In this document: positions 1 through 64,000 of the stretch, one piece after another
Position numbering within the stretch: the first letter of the stretch is position 1
How the letters are laid out: each line of letters starts with the position of its first letter
Source: Arcobacter ellisii
GTDB taxonomy: Bacteria; Campylobacterota; Campylobacteria; Campylobacterales; Arcobacteraceae
Reading direction: 5' to 3'
Length of the DNA stretch: 64,000 nucleotides
NCBI RefSeq assembly: GCF_003544915.1
Contig: NZ_CP032097.1
Coordinates: 682,001 to 746,000 of the forward strand
Made by a program: the position numbers and the translations under genes
The notes under the pieces: model-generated
The model's database searches: none
What the model saw: only the letters and a program-made list of their open reading frames with translations
What the model was told of the DNA's origin: nothing

Positions 1-1
1 T

Positions 2-307
2 CAAGGGCATGAAATCGTTAGAAATAAGATAGATTCATTGGTTACATCTGTATTTATTACAACACCATCTTTAAATGTTTTAGAAGAGAGATTAAATAGT
101 AGAAATACAGATAGTATAGAAATAATAGAAAAAAGAATTAAAAATGCTAAAGCAGAAGTTGAATTTTTTCAGGATTATGATTATTTAATAATTAATGATG
201 ATTTACAAACAGCAGCAAAAGAGTTAGTTTGTATTGCAAATATTACAAGAATAAAAACTAAACTTTTTGACAAAGAAAAAATAGTATCAAATTGGCTAAG
301 TAATTAA
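2..307 (+). CDS. gmk: Guanylate kinase, C-terminal part (cut by window start)
   Basis: The last 101 residues of an open frame that enters from the left edge. Guanylate kinase phosphorylates GMP to GDP in the cytoplasm. The visible part has the family's C-terminal pattern: a beta strand VFITTPS, then LEERLNSRNTDS (the Arg-rich lid region), KRIKNAKAEVEF, and the YDYLIINDDLQTAAKEL segment. The P-loop half lies outside the window. The last nine codons and the stop fall inside a 50-base near-palindrome shared with the convergent gene on the minus strand. Confidence is high for the family. The start cannot be seen. Confidence 0.9.
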   Translation, partial: QGHEIVRNKIDSLVTSVFITTPSLNVLEERLNSRNTDSIEIIEKRIKNAKAEVEFFQDYDYLIINDDLQTAAKELVCIANITRIKTKLFDKEKIVSNWLSN

Positions 308-330
308 TTACTTAAGCTATTTGATACTAT
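281..330. terminator. 50-base near-palindrome across both convergent stop codons
   Basis: Each arm is 25 bases and only 3 positions fail to match. The outer 12 bases (ATAGTATCAAAT, 281-292) pair perfectly with 319-330, and the central AAGTAATTAATTACTT (298-313) is a perfect palindrome. It contains the stop codons of gmk (305-307) and of the minus-strand response regulator (317-319). On the minus strand it is followed by a run of T's (complement of 274-280), as in an intrinsic terminator. No T-run follows on the plus strand. Confidence 0.65.
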
Positions 331-1939
331 CATAACTTATTGGCTTTTCGAAATAATACCCTTGACAATAATCAATATTTAACTCTTTGATTTTATTATA
401 AATATCTTCATTTGAAACATATTCAGCAACAGTTTTTACTTTAAACTCTTTTGAGAAATTAGCAATTGTATTTACAATAATTTCTAAATCTTTTGATGTA
501 TTTATTCTTTCAATTAAAGAACCATCAATTTTAACAAAATCGATATCAAGAAGAGTTAGAAGATTGAAGTTTGAGTATCCTGCACCAAAATCATCAACTC
601 CAACAATACAATCAAATTTTTTGATTTCAGAAATGAATTTAGAAACTTCATTAAAATCTGAAATCTCCTCTGACTCTAAAATTTCAAATTCTAAAAACTG
701 AGTATATTCTCTATTTTGTTCTAATATCTCATAAATAAATGATGTAGTTTCACTATTTGCTATATCATCAAAAGAGATATTTACAGATACTCTTTTGTTT
801 TTATTTTTTATGAGTTTAAAAGAGTCTTGAATTACAATTTTTATGATATTTGGATAAAGTTTAGTCTTTTTAGCAACATTTATAAAGTTATATGGAGCTA
901 TTTCAACACCTTCTTTTGTAACATATCTGATTAATGCTTCATATTTATGAACTTCTTTTGTTTGAGTATCAACAATAGGTTGAAAATAGGCTTGAAATAG
1001 ATTCTCTCTAAAACCAATTTTTAGTTGTTTTACCCATTTTATATTTTCTTCAAAAGATTGCTGAATTTTAAATGACTCATTATAAATCATAATTCTTTGA
1101 AGTTTTGTTCTTGCATAATTTATAACTCTTTGTGAGTATTTATAAGCTCTTGCTCCATCGCCTTGAGCTATTCCAATAGTTATGTTTATATCAATTTCAT
1201 CTTCATCAATAAGTAATGACTCTTTTTCGATTTTATCTGCAAATATTTTACAAATATCGTAAAATTCATTTATATCTTTATTATTTTGTTTTGCGACAAT
1301 TGCAAATTTATCAGCTTCAATTCTATATACAAAATACTCTTCATTACTAAAATAGCTTTTTAGTTTGTTTGCTAATTCATATAAAATTGTATCACCAATT
1401 TTTTCACCAAAAAGGTCATTAACTGTAGAAAATTCATCGATATCAAGAAGAGCCATTAAATCAATACTATTTTCATCTAAATCTTTTTTTAATTTATTTC
1501 TATTTGGTAAGTTTGTAAGTTTATCAGTGTATAAATCTTTTAATTCGTGGTAAACAAGAGATTGAGACATAACTTGTAAAAGTTTTGCTATATCAATAGG
1601 TTTTAATACGTATTTATCAACACCAATGTCAATTGCTTCTAGTAAATACTCTTTATTTGAAAATGCAGTTGCCACAATAATAGGGATATTCATATTTATT
1701 TTTTTTATCTCTTTTACCATGTCTAAACCGTTTAAAATAGGCATATTAACATCAGTAATAATTAAATCAATTTCATTTTCATATTTTTTAAAAAGTTCTA
1801 AACCCTCTTGTCCATTTTGTGCAACATATTGCTTTTTGGTAAAGCCTTTTAATATTTGATGTGTAACTTCTCTTAAGTCTTTTTCATCTTCAGCATATAA
1901 AATTGTTATATTTTTCAGTATTGAAATATTATTTATCAT
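317..1939 (-). CDS. Response regulator with REC, degenerate GGDEF and EAL domains
   Basis: A 540-residue cytoplasmic c-di-GMP signalling protein. An N-terminal receiver domain (about 5-120) has phospho-acceptor Asp63 in TDVNMP and Lys113 in VLKPID. A GGDEF-like domain (about 138-290) reads EADKF at 208-212 where GGDEF is expected, so cyclase activity is unlikely. The EAL domain (about 310-535) keeps EAL at 334-336, DDFG at 449-452, VKIDG and QGYYF, so phosphodiesterase activity is plausible. The start is placed at the ATG at 1939 because GGAGAG lies 8-13 bases upstream of it; the longer frame would begin at a TTG inside that ribosome site. No partner histidine kinase is in view. Confidence 0.85.
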   Translation of the reverse strand: MINNISILKNITILYAEDEKDLREVTHQILKGFTKKQYVAQNGQEGLELFKKYENEIDLIITDVNMPILNGLDMVKEIKKINMNIPIIVATAFSNKEYLLEAIDIGVDKYVLKPIDIAKLLQVMSQSLVYHELKDLYTDKLTNLPNRNKLKKDLDENSIDLMALLDIDEFSTVNDLFGEKIGDTILYELANKLKSYFSNEEYFVYRIEADKFAIVAKQNNKDINEFYDICKIFADKIEKESLLIDEDEIDINITIGIAQGDGARAYKYSQRVINYARTKLQRIMIYNESFKIQQSFEENIKWVKQLKIGFRENLFQAYFQPIVDTQTKEVHKYEALIRYVTKEGVEIAPYNFINVAKKTKLYPNIIKIVIQDSFKLIKNKNKRVSVNISFDDIANSETTSFIYEILEQNREYTQFLEFEILESEEISDFNEVSKFISEIKKFDCIVGVDDFGAGYSNFNLLTLLDIDFVKIDGSLIERINTSKDLEIIVNTIANFSKEFKVKTVAEYVSNEDIYNKIKELNIDYCQGYYFEKPISYDSIK

Positions 1940-2047
1940 TATTAAGACTCTCTCCAAAATTATTAAGATATAATATCATAAATTAACATAATATCTAAAT
2001 AATAAAAAAAGTAAGAATTAAACTATTCGGGTCTGCTAGGAGTATTT

Positions 2048-4486
2048 TTGTCTAAAATCAAGTGTAATCATTGTCATTTAGAGTTTGAAGAAAATATAAT
2101 GATTAAGGAGGAAAATTTAAACTTTTGTTGTAAAGGATGTCAAGGAGTTTACCATCTTTTAAAGAGTGATGGTTTGGATTCTTTTTATGATAAATTAGGT
2201 AATAAAACTTTAACTCCACCTATAAAGTTGGATAGTGATGATATTACAAAATTTGATTCAGAAAATTTCTTGGAAAACTATGTAAGTAAAACAAAAGATG
2301 GTTTTTCTCAAATTGATTTAATTATTGAAGGAATTCATTGTGCTGCTTGTGTTTGGCTAAATGAAAAAGTTCTTCATGATACAAAAGGAATAGTTGAAGC
2401 TAATATCAATTTCACAACAAATAAAGCGAGAATTATTTGGGATGAAGAGAAACTAAAACTCTCTGAAATTATTCTAAAAATCAGATCAATTGGTTATAAC
2501 GCTTATGCTTATGAATCAAGTGTTGCAGATGCTCAAGCCTCAAAAGCTAAAAGAGAATATTTTATTCGTATGATGGTTGCTGTTGTTTGTAGTATGAATA
2601 TTATGATGCTAAGTGTTGCAAAATATACTGGATTTTTTACTGGAATTTCAAAAGAAGTAAAGGATATGATTCATATTGGAGAGTTTATTCTTTCAACTCC
2701 TGTTCTATTTTATAGTGGATGGATTTTTTATAAAGGTGCATATTTTGGTCTAAAAAATCGTATGTTAAATATGGATTTTTTAGTTGCATTTGGTGCTACA
2801 TCAACCTACATTTATTCGTTATTTATTCTTTTTGGAGCAAAAGGAGAAAGTTATTTTGATTCTGTTTCAATGATAATTACCTTTGTTTTAGTTGGAAAAT
2901 ATTTAGAAGTAATAGGTAAAAAATCAGCTATCGATACTTTAGACAAAATCAAATCAAGTTTGCCTTTGGAAGCTGTTGTTGTAAAAGATAATGAAAAAAA
3001 AGTAATAGCTTTAAATAGTATAAATATTGGTGATATTGTTGAGATAAAACCTGGAGAAAAAGTTCCTGTTGATGGAAAAATAATTTCAGGAAATGGTTCA
3101 TTTGATGAATCAACTCTAACAGGAGAATCTATTCCTATTTACAAAAAAGTAAAAGATTTTGTTTATAGTGGAACTATAAATTTAGATTCATTAATACAAT
3201 TTGAAGTAACAAAAAGTTTTAAAAATTCAACTTTTTCATCAATTGTTGCTTTACTTGAAGATTCTTTAAATTCAAAACCAACTATTCAAACAAAAGCAGC
3301 AGAAATTTCAAAAGGCTTTAGTGTAACTATTTTAAGTCTTGCTTTAATGACTTTTTTAGTTTGGTATTTCTTTGGAATAGATTTAGGTTTTGATTATGAA
3401 GGAACAACACAATTTGAAAAATCATTTATTGTTGCTGTTTCTGTTGTAGTAATTGCTTGTCCTTGTGCTTTAGCACTTGCAACTCCAATGGCAAGTTTGA
3501 TAGGAATTTCAGAACTTGCAAAAAAAGGTTTACTTTTTAAAGAAGCGAAATTTATTGAAACAATGGCAGTTGCTTCAACTGTTGTTTTTGATAAAACAGG
3601 AACTTTAACTAAAGGTGAATTAAATGTAACAAAAGCTCGAATTATGGATGATAATATTCATAAAATGCATCTACTTTACTCTTTGTTAGATGCTTCAACT
3701 CATCCAGTTAGTGTTTCAATTAAAAAATATTTAGAAACAAAATATAACTTAGATATTAAAAAACTTGAAAATGTAAAAAATATTGAAGCAAAAGGAATGA
3801 GTGCAACTTATAAAAATATTGAAGGTAAAGAGTTTGAGTTAATTGGTGGAAATGTTGACCTTTTAAGACAATTTGGGATTTTTTATAAATTTGATTCATC
3901 AAAAACAGTTTATCTGTTTGCAATAAATAAAAAAGTAATAGCAACTTTTGAACTTGAAGATAAAATAAAAGATGATGCACAAGAATTAATAACTTATTTA
4001 CAAAATAAAAATATTGAAGTTGTAATGTTAACAGGGGATAATGAACAAGTAGCTTCAAAAATAGCAAATGAGTTAAATATAAAAAAATATTTCTCTTCTC
4101 AAACGCCAATTTCAAAAGCGAATTATATAAAAGAGTTAAAAAAAGAGAATAAAATTGTTGTTATGGTTGGTGATGGAGTAAATGATAGTGTTGCTTTAAC
4201 AAGTGCAGATGTTGCAGTTGCTATGGGAAGTTCTGCTGATATTTCATTGGCAGTTTCTGATATAGTTTTATTAAATTCAACATTAAAATCTTTACAAGAA
4301 GCTTTTATAATCTCAAATAAAACATATAAATATATTAAACAAAATCTATCTTTATCAATAATTTATAACATGGTTACAATACCTTTAGCTATGGCTGGTT
4401 TTGTTATTCCATTAGTTGCTGCTCTTTCAATGAGTTTGAGTTCATTGATGGTTGTATTAAATTCACTTAGAATAAAGATGAAATAG
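2048..4486 (+). CDS. ccoI: Copper-exporting P-type ATPase for cbb3 oxidase assembly
   Basis: A P1B-type heavy-metal ATPase of the FixI/CcoI branch, which delivers copper across the inner membrane for maturation of cbb3-type cytochrome c oxidase. In order: an N-terminal Cys-rich metal-binding region (CNHC and CCKGC, residues 6-31) typical of FixI, an HMA domain with CAAC at 98-101, membrane segments, a CPC ion-path motif near 471, the DKTGT phosphorylation site near 515, and GDGVND near 708. At 812 residues it is full length. The start is TTG with AGGAG five bases upstream. ccoS follows 10 bases later. The oxidase structural genes ccoNOQP are not in the window. Confidence 0.92.
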   Translation: MSKIKCNHCHLEFEENIMIKEENLNFCCKGCQGVYHLLKSDGLDSFYDKLGNKTLTPPIKLDSDDITKFDSENFLENYVSKTKDGFSQIDLIIEGIHCAACVWLNEKVLHDTKGIVEANINFTTNKARIIWDEEKLKLSEIILKIRSIGYNAYAYESSVADAQASKAKREYFIRMMVAVVCSMNIMMLSVAKYTGFFTGISKEVKDMIHIGEFILSTPVLFYSGWIFYKGAYFGLKNRMLNMDFLVAFGATSTYIYSLFILFGAKGESYFDSVSMIITFVLVGKYLEVIGKKSAIDTLDKIKSSLPLEAVVVKDNEKKVIALNSINIGDIVEIKPGEKVPVDGKIISGNGSFDESTLTGESIPIYKKVKDFVYSGTINLDSLIQFEVTKSFKNSTFSSIVALLEDSLNSKPTIQTKAAEISKGFSVTILSLALMTFLVWYFFGIDLGFDYEGTTQFEKSFIVAVSVVVIACPCALALATPMASLIGISELAKKGLLFKEAKFIETMAVASTVVFDKTGTLTKGELNVTKARIMDDNIHKMHLLYSLLDASTHPVSVSIKKYLETKYNLDIKKLENVKNIEAKGMSATYKNIEGKEFELIGGNVDLLRQFGIFYKFDSSKTVYLFAINKKVIATFELEDKIKDDAQELITYLQNKNIEVVMLTGDNEQVASKIANELNIKKYFSSQTPISKANYIKELKKENKIVVMVGDGVNDSVALTSADVAVAMGSSADISLAVSDIVLLNSTLKSLQEAFIISNKTYKYIKQNLSLSIIYNMVTIPLAMAGFVIPLVAALSMSLSSLMVVLNSLRIKMK

Positions 4487-4496
4487 GAGTTTTTAA

Positions 4497-4742
4497 ATGA
4501 TAAATGATACGCTTTTTTTTATGTTAATAGTTGGAATTATAATCTCAGCGGGGTTATTACTTCTTTTTGTTTGGGCCGCAAAAACTGGTCAATTTGATGA
4601 TGCAAATAAAATGTTAAATAATCCTTTATATGATAGTATTGAAGATTTAAATGATGCTATCAAAAAAGAAAAAAATTTAAAAGAAGCAAAAGAATCAAAA
4701 CTTGAAAGTGAAAATAAGAAAGAGGAAGGAAAAGAAGAATAA
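4497..4742 (+). CDS. ccoS: cbb3 oxidase maturation protein CcoS
   Basis: A small single-pass membrane protein (81 residues) of the FixS/CcoS family, needed for cofactor insertion into cbb3-type cytochrome oxidase. The N-terminal membrane segment (about 7-28) ends in FVWAAKTGQFDD, the family hallmark. The tail is charged, rich in Lys and Glu and probably cytoplasmic. An AGGAG ribosome site lies just upstream, and the gene sits directly behind ccoI in the usual FixI-FixS order, so the two are almost certainly co-transcribed. Confidence 0.93.
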   Translation: MINDTLFFMLIVGIIISAGLLLLFVWAAKTGQFDDANKMLNNPLYDSIEDLNDAIKKEKNLKEAKESKLESENKKEEGKEE

Positions 4743-4761
4743 AGAAAATCTTTATTCTTCT
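4733..4761. terminator. Hairpin between convergent ccoS and cytochrome c gene
   Basis: Thirteen-base perfect arms (AGAAGAATAAAGA and its complement) around a 3-base AAA loop, overlapping the ccoS stop. A pyrimidine-rich tract follows on the minus strand, so it may terminate both convergent transcripts, and the minus-strand one more strongly. Confidence 0.6.
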
Positions 4762-4767
4762 AAAAAA

Positions 4768-5058
4768 TTATTTACCAATATACTCAGCTAAAGCTTTAAT
4801 GTCAGCATCAGAAAGTTTCATTACTTGACCTTTCATGATAGCTTTCATTGGTCCACCATAAGTACCATCTTTATAACCATGTAATGCTTTTTCAACGTCA
4901 GCTTTTGTTAAATTAGCTGGAACATGACTTTTACTTTGAGTTGTAGTGTTGATTTCACCTTTAGCTCCATGACATGCTTTACAAGTATTGTAAGTAGCAG
5001 GCGCGTCAGCTAATGCAAAAGTAGCAACAGCTAATGTAGTTAATACGATTTTTTTCAT
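4768..5058 (-). CDS. Small periplasmic class I cytochrome c
   Basis: A 96-residue monoheme cytochrome c. The signal peptide is residues 1-17 (MKKIVLTTLAVATFALA). The heme-binding motif is CKACH, and Met residues in the C-terminal half (GGPMKAIMKGQVMKLSD) supply the axial ligand. The final helix DIKALAEYIGK matches cytochrome c553-like electron carriers of Campylobacterota, which feed cbb3 oxidase. AGGAG precedes the ATG. It converges on ccoS, and its partner oxidase genes are elsewhere. The exact redox partner is an inference from family. Confidence 0.88.
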   Translation of the reverse strand: MKKIVLTTLAVATFALADAPATYNTCKACHGAKGEINTTTQSKSHVPANLTKADVEKALHGYKDGTYGGPMKAIMKGQVMKLSDADIKALAEYIGK

Positions 5059-5257
5059 TTTTTCTCCTTGTTTTTTAAGAAAAATATTTTAGCTTTTTTT
5101 TCTTTTTTTATACTTAATATTTTTCAAATTTTACTAAATATCCAATGTAAGTTTTACTTATAATTGTATAAAAATTGTGAAAGCTTTTAAATACTATACA
5201 ATGGGAATATAAAGGTTTTTTTTTATATAGTATTAAGATTAAAATAAAGGTAAAAGA

Positions 5258-5860
5258 TTGAATAAAAAGTCAGTTTTAAATATAAATAATTTAACATTTT
5301 ATTATAAAAAAGAAAATCCTATTTATAAGGATTTTTCTTTGGAGTTAAACAAGGGTGAATTAGTTACAATATTTGGTAAAAGTGGTAGTGGAAAAACAAC
5401 ACTTTTTGAATTGATTTGTGGAAATTTAAAACCAATAACTGGAACAATAAAAAAATCAAATATTGCAATGATTTTTCAAGACCCATTTAACTCTTTTCAT
5501 CCAACATATTCAATACTTGAACAAATAAAAGATGTCGTTAGAAAAGATTTTGAAGAAGAAATGAACGAACTTTTACCAAAACTTAGTTTAGAGAAAGAGA
5601 TTTTAGAGAAAAAAACATATCAATTAAGCGGAGGTCAACTTCAAAGATGTTCTATTTTAAGAGCACTTTTAATGAAACCTGACTTACTTTTAGTTGATGA
5701 GCCAACATCAGCTTTGGATAATATAATAGCATATGATGTAATGAAATTATTAATTACACTTTTGGATAAATGTGCTATTTTACTAATAACACACGATGTA
5801 GATATGGCTTCGTGGTGTAGTGATAAAATTATAAGGTTAGAAGAGAATGCAAGAAAATAA
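5258..5860 (+). CDS. ABC transporter ATPase without a visible permease
   Basis: A 200-residue ATP-binding subunit. It has Walker A GKSGSGKT, a Q-loop FQDPFNSFHP resembling peptide/nickel (Dpp/Nik) ATPases, signature LSGGQ, Walker B LLLVDEPTSALD and switch His in LLITHD. It is shorter than typical Dpp/Nik ATPases (about 260-330 residues) and lacks their C-terminal extension. The start is TTG with AAAGG upstream. It overlaps hemH by 14 bases and so leads a tightly coupled operon, yet no permease or binding protein is adjacent. Substrate unknown. Confidence 0.85.
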   Translation: MNKKSVLNINNLTFYYKKENPIYKDFSLELNKGELVTIFGKSGSGKTTLFELICGNLKPITGTIKKSNIAMIFQDPFNSFHPTYSILEQIKDVVRKDFEEEMNELLPKLSLEKEILEKKTYQLSGGQLQRCSILRALLMKPDLLLVDEPTSALDNIIAYDVMKLLITLLDKCAILLITHDVDMASWCSDKIIRLEENARK

Positions 5861-6785
5861 AAAAGCTTTAGTATTACTAAATATGGGTGGGGCTAGAAAT
5901 AAGGCTGAATTAAAAATGTTTTTAACAAATATGTTTAATGACAAAAATATTTTAACTATAAAGAATCCATTAATAAGAAAAATGATTGCATATTTTATAG
6001 TTACAAAACGATTGGATAGTGCATGGGAGAATTATGAACATATAGGAAATTCGTCACCTATTAATCCATTAACTGAAAAGTTAGTAGAAAAATGTAATGA
6101 AAAAATTGAAGAGTTTAAAACTTATCAAGTGATGCGATATACGCCACCTTTTGCACAAGATGTGATAAAACAGATGTTAGATGATGGAATAAATGAAATA
6201 GTATTATTGCCTTTATATCCTCAATATTCAACAACAACTACAAAATCATCGGTTGAAGATTTTATAGATTATTTACCTTATACTTTTGGTAAAAACATAA
6301 GATATATAGAAACATTTTATAAAAATGATAAATTTAATGAATGTATTATAAATGAGATTATTTCAAATGTGGAAGAGCCAAGTGAATATAATCTGATTTT
6401 TTCAGCACATGGACTTCCTCAAAAAATAGTTGATGCTGGTGATCCTTATGAAATTCAGATGAATGAACATGTAAAAATTTTAAGTGAAAAATTAAAAGAA
6501 AAAAATATAAATTTTAAATCTGTAAATTTAGCATATCAATCAAAAGTTGGACCTCTAAAATGGTTAGAACCGTCACTTGAAGATATGTTAAAAAACTTTA
6601 AAGAGCAAAAGGTAATAATTTATCCAATTGCATTTATAGTAGATAATTCTGAAACAGACTTTGAATTAGATATTGAATATAGAGAAATTGCACATGAAAT
6701 GGGAATTAATGAATATAAAGTATGTCGTTGTGTAAATGATAGTGATGAATTTGTTGAAGCAATAAAGGATATTATTAAAAACTAA
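5847..6785 (+). CDS. hemH: Ferrochelatase
   Basis: It inserts ferrous iron into protoporphyrin IX, the last step of protoheme synthesis. Key features are LLNMGG at the N-terminus, the catalytic His in SAHGLPQKIVDAGDPY, YQSKVGPLKWLEPS, and the acidic metal-site stretch DNSETDFELD near the C-terminus. The length (312) is normal for the family. The start overlaps the upstream ABC ATPase and the stop lies 10 bases before the AMMECR1 gene, which has its own GGAGTT site. Heme demand is high here given the many c-type cytochromes nearby. Confidence 0.95.
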   Translation: MQENKKALVLLNMGGARNKAELKMFLTNMFNDKNILTIKNPLIRKMIAYFIVTKRLDSAWENYEHIGNSSPINPLTEKLVEKCNEKIEEFKTYQVMRYTPPFAQDVIKQMLDDGINEIVLLPLYPQYSTTTTKSSVEDFIDYLPYTFGKNIRYIETFYKNDKFNECIINEIISNVEEPSEYNLIFSAHGLPQKIVDAGDPYEIQMNEHVKILSEKLKEKNINFKSVNLAYQSKVGPLKWLEPSLEDMLKNFKEQKVIIYPIAFIVDNSETDFELDIEYREIAHEMGINEYKVCRCVNDSDEFVEAIKDIIKN

Positions 6786-6794
6786 GGAGTTAAG

Positions 6795-7340
6795 ATGGAA
6801 AATCAGGTTTTATTGGATATCGCAAAAAAATCTATTGAAAAGAAGTTTGATTCAAATATAAAGATTGATAAAACAAAACTTTTAACTGATTTTCCAGAAT
6901 TAAAAGAAAATGGTGCAACTTTTGTTACTTTGACTCTTGATGGGCAACTAAGAGGTTGTATTGGAAGTTTACAAGCTTATAGACCACTTTTGGATGATTT
7001 GATTTCAAATGCCTTTGCAGCTGCTTTTGAAGACCCAAGATTTTATGAATTAACGCCCTTAGAGTTTAAAAAAGTAAATATAGAAATCTCTATTTTAACA
7101 ACACCTGTTGAAGTTTTATATAGTGATTTAGAAGATTTAAAATCAAAAATAAAACCAAATATACATGGTGTGATTTTACAAAAAGATGGAAGAAGAAGTA
7201 CTTTCTTGCCACAAGTTTGGGAACAACTTCCTAGTTTTAAAGAATTTTTTGCACATCTTTGTTATAAAGGAAGTTTTGAAGTAAATTGTTTGGAGTTTCA
7301 TCCTCAAATCTTTACTTATGAAGTTAAGAAGATAAAATGA
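6795..7340 (+). CDS. AMMECR1-domain protein (AmmeMemoRadiSam protein A)
   Basis: A 181-residue AMMECR1-family protein. The diagnostic motif LRGCIGS (about residues 52-58) is followed by AFEDPRFYELTPLEF and VEISIL-like strands of the family. Its biochemical role is unknown in bacteria and archaea. It overlaps the next gene by 4 bases (ATGA), and that gene is the radical SAM member of the same set. In many genomes these two and a MEMO1-like protein occur together, and the order here is A, radical SAM, MEMO. Confidence 0.92.
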   Translation: MENQVLLDIAKKSIEKKFDSNIKIDKTKLLTDFPELKENGATFVTLTLDGQLRGCIGSLQAYRPLLDDLISNAFAAAFEDPRFYELTPLEFKKVNIEISILTTPVEVLYSDLEDLKSKIKPNIHGVILQKDGRRSTFLPQVWEQLPSFKEFFAHLCYKGSFEVNCLEFHPQIFTYEVKKIK

Positions 7341-8323
7341 AATTTTATAAACAAGAAAAAGAGCGATTAGTTTGCCTTTTATGCTCTTATTATTGTAAGT
7401 TAAAAGTAGGGCAAACGGGAGTTTGTGGAGTAAATAAAAATATTGGGGATAAAATCGAGTGTTTAGTTTATGGATATTTGAGTGCTTTAAATATTGACCC
7501 TATTGAGAAAAAACCTCTTTATCACTTTTTACCCTCTTCAAAATCACTTTCTTTAGGAACTGTTGGTTGTAATTTTAGATGTTCATTTTGTCAAAATTGG
7601 CAAATCTCGCAAAACAATAATATAAATAAAAATAACTATTTTAGTGTTGATGAAATAGTAAATATAGCAAAAGAGAAAAAGTGTGAATCAATTTCATATA
7701 CTTATAATGAACCAACAATTTTTTATCCATTTGCAAGGGATATTGCTCTAAAAGCCAAAGAGTTTGGCCTAAAATCAGTTTTTGTTTCAAATGGATTTGA
7801 AAGTAGTGAAGTAATAGCCGATATGAAAGGTGTTATTGATGCTATGAATATTGATTTGAAATCTTTTGATAAAAACTATTATAAAAAATCTTTAGGTGGA
7901 GATTTAAAAGTTGTTTGTGATAATTTAATAAACATTAAAAAGAATGACATTCATTTAGAAATTACAACTTTGATAGTTCCTTCAAAAAATGATTCAAAAG
8001 TTGAATTAGAAAATATAGTTAAATTTATAAAAGAAAATCTTGGAGTTGATGTTCCTTGGCATATTAGTGCTTTTCACCCAGATTATAAAGAACAAGATTT
8101 AGAACGAACAAAAGATGAGAGTCTAGAAATGGCTTATGATATTGCAAAAAGTCATGGGTTAAACTATGTTTATATGGGAAATAGCACTTTTGAGAATGAT
8201 ACAGTTTGTAAAAATTGTGGTGAAGTTTTAATACGAAGAGAATATTTTAATATTTTAGAAAACAGAGTTTTAAATGGATGTTGTCCAAAATGTAAAACAA
8301 AACTTGATGGAGTTTTCAAATGA
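7337..8323 (+). CDS. Radical SAM enzyme of the AmmeMemoRadiSam set
   Basis: A 328-residue radical SAM protein related to pyruvate formate-lyase activating enzymes. The iron-sulfur motif CNFRCSFC (Cys78, 82, 85) follows GTVG. An N-terminal Cys cluster (Cys13, 16, 20, 30) and a C-terminal zinc-ribbon-like region with CKNC and CPKC suggest further metal or cluster sites. It is coupled by 4-base overlaps to both the AMMECR1 gene upstream and the MEMO1-like gene downstream. The substrate is unknown; protein or RNA modification by the trio is a guess. Confidence 0.92.
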   Translation: MKFYKQEKERLVCLLCSYYCKLKVGQTGVCGVNKNIGDKIECLVYGYLSALNIDPIEKKPLYHFLPSSKSLSLGTVGCNFRCSFCQNWQISQNNNINKNNYFSVDEIVNIAKEKKCESISYTYNEPTIFYPFARDIALKAKEFGLKSVFVSNGFESSEVIADMKGVIDAMNIDLKSFDKNYYKKSLGGDLKVVCDNLINIKKNDIHLEITTLIVPSKNDSKVELENIVKFIKENLGVDVPWHISAFHPDYKEQDLERTKDESLEMAYDIAKSHGLNYVYMGNSTFENDTVCKNCGEVLIRREYFNILENRVLNGCCPKCKTKLDGVFK

Positions 8324-9111
8324 GTATAAGAAAAGCAGTTGTAAGTGGAAGTTTTTATCCAAGTAAAAAAGAAGAGATTTTAAAATATATAAATCATTTT
8401 AATAGTAATGATTTTAAAACTGAAACTTTTGAAGATATAAAAGCTATTATTGTTCCCCATGCTGGATATATTTATAGTGGATTTACTGCAAATTTAGCTT
8501 ATCAATTAGTTTCAATTTCAAAAAAAGATATAAAAAGAGTTGTTGTTATTGGTCCATCACATAGAGTTTACTTAAAAGGTGCTAGTGTTGCACTTTATGA
8601 TGAATATGAAACTCCACTTGGAAATCTAAAAATTGATAAAGAGTTTTCTCAAAATTTAATAGATAAATATGATTTTTTAGATTTTAACGTTGAGTGTGAA
8701 TTTGAGCATTCAACTGAAACTCAAGCTCCATTTATAAAATACTATTTTGAAAATGTAAAATTAGTTGAGATAGTTTATGGTGAGATTAATTACGAAGATT
8801 TATCAAAAGTTATAAATGAGGTTTTAGCCGATGTTGATAATTTTGTAGTAATAAGTACAGATTTAAGCCATTTTTATACATTAGAAGAAGCACAAAAACT
8901 TGATAATGTTTGTTTAGAGGCCATAGATAAAAAAGATTTAAAACTTTTTGATTATTGTGAAGCTTGTGGAAAAGTTGGAGTAGAAGCGATTATAAATTGG
9001 GCTATTAAAAATAATTATGAAACTAAAATATTAAATTATTGTACAAGCGCAGATGTTACAAAAGATAAAAGTAGGGTTGTTGGATATACATCAGCTCTCA
9101 TAGGAAAATAG
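8320..9111 (+). CDS. MEMO1-like protein (AmmeMemoRadiSam protein B)
   Basis: A 263-residue MEMO-family protein, a fold related to class III extradiol dioxygenases. It shows SGSFYPSKKEEI at the N-terminus, IVPHAGYIYSG with the conserved His, GPSHRVYLKG with a second His, and STDLSHF with a third, matching the metal-site pattern of the family. It overlaps the radical SAM gene by 4 bases, and elyC starts on the next base after its stop. Enzymatic activity is unproven for bacterial members. Confidence 0.92.
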   Translation: MSIRKAVVSGSFYPSKKEEILKYINHFNSNDFKTETFEDIKAIIVPHAGYIYSGFTANLAYQLVSISKKDIKRVVVIGPSHRVYLKGASVALYDEYETPLGNLKIDKEFSQNLIDKYDFLDFNVECEFEHSTETQAPFIKYYFENVKLVEIVYGEINYEDLSKVINEVLADVDNFVVISTDLSHFYTLEEAQKLDNVCLEAIDKKDLKLFDYCEACGKVGVEAIINWAIKNNYETKILNYCTSADVTKDKSRVVGYTSALIGK

Positions 9112-9855
9112 ATGTTTACACTTAAAAAAATTATTTCAGCATTTTTGTTGCCAATTCCAATTGGTATTTTTTTACTTTTTATAGCTTTTATTTATTTGAT
9201 GTTTAATTCCCATAAAAAAGCTAAAGTATTTCTATTTTTAGGTTTGTCTTGGTTTGTTCTTCTCTCATTTCAGCCAATTTCAAATGCTATTTTAGCACCA
9301 CTTGAAAATTCCCATAAAGCTTTGATAGAAACTCCAAAAGTAAACTATATTTTAGTTTTAGGAAGTGGACATAAAAGTGATGAAAGTTTAAGTATAACTT
9401 CTCAAATAAAAATGACAGGAATAAATAGATTAGTTGAGGGAGTTAGACACTATAAAAATTTAGAAAAGGCAAAACTAATAGTTTCAGGTTATAGTTTTAG
9501 TGATAAAAATTCCCATGCTTTTATGCAAGAACAACTAGCTATTTCTTTGGGTGTAAATCCAAATGATATTATAAGACTTGAGACTACAAAAGATACAAAA
9601 GAAGAGGCAATTGAAACAAAAAAAATAGTTGGGGATAATGAACTTATTTTGGTAACTTCAGCTTCACATATGAAACGTTCAGCTTTGTTATTTGAAAAGG
9701 AGGGCTTAAAAATAATTGCAAGTCCAACCAATCATATGGCATATGAAGATAGTTCTTATAGTTCATTTTTTTCTGCAAATAATTTAAGAAAATGTGAATT
9801 AGCTTTTCATGAATATTTAGGATTAATCTATTCTTGGTTAAGAGATGAGATTTGA
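9112..9855 (+). CDS. ElyC/YdcF-like DUF218 membrane protein
   Basis: A 247-residue inner-membrane protein. Two hydrophobic segments at the N-terminus (about 8-30 and 36-55) precede a DUF218 domain with YILVLGSGH, VEGVRHYKN, LIVSGYSFSD, TKEEAIETKK and LVTSASHMKRS. The E. coli relative ElyC affects envelope integrity and lipid-carrier use in peptidoglycan synthesis; the role here is inferred. The ATG follows directly on the MEMO stop codon, so it is the last gene of the tight hemH operon. Confidence 0.85.
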   Translation: MFTLKKIISAFLLPIPIGIFLLFIAFIYLMFNSHKKAKVFLFLGLSWFVLLSFQPISNAILAPLENSHKALIETPKVNYILVLGSGHKSDESLSITSQIKMTGINRLVEGVRHYKNLEKAKLIVSGYSFSDKNSHAFMQEQLAISLGVNPNDIIRLETTKDTKEEAIETKKIVGDNELILVTSASHMKRSALLFEKEGLKIIASPTNHMAYEDSSYSSFFSANNLRKCELAFHEYLGLIYSWLRDEI

Positions 9856-9874
9856 TATTGGATTAATCCAATAT
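9855..9874. promoter_or_regulatory. 20-base perfect palindrome after elyC
   Basis: The arm ATATTGGATT (9855-9864) is followed immediately by its exact complement (9865-9874). It begins on the last base of the elyC stop and lies 40 bases upstream of the metal ABC transporter start. A short T-run follows. It may be a weak terminator or half of a two-part operator with the second palindrome at 9884-9900. Confidence 0.4.
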
Positions 9875-9883
9875 TTGATAATA

Positions 9884-9900
9884 TTGCAACAAAGTTGCAA
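9884..9900. promoter_or_regulatory. Candidate metal-regulator operator upstream of znuC-like gene
   Basis: Perfect inverted repeat with arms TTGCAAC and GTTGCAA and an AAA spacer, ending 13 bases before the GTG start of the zinc-type ABC ATPase. The position and symmetry suit a dimeric repressor such as a Fur-family protein, but I do not recognise a specific consensus. Confidence 0.4.
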
Positions 9901-9913
9901 ATGAAGGTTTTTA

Positions 9914-10654
9914 GTGGAAATAATAAATATAAGTAATTTATCTTATCGATATCATAAAACAGATGTATTAGAAAATATAAATTTATCAATAAGTGAAAAT
10001 GACTTTTTAGCGATAATTGGTCCAAATGGTGGAGGAAAATCAACTTTATTAAAATTGATTTTAGGATTATTGACTCCTCAAAGTGGAAAAATTGAGAAAA
10101 AAATAAAAAATAATCAAGTAGGATATGTTCCTCAAAATACAAATCTTAATACAGATTTTCCAATAACTGCATTAGAAATAGTTTTGATGGGGCATACAAC
10201 TTCTAAAAAAAAGATATTTGGATATTCTAAAGAGGATATATCTTGTGCAATGAGTTCTTTGGAAAAAGTTGGAATGGCAAAATTTGCTAAGAGTAAAATT
10301 GGTGATTTAAGTGGAGGACAAAGACAAAGAGTATTTATTGCACGAGCTTTGTGTTCAAATCCAAAAATTATGTTACTTGATGAACCAACAGCAAGTATTG
10401 ATGTAAAAGGTCAAAAAGAGATTTATGAACTATTAAAAGAATTAAATAAATCTATATGTATAGTTGTTGTTAGCCATGATATTTCAGTTTTATTAAACTA
10501 TGCAAAAAATGTTGCACACATAAATAAAAATTTAGTTTATCACTCTTTAGAAAATATAGAAAAAAATATAGATACACAAAATGAACATTTATGTGAAGTT
10601 GAACTCTTATCAGCATTAGGAAAAACTCAAATTTGTTGTAATCACAACCATTAA
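9914..10654 (+). CDS. znuC: Zinc/manganese-type ABC transporter ATPase
   Basis: A 246-residue ATPase of the ZnuC/MntB group, energising import of a divalent metal. It has Walker A GPNGGGKST, Q-loop VPQNT, signature LSGGQRQR, Walker B IMLLDEPTASID and switch His in VVSHD. The C-terminus carries a Cys/His-rich tail (CEVELLSALGKTQICCNHNH), consistent with binding a thiophilic metal such as zinc. The start is GTG with GAAGG six bases upstream. The permease follows 9 bases later. The solute-binding gene (znuA) is absent from the window. Confidence 0.85.
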   Translation: MEIINISNLSYRYHKTDVLENINLSISENDFLAIIGPNGGGKSTLLKLILGLLTPQSGKIEKKIKNNQVGYVPQNTNLNTDFPITALEIVLMGHTTSKKKIFGYSKEDISCAMSSLEKVGMAKFAKSKIGDLSGGQRQRVFIARALCSNPKIMLLDEPTASIDVKGQKEIYELLKELNKSICIVVVSHDISVLLNYAKNVAHINKNLVYHSLENIEKNIDTQNEHLCEVELLSALGKTQICCNHNH

Positions 10655-10663
10655 GGGTAAAAG

Positions 10664-11464
10664 ATGTTAGAAGTTTTACAATATGAATTTATTCAAAATG
10701 CTTTAATTGCAGGAGTTTTGATTTCAATTGCTGCAGGAATTATAGGTTCTTTAGTGGTAGTAAATAAGATTACATTTTTAACAGGTGGAATTGCACATAG
10801 TTCTTATGGTGGAATTGGTCTTGCTATTTATTTAGGGATACCAGTTCTTTTTGGTGCTACTGTTTTTGCTGTATTAACAGCTGTTATTATTGCAATAATT
10901 ACACTAAAAAATAGAACAAGAATTGATGCAATCATTGGAATGATGTGGGCAAGTGGTATGGCTATTGGTATTATATTTGTGGATTTAACACCTGGATATA
11001 ATGTGGATTTGATGTCATATCTATTTGGTTCAATTATTGCTGTTTCAAATGATGATATTTTATATATGACTTGTTTAGATATTTTTATTATAGGAATAGT
11101 TGTATTTTTTTATAAAGAGATTTTAGCAGTTTCATATGATAGTGAGTTTGCAAGTTTAAGAGGTATAAATGTTAAGTTTTTTTATACACTTATTTTAATC
11201 TTAGCTGCTCTTTGTGTTGTTGCTGCTATTAAAGCTGTTGGATTGATTTTAGTTATTGCACTTTTAACAATACCAACATATTTAGCTGAAACTTTTGCAT
11301 CAAAATTATCAACTATGATGATAATTAGCTCAATTTTAGCTACAATGTTTACAATTTTAGGACTTATAGTTTCATATATGTATGATATTAGCTCTGGTGC
11401 TAGTATTATTATGGTAGCTGTTATTATTTTAGCAGCAGTGAAATTTTTGAATTTTAAAAAATAA
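10664..11464 (+). CDS. znuB: Zinc/manganese-type ABC transporter permease
   Basis: A 266-residue membrane protein of the ABC-3 family (ZnuB/MntB), the channel partner of the ATPase just upstream. It is almost entirely hydrophobic with about eight membrane segments. The early LTGGIAHSSYGGIGLAIYLGIP motif and the later ALLTIPTYLAETFA stretch are typical of this family. The ribosome site is AAGGGTAAAAG before the ATG. Zinc as substrate is inferred from the Cys/His tail of the ATPase; manganese or iron cannot be excluded. Confidence 0.85.
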   Translation: MLEVLQYEFIQNALIAGVLISIAAGIIGSLVVVNKITFLTGGIAHSSYGGIGLAIYLGIPVLFGATVFAVLTAVIIAIITLKNRTRIDAIIGMMWASGMAIGIIFVDLTPGYNVDLMSYLFGSIIAVSNDDILYMTCLDIFIIGIVVFFYKEILAVSYDSEFASLRGINVKFFYTLILILAALCVVAAIKAVGLILVIALLTIPTYLAETFASKLSTMMIISSILATMFTILGLIVSYMYDISSGASIIMVAVIILAAVKFLNFKK

Positions 11465-11487
11465 ATTAAAAGAAACGGAAAAACCAA

Positions 11488-12312
11488 ATGAATGAAAAAA
11501 TAGAAGTAGGAAGATTAAACACTTTAAGAGTAAATAGGGTTAGTGAACCAGGAATTTATCTAATAAGTGAAGATGAAACAGAAGTTTTACTGCCAAATGC
11601 TTATGTAAATAAATCTATGGAAATTGATAGTTTATTAGATGTATTTATCTATACAGATAGTGAAGATAGACTTGTTGCAACTACATTAAAACCATATGTT
11701 TATTTATATGAATTTGCATTTTTAGAAGTAGTTGATAATATGAAGTTTGGTTCATTTGTAGATATTGGACTGCCAAAACATATTTTAGTTCCAAAAAACA
11801 AACAAAAGGGAACTTATGAAGTTGGAAAAAGAAAAGTTTTACAACTTCAATTAGATGATAGAACAAATAGATTAATAGCTTCTGAAAAATATGATTTACT
11901 AAAATCTGTTAAAAATTTAGAAAAAAATGATGAGGTTGAAATAATACTTTATTCAAAAACACCTCTTGGATATAAAGTAATAGTAAATGATAGATATGAA
12001 GGTATGATTTATCACACAGAGATTTTTGAAAATTTAAAAATTGGTGATAAAAAAAGAGCTTATATAAAAAATATTAGACTAGATAATAAAATTGATTTGT
12101 CTTTACAAAAAATTGGTGTTAAAGTTTCAGGTGATAAAGTTTTTGATGTTTTAGTACAAAATGGTGGAAAATTAGATTTTACATATAAAAGTGAAGCTTC
12201 TGATATAAATGAGGTATTTGGACTTAGTAAAAAAGCCTTTAAAGCATCATTGACAAAACTTATTAGTGAAGATAAAATTGTGCTTGAAGAGAGTTGTATT
12301 AGAGTTAAATAG
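11488..12312 (+). CDS. CvfB-like S1 RNA-binding protein
   Basis: A 274-residue protein of the CvfB family, with tandem S1-like domains and a C-terminal winged-helix-like region. Visible features are an N-terminal RVSEPGIYLISEDETEVLLP strand set, GSFVDIGLPKHILVP (an S1 core, about 90-105), LQLDDRTNRLIASEK, and a later YEGMIYHTEIFENLKIGDK S1 repeat. Homologues in Gram-positive bacteria affect virulence factor and RNA expression. Here a cytoplasmic RNA-binding role is inferred. It lies 23 bases behind the permease and may be in the same transcript. Confidence 0.8.
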   Translation: MNEKIEVGRLNTLRVNRVSEPGIYLISEDETEVLLPNAYVNKSMEIDSLLDVFIYTDSEDRLVATTLKPYVYLYEFAFLEVVDNMKFGSFVDIGLPKHILVPKNKQKGTYEVGKRKVLQLQLDDRTNRLIASEKYDLLKSVKNLEKNDEVEIILYSKTPLGYKVIVNDRYEGMIYHTEIFENLKIGDKKRAYIKNIRLDNKIDLSLQKIGVKVSGDKVFDVLVQNGGKLDFTYKSEASDINEVFGLSKKAFKASLTKLISEDKIVLEESCIRVK

Positions 12313-12317
12313 TAACA

Positions 12318-12365
12318 GATAAAAGAATTACATCTTGATTGCAAATAATTAAGACATCTTTTATC
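12318..12365. promoter_or_regulatory. Inverted repeat between cvfB-like gene and tpx promoter
   Basis: The 9-base arms GATAAAAGA (12318-12326) and TCTTTTATC (12357-12365) match perfectly across a 30-base spacer. It starts five bases after the upstream stop and ends ten bases before the -10 box of the peroxidase promoter. It could be a long-loop terminator or a regulator site for tpx. Confidence 0.35.
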
Positions 12366-12374
12366 CTATTTGAA

Positions 12375-12380
12375 TATAAT
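12375..12380 (+). promoter_or_regulatory. -10 box of tpx promoter
   Basis: An exact TATAAT lies 34 bases upstream of the tpx ATG, in a T-rich context as expected for sigma70 promoters of Campylobacterota, where -35 elements are poorly conserved. The ribosome site AAAGGA is at 12401-12406. Confidence 0.6.
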
Positions 12381-12414
12381 TTCGTAAATATTAAAAAATT
12401 AAAGGAAAATTATA

Positions 12415-12951
12415 ATGGCAACAACAAAATTAAAAGGTAACGAAGTAACTTTAAGTGGAACAGAAATCAATGTAGGAGATATCGCTCCAGTTGTTACAGT
12501 TGTAGCTGGTGATTTATCAGATGTTCAAGTTGGTGGAGAAAAAGGTAAAGCTCAAATCGTAGTTGTAGTTCCATCTTTAGATACAGCAGTTTGTGCCGCT
12601 GAAACAAGAAAATTTAACGTTGAAGCAGCAAAAGTTGAAAATGCAGAAGTAATCGTAGTTTCTATGGATTTACCATTTGCAATGAAAAGATTTTGTACAA
12701 CTGAAGGAATTGAGAACTTAACTGTTGGTTCAGATTTTAGAGCAAAAGCTTTTGCTAAATCTTACGGTGTTTTAATCTCTTCAGGACCATTAGCAGGTGT
12801 TGCGTGTAGAGCAGTATTTGTTATCAATGCTTCTGGAAAAGTAGTTTATAAAGAAATTTGTCCAGAAATTACAGAAGAGCCAAATTATGAAGCAGCATTA
12901 GAAGCAGCTAAAGGTGCAACTTCAACATCTTGTTGTGGAACTTGCCACTAA
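12415..12951 (+). CDS. tpx: Thiol peroxidase Tpx with Cys-rich C-terminal tail
   Basis: An atypical 2-Cys peroxiredoxin of the Tpx family that reduces hydroperoxides in the cytoplasm. The peroxidatic Cys60 sits in PSLDTAVC and the resolving Cys94 in MKRFCTTEGI. It is 178 residues against the usual 165-170; the extra C-terminus ends in TSTSCCGTCH, which adds three Cys and contains both CxxC and CxxCH spacing. No signal peptide is present, so heme c attachment is unlikely. The codons are more C-rich at wobble positions than in neighbouring genes, suggesting high expression. It has its own promoter and a strong terminator. Confidence 0.93.
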   Translation: MATTKLKGNEVTLSGTEINVGDIAPVVTVVAGDLSDVQVGGEKGKAQIVVVVPSLDTAVCAAETRKFNVEAAKVENAEVIVVSMDLPFAMKRFCTTEGIENLTVGSDFRAKAFAKSYGVLISSGPLAGVACRAVFVINASGKVVYKEICPEITEEPNYEAALEAAKGATSTSCCGTCH

Positions 12952-12957
12952 TTTTTT

Positions 12958-12985
12958 AAAAGCCACTTTTTAGTGGCTTTTTTTT
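12958..12985 (+). terminator. Intrinsic terminator of tpx
   Basis: Ten-base perfect arms (AAAAGCCACT and AGTGGCTTTT) around a TTTT loop, followed by further T's. This is a textbook rho-independent terminator seven bases after the stop codon. Confidence 0.9.
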
Positions 12986-13039
12986 ACTATTTTTTCTCTT
13001 TTTTCTTTCTCTCTTAATTTTAAAATTTTAAAACAGTAG

Positions 13040-13045
13040 TATAAT
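13040..13045 (+). promoter_or_regulatory. -10 box for Sel1-repeat gene
   Basis: An exact TATAAT lies 32 bases upstream of the ATG at 13078, downstream of the tpx terminator, in T-rich sequence. The ribosome site GAGGAG follows at about 13067-13072. Confidence 0.55.
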
Positions 13046-13077
13046 AGTCTTAAGTAATTTTATTATGAGGAGTAATT

Positions 13078-13812
13078 ATGCTTAAAAATCTAGTAAAAAT
13101 CTTATTGTTTTCATTTTTAAGTTTTCAAATGTTAAATGCAGCTTCAGTTGTAAATGATGGTTTTGAAGAGTTAAAAAAAGGAAATATTCTTGAAGCAGCA
13201 AATATTTTTCAAAATGCTTGTAATGAAGGTGCGTCATCAGGTTGTTATAATCTTGGACTTTTATATTATAAAGGTGACAAAATAGCAAAAAATTATTCAA
13301 AAGCATTTGATTATTTCTCTAAAGCTTGTGAAAATGATCATATAGGTGCTTGTTATAATTTAGCATATATGTATCAAAATGCACAAGGAACACTACTTAA
13401 TTCACTAAAAGCAATAGAGTTATATGATAAAACTTGTAAAGCAGGAATTAGTGCCGGTTGTTACAATATTGCAAATATGTATGAAGTAGGTGATGGTGTT
13501 GAAAAAGATTTATTTAAAACAGTTGATTATTTAACTCAAGCTTGTAATATGAATCATTCAAAAGCTTGTTATAACTTAGCTGTTAGATTTACAAATGAAG
13601 ATGGAGTTGAAAAAAATCCATTAAGAGCTGCAAATCTTTATCAAAAATCTTGTGATTTAGGATATGCAAATGCTTGTTATAATTTAGGTGTAATGTATTT
13701 TGATGGAGAGTTTTTTACAAAAAATAATGATTTAGCAGCCCAACTATTTAAAAAGGCTTGTGATATGAATCTTGATATTGCTTGTGAAGCTTATTCGAAT
13801 CTAAAAAAATAG
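13078..13812 (+). CDS. Exported Sel1-repeat protein, HcpA-like
   Basis: A 244-residue secreted or periplasmic protein. The signal peptide covers about residues 1-21 (ending LNAAS). The rest is six Sel1-like helix pairs, each carrying a Cys pair spaced like ACENDHIGAC, as in the Helicobacter cysteine-rich proteins where each pair forms a disulfide within a repeat. Motifs such as GCYNLGLLYYKGD recur. Function is unknown; relatives act as protein-interaction scaffolds and one binds penicillin weakly. It is monocistronic between a terminator and the NnrS-family gene. Confidence 0.88.
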   Translation: MLKNLVKILLFSFLSFQMLNAASVVNDGFEELKKGNILEAANIFQNACNEGASSGCYNLGLLYYKGDKIAKNYSKAFDYFSKACENDHIGACYNLAYMYQNAQGTLLNSLKAIELYDKTCKAGISAGCYNIANMYEVGDGVEKDLFKTVDYLTQACNMNHSKACYNLAVRFTNEDGVEKNPLRAANLYQKSCDLGYANACYNLGVMYFDGEFFTKNNDLAAQLFKKACDMNLDIACEAYSNLKK

Positions 13813-13881
13813 TTCTTGTTTAGAATCAAGGTTTTATTTTTTAATAACAGTTAAAATCTCTTAAAAATTTTAGGAGATTTT

Positions 13882-15075
13882 ATGTTATTAACTTGGTATA
13901 AAAAATTTTCATCCCAGCCACATCAACCATTCTTTTCTAGTGGAATCTTATTTTTTACTCTATTTATGATGTTATTTATTTTTATTTATTCAAATATTTT
14001 GACTTTAGATACATCTGTTTTGACTTATCATGCTTATAGTATGGTGTTTGTTATTTTTATTCAATTCTTTTTAGGATTTCTATTTGTAGTTTTCCCTAGA
14101 TTTCTTATGCAAGCAGAAATACCAATAAAAAAATATATGACACAATTTTTTATATATTTTCTATCATCTTTAGGAATATTTCTAAGTTTGATTTTTTATT
14201 CAAAAATTACAACTGTTTTTCAAATCTTACTTCTTGTTGGGCAAATTTTAAGTTTTAGATTACTTTATTCTATTCATAAAAAAAGTTTGGTTCAAATAAA
14301 AGAGGATACAAAATGGATTTTAATAGCATTTTGTATTGGACTTGTTTCTCATTTTTTATTTATAGTTTCTAATATTGACTTTAAATATTCTCATTTTGTT
14401 TCAAAAATTGCAATAAATAGTGGATTTTATCTATTTTTATTTATGATAATATTTGTGATTTCACAAAGAATGATTCCATTTTTTACAACAGCAAAAGCAC
14501 CAAATTATAAAATCAATAAGAGTCCAAAACTCCTTGAAATTGTCTTCTCTTTATTGGTTTTAAAAGTTCTGATTTTATCTTTTGATAATCCTAAATTAAA
14601 TCTTATTAGTGATATTCCTTTATTATTTGTTATTACAAAAGAGTTGATAAGATGGAAACTTCCATTTTTTAGAGTTCCGGCTATTATGTGGGTTTTATAT
14701 CTTGGTCTTTATTGGATTCCATTTGCTTTAGTTATTTCTATAATTGAGAGTTTTATGGCTTTTTATGCTCCTTTTATCTATTTTGAAAAAGCTGTTATTC
14801 ATACTCTTGCTTTAGGATATTTTATTACACTTTTGGTTGGTTTTGGAACAAGGGTTATTTTGGGACATTCAGGAACAACACCCCATGCAAATAAATTTGC
14901 AATATCAATTTTTATTGCTTTACAATTTATTGTATTACTTAGAATTTTTTCTTCAATAAGTATGAATTTTGCTTTAGATTACATCTTTTTTATAAATTTA
15001 ACTGCAACTTTATTAGTTTTAGTTTTATTTATTTGGTCTTGTGAATACATAACTATTTTATTAAAAGGCAAATAA
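13882..15075 (+). CDS. NnrS-family multi-pass membrane protein
   Basis: A 397-residue integral membrane protein with about 12 hydrophobic segments. It has the NnrS signature: an early YHAYSMVFVIF helix with a conserved His, QRMIPFFT in the middle, and HTLALGYFITLLVGFGTRVILGHSGTTP near the end. NnrS proteins bind heme and copper and help cells resist nitric oxide or nitrosative stress. TAGGAGA lies upstream of the ATG. The next gene is msrP with a separate promoter. The neighbourhood fits stress protection of the envelope, though nitrosative function here is inferred only. Confidence 0.82.
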   Translation: MLLTWYKKFSSQPHQPFFSSGILFFTLFMMLFIFIYSNILTLDTSVLTYHAYSMVFVIFIQFFLGFLFVVFPRFLMQAEIPIKKYMTQFFIYFLSSLGIFLSLIFYSKITTVFQILLLVGQILSFRLLYSIHKKSLVQIKEDTKWILIAFCIGLVSHFLFIVSNIDFKYSHFVSKIAINSGFYLFLFMIIFVISQRMIPFFTTAKAPNYKINKSPKLLEIVFSLLVLKVLILSFDNPKLNLISDIPLLFVITKELIRWKLPFFRVPAIMWVLYLGLYWIPFALVISIIESFMAFYAPFIYFEKAVIHTLALGYFITLLVGFGTRVILGHSGTTPHANKFAISIFIALQFIVLLRIFSSISMNFALDYIFFINLTATLLVLVLFIWSCEYITILLKGK

Positions 15076-15092
15076 AAAATTTATTCTAAACG

Positions 15093-15140
15093 TATCCTTT
15101 ACACAAAATTTCTATAATTTTATTAGAAATATAAAGGATA
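15093..15140. promoter_or_regulatory. Palindromic promoter/operator of msrPQ
   Basis: The outer arms TATCCTTTA (15093-15101) and TAAAGGATA (15132-15140), and the inner arms ATTTCTA (15108-15114) and TAGAAAT (15124-15130), flank an exact -10 box TATAAT at 15113-15118. The right outer arm also contains the ribosome site AAAGGA for msrP. A symmetric site centred on the -10 suggests repressor control. Confidence 0.5.
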
Positions 15141-15144
15141 TGTT

Positions 15145-16104
15145 ATGAAAATAATTAGAAAAAAATCTTGGCAATTAAATGAAAATCTTGTAACTTCTAA
15201 AGAATTATTTGAAAAAAGAAGAAGTTTTATAAAACTTGGAGCTGCTACACTTGTATCAAGTGGAGCTATTATGGAACTTTTTGCAAATGAAAAATTACCT
15301 ACAGAAACTTTAACTTATATAAAAGATAAAAATATAAATAATCTAAAATTAAATACATATGAACAAATAACTTCTCATAATAATTTTTATGAATTTACTA
15401 CAAAACAAAGTGCCGTAAAAGATATGGCACACACTTTGAAAACGGAAAACTGGAAAGTAACAATTGATGGTTTAGTTGAAAAACCAATGGAAGTTGATTT
15501 AGATGATTTAGTAAAAATGTTTGATATTGAAGAGAGAATTTACAGATTTAGATGTGTTGAAGGTTGGTCTATGGTTGTTCCTTGGAATGGATTTACACTT
15601 TCTAGTTTAATAAAAAAAGTAAAACCACTTTCAAATGCAAAATATTTAAGATTTGAAACTTTAGTTGATAAAGATAGTTTCCCTGACCAAAACAGAGGCG
15701 TATTTGCAACACTTGATTATCCTTATGTTGAAGGATTACGAATGGATGAAGCTATGAATGATTTATCTTTTTTAGCTATTGGATTATATGGCGAAGTAAT
15801 GCCAAAACAAAATGGCGCACCAATAAGACTTGTAGTTCCTTGGAAATATGGATTTAAGTCAATTAAATCAATAGTAAAAATCTCTTTTGTAGAAAAAGAA
15901 CCACTTAATACTTGGCAAATACAAAATCCAAAAGAGTATGGTTTTTATGCAAATGTAAATCCAAATGTTGACCATCCAAGATGGTCTCAAAAAAAAGAGC
16001 GAGTTTTAGGAAGTTTTTTAAAACAAAACACTTTGATGTTTAATGGTTATGAAAAAGAAGTTGCAAGTTTGTATAAAAATATGGATTTAACAAAGTATTT
16101 CTAA
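15145..16104 (+). CDS. msrP: Periplasmic methionine sulfoxide reductase, molybdopterin subunit
   Basis: A 319-residue molybdoenzyme of the MsrP (YedY) family that repairs oxidised methionines in periplasmic proteins. The Tat signal has RRSFIK at 25-30. The molybdenum-ligating Cys137 lies in YRFRCVEGWSMVVPW. The tail WKYGFKSIKSIVKI and HPRWSQKKERVLG are family-typical. It overlaps msrQ by one base, and together they form the standard two-gene system driven by quinol electrons through MsrQ. Confidence 0.93.
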   Translation: MKIIRKKSWQLNENLVTSKELFEKRRSFIKLGAATLVSSGAIMELFANEKLPTETLTYIKDKNINNLKLNTYEQITSHNNFYEFTTKQSAVKDMAHTLKTENWKVTIDGLVEKPMEVDLDDLVKMFDIEERIYRFRCVEGWSMVVPWNGFTLSSLIKKVKPLSNAKYLRFETLVDKDSFPDQNRGVFATLDYPYVEGLRMDEAMNDLSFLAIGLYGEVMPKQNGAPIRLVVPWKYGFKSIKSIVKISFVEKEPLNTWQIQNPKEYGFYANVNPNVDHPRWSQKKERVLGSFLKQNTLMFNGYEKEVASLYKNMDLTKYF

Positions 16105-16661
16105 TGGTACGATTTTTTATATATTTATTAAGTTTAGCTCCTCTTATTTACTTAAATGTTAACTTATTTATATTTGATAATGTAAATGACCCAATTAAGT
16201 ACATCTATACAATAACAGGTGGAACGGCAACTTTAATACTATTTTTTACAATTTTAATTTCACTACTTAAAGAGAAAATAAATTTAATGAAATATAGAAA
16301 AGAAGTAGGACTTTTAGGATTTTTTTATGCTTTATTACATCTTTTAAATTTTGTAGTTTTAGATGCTTCTTTTGATTTAGATTTTATTATGAAAGAGACT
16401 ATTGAAAAACCATTTATATATCTTGGAATGATTGCTTTTTTTATAGTTTTATTTATGTTTATAACTTCAACAAAACAACTTTTTAGAAAATATAATAAAT
16501 ATCATAAATTAATATATTTAGCTTTGATTTTAATAACAATTCACTGGATAATGGCACAAAAATCAATAAATATTTCCCAATATGTATATATAGGAGTTAT
16601 TTTATTACTTGGATATTATAAACTTTTACAACAAATAGAGAAGAATATAAATAAGTCCTAA
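16104..16661 (+). CDS. msrQ: Heme-binding membrane subunit MsrQ
   Basis: A 185-residue inner-membrane protein with about five hydrophobic segments, of the ferric-reductase-like MsrQ family. It passes electrons to MsrP. Candidate heme-ligating His residues are in YALLHLLNF, KYHKLIYLA and ITIHWIMA. Its ATG shares a base with the msrP stop codon, showing translational coupling. Length is close to the E. coli protein (about 210). Confidence 0.88.
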   Translation: MVRFFIYLLSLAPLIYLNVNLFIFDNVNDPIKYIYTITGGTATLILFFTILISLLKEKINLMKYRKEVGLLGFFYALLHLLNFVVLDASFDLDFIMKETIEKPFIYLGMIAFFIVLFMFITSTKQLFRKYNKYHKLIYLALILITIHWIMAQKSINISQYVYIGVILLLGYYKLLQQIEKNINKS

Positions 16662-16721
16662 ATTAAATTCAAGTTAACTCTTGGTTAATTTTTTATTAGA
16701 TTTTAGTTAATGTTGAGTGAT

Positions 16722-16727
16722 TATAAT
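16722..16727 (+). promoter_or_regulatory. -10 box of predicted small RNA
   Basis: An exact TATAAT in T-rich sequence, placing transcription start near 16734 at the base of a long hairpin. No ribosome site or convincing open frame follows before the terminator at 16813-16841. Confidence 0.5.
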
Positions 16728-16733
16728 TTACTT

Positions 16734-16841
16734 ATAGATAAGTTGACGCAGCGGCTTATTTATAAGATAAGATTTCTTAAATAGATAATTTTTTATGTTT
16801 CCTTGTGTAAAGAAGGATGTCTCCCCTGGGCATCCTTTTTT
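16734..16841 (+). ncRNA. Predicted small RNA or leader RNA, about 108 nt
   Basis: An orphan transcription unit in a 259-base gap. After the -10 box comes a hairpin whose 12-base arms (16731-16742 and 16755-16766) pair with one G-U and enclose a GC-rich loop TTGACGCAGCGG. An AT-rich linker follows, then an intrinsic terminator: AAGGATG (16813-16819) pairs with CATCCTT (16831-16837) around a C/U-rich loop TCTCCCCTGGG, with a T-run. The AAGGA half can alternatively pair with TCCTT at 16800-16804, so termination could be conditional. A C/U-rich terminator loop recalls the Helicobacter RepG RNA. Alternative: a regulated 5' leader of the helicase gene 80 bases downstream. Confidence 0.5.
16813..16841 (+). 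terminator. Intrinsic terminator with C-rich loop and no upstream ORF
   Basis: A seven-base GC-containing stem (AAGGATG with CATCCTT), an 11-base loop and six T's. It lies about 150 bases past the msrQ stop with a promoter-like box in between, so it is assigned to the predicted RNA rather than to msrQ. Confidence 0.8.
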
Positions 16842-16920
16842 ATTTTCAAATTGTCTTAAATCTTTTATGCTACTATTGCGAAATGATTAAACTTTTAAAA
16901 AATACAAATAACTAAATCCT

Positions 16921-18981
16921 ATGCCTTTATCAAACCTAAATCAAGAACAACTAGAAGCGGCAACTTGTCCCTATGGTTTTAACCTTATTATTGCAAGTGC
17001 TGGAACAGGAAAAACTTCTACAATAGTTGGACGAATTGCAAACTTAATAAATAATGGTGTTAAACCTAATCAAATATTACTTTTAACCTTTACAAACAAA
17101 GCAGCAGCTGAAATGGTAGCAAGGGTTGCTAAATTTTTTGGAAAAGATATTGCCAAACAAATTATGGCTGGAACTTTTCACTCTGTTTCTTACAAACTTT
17201 TAAAAGAACTAAATGTAAATATTACTTTAAAACAACCAAATGAATTAAAAACACTTTTTAAATCTATTTATGAAAAAAGAGTTTTTATGGAAAGAGATGA
17301 TGAAGCAAGTCCTTATGATGGTGGATATTTGTATGATATGTACTCTTTATATTTAAACTCAAATGATGGTGAAGATTTTGCTTCATGGATAAAATCAAAA
17401 AATGCAAGTCATGAAATTTATACTTTGATTTATGAAGATGTAGTTGCTGAATTTCATGAATTAAAAACAAAATATGGTTATGCAAATTTTGATGATTTAT
17501 TAACAATTATGCTTGAAACTTTAAAAGAAAAAGAGTTTGATTTTAAAGAAATTTTAGTAGATGAATATCAAGATACAAATCCTTTACAAGGAAGATTACT
17601 TGATGGATTTAGACCAAAATCACTTTTTTGTGTAGGTGATTATGACCAAAGTATTTATGCTTTTAATGGGTCTGATATTGGAATTATTTCAACTTTTGCA
17701 AAAAGATATGAAAATGCAAAAGTATTTACTCTTAGAAAAAATTACCGTTCAACAAAACCAATCTTAGATTTAGCAACAAAAGTTATTGAATTTAATGAAA
17801 GAGTTTATGAAAAAAAACTTGAAGTTGTAAGAACTCAAGATGAACATAAACCAAAATTATTAGCTTTTAATGAACTTTTTTCTCAATATGAATATATCTC
17901 ACAATTAATTTCAAAAAGTGAAACACCTCATAGTGAAATTGCAATTATTTATAGAAATAACTCTAGTGCAGACGGAATAGAAGCAAATTTGAGGGAGTTT
18001 TCAATTCCTGCACGTAGAAAAGGTGGAATGAGCTTTTTTGACTCTGTAGAAGTTAAATTTATTCTTGATGTTTTAGTTATGCAACTTTCACATAATGATA
18101 TGATGGCTTTTATTCACGTTGTTGAGCATGGAAAAGGGATTGGAAAAGCAATCGCAAAAGATGTATTTGATGCTCTAATGAGACTTGGAGATGGGGATAT
18201 TTTAAAAGGTTTATTCCAACCACGAAGTGACATAAATAATCCTTATGAAACAGGAAGAATCAAAAATCAGCAATTAGGGTTATTTGATGATTTTATTGAG
18301 TTAGGTTCTGTTTCAAAATTTAAAGATTGTAATTTTGAAGAGGCATTTTTAGGGAATCCAATATTAAAACATCCAAAACTAAATGTTGATGGAGGAAAAT
18401 ATCTTTATGATATTTATTTATTAATGAAACATTTAAGAAGAACAAAAAATCCTGAGACATTGGTTGGAAATATTATCTCTTCTATGGCTTATTCTAAGTT
18501 AAAAGATTTTTTATCAACAAAAAGAGCAACTCAAAAAGATGGAACTATAAATCCAATGCAAAAAACAAAAGCCCTAGCTAAAATAAATAGAAAAGGTATG
18601 CTTTTAAAAAATCTTTCAAGAAACTTTAATGACCTCTCAAAATTTATTAACTCTATGATTTTAGGTGGAAGTGAGATGAGTGAAGGTGATGGAGTAAATC
18701 TACTTTCTATTCATGCAAGTAAAGGTTTGGAGTTTAAAGAAGTTTATGTAATAGATTTAATGGATGGAAGATTTCCAAATCGAAAACTTATGAGTAAAGG
18801 TGGAAGCATAGAAGAAGAGAGACGTCTTTTTTACGTTGCAGTTACAAGGGCAAAAGATATCTTATATCTTTCATATGCAAAGTATGACAAGATAAAAAAG
18901 CTTACTTTTGTAGCAAGTCCTTTCTTAAAAGAAGCAGGAATGCAAATAAAAGACGAAGACGAATCTTCTATTCAAGAGTAA
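16921..18981 (+). CDS. UvrD/Rep-family superfamily 1 DNA helicase
   Basis: A 686-residue ATP-dependent 3'-5' DNA helicase. All SF1A motifs are visible: Q-motif LNQEQLEAA, Walker A ASAGTGKT (26-33), motif II LVDEYQDTNPLQ, motif III GDYDQSIYAFNG, motif IV LRKNYRS, motif V SIHASKGLEFKEVYVI and motif VI RRLFYVAVTRAK. This points to a Rep/UvrD/PcrA role in replication restart or repair. No clear Shine-Dalgarno precedes the ATG, but it is the first in-frame ATG after the upstream RNA terminator. It is followed 38 bases later by an antiporter gene. Confidence 0.92.
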   Translation: MPLSNLNQEQLEAATCPYGFNLIIASAGTGKTSTIVGRIANLINNGVKPNQILLLTFTNKAAAEMVARVAKFFGKDIAKQIMAGTFHSVSYKLLKELNVNITLKQPNELKTLFKSIYEKRVFMERDDEASPYDGGYLYDMYSLYLNSNDGEDFASWIKSKNASHEIYTLIYEDVVAEFHELKTKYGYANFDDLLTIMLETLKEKEFDFKEILVDEYQDTNPLQGRLLDGFRPKSLFCVGDYDQSIYAFNGSDIGIISTFAKRYENAKVFTLRKNYRSTKPILDLATKVIEFNERVYEKKLEVVRTQDEHKPKLLAFNELFSQYEYISQLISKSETPHSEIAIIYRNNSSADGIEANLREFSIPARRKGGMSFFDSVEVKFILDVLVMQLSHNDMMAFIHVVEHGKGIGKAIAKDVFDALMRLGDGDILKGLFQPRSDINNPYETGRIKNQQLGLFDDFIELGSVSKFKDCNFEEAFLGNPILKHPKLNVDGGKYLYDIYLLMKHLRRTKNPETLVGNIISSMAYSKLKDFLSTKRATQKDGTINPMQKTKALAKINRKGMLLKNLSRNFNDLSKFINSMILGGSEMSEGDGVNLLSIHASKGLEFKEVYVIDLMDGRFPNRKLMSKGGSIEEERRLFYVAVTRAKDILYLSYAKYDKIKKLTFVASPFLKEAGMQIKDEDESSIQE

Positions 18982-19019
18982 TATTATAAAATACGCCATT
19001 TTATTAAATTGGAAATAAG

Positions 19020-20186
19020 ATGGAAAAATTTTTTCTAATCATAACTGTTTGTACAATAATTATGATTTCTCCTGGTGTCTCTAAATTAACTAGAACTCCT
19101 ATTGTTGTTGTTGAGATATTTTTAGGTCTATTCGCTGGATATTTAGGCTTATTGTATGATGATGAAACATTAAAACTTGTAGCTAAATTCGGATTTGTTT
19201 ATTTGATGTTTTTAGCTGGTCTTGAAATAAATTTAAAACTTGTAAAAATCATAAAAGCAACTCTTGCAATAAATGTTATTTTATATTTTATATTTTTATA
19301 TACAATTTCAGGTCTTGTTTGTTGGATTTTCAATTTAGGTGTTACATATTTTGTTGCTCTTCCTATTTTCTCTTTAGGTATGATTATGATGCTTATAAAA
19401 GAGTATGGGAAAGATGAACCTTGGTTAAACTTAGCTTTATCAATAGGTGTTGTTGGTGAAGTTATAAGTATTTTGGCACTTACTTTATTTAGTGGTTGGA
19501 TTGAGTATGGATTTAATATTCAGTTTTTTCTTTCTCTTTTAACAATATTTAGTGTTATTGTTGTTAGTATTTTGGGATTAAGAATTTCATATATTTTATT
19601 TTGGTGGTTTCCTGAATTTAAAAACTTTTTAATCCCAGATTCTCATAATGATAGATACAATCAAGATATTAGATTTTCAATTTCAAGCTTACTAATTTTA
19701 GTAGCAATTATGCTTGTATTAAAAATTGATGTTGTTTTAGGGGCTTTTACAGCAGGTCTATTTTTTAAAATGTTTTTTAATCAAAAACATGAACTTCTTG
19801 AAAAAATAGAATCTTTTGGTTTTGGTTTTTTTGTGCCTATATTTTTTATCTATACAGGTTCAACTGTTAAACTTGATATGATAACTTTTGATATTTTAAA
19901 ACATGCAATTTTTATTATGTGTGCGATTATTATAATAAGACTTATAAGTTCATATTTGTCTTTTTACAAATATTTAAAGTTTAAACAGACTACACTTTTT
20001 GCTTTAAGTGATTCTATGCCTTTAACTTTTATGGTTGCAATTGCAATGCTTTCATTTAACTACGGTTTAATCTCTCAATCTGAATATTTTTCTTTCATAA
20101 TTGCAAGTATGATTGATGGTTTATTTCTTATGATTTTTATTAGAAAATTATATAAAATTTTTGATACAAAAACTAAAATAGTTTAA
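19020..20186 (+). CDS. CPA2-family cation:proton antiporter
   Basis: A 388-residue membrane protein with about 12 hydrophobic segments, of the Kef/Na+-H+ exchanger (CPA2) type. Typical stretches are RTPIVVVEIFLGLFAGYLGL near the N-terminus, GFVYLMFLAGLEINL (the family motif with Phe-Leu-Ala-Gly-Leu-Glu), and VVLGAFTAGLFF in the middle. There is no C-terminal TrkA/RCK regulatory domain, unlike full-length KefB/C. The ion specificity cannot be read from sequence. A strong hairpin follows the stop. Confidence 0.85.
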   Translation: MEKFFLIITVCTIIMISPGVSKLTRTPIVVVEIFLGLFAGYLGLLYDDETLKLVAKFGFVYLMFLAGLEINLKLVKIIKATLAINVILYFIFLYTISGLVCWIFNLGVTYFVALPIFSLGMIMMLIKEYGKDEPWLNLALSIGVVGEVISILALTLFSGWIEYGFNIQFFLSLLTIFSVIVVSILGLRISYILFWWFPEFKNFLIPDSHNDRYNQDIRFSISSLLILVAIMLVLKIDVVLGAFTAGLFFKMFFNQKHELLEKIESFGFGFFVPIFFIYTGSTVKLDMITFDILKHAIFIMCAIIIIRLISSYLSFYKYLKFKQTTLFALSDSMPLTFMVAIAMLSFNYGLISQSEYFSFIIASMIDGLFLMIFIRKLYKIFDTKTKIV

Positions 20187-20189
20187 TAA

Positions 20190-20233
20190 AATATGGAATT
20201 TTTATGAATGCTTATTCATAAAAATTCCATATT
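20190..20233. terminator. 20-base-pair perfect hairpin after antiporter gene
   Basis: The arms at 20190-20209 and 20214-20233 match without a mismatch around a GCTT loop, starting three bases after the stop. The stem is AT-rich and no clean T-run follows, so an intrinsic terminator, an mRNA-stabilising hairpin or a protein site are all possible. The rest of the 235-base gap before soxC holds a slightly GC-richer patch at about 20257-20300 that I cannot assign. Confidence 0.55.
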
Positions 20234-20362
20234 ATAAGCAAAACAAATATCTTCTATAACCCCCAATTATTCGTGCTATTCTAATGCTACCAAGGGTAAT
20301 AATTTGTCTATTAAAATATAAGAAAAATTAATAAATTAAGTTTTGTTTTAACTTATAAAATC

Positions 20363-20368
20363 TATAAT
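20363..20368 (+). promoter_or_regulatory. -10 box of the sox operon
   Basis: An exact TATAAT lies 53 bases upstream of the soxC TTG start. The strong ribosome site GGAGG is at 20411-20415. This is the only good promoter seen between the antiporter hairpin and soxC. Confidence 0.5.
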
Positions 20369-20421
20369 TGATGCGATGAAGAATTTTTATAAATATAGTC
20401 AAATTTTATAGGAGGTTAAAG

Positions 20422-21756
20422 TTGAAAAACAGCAAAGTTTTAGAAATAAAAGAAAATTCTAATGCAGTTCAAACAACAACTAGAAGAGAATTTTTTAAAA
20501 AAACTGCTATTTATTCTGCTGGAGCCTTAAGTGCTGCGTCTGTATTATCACCAGTTTTAGCAAAAGCTGATGATCCTGCAATTATAAATGATGCACCTTG
20601 GGGACAAAAATTAGGAGATCCAGTAGATAAAAATCTGTATGGTGTGCCATCACCTTATGAGCATAATAACATTAGAAGAACGCATGATTTATTCTCATCA
20701 GGGGATTCATATGCTTCTGTATCTATGTGTCCAATTCATGAATCTGAAGGTATTATTACACCAAATGGATTATTCTTTACAAGAGATCATGGTGGGACAG
20801 CTCATGTTGATCCAAATGAGTGGAGATTAATGATTCATGGTAAAGTTAAAAAAGAGATTGTTTTAACTTTAGATGATTTAAAAAAATATCCAAGCGAAAC
20901 AAGAATTTATTTTATTGAGTGTCCTGCAAATGGAAGTCCAGAGTGGAGAGGTCCACAATTTAATAGTTTACAATTTATGAAAGGTCTTATGAGTGCTGCT
21001 CAATGGACTGGAGTTATGTTAAAAACTATTTTAGATGATTTAGGACTTGAAAAAGATGCAGTTTGGATGTTGGCTGAAGGAAGTGATAATGCTTCTAATC
21101 CAAGATCTATTCCTGTTGAAAAAGCACTTGATGACGTAATGGTTGTTTGGGGACAAAATGGTGAAGCATTAAGACCTGAACAAGGTTATCCTGTAAGACT
21201 TATCGTTCCAGGATGGGAAGGTAATGTAAATACTAAATGGTTAAGAAGATTAGAATTTAGTGATAAACCTTGGCATTCAAAAGAAGAAACTTCAAAATAT
21301 ACAATGCTTCAAAAATCTGGAAAAGCTATTAGATATTTCTGGGTAAATGAAGTAAACTCTGTAATTACTTCTCCATGTCCTGAAAAACCATGGACAAACT
21401 TGAAAAAAGGTGAGTTAGTAGAGATTGAAGGTCTTGCTTGGTCAGGACATGGAACAATCAAAGGTGTTGATATCTCTTTTGATGGTGGAGATAATTGGGT
21501 TGAAGCTAAACTTAAAGGTTTAGTATTACCAAAATCTTGGACTAGATTTAGTTATGTGATGAGATGGAATGGAAAACCTTTATTATTAGCAAGTAGATCT
21601 TATGATGATTTTGGAAATATTCAACCTACAATCGACCAAGAAACTTCTGCTGTTGGTGTTGAATCTGTTTATCATAGAAATGCAATTGTAACTTGGGAAA
21701 TTACTGAAAAAGGAGAGTGTAACAATGTTCAAATTAGAAAACACAAAAAAGCTTAA
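20422..21756 (+). CDS. soxC: Sulfur dehydrogenase molybdopterin subunit SoxC
   Basis: A 444-residue Tat-exported molybdoenzyme of the sulfite oxidase family. With SoxD it oxidises the sulfane sulfur held on SoxYZ in the periplasm. The Tat motif is RREFFKK at 21-27. The molybdenum Cys167 is in FIECPANGSPEWRG. Later WLRRLEF and the dimerisation domain with VDISFDGGDNWVEA fit SoxC. The start is TTG with GGAGG six bases upstream. It overlaps soxD by 32 bases. The presence of SoxCD predicts complete oxidation of thiosulfate to sulfate. Confidence 0.95.
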   Translation: MKNSKVLEIKENSNAVQTTTRREFFKKTAIYSAGALSAASVLSPVLAKADDPAIINDAPWGQKLGDPVDKNLYGVPSPYEHNNIRRTHDLFSSGDSYASVSMCPIHESEGIITPNGLFFTRDHGGTAHVDPNEWRLMIHGKVKKEIVLTLDDLKKYPSETRIYFIECPANGSPEWRGPQFNSLQFMKGLMSAAQWTGVMLKTILDDLGLEKDAVWMLAEGSDNASNPRSIPVEKALDDVMVVWGQNGEALRPEQGYPVRLIVPGWEGNVNTKWLRRLEFSDKPWHSKEETSKYTMLQKSGKAIRYFWVNEVNSVITSPCPEKPWTNLKKGELVEIEGLAWSGHGTIKGVDISFDGGDNWVEAKLKGLVLPKSWTRFSYVMRWNGKPLLLASRSYDDFGNIQPTIDQETSAVGVESVYHRNAIVTWEITEKGECNNVQIRKHKKA

Positions 21757-22909
21757 AAATACTCTTCTTAGTTTTGGCTTATCAACTTTATTAGTAACTT
21801 CTGCTGTTGCTGCTACTAAAGAGAGTTCTGTTGATGGAGCTGTTAAGTATCCAATTAAAGATGGAAAATACTCTTCATACTATGTTAATACTCAAGAAGT
21901 AAAAAATTCAGCTATTGGAAGAACTCCAACAAAAAGAGAAATTACAGCTTGGGATGTTGATGCAAAACCAGATGGAACAGGTTTACCTGAATTTGATATG
22001 AAACACGGTGAAGTTGTATTAGGTGAAGATGGAAAACCAAAAAAAGCAGAAGGTTCAGTTGAATTAGGAAACGAATTATATGATGCACAGTGTGCTATGT
22101 GTCATGGTGATTTTGGTTCAGGTGGAAAAGGTTATCCAATGCTTGCTGGTGGTTCTAAAGAGTCTTTAAAAATTCAAAGATTAAATCCAGCAGATGAAAA
22201 TCCAAATCCAGATACTCCAATTAGAACAATTGGTTCTTATTGGCCATATGCTTCAACTTTATATTGGTATGTTCAAGATTCTATGCCATTCCCACATCCA
22301 AAAACATTAACAAATAGTGAAACTTATGCAATTACTGCTTATTTATTATCAGTAAATAATATTACTATTGATGGTGTTGAGTTAGATGATGAGTATGTAT
22401 TAGATAAAGAAAAACTGATGAAAGTTATCATGCCAAATCATGATGGTTTCTATCCAGAAGTTGATACTCCAAATCCAAAAGATGGTGTTAAAAATATGAC
22501 AGCATTATTATCTGATCCAAAAATATATGGAACAGGTACAAGATGTATGAAAGATTGTATAAAAGAAGATGTAAATAATCTTTTAATGAAAATAAATATA
22601 GATTTAACAGCTAACTCAAATCAACCAATGTCAGTTGAAAGATCTCTTCCTAAAGTTGATGCAAGTTCTGTAAAACCAGGTCAAGCTGATTATGAAGCTA
22701 GTTGTTCTGCTTGTCATGGAAATCCAGCAATTGGTGCTCCTGTTGTAGGTGATAAAGCTGCTTGGGCTAAGGTACTTGAAAAAGGTGTGGATAAAGTTTA
22801 TCATAATGGAATTAATGGTATAAATGCTATGCCTCCTAAAGGTGGAACAGACTTTAGTGATGAAAAAATGAAAGAAATAATCGATTATATGATTAATTCT
22901 AGTAAATAA
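21725..22909 (+). CDS. soxD: Diheme cytochrome c subunit SoxD
   Basis: A 394-residue periplasmic cytochrome, the electron-accepting partner of SoxC. The signal peptide ends near residue 29. Two heme c sites are visible: CAMCH at 123-127 in the main domain and CSACH near 328 in a C-terminal cytochrome domain of about 80 residues. The start ATG lies inside the end of soxC behind GGAGAG, so translation is coupled. The two-heme layout matches the classical SoxD of Paracoccus. Confidence 0.93.
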   Translation: MFKLENTKKLKNTLLSFGLSTLLVTSAVAATKESSVDGAVKYPIKDGKYSSYYVNTQEVKNSAIGRTPTKREITAWDVDAKPDGTGLPEFDMKHGEVVLGEDGKPKKAEGSVELGNELYDAQCAMCHGDFGSGGKGYPMLAGGSKESLKIQRLNPADENPNPDTPIRTIGSYWPYASTLYWYVQDSMPFPHPKTLTNSETYAITAYLLSVNNITIDGVELDDEYVLDKEKLMKVIMPNHDGFYPEVDTPNPKDGVKNMTALLSDPKIYGTGTRCMKDCIKEDVNNLLMKINIDLTANSNQPMSVERSLPKVDASSVKPGQADYEASCSACHGNPAIGAPVVGDKAAWAKVLEKGVDKVYHNGINGINAMPPKGGTDFSDEKMKEIIDYMINSSK

Positions 22910-22923
22910 TAAAGGAGAGTGCT

Positions 22924-23277
22924 ATGAATATAATCAAAAATTTAATAACTGCAACTGCAATAAGTGGTTTTATTGCAGTTAGTGGTTTTGCAGCTGATGA
23001 TGAATTAGTTAAAAAAGGTGAAAAAATCTTTACAACTAATACAAAAGGAAATTGTATTGCTTGTCACGCTATTAATGGTAAAACACTAGATGGACCAGGA
23101 ACTATGGGACCTGTTTTACAATATTTATCAGCTTGGCCTGAAGAAGCATTATATGATAAGATTTTTGATCCATATGTTTCAAATCCAATTTCAGCAATGC
23201 CTGCATTTGGTAAAAATGGATGGTTAAGTGATGATGAAATTAAAGCATTAGTTGCTTATTTAAAAACAATAAATTAA
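22924..23277 (+). CDS. soxX: Monoheme cytochrome SoxX
   Basis: A 117-residue periplasmic c-type cytochrome that pairs with SoxA to attach thiosulfate to the SoxY carrier. The signal peptide is residues 1-23. It has GNCIACHAI (heme at 44-48), the family's GPGTMGPVL stretch and a methionine ligand in AMPAFG. Strong AAAGGAGAG lies upstream. It lies 14 bases after soxD and 16 before soxY, whereas soxX often sits next to soxA in other groups. Confidence 0.92.
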   Translation: MNIIKNLITATAISGFIAVSGFAADDELVKKGEKIFTTNTKGNCIACHAINGKTLDGPGTMGPVLQYLSAWPEEALYDKIFDPYVSNPISAMPAFGKNGWLSDDEIKALVAYLKTIN

Positions 23278-23293
23278 TAAAAAGGAAATAAAA

Positions 23294-23746
23294 ATGATTA
23301 ATAGAAGAAATTTTTTAGGTTTAGGATTAGGTGCTATCGCAATTGCAGCAATTCCAGGTAAATTAAGTGCAGTTGATTTTAGAGAAACAAAACCAAAAGC
23401 TTGGACAGCAACTAAAGTTGATGAAGCTATAAAAGAACTTTTTGGAACATCAGCTACTGTTGAAGGTGGAATTAATTTAAGTGCTCCAGATATCGCTGAA
23501 AATGGTGCAGTTATCCCTGTATCTTTTGATACTCAATTAAAGGCTACAAGAATTGCAGTATTCCAAGATGCTAACCCAGAAAGTGCTGTTGCTATATTCT
23601 CTTTAAATGAATTCAGTGTTGCTGATTATGCAATTAGAATTAAAATGGCAAAAACAGGAACTGTAACAGTTGTTGCAGAAGCAGAAGGTAAATTACACGC
23701 AGTTTCTAAATTAGTAAAAGTTACAATTGGTGGATGTGGTGGTTGA
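23294..23746 (+). CDS. soxY: Sulfur carrier subunit SoxY
   Basis: A 150-residue carrier protein. Pathway intermediates are covalently bound to the Cys of the C-terminal GGCGG (146-150), which is intact here. The N-terminus MINRRNFLGLGLGA is a Tat-type signal, as known for SoxY, which drags SoxZ across the membrane. AAAGGA lies upstream. soxZ follows 64 bases later with its own AAAGGA site. Confidence 0.96.
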   Translation: MINRRNFLGLGLGAIAIAAIPGKLSAVDFRETKPKAWTATKVDEAIKELFGTSATVEGGINLSAPDIAENGAVIPVSFDTQLKATRIAVFQDANPESAVAIFSLNEFSVADYAIRIKMAKTGTVTVVAEAEGKLHAVSKLVKVTIGGCGG

Positions 23747-23810
23747 TCTAATTCAACTAAATTATCATTTAATTAATATAGAAAAATAAAAAAATATAAA
23801 GGAAAATAAA

Positions 23811-24116
23811 ATGGCAGGTACTACAAAAATTAAAGCAAAATTAAAAGATGGAATTGTTGAAGTTAAAGCATTAGCATCACACCCAATGTTAAGTTATCAA
23901 GAAGCTGAAAGAGCAAAAAAAGAAGTAAATTTTATTACATATGTAGTTGCAAAAGTTGGAGACAAAGTTGTATATGAAGCATCAACTTCTCAATTTTTAT
24001 CAAAAGACCCATATTTAAAATTCTCATTCAAAGGTGCAAATGCTGGTGACACAATTGAATTAACATGGAAAGATTTAAAAGGTAATACAGACGTAAGTAG
24101 TGAGAAAATCAAATAA
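23811..24116 (+). CDS. soxZ: Sulfur carrier partner SoxZ
   Basis: A 101-residue all-beta protein that forms the SoxYZ heterodimer. It lacks a signal peptide, as expected because it is exported with SoxY. Diagnostic stretches are VKALASHPMLSYQEAERAKK with the conserved SHPM motif and the end segment DTIELTWKDLKGN. It sits between soxY and soxA with clean ribosome sites on both sides. Confidence 0.95.
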   Translation: MAGTTKIKAKLKDGIVEVKALASHPMLSYQEAERAKKEVNFITYVVAKVGDKVVYEASTSQFLSKDPYLKFSFKGANAGDTIELTWKDLKGNTDVSSEKIK

Positions 24117-24150
24117 TTACTTTTGTAATTAATTAAAAAGGAGAGAAACC

Positions 24151-25065
24151 ATGTTATTAAAAATTGCTAAGTCAACAGCACTTTTAGTACTAGCAGCATA
24201 CTCTTTAAATGCTGCTGATTTCAGTGCTGGAGCTGAAAAAGATAGAATTGAAATGATTAAGTATTTTGAAGCTAAGTTTGCTGATCCAGAAAAAAACAAA
24301 GATAGATTCTTTCCGTATTCAACAGAAGAAGAATTAAAGAATGATTATGCAAAAGGTTTAAAACATAATGATTTTAATATTGGAACTTATGCATTTTCAA
24401 AAGATGCAAAAGCACAATATGAAGCAATCAAAGAGATGCCACCATATGAAGATGCAATTGATGCAGGAGAAGAGTTATATAACAAAAAGTTTGCAAACGG
24501 TAACTCATTTGCAACTTGTTTCCCTGATCCAGCTGTAGCAAATATCTATCCATATTATGATGAAAAGAAAAAAGATGTTGTTACTTTAACATCTGCAGTT
24601 AATGATTGTCTAAGAGATAATGGTGAAAAAGAGTTTAATACTCAAAAAGGTGATATGGCAAATATTCAAGCATATTTAGTAAATGCTACAACTGAAGCTG
24701 GTAAAAAGTTTGATATTAAAATTCAAAGTGAAGCAGCTAAAAAAGCATATGAAAATGGTAAAGAATATTACTATACTCAAAGAGGTTATCTAAAATTATC
24801 TTGTGCAACTTGTCACGTTCAAGGTGCTGGACAAAGAGTTAGAAATGAAAAACTTTCTCCTTTAACTGGACAAATTACTCAATTCCCAGTTCATAGATTA
24901 AAATGGGAAGAGTTAGGTACTTTAGAGAGAAGATTATCAGGTTGTATAGTTGACCAAGGACAAGTTTCGCCAAAAGATGAAAGTACGCAAATGAAAGAAT
25001 TAGTTTATTTCTTAGCTTACATGTCAAATGGTATGTCAATTGATGGTCCAGATATAAGAAAGTAA
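24151..25065 (+). CDS. soxA: L-cysteine S-thiosulfotransferase subunit SoxA, monoheme type
   Basis: A 304-residue periplasmic cytochrome that, with SoxX, joins thiosulfate to the SoxY cysteine. The signal peptide ends near residue 21. Only one CxxCH is present (CATCH, 218-222). The N-terminal half has Cys123 (ATCFPD) and Cys153 (NDCLRD) instead of a second heme, as in monoheme SoxA where they form a disulfide. Cys265 in RLSGCIVDQGQ is the expected catalytic and heme-ligating cysteine persulfide. AAAGGAGAG lies upstream. Confidence 0.94.
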   Translation: MLLKIAKSTALLVLAAYSLNAADFSAGAEKDRIEMIKYFEAKFADPEKNKDRFFPYSTEEELKNDYAKGLKHNDFNIGTYAFSKDAKAQYEAIKEMPPYEDAIDAGEELYNKKFANGNSFATCFPDPAVANIYPYYDEKKKDVVTLTSAVNDCLRDNGEKEFNTQKGDMANIQAYLVNATTEAGKKFDIKIQSEAAKKAYENGKEYYYTQRGYLKLSCATCHVQGAGQRVRNEKLSPLTGQITQFPVHRLKWEELGTLERRLSGCIVDQGQVSPKDESTQMKELVYFLAYMSNGMSIDGPDIRK

Positions 25066-25078
25066 TAAGGTGAAGATT

Positions 25079-25501
25079 ATGAAAAAAACAATTTTAAAAT
25101 TCGCAACAGTTACAGCATTATCAACTTTAGGACTAACAACTTTAGGTGCTTCTGAAATATCTAAATTAGATGTTAAAAAAGAGTGTAATGTTCAAGCAAA
25201 TGGTGTAGAAAAAGTTATTGCAACTGCTGCAAAATATAATGAAATAGCTGTAAAACATAAAGTTGAATTTATGAGACTTGGAATGAAAGCTAGCCAATAT
25301 ATTGATGCAGTTAATAACTCTTTAAAAAGTGGTTCTAAAACTATTGATATTGTTGATGCTAAGGGTAAAAAAACTGAAGAAGCAACAATTGAGTTTGGTG
25401 CTTGGAGAGCTTGTTCTTTTGCAATTAGTGCAGTAGTTCAAGAAGAAGAAGCAAAAACTACTTGGAAAATGGCTAGTCCTAGTGATGGCTATAAATATTA
25501 A
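25079..25501 (+). CDS. Unrecognised periplasmic protein inside the sox cluster
   Basis: A 140-residue protein with a signal peptide (cleavage near ASEIS). It has just two Cys in the mature part (in KKECNVQ and WRACSFA), spaced so that a disulfide is plausible. The middle is helical and Lys/Ala-rich (KVIATAAKYNEIAVKHKVEFMRLGMKA is one stretch read in pieces). I chose the ATG at 25079, preceded by AAGGTG, over the GTG nine bases earlier. The position behind soxA suggests a SoxAX-associated protein, perhaps analogous to SoxK/SAXB, but I cannot show homology. A terminator follows, so it ends the first sox transcript. Confidence 0.7.
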   Translation: MKKTILKFATVTALSTLGLTTLGASEISKLDVKKECNVQANGVEKVIATAAKYNEIAVKHKVEFMRLGMKASQYIDAVNNSLKSGSKTIDIVDAKGKKTEEATIEFGAWRACSFAISAVVQEEEAKTTWKMASPSDGYKY

Positions 25502-25528
25502 TATTTTTGTTAATGTTTAAATTAAAAG

Positions 25529-25557
25529 AAGTCAAGATTCAACTCTTGGCTTTTTTT
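25529..25557 (+). terminator. Intrinsic terminator between the sox operon and soxB
   Basis: A nine-base stem (AAGTCAAGA with TCTTGGCTT, one G-U pair), a 6-base loop and seven T's, about 30 bases after the preceding stop codon. It separates soxCDXYZA from soxB, which lies 105 bases further. Confidence 0.8.
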
Positions 25558-25662
25558 ATTTTCAAAAAATGCTAAAACTTGCTGGAAATAGAAATTTTTA
25601 TATAAATTTGAGCTTTTTTCAAGTTCATATTTATGTATATTAATAATAAATAAGGTAAAAAA

Positions 25663-27429
25663 ATGAGTAAATTAAGTAGAAGAGAATTCGTTTATATGAT
25701 GGCTGTACTTGGTGCTGCTCCTGTATTCGCAAATTCACATACAAGAATGGTAGAAACAACTAACAAATTAGAAGATTATTATAAATTAAAACCATTTGGA
25801 AATGCAAGATTATTACATATGACAGACTCTCATGCACAATTATTACCTGTGTATTTTAGAGAGCCAAGTGTTAATCTTGGATTCTTTGGAAATTTAGGAA
25901 AACCACCTCATATTGTAGGTGAAAAACTTCTTGATTATTATGGAATAAAAGGGAATAAAAGACTTGAATACGCATATTCATGTGTAAATTTTGAAGAACA
26001 TGCAAAAGTTATGGGAAAAACTGGTGGTTTTGCTCAAATAAAAACAGTTGTAGATTTTTTAAGAAATAGTTATGGAAAAGAGAAAACTCTTTTATTAGAT
26101 GGTGGAGATACTTGGCAAGGAACAGCAACAGCACTTTGGACAAGAGGAAAAGATATGGTTGGTGCTATGAACTTACTTGGTGTTGATGTTGCTGTTGGAC
26201 ACTGGGAATTTACATATAAAGCAGAAGAAGTTTTAGAAAATGTAAAAGCTTTAAATGCAGAGTTCTTAGCACAAAATGTTTTTGTTAAAGAAGATGCACT
26301 TATGAATGGTGCAGAAGCTTATGATGAAGATAGTGGATTAGCATTTAAACCTTATACTATCAAACAATTAGGAAAAGCAAGAGTTGCCATTATTGGTCAA
26401 GCATTCCCATATACAACTATTGCAAATCCACAAAGATTTATTCCTGATTGGACTTTTGGTATTAAAGATGACAATATGCAAGAAATTGTAAACAAAATTA
26501 AAGCTGAAGAAAAACCAGATGCAATTATTGTTTTATCTCATAATGGTTTTGATACAGATAAAAAAATGGCAGAAGTTGTAACAGGAATAGATTTTATTAT
26601 GGGTGGACATACTCATGATGGTGTTCCTGAAGCAGTACCAGTTAAAAATGCAAGTGGTACAACTTATGTTTGTAACGCTGGATCAAACGGTAAATTCTTA
26701 AATGTATTAGATTTAGATATTCAAAATGGAAAAATCAAAGACTTTAAATTTACTTTATTACCAATTTTTTCTGATTTAATAGCTGAAGATAAAGATATGA
26801 AAAAATACATCGAAGATGTAAGACTTCCTTTCTTAAAAGATTTAACAAGAGAAATAGCTACAACTGAGCAAACTCTATTTAGAAGAGGGAACTTCAATGG
26901 TTCTTGGGACCAAATTATTTGTGATGCACTTTTAGAAGTAAAAGAAGCACAAATCTCTTTATCTCCAGGATTTAGATGGGGAACTTCTGTAATGCCAGGT
27001 CAAGCTATTACGTTTGATGATTTAATGACTCAAACAGCTATGACATATCCAGAAACTTATGCAAGAGACATAAAAGGAACAGATATTAAAGCTATTTTAG
27101 AAGATGTTGCTGATAACTTATTTAACGAAGATCCATTCTATCAACAAGGTGGAGATATGGTAAGAACTGGTGGAATTTCTTATAAAATAAATCCAAAAGC
27201 AAAAATGGGTGAAAGAATTTCTGACATTGTTCTTACAAAAACTGGTGAAAAACTAGACGCTTCTAAATCTTATAAAGTAGCTGGTTGGTCAACTGTTGGA
27301 GCACAAAGTGAGGGGGAACCTGTTTGGGAAACTGTTGAAACTTACTTAAAAAATGTAAAACATATTAGTAATATCAAAGTTGATACTCCTGATATTATTG
27401 GAGTAAAAGGTAATCCTGGAATTATCTAA
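25663..27429 (+). CDS. soxB: S-sulfosulfanyl-L-cysteine sulfohydrolase SoxB
   Basis: A 588-residue periplasmic enzyme that releases sulfate from SoxY-bound intermediates using two manganese ions. It belongs to the metallophosphoesterase/5'-nucleotidase superfamily. Metal-site motifs are HMTDSHAQ (Asp55, His57), DGGDTWQGT, HNGFDTD and GGHTHDG near residue 313. The N-terminus has a Tat-like SRREFVYMM motif followed by a hydrophobic stretch. It is separated from the other sox genes by a terminator, so it may have its own promoter in the AT-rich 160 bases upstream. Confidence 0.95.
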   Translation: MSKLSRREFVYMMAVLGAAPVFANSHTRMVETTNKLEDYYKLKPFGNARLLHMTDSHAQLLPVYFREPSVNLGFFGNLGKPPHIVGEKLLDYYGIKGNKRLEYAYSCVNFEEHAKVMGKTGGFAQIKTVVDFLRNSYGKEKTLLLDGGDTWQGTATALWTRGKDMVGAMNLLGVDVAVGHWEFTYKAEEVLENVKALNAEFLAQNVFVKEDALMNGAEAYDEDSGLAFKPYTIKQLGKARVAIIGQAFPYTTIANPQRFIPDWTFGIKDDNMQEIVNKIKAEEKPDAIIVLSHNGFDTDKKMAEVVTGIDFIMGGHTHDGVPEAVPVKNASGTTYVCNAGSNGKFLNVLDLDIQNGKIKDFKFTLLPIFSDLIAEDKDMKKYIEDVRLPFLKDLTREIATTEQTLFRRGNFNGSWDQIICDALLEVKEAQISLSPGFRWGTSVMPGQAITFDDLMTQTAMTYPETYARDIKGTDIKAILEDVADNLFNEDPFYQQGGDMVRTGGISYKINPKAKMGERISDIVLTKTGEKLDASKSYKVAGWSTVGAQSEGEPVWETVETYLKNVKHISNIKVDTPDIIGVKGNPGII

Positions 27430-27434
27430 TTTTG

Positions 27435-27467
27435 AAAAAGTATAAAGAATTTTCTTTATACTTTTTT
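27435..27467. terminator. Hairpin after soxB
   Basis: Arms of 15 bases (starting AAAAAGTATAAAGAA) pair perfectly across a minimal loop, six bases after the soxB stop, with A-run and T-run flanks. This fits an intrinsic terminator. Confidence 0.65.
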
Positions 27468-27521
27468 CAATTTAATAGATATTTTTTTTAAAATATTTTT
27501 TAAGTTGAAAAGGATTTTATT

Positions 27522-28319
27522 TTGATAAAAATTTTATGTTTAACACTCTTTTTTGTTTTTAATCTATTTGCAGATTTTAAAGAGGGTGAGATTATTTTTA
27601 AAAACAAATGTTCATCTTGTCACAAAGATTATATCTCTATGAATACTTTAAAAGAGAATTTTTTTGAAAAAAATAATAAGTTATTAAATCTTAAAGCACC
27701 AACTGTAAATATGTTAGTTTACGCAATTATGGATAGTCCTAAAAAAATAGGTGATTCAAATGATATTGAAATGCAAGAGATGGAAATAGAAAATTATTTA
27801 AAATCATATTTAGAAACTCCAGATAGATTTAACTCAATTTGTGATGAACATATTTTGTCTTTTTATGAAACTAAGCCAAGTATGAAAGGGGAGTTAAATG
27901 AGGAAGATTATAAAAATTTAACAAACTATTTTATGCTTTATAAAGACAATTTAACAATCTCAAATAAAGAGATTGAAAAAACTTTTTCTTCTACAAATGA
28001 AAAAGAGATTTTAGAAAAAGCTAAAAAAGAGAATAAAAAAATCATAGTTTATGCAACTTCAAAATCTTGTTTTTTTTGTAAAAGAATGGATAGAGATGTA
28101 TTAAATTTAGATGAAGTTAAAAAAGAGATGAATAAAAATTATATCTTTGTTAAAAATGATATGGATGAATCAACTTTACCTTTTGATTTACAAAAGGTTT
28201 ATAAAAAAATTACACCAACATTTTTTATTTTATCAAAAGAGGGAACATATATAAAACAGTATCCTGGAGCTTGGATTAAAAGTGATTTTTTACAAATATT
28301 AAAAGAGAATGTGAAATAA
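27522..28319 (+). CDS. Cytochrome c-thioredoxin fusion protein
   Basis: A 265-residue exported protein. A signal peptide (1-17) is followed by a cytochrome c-like part with CSSCH at 30-34, then, after a helical linker, a thioredoxin-fold domain (about 160-265) with active site CFFC near 183 and the cis-Pro region KITPTFFIL. It resembles SoxW-type periplasmic thioredoxins with an added heme domain. The start is TTG with AAGGA upstream. Placed behind soxB, it may reduce disulfides or sulfur adducts on Sox proteins. Heme attachment is inferred from the motif only. Confidence 0.75.
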   Translation: MIKILCLTLFFVFNLFADFKEGEIIFKNKCSSCHKDYISMNTLKENFFEKNNKLLNLKAPTVNMLVYAIMDSPKKIGDSNDIEMQEMEIENYLKSYLETPDRFNSICDEHILSFYETKPSMKGELNEEDYKNLTNYFMLYKDNLTISNKEIEKTFSSTNEKEILEKAKKENKKIIVYATSKSCFFCKRMDRDVLNLDEVKKEMNKNYIFVKNDMDESTLPFDLQKVYKKITPTFFILSKEGTYIKQYPGAWIKSDFLQILKENVK

Positions 28320-28320
28320 A

Positions 28321-28767
28321 ATGAAAAATATTGGAAAAGTATTAGAAATATTTAGTGCTACAAAAGAGTCAAGTGGACTTCCAAGACCAAAGGTAAAAGA
28401 GTTAAATCTAATAGAAAATTTTGGAATAGAAAATGATAAATTTGCAGGAAAAAAACTTGAACAAACGGTTATGATAGTTGGATTAAAGTCTTATGAAATG
28501 GCACGTGAACAAAATATAAATTTAGAGTTTGGAAGTTTAGGGGAAAATATTTTATTAGATTTTGACCCACATAATTTAGAAGTTGGAACAAATCTAATAA
28601 TAGGTGAAACTATTATTGAAATAACTCAGGTTTGTACCGTTTGTAATCACTTGAGTGTTTTTGATAAAAATTTGCCACAATTATTAAAAGCTCATAGGGG
28701 ACTTTATTGTAAGATAATAAAAAGTGGCTTCATATTTAAAGATATGGAAGTAAAAATAAAAGGATAA
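28321..28767 (+). CDS. MOSC-domain protein
   Basis: A 148-residue protein that is essentially a lone MOSC domain, the fold found at the C-terminus of molybdenum cofactor sulfurases and in YiiM-like reductases. Visible features are GLPRPKVKELNLIENFGIENDKFAG near the N-terminus, GSLGENILLD and a conserved Cys in ITQVCTVCNHL. The ATG lies one base after the upstream stop, so it is co-transcribed with the thioredoxin fusion. It may handle molybdenum cofactor or sulfur for SoxC or MsrP; this is inference. Confidence 0.8.
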   Translation: MKNIGKVLEIFSATKESSGLPRPKVKELNLIENFGIENDKFAGKKLEQTVMIVGLKSYEMAREQNINLEFGSLGENILLDFDPHNLEVGTNLIIGETIIEITQVCTVCNHLSVFDKNLPQLLKAHRGLYCKIIKSGFIFKDMEVKIKG

Positions 28768-28769
28768 AA

Positions 28770-29210
28770 ATGATTAAAAAAATTTTATTAATTTCTTTAT
28801 TGGCGATGTTTTCATTTGCCGAATCAAAATTTAGTGACCCACAACCAACTTTTGATAATCCAAGAAAAGTTGTTTACTCTTTATATGTTGGTGATTTAGA
28901 AACAGTTAATCACACAATTGGTTCAATGTACAATATTTTAAAAGAGTATCCAAGTGAGAGTTTAAAAATAGTTGTTGTTGCTTATGGTAAAGGTTTAAGA
29001 GTTTTAAAAAAAGATTATGATGCAAATACTTTAAATAGAGTAAAATCATTGATGGAATATGACGTAGAGTTTGTTGCTTGTAAAAATACAATGGAAACTA
29101 TGAAATGGACTGAAAAAGATTTTATAGATGGTATTTCTTATACTCAAGCGGGAATTGTTGAAGTTATTGAAAAACAACAAGAGGGTTATATTGGAATAAC
29201 TGCTTATTAA
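28770..29210 (+). CDS. Exported DsrE-family protein
   Basis: A 146-residue protein with a signal peptide (1-17, ending FSFAES) followed by a DsrE/F-like alpha/beta domain: VVYSLYVGDLETVNHTIGS, LKIVVVAYGKGL and YDVEFVACKNTM, with a single Cys at the position used by sulfur-relay members of the family. DsrE proteins bind or transfer sulfane sulfur; most are cytoplasmic, so an exported form beside sox genes is notable. It lies two bases after the MOSC gene. Confidence 0.8.
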   Translation: MIKKILLISLLAMFSFAESKFSDPQPTFDNPRKVVYSLYVGDLETVNHTIGSMYNILKEYPSESLKIVVVAYGKGLRVLKKDYDANTLNRVKSLMEYDVEFVACKNTMETMKWTEKDFIDGISYTQAGIVEVIEKQQEGYIGITAY

Positions 29211-29238
29211 AAATAAATCCTTTTTTTAGGATTTATTT
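29211..29238. terminator. Bidirectional hairpin between DsrE-like gene and FAD enzyme gene
   Basis: Eleven-base perfect arms (AAATAAATCCT and AGGATTTATTT) with a T-rich loop, directly after the plus-strand stop and overlapping the minus-strand stop. Confidence 0.7.
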
Positions 29239-30789
29239 ACTTTCGTGATACTCTTCTTCTGTATTTACAGACCAAATATTATCTTTTGATTTTATGTTAT
29301 TTTGAATATTTTTAACAGCTTGCATCGCACTTAACATTGAATGGTCCATATTATTGTATCTATGCATTCCATTTCTTCCTACACAATAAAGATTTTTTAT
29401 AGTATTTATATATTTTTTGATTTCATCAAAATTATCATAGCTTCCAAAGTATGCAGGATAAGCTTTTTCTACTTTTATAACAGTTGAATCAATTACATCT
29501 TTTTTATCAATTAAATCAATTTTTACAAGTTCATTTATTGCAAACTCTTTTAATTCATCTTCTTCTAAACTCCAAATTTCATCGCCAACATTACAAAAAT
29601 ATTCTAATCCAATCCAAATTTTATCTGGATTTTTAATCATATATGGACTCCAGTTATTAAAAACTTGGATACGTCCAACTTTTACATCAGATTCTTGAAT
29701 ATAAATCCAATTATCAGGAATGATGTTATTTATAGTTTTGAAATTTGTGTCGTTATTGATTTTTAGTTTTTCTAAAAGAATTCCAACAGTTATAAAATCT
29801 CTATAAACTAAATTTTGGGCAATATTTCTTACCTTTTTATCAATTTTTTCATCTTCTATTGAACTAATTAAATCTTTTATTGCCATTGTTGAGATGATAT
29901 GATTTGCTTCATACTCTTTTGATGAGGAAAATATTTTTTTAATTTGATTATCTTCTATTACTAATTTATCTACTTTTGAAAAATTTTCTATTTTTACTCC
30001 GTTTGATAAACAGATATTTAAAACTTCTTCCCAAAGTTGTCCTGGACCAAATTTAGGATAAAAGAATTTTTCAATCAAAGTTGTTTCTATATTTTTTTGA
30101 TTTATATTCTCTTTTGATTTAAAATTTTTTTTCAAAGCATGCATTATAGTTTTTGTAATTGATAAACCTTTTATTCTTTGAGCTCCCCATTGTGAGCTGA
30201 TTTTATAGCAAGGTACACCCCAAACTTTTTGTGTATAATCTTTGAAAAAAGTTTTATAAAGCTCATTTCCAAATCTATTGATAAAAAAGTTTTCTAAGGT
30301 TGATTCATCTTTTAAAGGGAAAAAAGTTCTATAAATATAACTCATTCCAATTTTTATTATTCTTATAATTCCTAAGTTTTTTACTGTTTTTAAAGATAAA
30401 GAGATTGGATAATCAAAAAACTTTCTCAAAAATAAAATTCTTGATAATCTATTTCTAATCAATAAAACTTTATCTTCAATATCTGGGTCGGGTGCATTTT
30501 CTAAAGTTGAAACTTCAGTGATAGTTTTTGTTTGTTTGTAGTCTTTTGCTAAACTTCCTTGAATTGGTAAAATATTTTGCCACCAATTCATAACTCTATC
30601 AGATTTAGAAAAAAATCTATGTCCACCAATATCAATTCTATTTCCGTTGTAAAGAATAGTTCTTGAAATTCCACCAATTTCATTTGAAGCTTCTAAAATA
30701 GTAATATCATATTTATCATCAAGTGATAGTTCATATGCAGCTGTTAAACCTGCTGGTCCTGCACCAATGATTAATACTTTTTCTTTCAT
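29233..30789 (-). CDS. FAD-dependent amine oxidase-like oxidoreductase
   Basis: A 518-residue flavoprotein. The N-terminal dinucleotide-binding motif [13 protein letters not shown] is followed by [12 protein letters not shown] and [16 protein letters not shown], as in the NAD(P)-binding/amine oxidase family that includes protoporphyrinogen oxidase-like and UDP-galactopyranose mutase-like enzymes. The C-terminal part has [18 protein letters not shown], the second FAD contact. The gene sits upstream-to-downstream with gtrA on the same strand, next to a GT-C-like gene, so a role in surface sugar or lipid modification is likely. The substrate is unknown. Confidence 0.8.
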
Positions 30790-30801
30790 TTAAAACCTTA
30801 G

Positions 30802-31209
30802 TTAAAATAATAATATTTTTCTAGCAGAGAAATTCCAAAGGAAAACTATAATTGTTGATAAAATTTTACTTACAACTAAACTCTCTTCAAATTTTTCAAT
30901 ACACACAAATAATGTAACTTGATTTATTAATAAACCAATAATTCCAATATTTGCAAATAAAATATACTCTTTCATTTTGTGATTAATTTTTCTATTTGTA
31001 AAAACAAAATTTACGCTTAGGATATAATTTGTTGTTAATCCAAATAAAAATGCAAGAACATTAGCAATCAGATAATGAACATCTAAATAATTAACAAAAA
31101 AAAAGAATACGGAAAAATCAACAATAAATGATATTCCACTTACAAAAAAATATTTAATAAATTGATTTTTTTTACAATTAGACTTATTGAGTATAAAATT
31201 TTTTAACAA
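30802..31209 (-). CDS. GtrA-family membrane protein
   Basis: A 135-residue protein with four hydrophobic segments, of the GtrA family that is thought to flip undecaprenyl-linked sugars or otherwise assist membrane glycosyltransferases. FFVSGISFIVDFSVFFFFVNYL and LAFLFGLTTNYILSVNFVF are typical. The start appears to be TTG at 31209, with a weak ribosome site. It is 12 bases upstream of the FAD enzyme gene and divergent from the GT-C-like gene. Confidence 0.82.
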   Translation of the reverse strand: MLKNFILNKSNCKKNQFIKYFFVSGISFIVDFSVFFFFVNYLDVHYLIANVLAFLFGLTTNYILSVNFVFTNRKINHKMKEYILFANIGIIGLLINQVTLFVCIEKFEESLVVSKILSTIIVFLWNFSARKILLF

Positions 31210-31287
31210 ATCAAACTTTCATAATATAATTTAAAATCAATTTAGTATATCATAAGATAAGTTTAAATTCGGTTTTATAGGACAAAA

Positions 31288-32763
31288 ATGATTTTTTCAA
31301 ATATTAAATACAAAAGTTATCTACCAATTTATATAAGTGCTATTATCTATTTTGTTGCAGCATTTTTCTTTTCATATAGCATTGATATAAGTATGATTGA
31401 TGATGGATTAAGACATATTGCTTTTGCAGCTAATCTTGATGTTATGAAAAATTGGGGAGAAGTATTTCCCAAATCTTTATTTAGTGAATATGACCCTTGG
31501 CATAATTGGCATTTACTTATTGCTTTATTTTTAAAAATATTTTCTTATGAAACTGTTCATATAGCTATAAATACAGTCGTTTTATTTGTTTTGATGCTTT
31601 TAATAGATTCACATATACGAAGAAAAATAAATTATGATTTTAAAACTTTAATATATTTAGTTGTATTTTCTATAGTTATGTTTTCATTTATAAGATATCT
31701 AAATTTAAGACCTGATTTATTATCTGGTTTATATGTTTTATTTGTGTTGTTATTACGAAATAAATTTTGGCCAGTCTTTATAATCACTTTAATTTATGGA
31801 CCATTTTATTATGTTTATTATATTTATAGTGCATTTTTAGGTTTGACATTTTTAATACAAAAAAAATATAAACAATTTTTTGGGATTTTTTTAGCTTCAA
31901 TTCTTGTTTTGATTTATTATTTAGTAAATGATGGAACAGCTTTTATTGAAGTTGTAAAATATGTATTAACAGACCAACAACTAAGAAATGGTTTAAATGT
32001 TTCAGAAAGTATGCCTCTATTTAAGTTTTTAACAAACATAAATTCAAAACTATTATTGGTAGTATTTGTATTGATTGTATCAATTATTTTATATTATAAA
32101 TATAGTTTTTTCAAAGAGAGAACTTTAGAACTTTTTATATTAATTAGTTCTATTTTATGGCTAAACCAAGGAAGATTTTTTTATCTTTTTTTACCAATTA
32201 TAATAATAGTGGTATTTTCTTATATCATTGATTGTGATAAAAAAAAGTTTTTTAATCAAGTAAGAAAATATTTGATATTTACAAAAAAATATATTAATTA
32301 CTCTTCAAAAGTTAAACTTTTTTATTTTATAGTAATTCCATATTCGATTTTTATGTTTGCCTATGGATTTAGTACATACACTTATAAAAATGAGCTAATT
32401 GATGGAAAATTATTTCAAGCAGAAGAGTTTAATAATAAAACGATTTTATTAAACAGAATGAATGTGGATATTTATAAAGCTTTATATTTTAATCCAACTT
32501 TGCATTTTGTTCCAAGTTGTGGAATAGGTTGGTTTGATAATTCAGATAAACAGATGAAAGATTTGTATGTAAAACTACAAAAAAAAGGATTAAATGAAGA
32601 AGAACTTTATACTTTTATAAAGTATGTAAATGCAGATTTTTATATCCATTATAGTGGAAATGAAGAACAAATTTTAGATTTTAAGAAGTTAGAAAATTAT
32701 GGAATTATTGCCCAGAAAATTAATAAAAACAGAATAATTTTTTCCATTGATAAAAATAAGTAA
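31288..32763 (+). CDS. Polytopic membrane protein, probable GT-C glycosyltransferase
   Basis: A 491-residue protein with about ten membrane segments and a C-terminal soluble domain (about 375-491). An acidic motif IDDGLRHIAFA directly after the first membrane segment matches the layout of GT-C enzymes, where acidic residues in the first external loop are catalytic. The soluble tail (HFVPSCGIGWFDNSDKQM onward) would be periplasmic. It is divergent from the gtrA/FAD-enzyme pair with a 78-base shared promoter region. The family is inferred from topology, not from a recognised domain. Confidence 0.6.
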   Translation: MIFSNIKYKSYLPIYISAIIYFVAAFFFSYSIDISMIDDGLRHIAFAANLDVMKNWGEVFPKSLFSEYDPWHNWHLLIALFLKIFSYETVHIAINTVVLFVLMLLIDSHIRRKINYDFKTLIYLVVFSIVMFSFIRYLNLRPDLLSGLYVLFVLLLRNKFWPVFIITLIYGPFYYVYYIYSAFLGLTFLIQKKYKQFFGIFLASILVLIYYLVNDGTAFIEVVKYVLTDQQLRNGLNVSESMPLFKFLTNINSKLLLVVFVLIVSIILYYKYSFFKERTLELFILISSILWLNQGRFFYLFLPIIIIVVFSYIIDCDKKKFFNQVRKYLIFTKKYINYSSKVKLFYFIVIPYSIFMFAYGFSTYTYKNELIDGKLFQAEEFNNKTILLNRMNVDIYKALYFNPTLHFVPSCGIGWFDNSDKQMKDLYVKLQKKGLNEEELYTFIKYVNADFYIHYSGNEEQILDFKKLENYGIIAQKINKNRIIFSIDKNK

Positions 32764-32820
32764 TTAGAATTATAAATAAACAAGCTATAATAAAATTTAA
32801 TATTTTATAAAGGAGAGACG

Positions 32821-33612
32821 ATGATAAATAAAAAAATTTTACTAGGGTTTTTACCAGCTCTTGTTACATTATCTTTAAATGCAGCAACAATTTCAAAAGA
32901 TGAGTGTACTAAAAAAGGTGAAAATTTTATATATGCAGGGAATGAATGTATCCAATATAAAAAATTCTCAGGTGAAGAAGAGGGTGCTTTAAATATCATA
33001 GTTCATGGAACTTGGAATGAAGGAACAGATACGCTAGCAAGATATGCACCCTTTGCAGAAGATTTAGCAATGAGAACAGATATAACTACAATTGCTGTGG
33101 CACTTCCAGGGTATTCGCAAAGTTCTACAAATAATTTTCCATCTTTATCTCATAATGGTGTTGAAAGTTTAGGTGCAAAAAAAGAGTATGTGGAATTTTT
33201 AGCTCAATTAGTAGAAGCTTTAAAAACAAAATATAAAGCTGAGAAAATCACATACATCGGACATAGTGCAGGTTGTATGATGGGTGCAACATTAACAGGT
33301 TTAAAACCAGATTTAATAAATAATATTGTTTGTGCAGGTGGGATTTATGATATAAAAAAAGAGAAACCAGCACTTAAAAATCATATTTCAATAGTTGATG
33401 TTTTAGATAAAGTAAATAAAAATACAAAATTTGTATTAGTTTATGGAACAGCTGATGATATTTCAAAACCACAAGTTACAAAAGATTTTTATGAACTTGC
33501 AAAAAGTAAAGGTTTAAATGTAAAACTTGTAGAAGCAGTTGATGCACCACATATTGATTTAGATATGACAACTGAATCAAAAGATGCAATAGAAGAAATT
33601 GTTGCAGAATAA
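32821..33612 (+). CDS. Exported alpha/beta hydrolase
   Basis: A 263-residue protein with a signal peptide (1-21). Nucleophile elbow GHSAG (Ser149), oxyanion region IVHGTWNEG, a likely acidic residue in YGTADDISKP and a His in DAPHIDLDM complete a catalytic triad. Two Cys near the N-terminus (DECTKKG and NECIQYK) probably form a disulfide in the periplasm. AAAGGAGAG lies upstream of the ATG. Substrate unknown. It converges on the iclR-like gene with only 12 bases between. Confidence 0.8.
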   Translation: MINKKILLGFLPALVTLSLNAATISKDECTKKGENFIYAGNECIQYKKFSGEEEGALNIIVHGTWNEGTDTLARYAPFAEDLAMRTDITTIAVALPGYSQSSTNNFPSLSHNGVESLGAKKEYVEFLAQLVEALKTKYKAEKITYIGHSAGCMMGATLTGLKPDLINNIVCAGGIYDIKKEKPALKNHISIVDVLDKVNKNTKFVLVYGTADDISKPQVTKDFYELAKSKGLNVKLVEAVDAPHIDLDMTTESKDAIEEIVAE

Positions 33613-33624
33613 ATAAAATAAAAG

Positions 33625-34359
33625 TTAATAAACTATTGAATATTTAGAGACAATATCTGAGATAAGTTCTCCAATTTCATTTAGTTTATTATCTTTTAAT
33701 CTAAAAGAGCTTCCTGATATTCCAACAGCTCCAATTAAAATATTTTCTTTATTAAAAAGTGGAACAGCAACACAAGACATACCATCTTGATACTCTTTAT
33801 TATCAATAGAAAAACCTCTATTTTTTATGATAGTTAATTCTTCATTTAATGTTTTAATATCAGTTATTGTATTTGTTGTATATTGATTAAATTTAATTTT
33901 TTCTAAATCATAATTTCCAAAAGCTAAAATAGATTTTCCTAAAGCACTTGTATGTAGATTTGTTTTAATACCTATATTATTTCTTGTTTTTAATTCTTGA
34001 TTTGATAAATCAATTTGATTTATATAAGAGATTTTATAATCATCAAAAATACCTAAATATGCACATTCATTTGTTTTTAAAGAGATTTCTTCAAGTAAAA
34101 ATTTTGTTGCTTTTATAAGTAGTTCGATTTTTGTAGATTGATTTGTTTTATTAGATATATCATTAGCAATGATTTCATTTGAATTTTCTAAATATGAGAT
34201 AAAATCTTCATCTTTTAAAGTTTTTAAGATTCTAGACATAGTACTTTTGTCAATATTTAATTTTTCACATAAAGTAACAGCTAAAATAGGTTTACCATAA
34301 TCTATGATAAACCTATAAACTTTTAAACCCTTAGAAAAAGATTTTAATTGATTTGGCAT
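33625..34359 (-). CDS. IclR-family transcriptional regulator
   Basis: A 244-residue regulator. The N-terminal winged helix-turn-helix (about 1-65) has LAVTLCEKLNIDKSTMSRILKTL in pieces, and the C-terminal ligand-binding domain has TSALGKSILAF and the stretch MSCVAVPLFNKENILIGAVGISG. It lies four bases downstream of the PfpI-like gene on the same strand and is probably co-transcribed. A palindrome at 35016-35032 upstream of that pair is a candidate binding site. The effector is unknown. Confidence 0.88.
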   Translation of the reverse strand: MPNQLKSFSKGLKVYRFIIDYGKPILAVTLCEKLNIDKSTMSRILKTLKDEDFISYLENSNEIIANDISNKTNQSTKIELLIKATKFLLEEISLKTNECAYLGIFDDYKISYINQIDLSNQELKTRNNIGIKTNLHTSALGKSILAFGNYDLEKIKFNQYTTNTITDIKTLNEELTIIKNRGFSIDNKEYQDGMSCVAVPLFNKENILIGAVGISGSSFRLKDNKLNEIGELISDIVSKYSIVY

Positions 34360-34363
34360 AAAA

Positions 34364-34930
34364 TTATTTTGTTAATAACTCATTAAATTTTGCTAACCAT
34401 TCAGGATGTGCTGGCCATGCAGCAGCAGTAACTAAATTTCCATCAACTATTGCACTTTCAAATCCAATATCTGCCCATTTACCACCACTTAAACCAACAT
34501 CAGGAGCACAAGCTGGATAACAAGAACAAGTTTTATTTGAGATAATTCCAGCAGCTGCTAAAACTAAAATACCATGGCAAACAGAAGCTATTGGTTTATT
34601 TGCTTTATTGAAATTTTGAACGATTTCAATAACCCTAGGGTTTAATCTAATATATTCAGGCGCTCTTCCTCCTGGGATTAATAATCCATCATAAGTTGAT
34701 TCATCAATTTCATCAAAAGAAGCATTTAAAGTGAAGTTATGACCTGGTTTTTCTGTATAAGTTTGGTCACCTTCAAAATCATGAATTGCAGTTTTTATCT
34801 GCTCATTAGCTTTTTTATTAGGACAAACAACATCAACACTAAACCCCAACATTTTTAGACATTGAAAAGGAACCATTAGTTCATAATCTTCTACAAAATC
34901 ACCAGCTAATATTAAAATTTTTTTTGACAT
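34364..34930 (-). CDS. DJ-1/PfpI-family protein
   Basis: A 188-residue cytoplasmic protein of the DJ-1/PfpI superfamily. The nucleophile Cys118 sits in the elbow ASVCHGILVLAAAG, with conserved Glu15 in DFVEDYE and the LIPGGRAPEYIR motif. Related proteins act as deglycases, glyoxalases or proteases. An extra Cys pair (TCSCYPAC) lies after the active site, as in the subgroup annotated as type 1 glutamine amidotransferase-like. AAGGAG precedes the ATG. Substrate unknown. Confidence 0.88.
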   Translation of the reverse strand: MSKKILILAGDFVEDYELMVPFQCLKMLGFSVDVVCPNKKANEQIKTAIHDFEGDQTYTEKPGHNFTLNASFDEIDESTYDGLLIPGGRAPEYIRLNPRVIEIVQNFNKANKPIASVCHGILVLAAAGIISNKTCSCYPACAPDVGLSGGKWADIGFESAIVDGNLVTAAAWPAHPEWLAKFNELLTK

Positions 34931-35015
34931 AAAGTTCTCCTTAAATTTTTAAATTAGAAAGATTTTATAGGAAGTTGTATTAAAATAATATTTATTTAAA
35001 AGTTAGTTTTTTTGA

Positions 35016-35032
35016 GTTTCACATAGTGAAAC
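35016..35032. promoter_or_regulatory. Candidate operator upstream of pfpI-iclR pair
   Basis: Perfect inverted repeat: arms GTTTCAC and GTGAAAC with ATA between, 86 bases upstream of the PfpI-like ATG on its upstream side. The size and symmetry fit a dimeric regulator such as the IclR-family protein encoded downstream. Confidence 0.4.
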
Positions 35033-35041
35033 AAGAAAGAA

Positions 35042-35064
35042 ATGAGGAGATTAATTCTCCTCAT
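35042..35064 (-). terminator. Terminator hairpin at the end of the metallo-hydrolase gene
   Basis: Nine-base perfect arms (ATGAGGAGA and TCTCCTCAT) around a 5-base loop, overlapping the minus-strand stop at 35051. A T-rich tract follows on the minus strand. Confidence 0.65.
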
Positions 35065-35968
35065 AAAATTCTAATTCTCTAAAGGCATCAAAAACATTTT
35101 TACTATTTAATTCATCGTATAAAGCTTTGTTTTTGAACTCTTCCATCGTTACAATTTTTGTTATATCATTTCCTGTAACTTCATTTTCAATAGCTTCAAG
35201 AACTCTTTGTTTTAATAAAGTAAAATATTTTATTGTTTCATCTGCTGCTGTTTTTGAAGTATCAATTCCATGACCTGGTACTAAAACATCCCATTTTTTT
35301 GAATTTATCATCTCTAGTGCTTTTAATGAACCAATAACAGAACCATCTCTATTTGAGGTAACTCTTCCATTCATTACAATATCACCTGAAAATAAAACTT
35401 TATCATTTGGTAAATAAACAAATAAATCATCAGAGGTATGAGCTTTTACTCCAGTTGGAATAACTATTATTTCTTTACCATCTATATTTAAAGTTTTAGT
35501 TTCATTTATGATTTCATCAACTGCCACAAATTTTGTATTTTTTTTATTCTCTTCTGAAAGAATTTTAACTCCTCTTATTTCTGAATTTGCATTAAATTCT
35601 TTATTTATAAGAGCTGGACCATAAATTTTTGCATTAAATTTTTCTTTATAAAAATTATTTCCTAACCAATGGTCATCATGAGCATGAGTTGTAATTACTG
35701 TGTTAACTGGTAGTTTTTCTATTTTTTCCATAGCTTTATAAGCTTGATTTGCGAAATCATAACTTGCACCTGAATCGATTAAAACATAACTTTTTGCTGT
35801 TTTAATATAACAACTATTTGACATAAATCCACCATTTTCTTTTGTTGGTGCCTCAAGTTTTCCAAAAAAACACCAAACATCAGAAGAAACTTTTATAGGT
35901 TTTAAATTATAATCAAATGCAAAAGCATATATTGACAGTAAAAGTGATAATAAGATTTTTTTAAACAT
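35051..35968 (-). CDS. Periplasmic metallo-beta-lactamase-fold hydrolase
   Basis: A 305-residue exported protein (signal peptide 1-17). Zinc-site motifs: THAHDDHW (His95, His97, Asp99, His100), a second His in VKAHTSDD, Asp in LFSGDIV and His in PGHG. This resembles subclass-B1-like and SoxH-like exported hydrolases; quinoprotein-associated SoxH relatives occur near sulfur genes in other bacteria. The true substrate is unknown and the distance to the sox cluster (about 6 kb) gives only weak support. GGAG lies upstream of the ATG, with its own terminator downstream. Confidence 0.8.
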   Translation of the reverse strand: MFKKILLSLLLSIYAFAFDYNLKPIKVSSDVWCFFGKLEAPTKENGGFMSNSCYIKTAKSYVLIDSGASYDFANQAYKAMEKIEKLPVNTVITTHAHDDHWLGNNFYKEKFNAKIYGPALINKEFNANSEIRGVKILSEENKKNTKFVAVDEIINETKTLNIDGKEIIVIPTGVKAHTSDDLFVYLPNDKVLFSGDIVMNGRVTSNRDGSVIGSLKALEMINSKKWDVLVPGHGIDTSKTAADETIKYFTLLKQRVLEAIENEVTGNDITKIVTMEEFKNKALYDELNSKNVFDAFRELEFYEEN

Positions 35969-36060
35969 AAAACTCCTTTTTTATTTTATAATTAAAAATT
36001 ATATTGTAATATCACTTTTATATAAGTAATAGTTTTAATTTTAATTCAAATAGGATGGGT

Positions 36061-37113
36061 ATGGATAAGAAAAAACAAATGGCATTTAACCTAAATAATT
36101 TCCTTTTATCAATGAGTGCAATTTTAGATTATAAAGAGTTTGATTTATTTGGGACACCTTTAAATCATTTTAAAAGAGTTTCATATATAGCTTTAAATTT
36201 AGGTGCAAAATTTAATCTTGAACCAAAAATGATGGCAGATTTATGTTCTTTATCATTGATTTATAATTTAGAAAAAAATGAGTTAGAAAAAATTCCTTTT
36301 TTAAATACAAGAGAGTTTTTAGAAGATAGTTTGATAAATGAGATTATTGAATTTTCTTCAAAATTAGACAAAATGTTTAAGCTAAGCGATAATCAAATAG
36401 AAAATAGAGTTAAAGCAATAGAATTTGTAAAAGAGAATAAAGAAAATTTTTCAAATGAATTAATAAATAATTTTTTAGAAGTTTCATCACAAATCTCTTT
36501 TTGGTTAGATTTACAATATGAAAATGAGATTTTGATGTATATTTATGGCTCTTTACATGATTTTACTACAGTTTTAGATTTTGAAGAGATTTTAAATTTA
36601 ACAACAATTTTTCATAAACTTGAAAATAAAAATTCAATAATCATAGAAAGAGCTTCAAAAGTAGCTGATGAATTTAATTTTGAGCATAAAGATAAACAAA
36701 TATTTTTAATAGCTAGCTCTTTACAAAATATTGGAAAAATTATGATTCCAAACTCTATATTAAATAAAAAAGAGAAACTATCTTCAAGTGAATTTGAGAT
36801 TATAAAATCATATCCTTACCATACAAAAAGAGTATTAGGTGCAATCATGGGATTTGCAGATATTTTATCTCTTGCAACAAAAGTACAAGAAAGATTAGAT
36901 GGAAGTGGTTATATTTATGGATTAGAAGCTAAAAGTTTAAGTTTAAAAGATAGATTACTTAGCTGTTTAGTAATTTACAATGCATTAAGAGAAGATAGAA
37001 GTTATCGAAATGCTTTTAAACACAGTGAAGCAATTAAAATAATGAGAAATGAAGCAGAAATAGGAAAAATTGATAAAAGTATAGTAGAAATTTTTGAAAA
37101 TATTTTTGAGTAA
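36061..37113 (+). CDS. Degenerate HD-GYP-like protein
   Basis: A 350-residue cytoplasmic protein. The C-terminal half (about 195-330) aligns by eye to HD-GYP phosphodiesterases (IGKIMIPNSILNKKEKLSSSEF, then LDGSGYIYGL), but the HD metal pair is replaced by Gln222-Asn223, the downstream HHE is replaced by VQE, and GYP reads GYI. It is therefore probably a c-di-GMP sensor or scaffold, not an enzyme. The N-terminal half looks like a second, even more diverged HD repeat. I use the ATG at 36061, which has AGGA five bases upstream, over the ATG at 36055. Confidence 0.7.
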   Translation: MDKKKQMAFNLNNFLLSMSAILDYKEFDLFGTPLNHFKRVSYIALNLGAKFNLEPKMMADLCSLSLIYNLEKNELEKIPFLNTREFLEDSLINEIIEFSSKLDKMFKLSDNQIENRVKAIEFVKENKENFSNELINNFLEVSSQISFWLDLQYENEILMYIYGSLHDFTTVLDFEEILNLTTIFHKLENKNSIIIERASKVADEFNFEHKDKQIFLIASSLQNIGKIMIPNSILNKKEKLSSSEFEIIKSYPYHTKRVLGAIMGFADILSLATKVQERLDGSGYIYGLEAKSLSLKDRLLSCLVIYNALREDRSYRNAFKHSEAIKIMRNEAEIGKIDKSIVEIFENIFE

Positions 37114-37137
37114 AAGTGGAGATTTTCTCCACTTTTA
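37111..37137. terminator. Bidirectional terminator between HD-GYP-like and rhodanese genes
   Basis: Twelve-base perfect arms (TAAAAGTGGAGA and complement) around TTT. The left arm contains the plus-strand stop and the right arm ends one base before the minus-strand stop. Confidence 0.8.
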
Positions 37138-37812
37138 TTAAGGTTTTACAGTTGTAAGTCCTAAACTTAACCAAGATTGCATTCCACCTCTATACCATTT
37201 TAGTTTCTCTTCTGGATAACCAATAGCTGTTAATGCTTTCATAGATTCAGGTGATTGTCCACACCAAGCTCCATTACAAAACATTAAAATAGTTTTTGCA
37301 TTTGAAAAATCATATTTTCCATTTACTTTTTTTACACCTAACATTTCAACATACTCTTCAAACTCATCTGGATATTGAGATTGTTTCATATAAATATAAG
37401 GAATATTTATAGCACTTGGAATTGTTTCATGGTAAAACCAATTTTCTGTTCTTGAATCAACTAACATTAAATTTTTATCTTTTTTTGCTTTTTCAATAAA
37501 ATCTAAAACTTCTACTTCCCCAAAAGTTTCAACTTTATCAGAGTATTTTATAGGAGCAATTTTTCCCATATATGTTACAAATGCTCTTTTACAATCAGCT
37601 TTTACACTCTCAGCTGCTTGATGCTCTCCACCATATACAACTTTTGGGTCAAAACCTACATCTTTACACTCTTCTTTTTTTTCTCTTTTTATAACAACTG
37701 TTTTTTCTTCATCTTTTGAATTTTTGAATTTAACTTCAACCCCATCTGTTTGTAAATCAACCGCAAAAATCGACGTTGCTAAAACTAAACTTCCTAATAT
37801 TATTTTAATCAT
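37138..37812 (-). CDS. Exported rhodanese-like protein
   Basis: A 224-residue protein with a signal peptide (1-18). The rhodanese domain (about 85-220) has LMLVDSRTENWFYHETIPSA read in parts, and an active-site loop ILMFCNGAWCGQSPESMKAL with two Cys near residue 179; the first occupies the persulfide position. An N-terminal extension (about 20-80) has two further Cys. Rhodaneses transfer sulfane sulfur, so a periplasmic one fits the sulfur-oxidising setting. The promoter -10 is embedded in a palindrome at 37845-37865. Confidence 0.83.
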   Translation of the reverse strand: MIKIILGSLVLATSIFAVDLQTDGVEVKFKNSKDEEKTVVIKREKKEECKDVGFDPKVVYGGEHQAAESVKADCKRAFVTYMGKIAPIKYSDKVETFGEVEVLDFIEKAKKDKNLMLVDSRTENWFYHETIPSAINIPYIYMKQSQYPDEFEEYVEMLGVKKVNGKYDFSNAKTILMFCNGAWCGQSPESMKALTAIGYPEEKLKWYRGGMQSWLSLGLTTVKP

Positions 37813-37844
37813 TTTCTCTCCTTAATTTTTAAAATAAATAATAA

Positions 37845-37865
37845 ATGATTATAACAAATAATCAT
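37845..37865 (-). promoter_or_regulatory. Palindromic operator over the rhodanese promoter
   Basis: Arms ATGATTAT (37845-37852) and ATAATCAT (37858-37865) with a 5-base spacer. The minus-strand TATAAT -10 box (37848-37853) lies within one arm, 33 bases upstream of the rhodanese ATG. The AT-rich ATAATCAT half-sites loosely resemble Fur-family boxes, but assignment is uncertain. Confidence 0.45.
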
Positions 37866-37918
37866 AATAATTAGCTTTTACAAAATTTCTTAAAATATCA
37901 TCATAAGAAAAAAGTAGA

Positions 37919-37924
37919 TATAAT
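37919..37924 (+). promoter_or_regulatory. -10 box of valS promoter
   Basis: An exact TATAAT lies 33 bases upstream of the valS ATG. The ribosome site (AGGA) is at about 37948-37951. Confidence 0.6.
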
Positions 37925-37957
37925 CGCGTATATTTATAGAAAAAGATAGGATTTTTA

Positions 37958-40621
37958 ATGAGCGAAAAATACGAACCGTCACAAGTAGAAGATAAATTTT
38001 ATAAAATATGGGAAGAAAGAGGATATTTTGAAATAGATGGAAATAAATCTATTTGGAAAACTGATTCAAATGGAAAACAAAAAACATTTTCTATCATGAT
38101 GCCACCTCCAAACGTAACAGGAAGCTTACATATTGGGCATGCTTTAACATTTACATTACAAGATATTATCACTAGATATAAAAGAATGGATGGTTTTAAA
38201 ACTCTTTGGCAACCAGGAACTGACCACGCAGGAATTGCAACACAAAATGTTGTTGAAAAACAACTTTTAGCTGAAGGGACAACTAAAGAAGAAATAGGAA
38301 GAGAAAAATTCCTTGAAAGAGCTTGGAAACAAAAAGAGACTTCAGGTGGAAATATAGTTCATCAAATGAGAAAATTAGGTGTTACTCCTGCTTGGAAAAG
38401 AGAAAGATTTACGATGGATGAGGGATTAAAAGAGGCTGTAAAAGAAGCTTTTATCTCTTTATACAACGAAGGTCATATCACTCAAAATAACTACATGGTA
38501 AACTGGTGTACACATGATGGGGCATTATCAGATATCGAAGTTGAACATGAAGAAGTAAATGGTAAGTTTTATCATATGATTTATAAATTTGCAGATGGAA
38601 GTGGTGAACTTCAAGTAGCAACTACTAGACCTGAAACATATTTTGGGGATACAGCTATTATGGTTCATCCTGATGATGAGAGATATAAATCAATTGTTGG
38701 AAAAGAAGTTCTTTTACCTTTAACTGAGCGAAAAATCAAAGTAATCACAGATTCTCATGTTGATATGGAATTTGGAACAGGTGTTGTAAAAGTAACTCCT
38801 GCACACGACCAAAATGACTACGAAGTTGGAAAAAGACACGATTTAGAGTTCATTAAAGTATTTGATGAAAAAGGTATTTTAAACGAATACTGTGGAGAGT
38901 TTGCTGGTCTTGAAAGACTTGAAGCAAGACCTGTTATTGTAAAAGCTTTAGAAGAAGCTGGGTATATCGTAAAAATAGAAGAGCATATTCACCAAGTAGG
39001 ACATTGTTATAGATGTAAAAATATTGTTGAACCATTTATCTCTCAACAATGGTTTTTAAGTTCTGAAATGGCGCAAGAGTCTATTAGAAAAACAAAAGAA
39101 ACTACAAAAGAAAGAGCTCAAACTGGAGAACATAATGGAACACTTTTCCACCCTGCACATTGGATAAATTCATATACAGCTTGGATGGATGAGTTAAGAC
39201 CTTGGTGTATTTCAAGACAACTTTGGTGGGGACATAGAATTCCTGTATTTACTTGTGACGATTGTGGACATCAATGGGCAGATAAAGCTGATGAGCCTGA
39301 ATGTTGTCCAAAATGTGGAGGAAAACACTATACTCAAGATCCAGATGTTTTAGATACTTGGTTCTCTTCAGCTTTATGGGCAATGTCGCCATTAGGTTGG
39401 GGAAATAATGGAAAATTAAAAGAACTTTATAATGATACAGATGAAGCAGATTTTTATCCAAATTCACTGTTAATCACTGGTTTTGATATTATGTTCTTCT
39501 GGGTAGCTAGAATGATGATGATGGGTGAACACTTCAAAAAACAATTACCATTTGAAGATATTTATATGCACGCATTAGTAAGAGATGAACATGGTGCTAA
39601 AATGTCAAAATCAAAAGGAAATGTAATTGACCCACTTGATATGGTAAATGAACATTCTGCTGATATTATCAGATTTACTTTAGCGTATTTATGTGTTCAA
39701 GGAAGAGATATTAAACTAGGAGCTAAAAACCTAGAGCAATTTAGAAACTTTACAAATAAACTTTACAATGCAAGTAATTTCTTACAGTTAAACGTAGAAA
39801 CTTTCCCTGATTTAAAAGATATTACTATCAAAACGCCACTTGGTCTTTATATGCAAAGTAAATTAAGTGATGCAGTTGATGAGTTAAGAAATGCTTTAGA
39901 AACTTATAAATTCAACGAATCAGCATCTATTTTATATAAATTTGTATGGAATGAATTTTGTGACTGGGGAATTGAGTATGCAAAAGCTTCTAAAGATTCA
40001 GTAATAGAACTTGGAGCAATTTTCAAAGAGACTTTAAAAATGGTTTCTCCATTTATGCCATTTATTTCTGATTATTTATATCACAAATTAAGTGGAACAA
40101 CACTTGAAGATGGTGATTCATTGATGATTATGAATTTCCCAAAAGAAATAGCAAAAAATCAAGAAATCGAAGATATGTTTGCAATTATTGAAGAAGCAAT
40201 TACAGCTATTAGAAGAGCAAAAGTTATCATAGATATGGGTAACTCAAAAATTGCAAAAGCTTATTTAAAAATCAATAAAAATATTGATGAAAAAACAGCA
40301 AAACCATTTATTGAAAAACTTGCAAAAGTAGAAAATATCGAGTTTGTCCTAGCAAAAGTAGAAAACTCAATCACAGATGTAAGTGATAACTTAGAAGTTT
40401 ATATCCCAACTGGTGAAATTGATATGACACCAATTATTTCAAAACTTACAAAACAACAAGAAAAATTAGAAAAAGAGATAGCAAAACTTTCAGGTATGTT
40501 AAATAATGAAAAATTCGTAGCAAATGCACCAGCAAATGTTTTAGAAGAAAATAGAGCAGGATTGGCAAGTGCTGAAGATAAACTGGCTAAGGTTGTGGCT
40601 GAACTTAAATCTTTAAGTTAA
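37958..40621 (+). CDS. valS: Valyl-tRNA synthetase
   Basis: An 887-residue class I aminoacyl-tRNA synthetase that charges tRNA-Val. The HIGH motif is at 58-61 (VTGSLHIGHAL) and KMSKSKGNVIDP near 548. The editing domain (ATTRPETYFGDTAI), a zinc-binding Cys set (HCYRCKNI, CDDCGHQW, CCPKCGGKH), WWGHRIP and a C-terminal coiled-coil arm (about 820-887) are all present. Length is normal. It is monocistronic, with its own promoter and a strong terminator. Confidence 0.97.
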   Translation: MSEKYEPSQVEDKFYKIWEERGYFEIDGNKSIWKTDSNGKQKTFSIMMPPPNVTGSLHIGHALTFTLQDIITRYKRMDGFKTLWQPGTDHAGIATQNVVEKQLLAEGTTKEEIGREKFLERAWKQKETSGGNIVHQMRKLGVTPAWKRERFTMDEGLKEAVKEAFISLYNEGHITQNNYMVNWCTHDGALSDIEVEHEEVNGKFYHMIYKFADGSGELQVATTRPETYFGDTAIMVHPDDERYKSIVGKEVLLPLTERKIKVITDSHVDMEFGTGVVKVTPAHDQNDYEVGKRHDLEFIKVFDEKGILNEYCGEFAGLERLEARPVIVKALEEAGYIVKIEEHIHQVGHCYRCKNIVEPFISQQWFLSSEMAQESIRKTKETTKERAQTGEHNGTLFHPAHWINSYTAWMDELRPWCISRQLWWGHRIPVFTCDDCGHQWADKADEPECCPKCGGKHYTQDPDVLDTWFSSALWAMSPLGWGNNGKLKELYNDTDEADFYPNSLLITGFDIMFFWVARMMMMGEHFKKQLPFEDIYMHALVRDEHGAKMSKSKGNVIDPLDMVNEHSADIIRFTLAYLCVQGRDIKLGAKNLEQFRNFTNKLYNASNFLQLNVETFPDLKDITIKTPLGLYMQSKLSDAVDELRNALETYKFNESASILYKFVWNEFCDWGIEYAKASKDSVIELGAIFKETLKMVSPFMPFISDYLYHKLSGTTLEDGDSLMIMNFPKEIAKNQEIEDMFAIIEEAITAIRRAKVIIDMGNSKIAKAYLKINKNIDEKTAKPFIEKLAKVENIEFVLAKVENSITDVSDNLEVYIPTGEIDMTPIISKLTKQQEKLEKEIAKLSGMLNNEKFVANAPANVLEENRAGLASAEDKLAKVVAELKSLS

Positions 40622-40646
40622 AAAGAAGATTTTTTAGATAGATTTT

Positions 40647-40682
40647 AAAAGCCCCATCAAGTTTTGATGGGGCTTTTATTTT
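40647..40682 (+). terminator. Intrinsic terminator of valS
   Basis: Fourteen-base perfect arms (AAAAGCCCCATCAA and its complement) around GTT, GC-rich at the core and followed by ATTTTTATT. The strongest terminator in the window. Confidence 0.92.
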
Positions 40683-40712
40683 TATTAAAAAGATTTTTAT
40701 AAAGAGGTTTAA

Positions 40713-41198
40713 ATGAAAGAATATCTACCAATCATTGTTTCTATAATTTCCGGTCTATTTGCAATTGTTGTTATAATATTTACATGGATATTTAAAAAAT
40801 CTACAGATAAACAATTGAGAGCTCTTTCTCAATTTGATGAATTAAAAAATTTGTATATCAAAACTTATGAAATGTTTGAAGAACTAATTAAGGTTACAAA
40901 AAATCATAAAGAAAGTGATTTAAATTCACAATTTAGTAAATTGACTGCTGAAATTAATATGTTAGCACCAATTGAAATTATTGAGAAATATAAATTAGTA
41001 GCAGATTTATATGAAGAATGGGCTAATTTTTATCCAAAAGCCTATCCTCCTTCTAAGAATGGATATAAAATTATTTATTCTAAATCGATTGACCCTACAT
41101 TAAAATATAAAGAATTAGAAAAAAACTCTTATGAAATATTTTATAAAGAGTATAAAGATTTGTGTGAATTGATACGTTCACAAATAAAAATAAAATAA
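40713..41198 (+). CDS. Unrecognised single-pass membrane protein
   Basis: A 161-residue protein with one N-terminal membrane segment (about 5-27) followed by a Lys-rich stop-transfer and a mainly helical, probably cytoplasmic domain with coiled-coil character (LSQFDELKNLYIKTYEMFEEL). No known motif recognised. GAGG lies upstream of the ATG. It stands alone between the valS terminator and a convergent toxin-antitoxin pair, so it may be part of a small accessory insertion; base composition does not differ visibly from the flanks. Confidence 0.65.
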   Translation: MKEYLPIIVSIISGLFAIVVIIFTWIFKKSTDKQLRALSQFDELKNLYIKTYEMFEELIKVTKNHKESDLNSQFSKLTAEINMLAPIEIIEKYKLVADLYEEWANFYPKAYPPSKNGYKIIYSKSIDPTLKYKELEKNSYEIFYKEYKDLCELIRSQIKIK

Positions 41199-41221
41199 AT
41201 ATAAATAGCTTTATTTCTTAA

Positions 41222-41512
41222 TTAAACCCTATCAACCCAATAATCAGGAACTCGATGTTGATGTGCTATGGCAACTATTAAAATAGTATTTTCTTCATAG
41301 AGATATAAAATATTGTAAGGAAAGCGGTGTAAAGTGCATCTTCTAATTTGATTTGATACTTTTTGATAAGAGTTTGGGAAGTTTTTTATTCTATTTATTG
41401 AAGTTTGAATATCATTTGAGAATTTTTTACCTAAACCTTTTTCTTGTTGTTCATAATATTTTATAGAATCATGAAATTCAAGTTTTGCAAGTTTTAGGTA
41501 ATTAATATTCAT
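41222..41512 (-). CDS. RelE/ParE-family toxin
   Basis: A 96-residue protein of the RelE/ParE toxin superfamily. The ParE-like layout is seen: LAKLEFHDSIKYYEQQEKGLGKKF (helical hairpin), then a beta sheet with RRCTLHRFPYNILYLYEENTILIVAIAHQHR, whose Arg/His residues are the usual C-terminal functional positions. It overlaps the antitoxin gene upstream by 11 bases, with the antitoxin first, as usual for such pairs. Whether the target is gyrase or ribosome-bound mRNA cannot be told. Confidence 0.85.
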   Translation of the reverse strand: MNINYLKLAKLEFHDSIKYYEQQEKGLGKKFSNDIQTSINRIKNFPNSYQKVSNQIRRCTLHRFPYNILYLYEENTILIVAIAHQHRVPDYWVDRV

Positions 41513-41711
41513 AATCGAAAAAATCTTTTTCGTTTACAGTTTCTAGTTTTCCATTTTTATATGAGTTTACTCTTTTATTAGCTTCTTCTTCCCAGATTTT
41601 ATTTATATTTTCATCGGGTTTATCAAGACTTTTTAAAAGTTCTTCAACAAGTTCAAATCTATCATTAGCTTTTAGGTGTAAGGCTTGTTCTAAAATGTCA
41701 TTTTTACCCAT
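41502..41711 (-). CDS. Antitoxin, addiction-module component family
   Basis: A 69-residue acidic protein matching the short unstable antitoxin family found with ParE-like toxins: an N-terminal helix ILEQALHLKANDRFELVEELLKSL, then DKPDENINKIWEEEANKRV, and a C-terminal tail that would wrap the toxin. It is the first gene of the toxin-antitoxin operon, with GAGT upstream of the ATG. No operator was singled out in the AT-rich region above it. Confidence 0.82.
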   Translation of the reverse strand: MGKNDILEQALHLKANDRFELVEELLKSLDKPDENINKIWEEEANKRVNSYKNGKLETVNEKDFFDYEY

Positions 41712-41824
41712 TAGATACTCTTTTTTGTAATTGATTTTTAAAAAATTATAACATATCTTTTTAAAAAGAAAAAAAAATTTATTTTCTATTTTTTCTGTAC
41801 CTCATTATTTTATATAAATCAAAA

Positions 41825-41845
41825 AAATAAACTACCAGTTTATTT
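41825..41845. promoter_or_regulatory. Candidate TetR-type operator of the MATE/GNAT operon
   Basis: Perfect inverted repeat with 9-base arms AAATAAACT and AGTTTATTT and an ACC spacer. It covers the expected -35 position of the promoter whose TATAAT is at 41865-41870. A further AGTTTAT half-site occurs at about 41880-41886. A TetR-family gene ends this locus at 43823-44419. Confidence 0.5.
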
Positions 41846-41864
41846 AAAATAAAGTATTCATAAG

Positions 41865-41870
41865 TATAAT
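41865..41870 (+). promoter_or_regulatory. -10 box of the MATE operon
   Basis: An exact TATAAT 19 bases downstream of the palindrome. Expected transcription start is near 41877, giving a leader of about 54 bases that includes a short ORF. Confidence 0.55.
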
Positions 41871-41898
41871 TAGACCATCAGTTTATAAAAGAAAAATT

Positions 41899-41934
41899 AT
41901 GTCAAATCAAAATAAATTCAGAGAAATTACATGA
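41899..41934 (+). CDS. Putative 11-codon leader peptide before the MATE gene
   Basis: A frame MSNQNKFREIT whose TGA stop overlaps the ATG of the transporter as ATGA, the usual arrangement for translational coupling. The ribosome site in front of it is weak (AAAAGAAAAATT). The transporter has no strong ribosome site of its own either. It could equally be chance. Confidence 0.3.
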   Translation: MSNQNKFREIT

Positions 41935-43253
41935 ACGTAACAAAAGATAAAATCTCATCTGTTTTTTTTAAATACTCAATTCCATCTGTTTTAGGAATGT
42001 TAGCAATTTCATCAGCTAGTATTGTTGATGGATTTTTTATTGGAAATTATGTTGGGGCTTTTGGACTTGCTGCAATAAATATTAGTTTACCTATCTTTTC
42101 ATTTTTATTTGGTTTTGCTTTGATGATTGCTATTGGAACAAGTGTTGTAGCAGGAAAATTGATAGGCGAAGGTAATAATCAAACAGCAAGTATAATTTTT
42201 ACAAAAGCAGTTATATCTATTGTTATTTTTAGTTTTTTATCTTGTTCAATTTTATATTTTAATATTGAAACACTTTTGTATTATTTAGGTGCAAACGAAA
42301 ATTTGATGGATATAGCGATAGAGTATTTGTCAATAATTCTTATTTTTATTCCATTTTTGATGATAGGAATAGTTCTTGATTATTTTGTAAGGATTGATAA
42401 TAGACCAAATCTTGCCTTTATAACAATGCTTTTAAGTTCTATTATAAATATTGTATTAGACTATTTTTTTATTGTTTATCTTCAAAAAGGGATTTTTGGA
42501 GCTGCCCTTGCAACAGGAATATCTCAATTATCTTTGATATTTATTCTTTTGCCTCATTTTTTTTCAAATAAAGCAACTTTAAAATTTGTATCACCAATAG
42601 GAAATTATATTCAAATTTTAAAAGCTACATACAATGGAGCTTCTGAGTTTATAAATGAGATTTCAGTTGGAATTACAACTTTGATTTTTAACTATATAAT
42701 GATAAAAACTTTTAGTACAGAAGGAGTTGCAGCGTTTGCTGTGATAAATTATCTTTTATGGATTGGTATAATGATAAGTTTTGGAATAAGTGATTCTTTA
42801 CAACCAATTATTAGTAAAAATTTTGGAGCAAAAGAGAACAAAAGAATAGAAGAGTTTTTAAAAATAGCTTTTATTTCAACATATATTGTTGGGTTTTTTA
42901 TGATAGCCTTGATTATTCTTGTACCAGAACAATTGGCAAATCTTTTTTTAGAAGATACCAATTATGAAACCAAACAAATAGTCTTAAATTTTGTTACATT
43001 TATTTGGATTGCATTTCTTTTTAATGGATCAAATCTTATAGTTTCAGCTTATTTTACAGCAATACATAAACCTTTACACTCGGCAATTATTGCCATATCA
43101 AGAAGTTTTATTTTCCCAGTATTATTTATATTTATTTTGCCAATGATATTTGAAAAAAATGGGATTTTTTTAGTAATTCCCATAGCTGAATTTATAACTT
43201 TTATAATTGCAATTGTTTTATTTAAAAATTTTAGTCCAAGAAAAATAGTATAG
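41931..43253 (+). CDS. MATE-family multidrug efflux transporter
   Basis: A 440-residue inner-membrane antiporter with 12 hydrophobic segments in two related halves. Typical stretches are FFKYSIPSVLGMLAISSASIVDGFFIGN near the start and GASEFINEISVGITTLIFNY at the start of the second half. MATE proteins export cationic drugs or metabolites using sodium or proton gradients. The GNAT gene follows by 20 bases and a TetR gene lies convergent beyond it, forming a likely self-regulated efflux locus. Confidence 0.9.
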   Translation: MNVTKDKISSVFFKYSIPSVLGMLAISSASIVDGFFIGNYVGAFGLAAINISLPIFSFLFGFALMIAIGTSVVAGKLIGEGNNQTASIIFTKAVISIVIFSFLSCSILYFNIETLLYYLGANENLMDIAIEYLSIILIFIPFLMIGIVLDYFVRIDNRPNLAFITMLLSSIINIVLDYFFIVYLQKGIFGAALATGISQLSLIFILLPHFFSNKATLKFVSPIGNYIQILKATYNGASEFINEISVGITTLIFNYIMIKTFSTEGVAAFAVINYLLWIGIMISFGISDSLQPIISKNFGAKENKRIEEFLKIAFISTYIVGFFMIALIILVPEQLANLFLEDTNYETKQIVLNFVTFIWIAFLFNGSNLIVSAYFTAIHKPLHSAIIAISRSFIFPVLFIFILPMIFEKNGIFLVIPIAEFITFIIAIVLFKNFSPRKIV

Positions 43254-43273
43254 AATTATATGGGAGATAAATT

Positions 43274-43810
43274 ATGAAAAATAGTGAAAATAAATCAAAT
43301 GTAACTCTTAGAGTTGCAAAAAAAACTGAGTTAAATAAATTTAAAACAGATTTACAAGAAGCATTTAGAATATCAGCAGAAAAGGAGTTTGGTCATGCCT
43401 TAGATGAGCCAATCCCTTCTGATTTGGATTTTGAAGATTCTGTTAATTATGCTGGTGCAATTGTATATCAAGTAGCTTTAGATGAAAATATTGTCGGTGG
43501 AGCTATTGTGGCTATTGATGAGGTTACTCAACACAACAAATTATTGTTATTTTTTATAGCAACTAATTGTCATAGTAAAGGTGTTGGATATAAGGCTTGG
43601 AAAGCAATAGAGAAAAAACATCCAAAAACAAAAATATGGGAAACTACAACTCCTTATTTTGAGAAAAGAAATATTCATTTTTATGTGAATAAATGTGGTT
43701 TTAAAATTGTTGAATATTTTAGTAGATATCATCCTGACCCAAATCAAAAATCAGATTCTAATTTTGATGAGCAAGATGATGAGATGTTTAAGTTTGAAAA
43801 ACAAATGTGA
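43274..43810 (+). CDS. GNAT-family N-acetyltransferase
   Basis: A 178-residue GNAT protein. The fold pattern is visible: VTLRVAKKTELNKFKTDLQEAF (beta1-alpha1), VGGAIVAIDE, LLLFFIATNCHSKGVGYKAWKAIEKK (acetyl-CoA-binding turn, degenerate as CHSKGVG), and FYVNKCGFKIVEYF. Behind a MATE gene it may acetylate the exported compound or act as a resistance determinant. GGGAGA lies upstream of the ATG. Substrate unknown. Confidence 0.82.
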   Translation: MKNSENKSNVTLRVAKKTELNKFKTDLQEAFRISAEKEFGHALDEPIPSDLDFEDSVNYAGAIVYQVALDENIVGGAIVAIDEVTQHNKLLLFFIATNCHSKGVGYKAWKAIEKKHPKTKIWETTTPYFEKRNIHFYVNKCGFKIVEYFSRYHPDPNQKSDSNFDEQDDEMFKFEKQM

Positions 43811-43822
43811 AAAATATAAAAA

Positions 43823-44419
43823 TTATCTTTTTAATAAATCTTCTAACATTCTAATATAATCTATTAGATTTTTTTTCAAGTCATAATTTTCTAAAATCAT
43901 AGATTGTAAATACATACCATCAGCAGTTGCAATTAGGCTTGGAATAAATTTTCTAGCATTTTCTTTTAAAAATCCTTTAGCAATCATTTCATCAAAGATT
44001 TCATTTGTAGCACTAAATAAATAATCGTAACACTCGGCATTTTTTTGTTTTATAAATTCATTTTCAATATTCAAATACATATAAAATGTATCTTTCATCA
44101 ATTTATCAAAAGATTTATTTTCAGGGTCTGATAAAACTAAATAAAAAGAAAAAAGAGCTAAAAGTTTCTCAGAAAATGTTTGAGCTTCTTTTATCTCTTT
44201 TTCAGTATCAATAAAAAATTTTTCACTTTTTTTGTCAATTACTTCAAAAATTAACTCTTCTTTAGTTTTGAAATAATGATAAAATTGTCCCTTTGACATA
44301 TTTAAAGATTCAATAAATTTATTTAAAGAAAAATTGTTTACTCCATTGTTTATAAATTCTTCATAGGCTTTTTCACATATAAAATCAATTTTTTCACTAG
44401 AATTAACTATTTTTGGCAT
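43823..44419 (-). CDS. TetR-family transcriptional regulator
   Basis: A 198-residue repressor. The N-terminal helix-turn-helix (about 8-55) shows FICEKAYEEFINNGVNNFSLNKFIESLNMSKGQFYHYFKTKEELIFEV read in pieces, the standard TetR pattern ending in YHYFKTKEEL. The C-terminal ligand domain is diverged. It ends 12 bases from the GNAT gene on the opposite strand. It probably regulates the MATE/GNAT operon through the palindrome at 41825-41845. The gene is divergent from ywbE-like. Confidence 0.88.
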   Translation of the reverse strand: MPKIVNSSEKIDFICEKAYEEFINNGVNNFSLNKFIESLNMSKGQFYHYFKTKEELIFEVIDKKSEKFFIDTEKEIKEAQTFSEKLLALFSFYLVLSDPENKSFDKLMKDTFYMYLNIENEFIKQKNAECYDYLFSATNEIFDEMIAKGFLKENARKFIPSLIATADGMYLQSMILENYDLKKNLIDYIRMLEDLLKR

Positions 44420-44549
44420 TTATTGTCCATATTATATTTTTAAATTATATTAAGATATTTTGACTAAAAAACTTGTTATTTTAATCTACATTTCCTTGTG
44501 TATATGTTCTAAATCTAGTACAATAGATTATCTTTAACTAAGGAAAAAA

Positions 44550-44747
44550 ATGCTTGACGCTAAAAAAAGAATAAATATAAAAGCTGGTTTAAAAGTAAAT
44601 ATTGTACTTAAAGTTGACCAAAGAAGTGGGAAGCTTACAACTGGTATTGTAAAAAATATACTTACAAATTCACCTTCTCATCCACATGGAATAAAAGTGC
44701 GACTTCAAGATGGGCAAGTTGGAAGAGTTCAGGAAATATTACTTTAA
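44550..44747 (+). CDS. YwbE-family small protein
   Basis: A 65-residue protein of the YwbE family (DUF2196). It matches the whole-family pattern: INIKAGLKVNIVLKVDQRSGKLTTGIV, then ILTNSPSHPHGIKVRL and DGQVGRVQEI, a KOW-like small beta barrel. Function unknown; a nucleic-acid-related role is plausible. The ribosome site is AAGGAA, with a TACAAT -10-like box about 31 bases upstream. A hairpin terminator follows. Confidence 0.9.
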   Translation: MLDAKKRINIKAGLKVNIVLKVDQRSGKLTTGIVKNILTNSPSHPHGIKVRLQDGQVGRVQEILL

Positions 44748-44753
44748 TGTAAC

Positions 44754-44780
44754 AAAATAAAGAGAAAATCTCTTTATTTT
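44754..44780. terminator. Bidirectional hairpin between ywbE-like and FKBP genes
   Basis: Twelve-base perfect arms (AAAATAAAGAGA and complement) around AAA, just after the plus-strand stop and overlapping the minus-strand stop. Confidence 0.7.
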
Positions 44781-45201
44781 ATAAAAGTGAATCAATTTTT
44801 ATTTTATATTCTAAATCTTTTCCAGCTAATGGATGATTAAAATCAACAGTTACTTCTTTTTCACCTATTTCTTTTACGATAAATTGAATTGGTTGGTCAT
44901 TTTCATCTTGAGCTTGAATTTGCATACCAACTTTTAAATCTTCAATTCCTGCAAATTGTTCTATATGAAGTGTTTGAATTCCATTTGGGTCATATTCTCC
45001 ATATGCTTCAGCAGCAGGAACTATAAATTGAGCTGCTTCTCCTGCTTTCATATTTATTATTCTTTTTTCAAGTCCAGCGATTACTTGTCCTACACCAAAT
45101 TGAAATTCAAATGGTTTATTACTTCTACTTCCATCCACTAAAACACCATCAACTCTTACTTCAAACATTATTTTAACTGTTCGGTTAATCTCTATAGGCA
45201 T
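44779..45201 (-). CDS. FKBP-type peptidyl-prolyl isomerase, SlyD-like
   Basis: A 140-residue cytoplasmic prolyl isomerase and chaperone. The FKBP core (FEFQFGVGQVIAGLEKRIINMKAGEAAQFIVP, then VDFNHPLAGKDLEYKIKI) is split by an insert-in-flap domain, as in SlyD. It lacks the His/Cys-rich metal-binding tail of E. coli SlyD. AAGGGAT lies upstream of the ATG. Monocistronic. Confidence 0.88.
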   Translation of the reverse strand: MPIEINRTVKIMFEVRVDGVLVDGSRSNKPFEFQFGVGQVIAGLEKRIINMKAGEAAQFIVPAAEAYGEYDPNGIQTLHIEQFAGIEDLKVGMQIQAQDENDQPIQFIVKEIGEKEVTVDFNHPLAGKDLEYKIKIDSLL

Positions 45202-45309
45202 ATTATCCCTTATTTTTTATTTTTTGAACTATATAGTATTAAAAATAAAATATCAAATAGGGTTTGCAAATAACAATTTTTTTTATATAATAAAATAAAA
45301 AGGAAATTT

Positions 45310-46071
45310 ATGAAAATAAATAAGAGTCAAATTATTTTTTTACTAAGTTTATCTTTTTTTCTTCAAGCTTGCACTTTTGACCAAAATTCTTTAAAAAGTG
45401 TAGCCCAAACAAATGCTGCAACACAAGTTGATGAGTTTAAAGAAGAGATATTAAAAGATTTAATCAATTACAAAAAGAAGTTAGATTTAAGAAATCCAAA
45501 TGCTTATAATAAAGAACTTCAAAGTAGTATTATTCATCAAATTAGAATGAATAAAAATTTTATAAATCTAATTCAAAATGGTCAAGTTTTGGAAAACTCA
45601 AATGAATATTTTTATTATGCTTTTTCTCCTAAAAAGATTGAAAATAGAAATGACCTTTTGATTTTAGGTTTATATAAAATGGTTTATAAAGCTTATATGA
45701 TGGAAAAGAATCATCAATTTTCTGCAATCTCATATAATCAAGAGGAGATGATAAAACTTTATGAATATTTACAAGTGGCTCGTTGGAAAATCAAAACTGC
45801 TAAAGATGAAAATGGAGATTATTTATTTAATACTTGGCAAAATAATTGGCAGTTAGAATTTGAAAAAAAATATAAAGGTGATTACAATATTATAAATGAT
45901 TTACTTTATATAAAATCAAATAGAGAAACTATTCTTGACCCATCAAATTTTTCTTATGAAATACTCTTTTCAAAGATGATTACAAATGTAGAACATACCC
46001 TTAGAAAAATAAATGTGGAACCTTATGAGATGAGTGTGTCAGCTTTAAAAAGTTTTATTTTTATAATTTAG
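45310..46071 (+). CDS. Predicted lipoprotein of unknown function
   Basis: A 253-residue protein with a lipoprotein signal ending in the lipobox LQAC (Cys21), so it should be anchored in the envelope. The mature part is helical, without recognised domains; YEYLQVARWKIKTAKDENGDY and TWQNNWQLEFEKKY are prominent. It is flanked by a divergent FKBP gene and a convergent RND pump gene, with no shared operon. AAAAGGAAAT precedes the ATG. Confidence 0.7.
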   Translation: MKINKSQIIFLLSLSFFLQACTFDQNSLKSVAQTNAATQVDEFKEEILKDLINYKKKLDLRNPNAYNKELQSSIIHQIRMNKNFINLIQNGQVLENSNEYFYYAFSPKKIENRNDLLILGLYKMVYKAYMMEKNHQFSAISYNQEEMIKLYEYLQVARWKIKTAKDENGDYLFNTWQNNWQLEFEKKYKGDYNIINDLLYIKSNRETILDPSNFSYEILFSKMITNVEHTLRKINVEPYEMSVSALKSFIFII

Positions 46072-46099
46072 CCTAAAGATTTTACTCTCTAGGCATTTT
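46071..46099. terminator. Weak hairpin between lipoprotein and RND genes
   Basis: Arms GCCTA (46071-46075) and TAGGC (46090-46094) around a 14-base loop, followed by ATTTTT. It overlaps both stop codons. Weak and long-looped. Confidence 0.3.
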
Positions 46100-49000
46100 T
46101 CTTAGTTTGTGAGTTAAAGTAAATAAAACTGGTAGATAAATTAGATTTAAAACAGTTCCCCAAGCAAGTCCAAAACCTAAAGCAATTGCAATTGGTTGGA
46201 AAATTACAGCTTCTCCACTTGGATATAAAATCAAAGATAACATACCTATTAAAGTTGTAACAGTTGTGATTATGATAGGTCTAAATCTTTTTGTTGCTCT
46301 TTCAAATATTTCATTCATTGTTTTTGCTTTTTTTAGATAAGTCATCATAATAATTCCATCATTTATAACAACTCCTGCAAGACCTAAAGAACCAATTAAT
46401 GAAGGCATTGAAAGATTTAGTCCCATAATTTGATGACCAACTAAAACTCCTAAAAGTGAAAAAGGAATAACACTCATTACAATAAATGTTTCTCTAAAAG
46501 AGTTAAATAAATAAAGCATAGAAATCATAATCAAAATTAAAGCTAAAGCAGTTGCAAGCAACATATCTCTTCTTAATTCAGCATTTTTTTCTGCTTCACC
46601 TTTTAAAACAATTTTTATTCCAGTTTTTTCAATCTCATCTAAAGTAGGTTGTAGTTCTTTTAGAACTTCAGATGCAGTTATAATTTCTGGATTTACATTT
46701 GCAAAAACATAAAAGTTTTTAATTCCATTATCTTTTAAAAGTTGTTCAAATGCTCTTAAGGTATTTAATTCAACAACTTCATATAAACTCACATTTGTAT
46801 TATCAGAAAGTGGAATTTTTGTATTTTTGAAACTTTCAAAATCATCTTTGTTTAAAGATTGTATTTTTATATCAAGCATCTCTTCTTCATCAAAAGATAC
46901 AGCTTTTTTCTTTAGTAAATATAAATTTGAAAGATAAGTTCCTATAAAAGATTCTGTAAGTCCTAGTTGTTCTCCATAAGAGTTTACTTTGATTTTTATC
47001 TCATCAATTCCAAATTTTAAAGAGTTTGAAGAGGATTTAATACCTTTTATATTTTTTAAAGCCTCATCAATTTTTTCAACAGCACTAATAGCTTTTTGAT
47101 TATCTGAAGTTACAACACCTATTTGAATATCAGATTTAATTGGACCCACTTTTTTCTCAAGAACTTCTATCTCTTCAAGATTGTATTTTGATTTATAATC
47201 TTGTTGTTTTAAAAACTCTTTTAATTTTTGTGAAATATTATTTGAAGTCTCTTCTCTTGTTCTTCCTTCTTTATCATAATAAAAACTTAAATTTGGAGTT
47301 ACATATTTATCTAAAAAATTCATCTCTTTTAGTTTTTGCAATTCAACAGTCATATACATAGCATATGGGAAATTTTCAGTATTGTTTCCTACATCTTTTC
47401 TATATCCAGCAATTGAGTTTATATTTCTAATGTAAAATTCATCACTTTTTTTTGCTAAATCAGCTTCAATAGAACTTACTATTTTAAAAGCTTCTTCTAG
47501 TGTTGTATTTGCATTTGCTTTTAAAGTAATTTTTACATCAGTTGAGTCAAATTGTGGAAACATTTGAAATCTTGAATTTTTTATATATTCAAAAGTTAAA
47601 AAAGGAACAAGAACTATAAAAATAGTAATAAATGTTTTTTTCCAATTCATGAAAAAATGAATGATTTTATTGTAAATCTTATTTGCTTTTTCCCATGATG
47701 TAACTTTTGAACCATTTTTTAAAGTATGGGCTGCATGTATTGGAAGAAAAATAAAAGATTCAACCAAAGAAGCGATAACTAAAGCACTTAAAGCTATGGG
47801 AATTAGTTTCATAACTTCACCCATAGTTCCACTAATCATCAAAATTGGTAAAAATGAAAAAAGAGTAGTAAGTGAAGCAATAGTAACAGGTTTTACCATC
47901 TCTTTTGCTCCCATAATTGCTGCTTCTTTTGGAGAATGACCCTCTTCAATATGTTGTTGGATATTTTCACTAACAACAATTGCATCATCAACAACAATTC
48001 CTATTGCAATTAATACACCAACAAGAGAAATCATATTTATTGTATATCCTGAAAAATAGATATAAATTGAAGCAATAACAAATGAAGTTGGAATTCCAAG
48101 TCCAATAATAAATGACATTCTTGCATTTATTAATAGAGTTACAAGTATTGTTATTAATATTATTCCAAGAAAAATATTTGATGAAACAACATTTAATCTA
48201 TCAATAATTCTTTCACTATTATCATCAGCAATTGAAATATTAATATCTGGATTGTTTTTTTGGATATTTGGTAATAATTTTTTTATATCTTTTACTATTT
48301 TTATTGCATCTGCTGTATCTGCTTGAACTATCTCTAAAGATAAAGCATTTTCTCCATTAAAAGAGTAAAGTGTTGAGGAGTCTTCATATTTTTTTGAAAT
48401 AGTTGCAATATCTTTTATAAAAAGAGTTTTGCCAGAAATTTTTACCTTTGTATTTTCAAACTCAAAAGCTGTTTTTGCTCCATTGTTTGTAGAAATATAG
48501 TAGTGTTTTTTAGGGTCTTCAATTTTTCCAATTGGAAAAATATAAGATAAATTAGAAATGACAGTAAATACATCATTTTTATTTAAACCAAGTGCATCTA
48601 TCTTTTTTTCATCGAGTAATACTTCAAAATATTTATCAGAATCTCCAAATACATTGATTTCATTTATTCCATTTATTGTTAAAAGTTTACTTTTTAAATC
48701 ATCTGCAAAAGGCTTTAATTCATCAACAGAGAATTTTTTAGAAGTTACCGAAATATCAACTAATGTTCTACTTCTATCAAGTGTATTAACAGATGGCTCA
48801 TCCATATCAGAAGGTAAATTTGTTTTTATTAGACTAATTGAATCTTTTAATTTATCTGCTTCTACATATTTATTAAAACCTTTTTTTAGTTCCAAAACAA
48901 TTGTAAATTTTCCTGGACTTATTATTGTTGACATAGTATCAATTGAGTCATAATTTTTGATTTTGTCTTCAATCTCTGAAACAGCCATTTTATCTAAAAT

Positions 49001-49177
49001 ATCAACACTAGCTCCACTATATGAACCTTTGATAGAAATCATATCTAAATCAAAACTAGGGAAAATCTCTTTAGGTGTTTTAGTATATGACCAAACTCCA
49101 ACTGCAAAAACTAAAATAAATAAAGTATAGTTTATTCTTGAATTCTCAACAAAAAATCTTAAAATCTTTTCAAACAT
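46082..49177 (-). CDS. RND-family efflux transporter (AcrB/MMPL type)
   Basis: A 1031-residue inner-membrane proton antiporter with the full RND plan: a first membrane helix, a periplasmic porter domain (about 35-335), six membrane helices, a second periplasmic domain (about 545-845) and six more. The proton-relay Asp pair is in GIVVDDAIVVSENIQ. Family-typical segments are MISLVGVLIAIG and SLIGSLGLAGVVINDGIIMM. No membrane-fusion or outer-membrane channel gene is adjacent, unlike most AcrB-type operons. AAGGAAT lies upstream of the ATG. Substrate unknown; the sequence also recalls the small-periplasmic-cargo RND group. Confidence 0.9.
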   Translation of the reverse strand: MFEKILRFFVENSRINYTLFILVFAVGVWSYTKTPKEIFPSFDLDMISIKGSYSGASVDILDKMAVSEIEDKIKNYDSIDTMSTIISPGKFTIVLELKKGFNKYVEADKLKDSISLIKTNLPSDMDEPSVNTLDRSRTLVDISVTSKKFSVDELKPFADDLKSKLLTINGINEINVFGDSDKYFEVLLDEKKIDALGLNKNDVFTVISNLSYIFPIGKIEDPKKHYYISTNNGAKTAFEFENTKVKISGKTLFIKDIATISKKYEDSSTLYSFNGENALSLEIVQADTADAIKIVKDIKKLLPNIQKNNPDINISIADDNSERIIDRLNVVSSNIFLGIILITILVTLLINARMSFIIGLGIPTSFVIASIYIYFSGYTINMISLVGVLIAIGIVVDDAIVVSENIQQHIEEGHSPKEAAIMGAKEMVKPVTIASLTTLFSFLPILMISGTMGEVMKLIPIALSALVIASLVESFIFLPIHAAHTLKNGSKVTSWEKANKIYNKIIHFFMNWKKTFITIFIVLVPFLTFEYIKNSRFQMFPQFDSTDVKITLKANANTTLEEAFKIVSSIEADLAKKSDEFYIRNINSIAGYRKDVGNNTENFPYAMYMTVELQKLKEMNFLDKYVTPNLSFYYDKEGRTREETSNNISQKLKEFLKQQDYKSKYNLEEIEVLEKKVGPIKSDIQIGVVTSDNQKAISAVEKIDEALKNIKGIKSSSNSLKFGIDEIKIKVNSYGEQLGLTESFIGTYLSNLYLLKKKAVSFDEEEMLDIKIQSLNKDDFESFKNTKIPLSDNTNVSLYEVVELNTLRAFEQLLKDNGIKNFYVFANVNPEIITASEVLKELQPTLDEIEKTGIKIVLKGEAEKNAELRRDMLLATALALILIMISMLYLFNSFRETFIVMSVIPFSLLGVLVGHQIMGLNLSMPSLIGSLGLAGVVINDGIIMMTYLKKAKTMNEIFERATKRFRPIIITTVTTLIGMLSLILYPSGEAVIFQPIAIALGFGLAWGTVLNLIYLPVLFTLTHKLRKMPRE

Positions 49178-49258
49178 TAAATTCCTTAGAAATAAAAAGA
49201 AGTATCATAATTTAAAAGTATAAATGATAAATTAATACAAGTTAGCACAAGTAGAAAA

Positions 49259-51487
49259 TTATCTACTTGCAGCATATAAGTTGTGTTTTTTTATAAATGC
49301 TAAATCTTCATCTTTTTGAACATTTTCAGCTAAAAGTTTTATATTTAATAAAGTTGTTAATTCTGAAATTGACTCAACAAAACTTTGTTTAGAATAATCA
49401 TTTGAGATTTCATTTGTATAATCCCTTGCAAGTCTTATATAATCTAAGTTGAAATCTTTAATGTTATTAAGTGGTATAAATTTAGTTTCAAATCTTTTTA
49501 TGATAATTTTTGCTCCACATTGATGGATTTCATCTGCAAAGAATTTGAATTTATCAACATCTTTTGCAACGGCATAAGCAGTTGCACTAAATACAAGTTG
49601 AGAAGCAATATTTTTGTTTTCAACTAATTTTTTCTCTAACCATGCAATAAATGCAGTATTATTTATTGATTCTAAAGATAGATTGATTGAAATATCATGT
49701 TTTATATTATTGATTAAAATATGATTCATTACTTTTTGGATAACTTTTTTATCAAAATCAACGATTTTTTCATATTTTTCAGCAATAGAAACAAATGTAC
49801 CAATAGGAATATTGTTATTATCTTTATCTTTTATTGATGTAAATGCCTCTTGCATTACGATATTATCATGTGATTCATCAAGTTTTTTACAATCACCAAT
49901 ATAATTTACATCAAACTTAGAGTTGTCAATAATATCAAAAATCAACTCTCTCCAGCTTTCCATATCTTTTACTAATTCATTTGTATCAGTTATAAAAAAT
50001 TCATTTGGACCAATAACTGTTGCTTTTTCATAGGCTTGATTTGCACTTTGTAAAATCTCAGGAGTTGTTCCAATTGGATTAAATGGAGTTGCGCCAATAT
50101 GAACAATATCTTTTTTATTAAACTCTAAAGATAACTCTTCAAAACCTTTTTGTAATAATTTTGTGAAATTTACTGCATCTTCATAAGAAAAGTTTTGAGC
50201 TATTAGAGCAAACTCTGAACCAAAAAATCTGTAAGCTGTTACTTTTGATTTATCATTTAATTTTGTAGTTGCTAAAACTTTTGCAAATTTTTTAATAAAA
50301 CTATTTACTTCTGCATTTGTGTGAGCCTTTGCAAAAGAAGCTAAATCGAAGATTTTGATTACAAAAATATATCCAGTTGATTTATGAATAAACATATGTT
50401 TCATATCTGTTTCAAAACTTTGTTTTAAAGAAAGACCTGTAAGTTCATCAAGTGATAATTTTTTTGTAAGATTTTCAAGTGTTGAATTTAATCTATTGAT
50501 GATATTTTCAATTTTTGTTGACATATCATTAAATGCAATTGCAACAGCTTTTATCTCTGTTGTCCAAGGAAGATTATCAATTTTACCAAATTTACCACTT
50601 GCAATACTATGAGCTAGTTTTTCAAGTTTTTTAAGTGGTTTTAATAGATATTGAACAAATATAAATAAAATCACAATTGAAATAATGAAAGCAATAATTG
50701 CATAAATAATTGCACTTTTTGCTTGACTATAAAGTTTATCATAAGCATCACCAGGATTAGCACTTACATAAATAATCGCACTTGTTTGCCAACCATTACT
50801 TATTTCACTTACTTGTTCTTCAAGTTCAATAGGAATAGAATTTATAAACCATTCTGGAACAGAGTCAAATTTTATATCTCTTGTTACTTGAACTAATATT
50901 TTATCTAAAGTAATTGTTGCACTTGTGTCAATTTTTTTGTCAAATTGGTTTGTTGCAGTGAAATTAAAAGTTAAAGTGATTTTTCCATTAGTTTTTACAT
51001 TAGGAATAAAATTATAAATATCTTCACTTGGATTTTTTATAGTAGGTTTTTTTACCACTTCTTCTGTTGGATTTTCTAAAGATAATAACTCTTTTTCAAA
51101 ATCATCACTTAAAGTATTTATTTCAATTTTTCCTAGTTTTTCATCAACAGTTAAATTTGAAATTTCCCACATTGTATTATCTAAATCTTTTGAAGCTTTT
51201 ATTAAATCACTCTCTTTTATTGTAAATAAAGCATCTTCTAAACGGATTTCTTTATAAAAACCTCTATTTGCAATAGCATTGATTACAGATTCAATTTCAG
51301 GATTTGTTTTATCTTTTAAAAGATTTTTCAGACTCATTCCTAAAGATGTAGCTGTATCTTGTGCTTTTGTTTGAGATTCAACTTCTAAATACTCTTTAGT
51401 ATTTTTAACACTAATTATAAAATTACCAGTAAAAATCATAAAAAATATTATTGATATGATTATATATAGCTGTTTAGATAAAGACAT
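49259..51487 (-). CDS. lapD: LapD-like c-di-GMP receptor
   Basis: A 742-residue inner-membrane signalling protein. Membrane segments at about 7-27 and 258-281 enclose a periplasmic domain of about 230 residues, followed by HAMP (about 283-333), GGDEF (about 345-510) and EAL (about 515-740). Both output domains are degenerate: FGSEF (422-426) for GGDEF, EAF (547-549) for EAL, and the DDFG loop reads RFET. LapD uses such an EAL to sense c-di-GMP and sequester the protease LapG, encoded just upstream in the operon. The periplasmic part is longer than in the Pseudomonas protein. Confidence 0.85.
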   Translation of the reverse strand: MSLSKQLYIIISIIFFMIFTGNFIISVKNTKEYLEVESQTKAQDTATSLGMSLKNLLKDKTNPEIESVINAIANRGFYKEIRLEDALFTIKESDLIKASKDLDNTMWEISNLTVDEKLGKIEINTLSDDFEKELLSLENPTEEVVKKPTIKNPSEDIYNFIPNVKTNGKITLTFNFTATNQFDKKIDTSATITLDKILVQVTRDIKFDSVPEWFINSIPIELEEQVSEISNGWQTSAIIYVSANPGDAYDKLYSQAKSAIIYAIIAFIISIVILFIFVQYLLKPLKKLEKLAHSIASGKFGKIDNLPWTTEIKAVAIAFNDMSTKIENIINRLNSTLENLTKKLSLDELTGLSLKQSFETDMKHMFIHKSTGYIFVIKIFDLASFAKAHTNAEVNSFIKKFAKVLATTKLNDKSKVTAYRFFGSEFALIAQNFSYEDAVNFTKLLQKGFEELSLEFNKKDIVHIGATPFNPIGTTPEILQSANQAYEKATVIGPNEFFITDTNELVKDMESWRELIFDIIDNSKFDVNYIGDCKKLDESHDNIVMQEAFTSIKDKDNNNIPIGTFVSIAEKYEKIVDFDKKVIQKVMNHILINNIKHDISINLSLESINNTAFIAWLEKKLVENKNIASQLVFSATAYAVAKDVDKFKFFADEIHQCGAKIIIKRFETKFIPLNNIKDFNLDYIRLARDYTNEISNDYSKQSFVESISELTTLLNIKLLAENVQKDEDLAFIKKHNLYAASR

Positions 51488-51501
51488 TTTTTCTTCCTTT
51501 T

Positions 51502-52143
51502 TTAAAATCTACTCATTAAATCTTTCCAAGATTTAAGATTATTTGCACCAATTCGTTTTTCACCTTTTGTTTGAGCTTGCCATAATCCAGTTGCATTAAA
51601 ACTATAAACAGGTTTTAAGTCAGGTCTTTTTGTTGCAAGTTGTAAGCTTTCGTTAATATTATCTAAAACTACAGGAATTGCCCCAGCTTGATGATAATAT
51701 GTTAAAACCATATGAGCTTGGTCAAATCTACTATTTGCTTTTGAATAAGTAACATAGGTAATTCTTAATTTGTCATCTGGAATTCCTAATTTGATTAGTG
51801 AAAAATATTTTGCAATTGCATAATCTTCACAATCTCCAGCTCCAGTTCCCATAAATTCAACTGGTGTTGCCCAATAATCTTTTCTCTTCCAGTGTGCTAA
51901 ATCGGTTTTATATGTTAATCTATTAAAGAAATCATTAACATTTTTAAGTTTATTTAAAACAGATTCATTTTTAGAAGCTTCCATCATCGAGTCCCACATT
52001 TCAACTCTTTTTTTAGCACTTGAACCATATTTGTTTTCTATGGAAGCTAGTTGAGCTGGGTCAATATTGAATGTTTTTGAGGCAGTTACAAATAGGGATA
52101 AAAAGGGGATAAGAAAAATTAAAATGAATAACATTTTTTTCAT
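51502..52143 (-). CDS. lapG: LapG-like periplasmic cysteine protease
   Basis: A 213-residue transglutaminase-like cysteine protease with a signal peptide (1-21). The catalytic triad is visible: Cys105 in GAGDCEDYAIAKY, His144 in DQAHMVL and Asp161 in VVLDNIN. WDSMMEAS and the VNDFFN...WATPVEF layout match LapG, which cleaves a large surface adhesin to release cells from biofilms when c-di-GMP is low. It lies 14 bases before lapD. The adhesin and its type I secretion genes are not in the window. Confidence 0.9.
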   Translation of the reverse strand: MKKMLFILIFLIPFLSLFVTASKTFNIDPAQLASIENKYGSSAKKRVEMWDSMMEASKNESVLNKLKNVNDFFNRLTYKTDLAHWKRKDYWATPVEFMGTGAGDCEDYAIAKYFSLIKLGIPDDKLRITYVTYSKANSRFDQAHMVLTYYHQAGAIPVVLDNINESLQLATKRPDLKPVYSFNATGLWQAQTKGEKRIGANNLKSWKDLMSRF

Positions 52144-52200
52144 CTTATCTCCTTTTTTTTATTACATATATTATCTAATATTTAATTAAAATTAAAGAAG

Positions 52201-53511
52201 TTATTTTAGAAGAGTTTTTATCTCATCTTCACTTATTTTTTCATTGTCATATTTTATAGCAATAATGTTTTCAGTATTGTTGATATACCACTCATCAATT
52301 GAAGGATTATTTAGATTTTTGCTATTTTCTAAATGATACTCATCTAAAGAAAGATATAAAAATCTTTTTTTAGCAGGATTTGGCATAGTAAAGATTAAAA
52401 TAGCCCATAAAACACAGATAATTGCAATTGTAATAACTAAAGTTGATAGAGTTACATTTTTATAAAACATTCCTCCAATCATTCCTCCAAGGAATGTTCC
52501 TAAATAACCAGCTGAATTAAAAATTCCTAAAACTAAACCTCTTTGGTGAACTTTTGCAAATTTTGAAGCAAGTGATTGCATAATTGGTTCGTGCATATTA
52601 AATCCAATAAAAAATATAACAACACCAACAACAAAAACAACAGCACTAGAACTTAATCCAATTACTAAATAAGAGATAGCAAAAAATACAATCCCAATAA
52701 TTAGTATCTCTTTAAATTTTCCTTTTTTTTCTGCAATAACAGCAGCAGGTCCCATTGCAATAACACCAAAAATCATTGCAGGAAGGTAAACTTTCCACAA
52801 TTCACCCATTGTCCATTCAAAATGATTTACTAAAGTGATGGGAATAATCATAAAAGCAAATGTCATTAAACCTTTTTGTAAAAAGTTTGTAATGTTCATT
52901 TTAATTAAATTTGTATTTCCTAAAACTTCACCTAAATTTACTTTTTTATTATAAGTGTGAGTTATATGTGGAGGATTTGGAACCATTTTTATTAAAACAA
53001 AAATTGAACCTAAAGCTATAACCATTGTGATATAAAATAAAGAGTGAACACCAAATGCAGCACCAATTGTAGGACCTGCAATCATAGAAACTGCAAATGC
53101 AATAGCAATTGATGAACCCATTAAAGCCATAGCTTTTGGTCTTTGTTCCTCTTTTACTAAATCACTAATAGTTGCAGTAACAACTGCTCCAATAGCACCT
53201 GCACCTTGAAGTAATCTACCAAATAATAAGCTGTAAATATCATTAGAAACAGCACAAATTAAAGAACCAACTGCAAAAAGCAATAATCCCATAATAATTG
53301 TACCTTTTCTTCCAAGTTTGTCACTTATTACTCCAAATGGAACTTGAAAAATCATTTGAGTTAAAGCATAACCACCAATTACAATACCAACTAAAGTTGG
53401 TGTTGCACCTTCTAAATTTATAGCATAAACTGAAATAATAGGTAAAACTAAAAATAAACCGAAAAATCTTAGAGCAATAATTGCACTAAGAGGCAAAACT
53501 GATTTAATCAT
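52201..53511 (-). CDS. MFS transporter, YajR-like
   Basis: A 436-residue major facilitator with 12 membrane segments. Motif A is GVISDKLGRKG between helices 2 and 3, and FGRLLQGAGAIGAVVTATISDL is typical of drug:proton antiporters. After the last helix comes a soluble tail of about 60 residues (SIDEWYINNTENIIAIKY) resembling a shortened version of the C-terminal YAM domain of YajR. The substrate is unknown. It is separated from lapG by 57 bases and may be in its own unit. Confidence 0.85.
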   Translation of the reverse strand: MIKSVLPLSAIIALRFFGLFLVLPIISVYAINLEGATPTLVGIVIGGYALTQMIFQVPFGVISDKLGRKGTIIMGLLLFAVGSLICAVSNDIYSLLFGRLLQGAGAIGAVVTATISDLVKEEQRPKAMALMGSSIAIAFAVSMIAGPTIGAAFGVHSLFYITMVIALGSIFVLIKMVPNPPHITHTYNKKVNLGEVLGNTNLIKMNITNFLQKGLMTFAFMIIPITLVNHFEWTMGELWKVYLPAMIFGVIAMGPAAVIAEKKGKFKEILIIGIVFFAISYLVIGLSSSAVVFVVGVVIFFIGFNMHEPIMQSLASKFAKVHQRGLVLGIFNSAGYLGTFLGGMIGGMFYKNVTLSTLVITIAIICVLWAILIFTMPNPAKKRFLYLSLDEYHLENSKNLNNPSIDEWYINNTENIIAIKYDNEKISEDEIKTLLK

Positions 53512-53587
53512 CTATAATCCTAAACATAATATAATTTTGGGCAGATTATAGTTAATATTAGTTAATAATAGGTTAAAAAGGATAATT

Positions 53588-54187
53588 GTGAAAATAGTTT
53601 TAGCATCAGCAAATAAAGGCAAAATTTCAGAGTTTCAAAAACTTCTTCCAAATGATGAAGTAATTGCATTTAGTGAAATTTTAGGTGAAATTGATATCGT
53701 TGAAGATAAGGATACTTTTAAAGGAAATGCTATTAAAAAAGCACAAACAATTTATGATGAATTAAAAAAAATAGATTATGAAGATGTTGTTGTGATTTCT
53801 GATGATTCGGGTATTTCTGTTCCTGCACTTAATAATGAACCAGGAGTTTATAGTGCTCGTTATTCAGGAGTTAATGCAACTGATAAATCAAATAATGCAA
53901 AATTAATAGAGAATCTAAATGCAAAAAATTTAGAGATAACACCTGCTTTTTATACAGCTTGTATAGCAATAGTTTATAAAAATGAAGTTTACACAGTTCA
54001 TGGTTGGATGCATGGAAATGTTATAAATAAAGAGATGGGTGAGGGTGGTTTTGGTTATGACCCAATGTTTATTCCAAATGGTTTTGATAAAACTTTAGGA
54101 GAACTTCCACATGAAGTGAAAAAAGAGTTCTCTCATAGAAGCAAAGCTTTGGCTTTAGCAAAAAAAGTTTTAGACGTTATTCTTTGA
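53588..54187 (+). CDS. rdgB: XTP/dITP pyrophosphatase
   Basis: A 199-residue house-cleaning nucleotide hydrolase of the HAM1/RdgB family, removing dITP, dHAPTP and XTP. Motifs: [55 protein letters not shown] and the C-terminal SHRSKAL. The start is GTG with AAGGA upstream. Its last 11 bases overlap the end of the convergent pseudopilin gene. Confidence 0.94.
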
Positions 54188-54503
54188 TAATTTTTTCATG
54201 AATTGAAACATCATAATCTTTGGCTTTTACATAAAAATTGATTATATGTTTTTGATTTTCAGTGTTTATGGTTGCATAAATATCAAATAAATCATCTTCT
54301 ATTTGAAGATGATTTATATTTTTCAAATCTAAATCTTTTACATAAGATTTTAAAAAATTTATATGATTTTTTCCTTGAATATATAAATATTGATTTGATA
54401 AATTTTCATTTCTTAAAGCTTTAGTCTCTAAAATTAAAATACCTATATAAGAAAAAAGTGTAACTAAAATAATAGTTATTAAAAGTGTATAAGCTTTTTT
54501 CAT
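54177..54503 (-). CDS. Small pilin-like membrane protein lacking Glu5
   Basis: A 108-residue protein with a very short leader (MKKA) and a prepilin-like hydrophobic helix [21 protein letters not shown]. If processed before Tyr5, position 5 of the mature protein is Ile, not the usual Glu, as in minor pseudopilins of the GspK/PilX type. The rest is a small charged domain. It overlaps the preceding pseudopilin by 4 bases and rdgB by 11 at its end. The secretion or pilus system is not nearby. Prediction is from the N-terminus only. Confidence 0.6.
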
Positions 54504-54841
54504 AAACTAAATTCCCATTTTTGAATAATATTATTTTTTAAATTTATGTAAATAGAAATTTTTTCAAGATTTTTATTTAAAGTGAACTCTTTTACATCTT
54601 TTAAAAGTAAGTTATTTTCAAAGTATAAATTGTTATTTTCAAATGAAAATTTATCTAGTTCATTTTTATGTTTTTCAAAAAATATTTTTGTAGCTAAAAA
54701 ATTTATTTTATCAATTTCAATTTGTTGAGTTTGTTTATTTTGTAGAATTATCTCTTTTGTAAAAATTGTTGAATAGATTATAACTATGGATGAAATTATT
54801 AGTGTTAATATGATTTCAAATAAAGAAAAACTATTTTTCAT
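54500..54841 (-). CDS. Type IV pilin-like (pseudopilin) protein
   Basis: A 113-residue protein beginning MKNS then FSLFEIILTLIISSIVIIYS. Phe5 would become residue 1 of the mature protein with Glu at +5, the classical prepilin pattern, but the residue before the cleavage site is Ser where Gly is usual. The remainder is a small Lys/Asn-rich domain. It is the middle of three overlapping genes (11-base overlap upstream, 4-base downstream). Role in a type II secretion or competence-like pseudopilus is inferred. Confidence 0.65.
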   Translation of the reverse strand: MKNSFSLFEIILTLIISSIVIIYSTIFTKEIILQNKQTQQIEIDKINFLATKIFFEKHKNELDKFSFENNNLYFENNLLLKDVKEFTLNKNLEKISIYINLKNNIIQKWEFSL

Positions 54842-55118
54842 ATTTAAAAATCTTTATCTGTTCATTTTCAAATTGATATTTAGAAACAACAATATTTTCT
54901 ACAATAGTTTGATTTTTTATGATTTTAAGATTTTTTGTGTTTTTAGAAAAAAGTGAGTAATTTTTTGTATCAAATTTATTTTCTAAATCATTTAAAAGCA
55001 TAAAATTTTTTTGTTCTTGTTCATCACCATAAGTGGAAAATTTAAAACCACCTATGACAATGATTAAAAAAGTGATACTGATTAAGGTTTCAAGTAGTGT
55101 AAAACTACTTTTTCCCAA
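54831..55118 (-). CDS. Type IV pilin-like (pseudopilin) protein overlapping proC
   Basis: A 95-residue protein beginning MGKSS then FTLLETLISITFLIIVIGG, a prepilin-type helix with Glu at +5 and Ser at -1 of the probable cleavage site. I place the start at the TTG at 55118, giving a five-residue leader; an in-frame GTG at 55154 would make a 17-residue leader lying deeper in proC. Either way the gene starts inside the end of proC. A 7-base-pair hairpin (55092-55110) covers the overlap. It is followed by two related small genes. Confidence 0.65.
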   Translation of the reverse strand: MGKSSFTLLETLISITFLIIVIGGFKFSTYGDEQEQKNFMLLNDLENKFDTKNYSLFSKNTKNLKIIKNQTIVENIVVSKYQFENEQIKIFKYEK

Positions 55119-55869
55119 GTTCGATAGCTTTTTCAAAAGCAGCTTCAACAGCACTTATCATAGCATTTCTTACACCAGCTTTTTCAAGTTCTGCATAACC
55201 AGCAGCAGTTGTTCCACCTGGACTCATAACAGAATCTTTTAAAATTGCAGGATGAGAATGTTTTAGTAAACTTGATGTTCCACTAAATAAACCTTGAACT
55301 AATTGCATACTTAAATGTCTTTCAAGTCCTGCTTTTACTGCACCATCTGCTAAAGCTTCAGCTACTAAAGCTAAATAAGCTGGTCCACTTCCAGCAATTG
55401 CAGTTGCTATATCAAGTTGAGTTTCTGTATTAACCCAAATAGCTTGTCCAATGCTACTAAAAATTTCCATTGCAATAATTTTCGCTTCGTTATCACCTGT
55501 AATAGTTGTCATTGAATTTTGTACAGAAGCAGCAATATTTGGCATAGTTCTAATATAATGTTTTGCTTTGATTTGTTTTCTTAAAGATTCAAGTTTTGTT
55601 CCAGCTAAAATAGATAATAATACATTTGCATTTCCAACAAGTCTTGCTGATACACTTTGTAAAGCATAAGGTTTTACACAAAATAAAATATTTTTTCCTG
55701 TAATATCTTCTTGGTCATCTAAAGCTTTTATTGTGATTTGAGGCATCTTCTCTTGAATAACTTTTAATTTTTCTATATCTCTTCCTATTATCTCAATTTC
55801 GTGATTTTTAATAAGTCCTCTTGCTAATGATTGAGCCATAATTCCATTACCAATTAATGTAAGTTTCAT
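55105..55869 (-). CDS. proC: Pyrroline-5-carboxylate reductase
   Basis: A 254-residue NAD(P)H-dependent enzyme, last step of proline synthesis. Features: N-terminal nucleotide-binding motif IGNGIMAQSLARGL, FCVKPYAL, RTMPNIAASV (the conserved MPN), GSGPAYLALVAEALADGAVKAGL and the C-terminal signature SPGGTTAAGYAELEKAGVR. Length is normal. Its 3' end overlaps the first of three pseudopilin-like genes, so all four may be one transcript. Confidence 0.95.
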   Translation of the reverse strand: MKLTLIGNGIMAQSLARGLIKNHEIEIIGRDIEKLKVIQEKMPQITIKALDDQEDITGKNILFCVKPYALQSVSARLVGNANVLLSILAGTKLESLRKQIKAKHYIRTMPNIAASVQNSMTTITGDNEAKIIAMEIFSSIGQAIWVNTETQLDIATAIAGSGPAYLALVAEALADGAVKAGLERHLSMQLVQGLFSGTSSLLKHSHPAILKDSVMSPGGTTAAGYAELEKAGVRNAMISAVEAAFEKAIELGKK

Positions 55870-55964
55870 TTATATTGCCTTTTAAATTATTTTCATCAAT
55901 TATAGCAGATAATTCCTAAGGTAGTATTGGATAGAATAACACTTTTATGAGAAAGGATATTAAA

Positions 55965-56618
55965 ATGATAAAAAGTTTGAAGTTTAAAAATTTATTATTG
56001 ATAGCTTGTACAGCCTTTGTTTTATCTGCTTGTTCTTCAAAAGAGGAAGAAGAGTACAATAAACCTGCACTTTATTGGTATAACAAAATGATGAAGCAAA
56101 TTGCATCAGGAGATTTAGATAAAGCAGATGATACTTACACTTCTTTAGAGAGTGAACATAGAAATTCTCCTTTTATTCCAAGTGCTATTCTTATTTTAGT
56201 AAATGGACACATTGATGAGGAAGAGTATGCTTTAGCAAACTTTTATTTAGATGAATATATTAAAAGATTTGGTTTAAGTAAAGATATTGATTATGCAAGA
56301 TATTTAAAAATCAAAGCAAACTTTTTAGGGTTTAAATACCAATTTAGAGATCAACAATTAATTGATGAAACAATTACTCAAATACAAGAGTTCAAATCAA
56401 AATACAAAAATTCACCTTATATGCCTTTAGTTGATACAATAAATTCAAGATTATTTATGGCAAAAGCTTCATTTGATAACGAAATTGCGGAACTTTATAT
56501 AAGAAGAGATAAAGAAGCAGCAGCAGCTTTTTATGAACAAAAAGTTAAAGAATCTTGGATAAATCCAGCAGAAATTGAACCAGTGAAAGTTCCTTTTTAC
56601 AGATCAATTTTTGAATAA
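55965..56618 (+). CDS. bamD: Outer-membrane assembly lipoprotein BamD
   Basis: A 217-residue lipoprotein of the BAM complex that inserts beta-barrel proteins into the outer membrane. The lipobox is LSAC followed by SSKEEEEYNKPA. TPR-like helices follow: YWYNKMMKQIASGDLDKADDTYTSLE, HRNSPFIPSAILIL and EYALANFYLDEYIKRFG. The ATG at 55965 is chosen because AAGGA lies seven bases upstream; the ATG 18 bases earlier would place that site within the coding region. lon follows 41 bases later. Confidence 0.9.
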   Translation: MIKSLKFKNLLLIACTAFVLSACSSKEEEEYNKPALYWYNKMMKQIASGDLDKADDTYTSLESEHRNSPFIPSAILILVNGHIDEEEYALANFYLDEYIKRFGLSKDIDYARYLKIKANFLGFKYQFRDQQLIDETITQIQEFKSKYKNSPYMPLVDTINSRLFMAKASFDNEIAELYIRRDKEAAAAFYEQKVKESWINPAEIEPVKVPFYRSIFE

Positions 56619-56659
56619 TATCAAGAGTGCATAATACAGATTTTAGGAGTTAAATAAAA

Positions 56660-59080
56660 ATGGAATTAGAAAATTACGATGAATTCCCACAAACTATACC
56701 TTTAATTATTGAAGATGATATATTTTTATACCCTTTTATGATTGCTCCTTTATTTTTAAGTAATGAGCAAAATATAAAAGCAGTTGAATATGCAATAGAA
56801 CATAATAAATTAGTTATGGTTACTGTTTCTAAGCATGGTAAAGAGGGAAAAAGAGAATTAGACTCTTTTTATGATGTTGGAGTAGTTGGAAATATTATGC
56901 GAAAAGTATCTTTACCTGATGGTAAAATAAAAGTGCTTTTTCAAGGTTTAGCAAAAGGTAGAATTTTAGATTTTGCTTTAGAAGATTCTCTTTTTGCAAG
57001 AGTTGATATTTTAAGAACAGAAGAGATAAATGAAGAAAATATCAAATCTATTATAGAAGTTTTAATTGACAATGTTAAAAAACTTTCAAGATTAAATACA
57101 AAATTCCCAGCTGATTTAGTAAAAACAATTGAAGAAAATGATGATGCAACAAGAATTGCTGATTTGATTTCTTCAGTTCTAAAAGTAAAAAAAGATGAAG
57201 CTTATAAACTTTTCTCTCAAACAAATGTAGAACAAAGATTACTTGATATTATTGAAGAGATAAAAAAAGAGATAGAATCATTTAAAATCCAAAAAGAGAT
57301 AACTCAAAAAGTAAACTCAAAAATAGAAAAAACTCATAAAGATTATTTTTTAAAAGAGCAAATAAAAGCGATTCAAAAAGAGCTTGGCGGTGATAACCAA
57401 AAAGATGAAGAGATAAAAGCTTATAAAAAAAGATTAAAAGCTAAAAAAGAGTTTATGCCAAAAGAGGCTTATAAAGAGACAAAAAAACAAATTGAAAAAT
57501 TAAGTAGAATGAACCAAGATTCTCCTGATGCTTCTTTATTACAAACTTATGTAGAACAAGTTTTAGATATTCCATTTGGTGAATATGCAAATGAAAAAAT
57601 ATCAGTAAAAAGTGTTGAAGACCAACTAAACGAAGACCATTACTCTTTAGTTAAACCAAAAGAGAGAATTTCAGAATATTTTGCAGTTAAACAGTTATTA
57701 GAGCAAAGAAATATCGAAGATTTAAAATCAAAAGGTACTGTTTTATGTTTTGTGGGACCTCCAGGTGTTGGTAAAACTTCTTTAGCAAACTCAATTGCAA
57801 AAGCACTACAAAGACCACTTATTAGAATTGCTTTAGGTGGAATGGAAGATGTAAATGAGTTAAGAGGTCATAGAAGAACATACGTTGGAGCAATGCCAGG
57901 AAGATTAATCAAAGGATTAATTGATGCTAAAAAAATGAATCCAGTTATGGTTTTAGATGAGATTGATAAACTAGGAGCTAACCATAGAGGTGACCCAACA
58001 GCAGTTATGCTTGAAATTTTAGACCCTGAGCAAAACCATGAATTTAGGGATTTATATCTTAATTTTCCAGTTGATTTATCACAAGTAATTTTTGTTTCAA
58101 CTGCAAATGATGCTAGAAGAATTCCTGCACCACTTAGAGATAGAATGGAGTTTATAGAGATTTCATCTTATACTCCAAATGAAAAATATCATATAGCAAA
58201 AGATTATTTAATTCCTCAAGAGTTGGAAAAACATGGACTTAAAAAGAGTGAAGTAAGTATCAATAAAGCGACTATTGAGATGATAATAGGAAAATATACA
58301 AGAGAAGCTGGGGTTAGAAATCTAAGAAGAGTTTTCTCAAAACTTTGTAGAAAAGTTGTAAAACAGATTTTAAATGACCCAACAATAGAAAAAGTAACTA
58401 TTGGTACAAAAGATTTAAAAACATATTTAGATAATCCAATTTTTGAAATTGACCCAGCTGAAAAGAAAAACTCTGTTGGAATTGCAAATGGATTAGCTTG
58501 GACAGCTGTTGGTGGAGATGTTTTAAAAATTGAAGCAATTAAACTAAAAGGAAAAGGTAATTTAAGTGTAACTGGAAATCTTGGTGATGTTATGAAAGAG
58601 TCTTCAAGAATTTCTTACTCTGTTGTAAAAGTATTAATTGATAATAAAACTCTAAAAATCGATGATAAAATAATTCCAAAATCTTTCAAAGAAGAGGAAG
58701 AAAAAGAGAAAATTGATTCAAGTGAAGTTTACAAAAGATATGATATTCACTTACATATTCCAGAAGGTGCAACACCAAAAGATGGACCAAGTGCAGGTAT
58801 AACAATGGCTCTTGCAATGGCTTCTGTTTTAAGTGAAAAAGCTATAAAAGCTGATGTTGCTATGACTGGAGAACTTACACTTTCAGGAAAAGTTTTACCA
58901 ATTGGTGGATTAAAAGAGAAATTAATTGCTGCATATAAAGCAAAAATGAAAAAAGCCTTAGTTCCTAGAAAAAACTTTGATAGAGATTTAGATGAAATTC
59001 CTGAAGAAGTAAAAAGTGCTATGGAAATAAAAGCTGTTGATACAATCGAAGATGTATTAAAAGAGGCTTTGGAAAACTAA
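56660..59080 (+). CDS. lon: ATP-dependent protease Lon
   Basis: An 806-residue cytoplasmic AAA+ protease. An N-terminal substrate-recognition domain (about 10-210) and a coiled-coil (about 210-310) are followed by Walker A GPPGVGKTS near 364, Walker B VMVLDEIDKLG, and the proteolytic domain with catalytic Ser in DGPSAGITMA near 710 and Lys in GGLKEKLIAAYKAKM near 753. TAGGAG lies upstream of the ATG. Linkage to bamD is seen in other Campylobacterota as far as I recall. Confidence 0.96.
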   Translation: MELENYDEFPQTIPLIIEDDIFLYPFMIAPLFLSNEQNIKAVEYAIEHNKLVMVTVSKHGKEGKRELDSFYDVGVVGNIMRKVSLPDGKIKVLFQGLAKGRILDFALEDSLFARVDILRTEEINEENIKSIIEVLIDNVKKLSRLNTKFPADLVKTIEENDDATRIADLISSVLKVKKDEAYKLFSQTNVEQRLLDIIEEIKKEIESFKIQKEITQKVNSKIEKTHKDYFLKEQIKAIQKELGGDNQKDEEIKAYKKRLKAKKEFMPKEAYKETKKQIEKLSRMNQDSPDASLLQTYVEQVLDIPFGEYANEKISVKSVEDQLNEDHYSLVKPKERISEYFAVKQLLEQRNIEDLKSKGTVLCFVGPPGVGKTSLANSIAKALQRPLIRIALGGMEDVNELRGHRRTYVGAMPGRLIKGLIDAKKMNPVMVLDEIDKLGANHRGDPTAVMLEILDPEQNHEFRDLYLNFPVDLSQVIFVSTANDARRIPAPLRDRMEFIEISSYTPNEKYHIAKDYLIPQELEKHGLKKSEVSINKATIEMIIGKYTREAGVRNLRRVFSKLCRKVVKQILNDPTIEKVTIGTKDLKTYLDNPIFEIDPAEKKNSVGIANGLAWTAVGGDVLKIEAIKLKGKGNLSVTGNLGDVMKESSRISYSVVKVLIDNKTLKIDDKIIPKSFKEEEEKEKIDSSEVYKRYDIHLHIPEGATPKDGPSAGITMALAMASVLSEKAIKADVAMTGELTLSGKVLPIGGLKEKLIAAYKAKMKKALVPRKNFDRDLDEIPEEVKSAMEIKAVDTIEDVLKEALEN

Positions 59081-59081
59081 A

Positions 59082-59669
59082 ATGAGCAAAACAAGACGAC
59101 AGAGTCTAATAGTAAATAATTTTTTTACTTTAGCCTCTATTGTAATGATTTCAATTGTCATTGTTTTGTATTCAAAATTTATCGTTGGTGATAAAAATGT
59201 AACAAAAGAGGAGGTAACTCCTCTTTCTTGCGAAAAAGAAATTTTTTCTACTTCAAAAGTATATAATCAAAAACTTTTAAATGATTCAATAAAAGCCTTA
59301 GATAAGGGATTTTATAAACTTAATGGTCAATATGTAAAATCAATACATTCAAAATCTATTATAGAAGAGTTTATTACTTTAAATGAGATAGATAGTTTTT
59401 ATATTGAAGCTATTTCATCTAAACCAAAAGAGGATATAAATAAATTTTTGACAATAGAGTATGAAATAATCGAAAATGATAAAAAAGATCCAAATAAAAA
59501 ATCAAAAGAGTGTAAGATTTGTTCAGGAAGTATAATGACTTCATTTAAAGCAGATAAAACTGAGATTTTTAGATTTTATATAGATTTTAATCTGTATGAT
59601 AAAGATGAGATAAAAAGAAGAATAGATTGTACTATAAAGGCTTATGAAAACAATGTTAAAAAGATTTAA
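59082..59669 (+). CDS. Unrecognised single-pass membrane protein
   Basis: A 195-residue protein with a short positive N-terminus (MSKTRRQSL), one membrane segment (about 14-34) and a probably periplasmic domain. That domain has a CxxC pair (ECKICSGS near 143) and two further Cys (LSCEKE and IDCTIK). It starts one base after the lon stop and overlaps the rhomboid gene by 26 bases, so all three are coupled. It could be a substrate or partner of the rhomboid protease, but no homology is recognised. Confidence 0.65.
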   Translation: MSKTRRQSLIVNNFFTLASIVMISIVIVLYSKFIVGDKNVTKEEVTPLSCEKEIFSTSKVYNQKLLNDSIKALDKGFYKLNGQYVKSIHSKSIIEEFITLNEIDSFYIEAISSKPKEDINKFLTIEYEIIENDKKDPNKKSKECKICSGSIMTSFKADKTEIFRFYIDFNLYDKDEIKRRIDCTIKAYENNVKKI

Positions 59670-60192
59670 TAGAAGAGATTTTACTGCAACAAATGTGATT
59701 ATACTAATAACTGTAATAATGTATATTATTCAAATAAACATTCCTCAAGGTGGATTATTATTTGGATTAAATCTTTATTTTATGGTTTATGATTTTTGGT
59801 GGCAACCTTTAACTACAATTTTTGCTCACGGTGGAATTGCCCATCTTGGAATGAATATGTTTGTTCTTTGGCAGTTTGGAAATTTAATAGAGAGATTTAG
59901 AGGTAAAAAAGAGATAATTCTTTTATATTTTATAACAGGAATTGTAACTTCATTATTATCATTTTTATATATCTATTATTTAGATAATCAAGTGAATTTA
60001 GTGGGAGCTTCAGGAGCAATTTGTGCCATTTTAGGATATGTTGCATATTATGATAAAGCTCAAAGAGGTGGAATAATTACTTGGATTTTATTGATTTCAG
60101 TTGCACCTTTATTAATTGGACTTCCAATTGCTTGGTATGCCCATTTTATAGGACTTGCTGTTGGTTTTATTTATGCACTTATTAGAAGATAG
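59644..60192 (+). CDS. Rhomboid-family intramembrane serine protease
   Basis: A 182-residue six-helix membrane protease. Catalytic Ser123 is in the GASG motif (NLVGASGAICAIL), catalytic His167 in WYAHFIGLAVG, and the conserved His67-Asn71 oxyanion helix in IAHLGMNMFVLW. It cleaves membrane proteins within or near their transmembrane segment. Its 5' end overlaps the preceding gene by 26 bases. An alternative ATG three codons later (59653) is equally possible. Confidence 0.92.
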   Translation: MKTMLKRFNRRDFTATNVIILITVIMYIIQINIPQGGLLFGLNLYFMVYDFWWQPLTTIFAHGGIAHLGMNMFVLWQFGNLIERFRGKKEIILLYFITGIVTSLLSFLYIYYLDNQVNLVGASGAICAILGYVAYYDKAQRGGIITWILLISVAPLLIGLPIAWYAHFIGLAVGFIYALIRR

Positions 60193-60194
60193 AG

Positions 60195-60356
60195 TTAATT
60201 ATTTACAAAATAAGTAACTATACTCATCACAAATAAAACTATAAACATTCCTACAAAAACATCTTTTAGGGTTACAGTAGGATTTAAAATGCCACAATAT
60301 GGGCATTGTCTTTTTTTTGGTTCTATTTCATTTTTGCAATTTTTACAAGTAGCTAT
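60195..60356 (-). CDS. Small zinc-ribbon membrane protein with apparent ATA start
   Basis: A 53-codon frame absent from standard start-codon searches. It encodes a zinc ribbon (CKNC at codons 4-7 and CPYC at 18-21) followed by a membrane segment (DVFVGMFIVLFVMSIVTYF, about 32-50). An excellent ribosome site AAGGAG (complement of 60362-60367) lies five bases before an ATA triplet at the position where ATG would be expected (ATA-GCT-ACT-TGT). No ATG, GTG or TTG occurs upstream in frame before sequence that lacks coding character. Either ATA is used as start, or this is a recently disabled gene. Confidence 0.6.
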   Translation of the reverse strand: MATCKNCKNEIEPKKRQCPYCGILNPTVTLKDVFVGMFIVLFVMSIVTYFVNN

Positions 60357-60425
60357 GAGAACTCCTTTGAAAATTTTTGAAATAGTAACATATTTTTAGT
60401 TTAAATAGATGAAAAAGGAAATTAG

Positions 60426-60620
60426 ATGAAAGAGATACATATTCAATGTCCATATTGTTTACAAGCCATTTCAATTCTTTTGGATACGGGAGTTTACGAA
60501 TATACGACAGTTGTTGAAGATTGTGAAGTTTGTTGCAGACCAATAGAAGTTTCATATATAGTTGAAGATGGTGAAATAAAAACATATTCATATAATAGTA
60601 TAGAAGGAAATGAGTTTTAA
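60426..60620 (+). CDS. CPXCG-motif small cysteine-rich protein
   Basis: A 64-residue protein with a zinc-binding pattern CPYC near the N-terminus and CEVCC in the middle, of the CPXCG Cys-rich family; the first motif lacks the final Gly (CPYCLQ). The intervening acidic strand DTGVYEYTTVVED and the tail EVSYIVEDGEI match the family. Function unknown. AAAAGGAAAT lies upstream. The phosphatase gene starts on the next base after its stop, so they are coupled. Confidence 0.85.
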   Translation: MKEIHIQCPYCLQAISILLDTGVYEYTTVVEDCEVCCRPIEVSYIVEDGEIKTYSYNSIEGNEF

Positions 60621-61079
60621 ATGGAAGTAAAATCGATTTTATTTGTATGTTTAGGAAATATTTGTCGTTCTCCAATTGCTGAGGGAGTTGCAAAAGAGTA
60701 TATAAAAAAACAAAATTTGGATATTTTGATTGATAGTGCAGGAACGGGTTCTTGGCATATAGGAGAAAAACCTTGCGAAAATTCAATAAAAGTGGCAAAA
60801 CTAAATGGTGTTGATATTTCAAATCAAAAAGCAAGACAAGTAAAAAAAGAGGATTTTAAAAAGTTTGATTTGATAGTTGGACTTGATAAAAATAATATTT
60901 CAAATCTAAAAAATTTAGGTTATAAAAATCCTATAAAACTTGGAGATTTTGGATTTGATGGAGAGTGTGTACCTGACCCATACTTCTTTGATGGATTTGA
61001 AGGTTTTGATAAAGTTTATGAAATGATTGATATTTGTGTTAGAAATTTGATTGATGAGTTTATAAAATCAAAGATTTAA
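60621..61079 (+). CDS. Low-molecular-weight protein-tyrosine phosphatase
   Basis: A 152-residue enzyme with the active-site loop VCLGNICRSP (Cys10, Arg16) right after the first strand and the general acid Asp in VPDPYFFDGFEGF near 119. Such enzymes dephosphorylate tyrosines on proteins, often in polysaccharide export control, but no tyrosine kinase or capsule genes are adjacent. It directly follows the CPXCG gene and has no strong ribosome site of its own. Confidence 0.92.
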   Translation: MEVKSILFVCLGNICRSPIAEGVAKEYIKKQNLDILIDSAGTGSWHIGEKPCENSIKVAKLNGVDISNQKARQVKKEDFKKFDLIVGLDKNNISNLKNLGYKNPIKLGDFGFDGECVPDPYFFDGFEGFDKVYEMIDICVRNLIDEFIKSKI

Positions 61080-61187
61080 AACAATAAAATAAAAATAATC
61101 AAACAAGATAATTTTTATCCTCTTTTGTGTTTTCTTTTGGTAGAGTTCTTGCATAGATATGAACAATTATTATAAAAGAGAATAAAA

Positions 61188-62645
61188 ATGAAATTAGATG
61201 AATTAAAACTTGAAGTTGATTATTTTGAATTTGATGAAAAGTTATACCAAAAATTAAATGCAACCCCATTAAAAAATCCAAAATTAGTATCTTTCAATCA
61301 AAAAGCCTGTGACTTAATAGGATTAGACTATAAAGAGTGTGAAACTCAAGAGTTTTTAGAGTTTATGAATGGAACAAAAATATTAAAGGGAAGTGTTCCT
61401 TATAGTATGGTTTATGCTGGGCATCAGTTTGGTTATTTTGTACCACAACTTGGTGATGGAAGGGCAATAAATCTTGGAAGCATAAACGGTTGGCATTTAC
61501 AAACAAAAGGTTCTGGATTAACACGATATTCAAGACAAGGAGATGGAAGAGCAGTTTTACGCTCAAGTATTAGAGAGTATCTTGTGAGTGAAGCTATGTA
61601 TGCTCTTGGAATTCCAACAACAAGGGCTTTAGCTATTATTGATTCAGATAGTTTTGCTCATAGAGAATGGAATCAAGAATCATGTTCTATTGTTCTTAGA
61701 ATGTCCCCTTCTTGGATTAGAATTGGAACTTTTGAATATTTTGCAAGAACAAAACAAAACGCTGAAAAAAATCTAAAACAATTAGCCAATTATGTAATCA
61801 AACAATCATATCCCGAACTTGAAAATGAAGAAAACAAATATGAAAAGATGTTTTATTCTTTGGTTGATAGAAGTGCAAAACTTATGGCTTTATGGCAAGT
61901 TTATGGTTTCCAACATGGAGTTATGAATACAGATAATTTTTCAATGGCTGGACTTACTATTGATTATGGACCTTATGCTTTTATGGATTATTTTGAAAAA
62001 AATTCAATTTGTAATCATACAGATGTAGAAGGAAGATACTCTTATAATAATCAGCCTTATGTGGCACGATGGAATTTGTTTGTTTTATTAGATTGTCTTA
62101 AAAAAATTTGTGATGAAACAAAACTTGAAAACTATATGAAAAACTATTTATCTTTACATAAAAAAATCTATTTGGATATGATGAACAAAAGAGTAGGGCT
62201 TGAAGTTTCAAAAAGTGGTGACTCAAATTTATATTTGATTCTTGAATTATTAGGTGCTTTGGAATCCTCAAAAATGGATTATAATGTATTTTTTTATAGA
62301 TTAACAAATCTAAAATCATTTGAAGATTTAAGTTCAATTTTGGATATAGCAGTTTTTCAAGAGCCACTTAAAAAATGGTTTGAATCATATAAAAAAGTTT
62401 GTTTAGAGCAAGAAACGACTTTTGAAAGTAGATTTGAAATTATGAAAAAAGTAAATCCAAAATATATATTAAAAAACTATATGCTTCAAGAAGCTATCCA
62501 AAAAGCAGATGAGGGCGATTATTGGCTTGTAAATGAGTTGTTAAATATTGCTTTAAATCCATTTGATGAACATCCAGATTTTGAAAGATATGCCCAACCA
62601 ACACCTATGAAATTTGCAAATATTAAACTTAGTTGTTCTTCATAA
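61188..62645 (+). CDS. selO: Protein adenylyltransferase SelO (YdiU)
   Basis: A 485-residue pseudokinase-fold enzyme that transfers AMP from ATP to protein Ser/Thr/Tyr residues in redox control. Family motifs: GHQFGYFVPQLGDGRAINLG, LQTKGSGLTRYSRQGDGRAVLRSS, REYLVSEAMYALGIPTTRAL, HGVMNTDNFSMAGLTIDYGPYAFMD read in parts. The protein ends in SCSS, where animal homologues have selenocysteine, so the C-terminal Cys is kept. AAGAGAA lies upstream of the ATG. Confidence 0.94.
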   Translation: MKLDELKLEVDYFEFDEKLYQKLNATPLKNPKLVSFNQKACDLIGLDYKECETQEFLEFMNGTKILKGSVPYSMVYAGHQFGYFVPQLGDGRAINLGSINGWHLQTKGSGLTRYSRQGDGRAVLRSSIREYLVSEAMYALGIPTTRALAIIDSDSFAHREWNQESCSIVLRMSPSWIRIGTFEYFARTKQNAEKNLKQLANYVIKQSYPELENEENKYEKMFYSLVDRSAKLMALWQVYGFQHGVMNTDNFSMAGLTIDYGPYAFMDYFEKNSICNHTDVEGRYSYNNQPYVARWNLFVLLDCLKKICDETKLENYMKNYLSLHKKIYLDMMNKRVGLEVSKSGDSNLYLILELLGALESSKMDYNVFFYRLTNLKSFEDLSSILDIAVFQEPLKKWFESYKKVCLEQETTFESRFEIMKKVNPKYILKNYMLQEAIQKADEGDYWLVNELLNIALNPFDEHPDFERYAQPTPMKFANIKLSCSS

Positions 62646-62679
62646 AATAAACTTTATAATAAAAATAAAAAGGATAAGT

Positions 62680-63522
62680 TTGCAAATCTTTATTTTGATT
62701 TCTATTTCACTTTTGTTTTTAAGTGCAAACTCTATTTTGTGTAAAATGGCAATTTCTACACAAAATATTGATGCTTATTCTTTTACTTTTTTACGAATAT
62801 TTTCAGGGGCAATTTTTCTTTTATTAATCTATTTTTATAAAAACAAAAATCTAAAACTAAATCTTAAAACAAATTGGTTAAGTTCGTTTATGCTTTTTTT
62901 ATATGCTATTTGTTTTTCATACTCTTTTATGAATTTATATGCTGGAATTGGAACATTGATTTTGTTTGCAGTTGTTCAACTAAGTATGATTTTAATAGCT
63001 CTTTTTTACAAAGAAAAACTCTCTTTACATAAAATAATTGGCGTGTTGATTGCTTTTGCTGGTTTGGGTTATCTTCTTTATCCAAAAGAAGAGTTTGTTA
63101 TCTCTTTATTTCACGCAAGTTTGATGATAATAGCTGGAATTGCTTGGGGAGTTTATAGTGTTTTAGGAAAAAAATCTACAAATGCTACTTTTAATACAAC
63201 AGATAATTTTTTCAAAGCTTCGATTTTTACACTCATTTTTGGAGTTTTATTTGTAGATTTTTTAAAAGTTGATGTATATACTTTTTTACTTGCAATTACT
63301 TCAGGGATGATAACATCAGCTTTGGGTTATTTGATTTGGTATGAAGTTTTACCAAAAATAGAAATTTTTACTGCAAGTATTTTGCAACTTTTAGTTCCTA
63401 TTATAGCCATATTTTTAAGTCTAATAATTTTAGATGAAAAACTTAGTTTTGAACTGATAGTTTCAACTTTTATAATACTTTTTGGAATATTAATAGCCTT
63501 ATATAAAAAGAGAAAAATTTAG
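62680..63522 (+). CDS. EamA-family (drug/metabolite) transporter
   Basis: A 280-residue membrane protein with ten hydrophobic segments as two EamA repeats. Typical stretches are FTFLRIFSGAIFLLLIYFY, IIGVLIAFAGLGYLLYP, AGIAWGVYSVLGKKS and ASILQLLVPIIAIFLSLIILDE. I place the start at the TTG at 62680 because AAGGA lies five bases upstream; the longer frame would begin inside selO with an unrelated N-terminus. Substrate unknown. The stop codon shares two bases with that of the convergent EAL gene. Confidence 0.85.
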   Translation: MQIFILISISLLFLSANSILCKMAISTQNIDAYSFTFLRIFSGAIFLLLIYFYKNKNLKLNLKTNWLSSFMLFLYAICFSYSFMNLYAGIGTLILFAVVQLSMILIALFYKEKLSLHKIIGVLIAFAGLGYLLYPKEEFVISLFHASLMIIAGIAWGVYSVLGKKSTNATFNTTDNFFKASIFTLIFGVLFVDFLKVDVYTFLLAITSGMITSALGYLIWYEVLPKIEIFTASILQLLVPIIAIFLSLIILDEKLSFELIVSTFIILFGILIALYKKRKI

Positions 63523-64000
63523 TTTTTTATCTCTTTATTTGGAACTGAAAAATAGTAACCTTGAGAATAATTTATTCCCAAATTATTTACAATTTTTTGT
63601 ACATTTTCATTATGAACAAACTCAGCAATACAAGGAATTTTTACATTTTTTGCAAAAAATGCGATAGCTTTTACTATTTCAAAACTTCTTTTATTTGTAT
63701 CAATATCTTTTATATATTTTGAATCAATTTTTAAAAAATCAATATCCAAATCTAAAATTCTTTCAAAATTTGAATACTCTGCACCAAAATCATCAATTGC
63801 GATTTTAAAACCTTTGCTTTTTAGTGAAGTTAGTTGATTTATATGGTTTTTTTTACCAGTTGAACTAACACCTTCAAGTATTTCAAGAATCACTCTATTG
63901 GGATTTATTTTATAAAAAGCAATTTTTTCATCTAAATAATTCACAAGATAGTTTTCTGCTAAATCATCTTCTGTTATATTTATTGAAAATGAAAAATTAT
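63519..64000 (-). CDS. EAL-domain protein, C-terminal part (cut by window end)
   Basis: About 160 residues of an EAL domain continuing past the right edge; the frame stays open to the last base. Seen in order: FSINITEDDL (the Asn-containing metal strand), VILEILEGVSS, IAIDDFGAEYSNFERIL, FLKIDSKYI, IPCIAEFV and YSQGYYFSVP. The metal-binding DDFG and the QGY motif are intact, so this may be an active c-di-GMP phosphodiesterase. It resembles the EAL domain of the gene at 317-1939. The domains upstream are unknown. Confidence 0.88.
   Translation of the reverse strand, partial: NFSFSINITEDDLAENYLVNYLDEKIAFYKINPNRVILEILEGVSSTGKKNHINQLTSLKSKGFKIAIDDFGAEYSNFERILDLDIDFLKIDSKYIKDIDTNKRSFEIVKAIAFFAKNVKIPCIAEFVHNENVQKIVNNLGINYSQGYYFSVPNKEIKN

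Follow-up and report, generated by a model that had tools for sequence, protein, structure and literature searches.

A conserved small RNA locus of Arcobacteraceae with a predicted anti-Shine-Dalgarno seed for TonB-dependent receptor genes

Our analysis suggests that positions 16734..16841 on the + strand of the window, i.e. the whole 64,000-nucleotide stretch of Arcobacter ellisii DNA analysed here, most likely encode a trans-acting, base-pairing small RNA, which would found a new family in the Arcobacteraceae and repress TonB-dependent receptors along with certain other proteins of the outer membrane. The predicted transcript of ~108 nt is supported by conservation and covariance-model matches. 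Its start at 16734 was placed 7 nt past the -10 element TATAAT (16722..16727, + strand), a sequence kept in the alignment, and we infer from these features that the locus is transcribed. On one side of the RNA lie two genes resembling MsrP/MsrQ, on the other a helicase gene of the UvrD type. The + strand of 16730-16848 folds at -35.7 kcal/mol with z = -5.5, and none of 200 shuffles equals it, while the - strand of the same stretch has z = -0.46. No conserved ORF was found in the RNA unit by inspection of the sequence and comparison of species. A leader peptide beginning with ATGTTTCCTTGT was rejected, since its frame and stop vary by species (L017, for one, has MFPC*) and it is not preceded by a ribosome-binding site. 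A generic promoter and terminator scanner reports neither the promoter nor the terminator of the RNA; it misses the promoter because there is no good -35 box upstream of TATAAT, and the terminator because the loop, with the weak inner stem pairs left uncounted, is beyond its allowed length.

The RNA is widespread in the family. BLASTN of 16700-16860 against 60 relatives gave long matches in almost every genome of the genus, and two further genera had them as well. The short BLAST matches elsewhere in the genomes have an AT-rich, chance look, and the core is missing from seven places that were fetched and from one in the window; L034, fetched as the eighth, is a proper syntenic copy. Related genomes were also searched with covariance models. 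Model R1 detected the RNA in 54 of 104 family genomes, and model R2, built solely from the copies of distant genera, detected it in 52, eleven of which are new relative to R1, and also recovered the RNA of the window itself (E 8.4e-4). The union of the two models covers 65 of the 104 sampled family genomes and 30 of the 31 in the genus, the sole genus genome without the RNA being 54% complete. Among 200 genomes scanned at the order level and 397 at the phylum level, the Arcobacteraceae alone gave matches, bar a single weak one of the phylum scan (E 4.5e-4) in G300, a genome of another family. Of the matches listed by a pattern scan of named genomes, none outside the family was convincing as a homologue, those in Pelagibacteraceae and Lachnospiraceae being weak (E 0.008-0.12). 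Two Pelagibacteraceae contigs, L166 and L169, carry the seed and a T-run with R1 E values of 0.02-0.12, probably by chance. No Rfam 15 family reaches its gathering score in the window, the best weak match being L20_leader with 19.2 bits against a cutoff of 58.7. A description of the RNA was not found in the literature searched. A structured-RNA survey including Arcobacter sp. L reports unnamed, genus-restricted intergenic candidates (PMC6429828), which could include our locus.

Other genera have tandem pairs of the RNA, or RNA copies at more than one locus. Diverged further copies in or near the genus were also picked up by R2, namely at G010:C1:2752300-2752417 and 2756880-2756992, G117:C12:274218-274331 and G015:C142:38242-38361. 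Since these R2 copies sit away from the helicase-linked copy where that is known, sibling RNAs are present there too.

Three structural elements were recognized on the + strand of the RNA. Stem-loop 1 (16734..16763, extending over 16731-16766 in this species) has 7 of its 11 pairs changed on both sides with 100% of the alignment cells paired, and the intrinsic terminator (16811..16841, with a stem at ~16811-16840 and T6 at 16836-16841) has both-side changes in all 8 modelled pairs. Taken together, 15 of these 19 pairs are changed on both sides and 98.5% of the cells are paired, a level reached by none of 500 shuffles, though the alignment was fitted to the model and so favours a high pairing score. 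As a further control, the structures were slid along the alignment, where the paired cells fall to 32-57%. Between these two elements lies the short stem-loop 2 (UAAGA...UCUUA, 16763..16779), supported by folds and by comparison of its arms; in distant genera this hairpin is made of other sequence. Relative to the closest relative, L002, ~13 nt have been lost between stem-loops 1 and 2 (window 16764-16779), so that hairpin 1 is longer and hairpin 2 shorter in this species; all close relatives keep the longer inter-hairpin form. The first-pass annotation had proposed a new free-standing small RNA consisting of TATAAT, a 5' hairpin and an intrinsic terminator without an ORF. All of these parts are present, and the fold, the BLASTN conservation and the covariation of both stems bear the proposal out; what had been overlooked is stem-loop 2, the unchanging unpaired core and the direct repeats of the promoter.

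The invariant part of the RNA is the linker before the terminator. A single-stranded 17-mer, UUUUUAUGUUUCCUUGU (16790..16806, + strand), is identical in 30 of 30 aligned genus loci, and GUUUCCUUGUGU is the remnant of this core persisting in distant genera, part of it being lost in the copy L122. The putative anti-Shine-Dalgarno seed GUUUCCUUGUGUA (16797..16809, + strand) is kept in distant genera and is unpaired between stem-loop 2 and the terminator in predicted folds. Its complement, ACACAAGGAAAC, is a Shine-Dalgarno sequence with flanks. The U5AU half is missing from the Halarcobacter-type copies, and hence we take the anti-Shine-Dalgarno half to be the core proper.

The seed has a clear counterpart at the starts of receptor genes. 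An initial search for ACAAGGAAA or CACAAGGA close to ATG kept turning up genes for TonB-dependent receptors and exported proteins of the outer membrane, and the receptors were hence chosen as the class for testing. We collected 89 receptor starts from PF07715 matches in ten RNA-bearing genomes and, as background, 309 gene starts from twenty 20-kb stretches, the starts being called by script and sampled from genome stretches. ACAAGGA is upstream of 20 of the 89 receptors and none of the 309 other genes (p=1.6e-14; our p-values ignore relatedness and are optimistic because both the genomes and the receptor paralogues are related). It ranks top among all 7-mers, the next ones being mostly pieces of the same complement. 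The averaged duplex energies with the RNA are -11.5 and -8.0 kcal/mol for the receptors and the background, respectively. When 7-mers were slid along the whole RNA, those starting at 16794-16802 gave the only strong signal, so that the target enrichment peaks at the seed. The ACAAGGA enrichment also holds for each group by itself, with 8/43 receptors versus 0/155 other genes in the focal genus and 12/46 versus 0/154 in the other genera. The sites overlie the Shine-Dalgarno sequence, mostly 5-11 nt ahead of the start codon, and the long site is present in about a quarter of the receptors only. One of the six receptors in the own genome has ACAAGGA and a second carries AAGGAAACAU; the receptor leader at G000:862335 of this genome reads ACAAGGAAAAAAT-ATG.

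Could the RNA be a real anti-Shine-Dalgarno small RNA with its true targets elsewhere, the receptor signal reflecting general ribosome-binding-site strength or ancestry? Receptors are paralogues and AAGGA is indeed commoner among them (53/89 versus 91/309 for the other genes), but we consider this explanation unlikely. Among the starts having AAGGA, the seed-specific AC prefix is found in 19 of 53 receptors and in 0 of 91 others, and the real seed beats 150 of 150 flank-shuffled seeds in which CCUU was retained. The receptor leaders are otherwise dissimilar, and the enrichment outlasts de-duplication of similar leaders. The site is also missing from the receptors of genomes without the RNA: CAAGGA is present at 0 of 60 receptors there, compared with 25 of 89 in RNA-bearing genomes (p 5e-7), and at 2 of 121 other genes in the former. 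This negative set comprises twelve genomes without a detectable RNA copy, ten of them having receptor genes, and based on these counts the receptor ribosome-binding sites track the presence of the RNA. As the target idea came from three of the ten tested genomes, a fairer test is provided by the other genomes and by the negative set.

The raw genome-wide count of loose seed matches (2-mismatch) is not above that of a reversed-pattern control. Several single candidates were set aside. The best 14-mer target of the own genome (G000:C1:1461583-1461596, - strand; L040 1501-1514) is not at an evident gene start; the stretch around this site, ACAAGGAAATATAA, which pairs with a single G-U, is apparently non-coding and rich in hairpins, and the site may be sponge-like or a chance match. 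A Tpx-like gene pair has a 13-bp match, which is accounted for by the upstream gene, whose coding sequence ends in HKEIL*. RibF, with ACAAGGAAAAGATG in several genera, is a single gene whose sequence around the start is near-identical anyway.

We propose the following mechanism for the RNA as a repressor of receptor synthesis. The two 5' hairpins and the terminator hairpin would present the unpaired U-rich core UUUUUAUGUUUCCUUGUGUA, the 3' half of which would pair with the Shine-Dalgarno region ACACAAGGAAA of receptor and some outer-membrane mRNAs. In the species with U5AU, the 5' half could also pair over the start codon and the first Lys codons (AUGAAAAA), and with both the Shine-Dalgarno sequence and the start codon masked, translation initiation would be blocked. 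The duplexes predicted in the own genome have this layout, with the 3' half on ACAAGGAAA, then a bulge, and the U-rich 5' half on AUGAAAAA, suggesting that the 5' half contributes to pairing. The genes with such bulged duplexes encode a TonB receptor and TolC-type, outer-membrane-like and DUF4198-like proteins, and duplexes are also predicted for Tsx-type and other outer-membrane-type genes. Since the invariant core matches the receptor ribosome-binding sites, receptor production is probably lowered, and the effect on the receptors would thus be repression. Pairing by itself does not give the direction of regulation, and the RNA could in principle activate or stabilise the receptor mRNAs or be titrated by them. 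This is quite improbable, however, with predicted sites that lie on the Shine-Dalgarno sequence at the distances given above, as pairing there normally blocks initiation. Palindromic boxes resembling GATAAT/ATTATC, such as Fur control would lead one to expect, were also observed in many receptor leaders, and iron and the RNA may therefore act on the same genes, at the levels of transcription and translation, respectively.

A pairing function had originally been assigned to the C/U-rich loop of the terminator, a design known from RepG, which is encoded between hp1043 and hp1044 and for which homologues outside Helicobacter were not found (PMC8295292). The ability to pair with ribosome sites stands, with the linker seed instead of the loop as the pairing part. 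RepG is a small RNA of the same phylum, and the loop here, UCUCCCCUGGG (16820-16830), is similarly C/U-rich; one clade has UUCCCCUAGG. The C/U-rich form is however restricted to some species, and in most others the loop differs in both length and sequence (AAAA, GAAA, AAGAG etc.). No 7-mer of the loop is enriched at the tested receptor starts, so the loop lacks the target signal of the seed, and the RNA is not located between the homologues of hp1043 and hp1044. Hence we regard a RepG-like use of the loop as very unlikely, the invariant part being the linker.

The same annotation had raised the alternative that the RNA is a cis-acting attenuator or leader of the downstream gene, switching between the terminator and an alternative stem. 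This gene (16921..18981, + strand) encodes a UvrD/REP-type helicase with the Pfam domains UvrD-helicase and UvrD_C, lies outside the RNA unit and is found 3' of the RNA in every genus locus examined. An alternative stem can be drawn in this species between UCCUU at 16800-16804 and AAGGA at 16813-16817; however it is not conserved, because the terminator's 5' arm that provides one of its strands changes freely between species, and the terminator is predicted to be stable. Past the terminator the helicase gene has its own promoter-like block, TTTTATGCTACTATTGCGAAATGAT (16863..16890, + strand), which is kept in all aligned loci and includes a putative -10-like TACTAT at 16871-16876. Moreover, other genera have tandem copies as well as copies apart from the helicase; for some RNA copies, in several genomes, the flanking stretches that were fetched contain no helicase. 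Some copies there adjoin ureG-like, short-chain-dehydrogenase-like, cytochrome-like or aminotransferase-like genes, as named from translations instead of a family search. Based on the tandem and helicase-free sibling copies and the helicase's own promoter-like block, attenuation of the helicase is not the function of the family, and we give this alternative hardly any weight. On the upstream side, the MsrP/MsrQ-like pair (a molybdopterin-type oxidoreductase and a Ferric_reduct membrane protein; window 15145-16661) precedes the RNA in part of the genomes only.

The promoter of the RNA has an upstream box at 16674..16711 (+ strand), a putative activator site with the four half-sites TTAAC/TTAAT/TTAGA/TTAAT. 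The half-sites start at 16674, 16685, 16696 and 16707, giving an exact period of 11 bp, and the final one ends 10 bp upstream of TATAAT. The RNA locus is the sole place in the own genome with the full pattern; the 11-bp spacing recurs before RNA copies in other genera, and one subclade retains two half-sites. Direct repeats with an 11-bp period are typical of OmpR/PhoB-family response regulators, and these TTAAY-like half-sites suggest control of the RNA by a regulator of this family. A fuller model, which we put forward tentatively, is a regulon spanning the family, in which sibling RNAs under a dedicated OmpR-type regulator clamp the Shine-Dalgarno sequence and AUG-Lys of many outer-membrane receptors, the ribosome-binding sites of this entire protein class having co-evolved with a single invariant RNA core, possibly without the need for Hfq.

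The RNA most likely resembles two known systems in its mode of action, without detectable kinship to them. OmrA/OmrB of Enterobacterales are sibling small RNAs that lower TonB-dependent receptors such as CirA, FecA and FepA under an OmpR-type regulator (PMC12692685). Our RNA similarly has sibling copies, predicted receptor targets and an 11-bp direct-repeat promoter; the two differ in that OmrA/OmrB work with Hfq, pair through a seed at the 5' end and target fepA within the coding sequence, whereas the seed here is internal and anti-Shine-Dalgarno, and there is no Rfam match to the OmrA/OmrB family. ChvR of Caulobacter, under the ChvI-ChvG two-component system, represses a TonB-dependent receptor without Hfq (PMC6237742). 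It belongs to a different phylum and was reported to have the single target ChvT with two pairing sites, in contrast to the many receptors and one shared seed predicted here. Within the phylum, CJnc230 of Campylobacter jejuni also has an anti-Shine-Dalgarno CCUU single strand between two stem-loops (PMC11187230), comparable to 16797-16809 here. The gene for CJnc230 lies downstream of flgE and is RpoN-dependent, and its targets are flagellar genes, whereas our RNA has three hairpins, other neighbours, a TATAAT promoter and predicted receptor targets.

What is known of small RNAs in Campylobacterota comes mainly from Helicobacter and Campylobacter, and in the literature searched we found no description of a small RNA that regulates TonB-dependent receptors in this phylum. 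The RNA reported here offers a concrete seed, a promoter box and a candidate regulon of nutrient and iron receptors, to which further outer-membrane proteins may belong. Each of these can be tested directly. It is also a case of ribosome-binding sites that track, from genus to genus, whether a small RNA is present.
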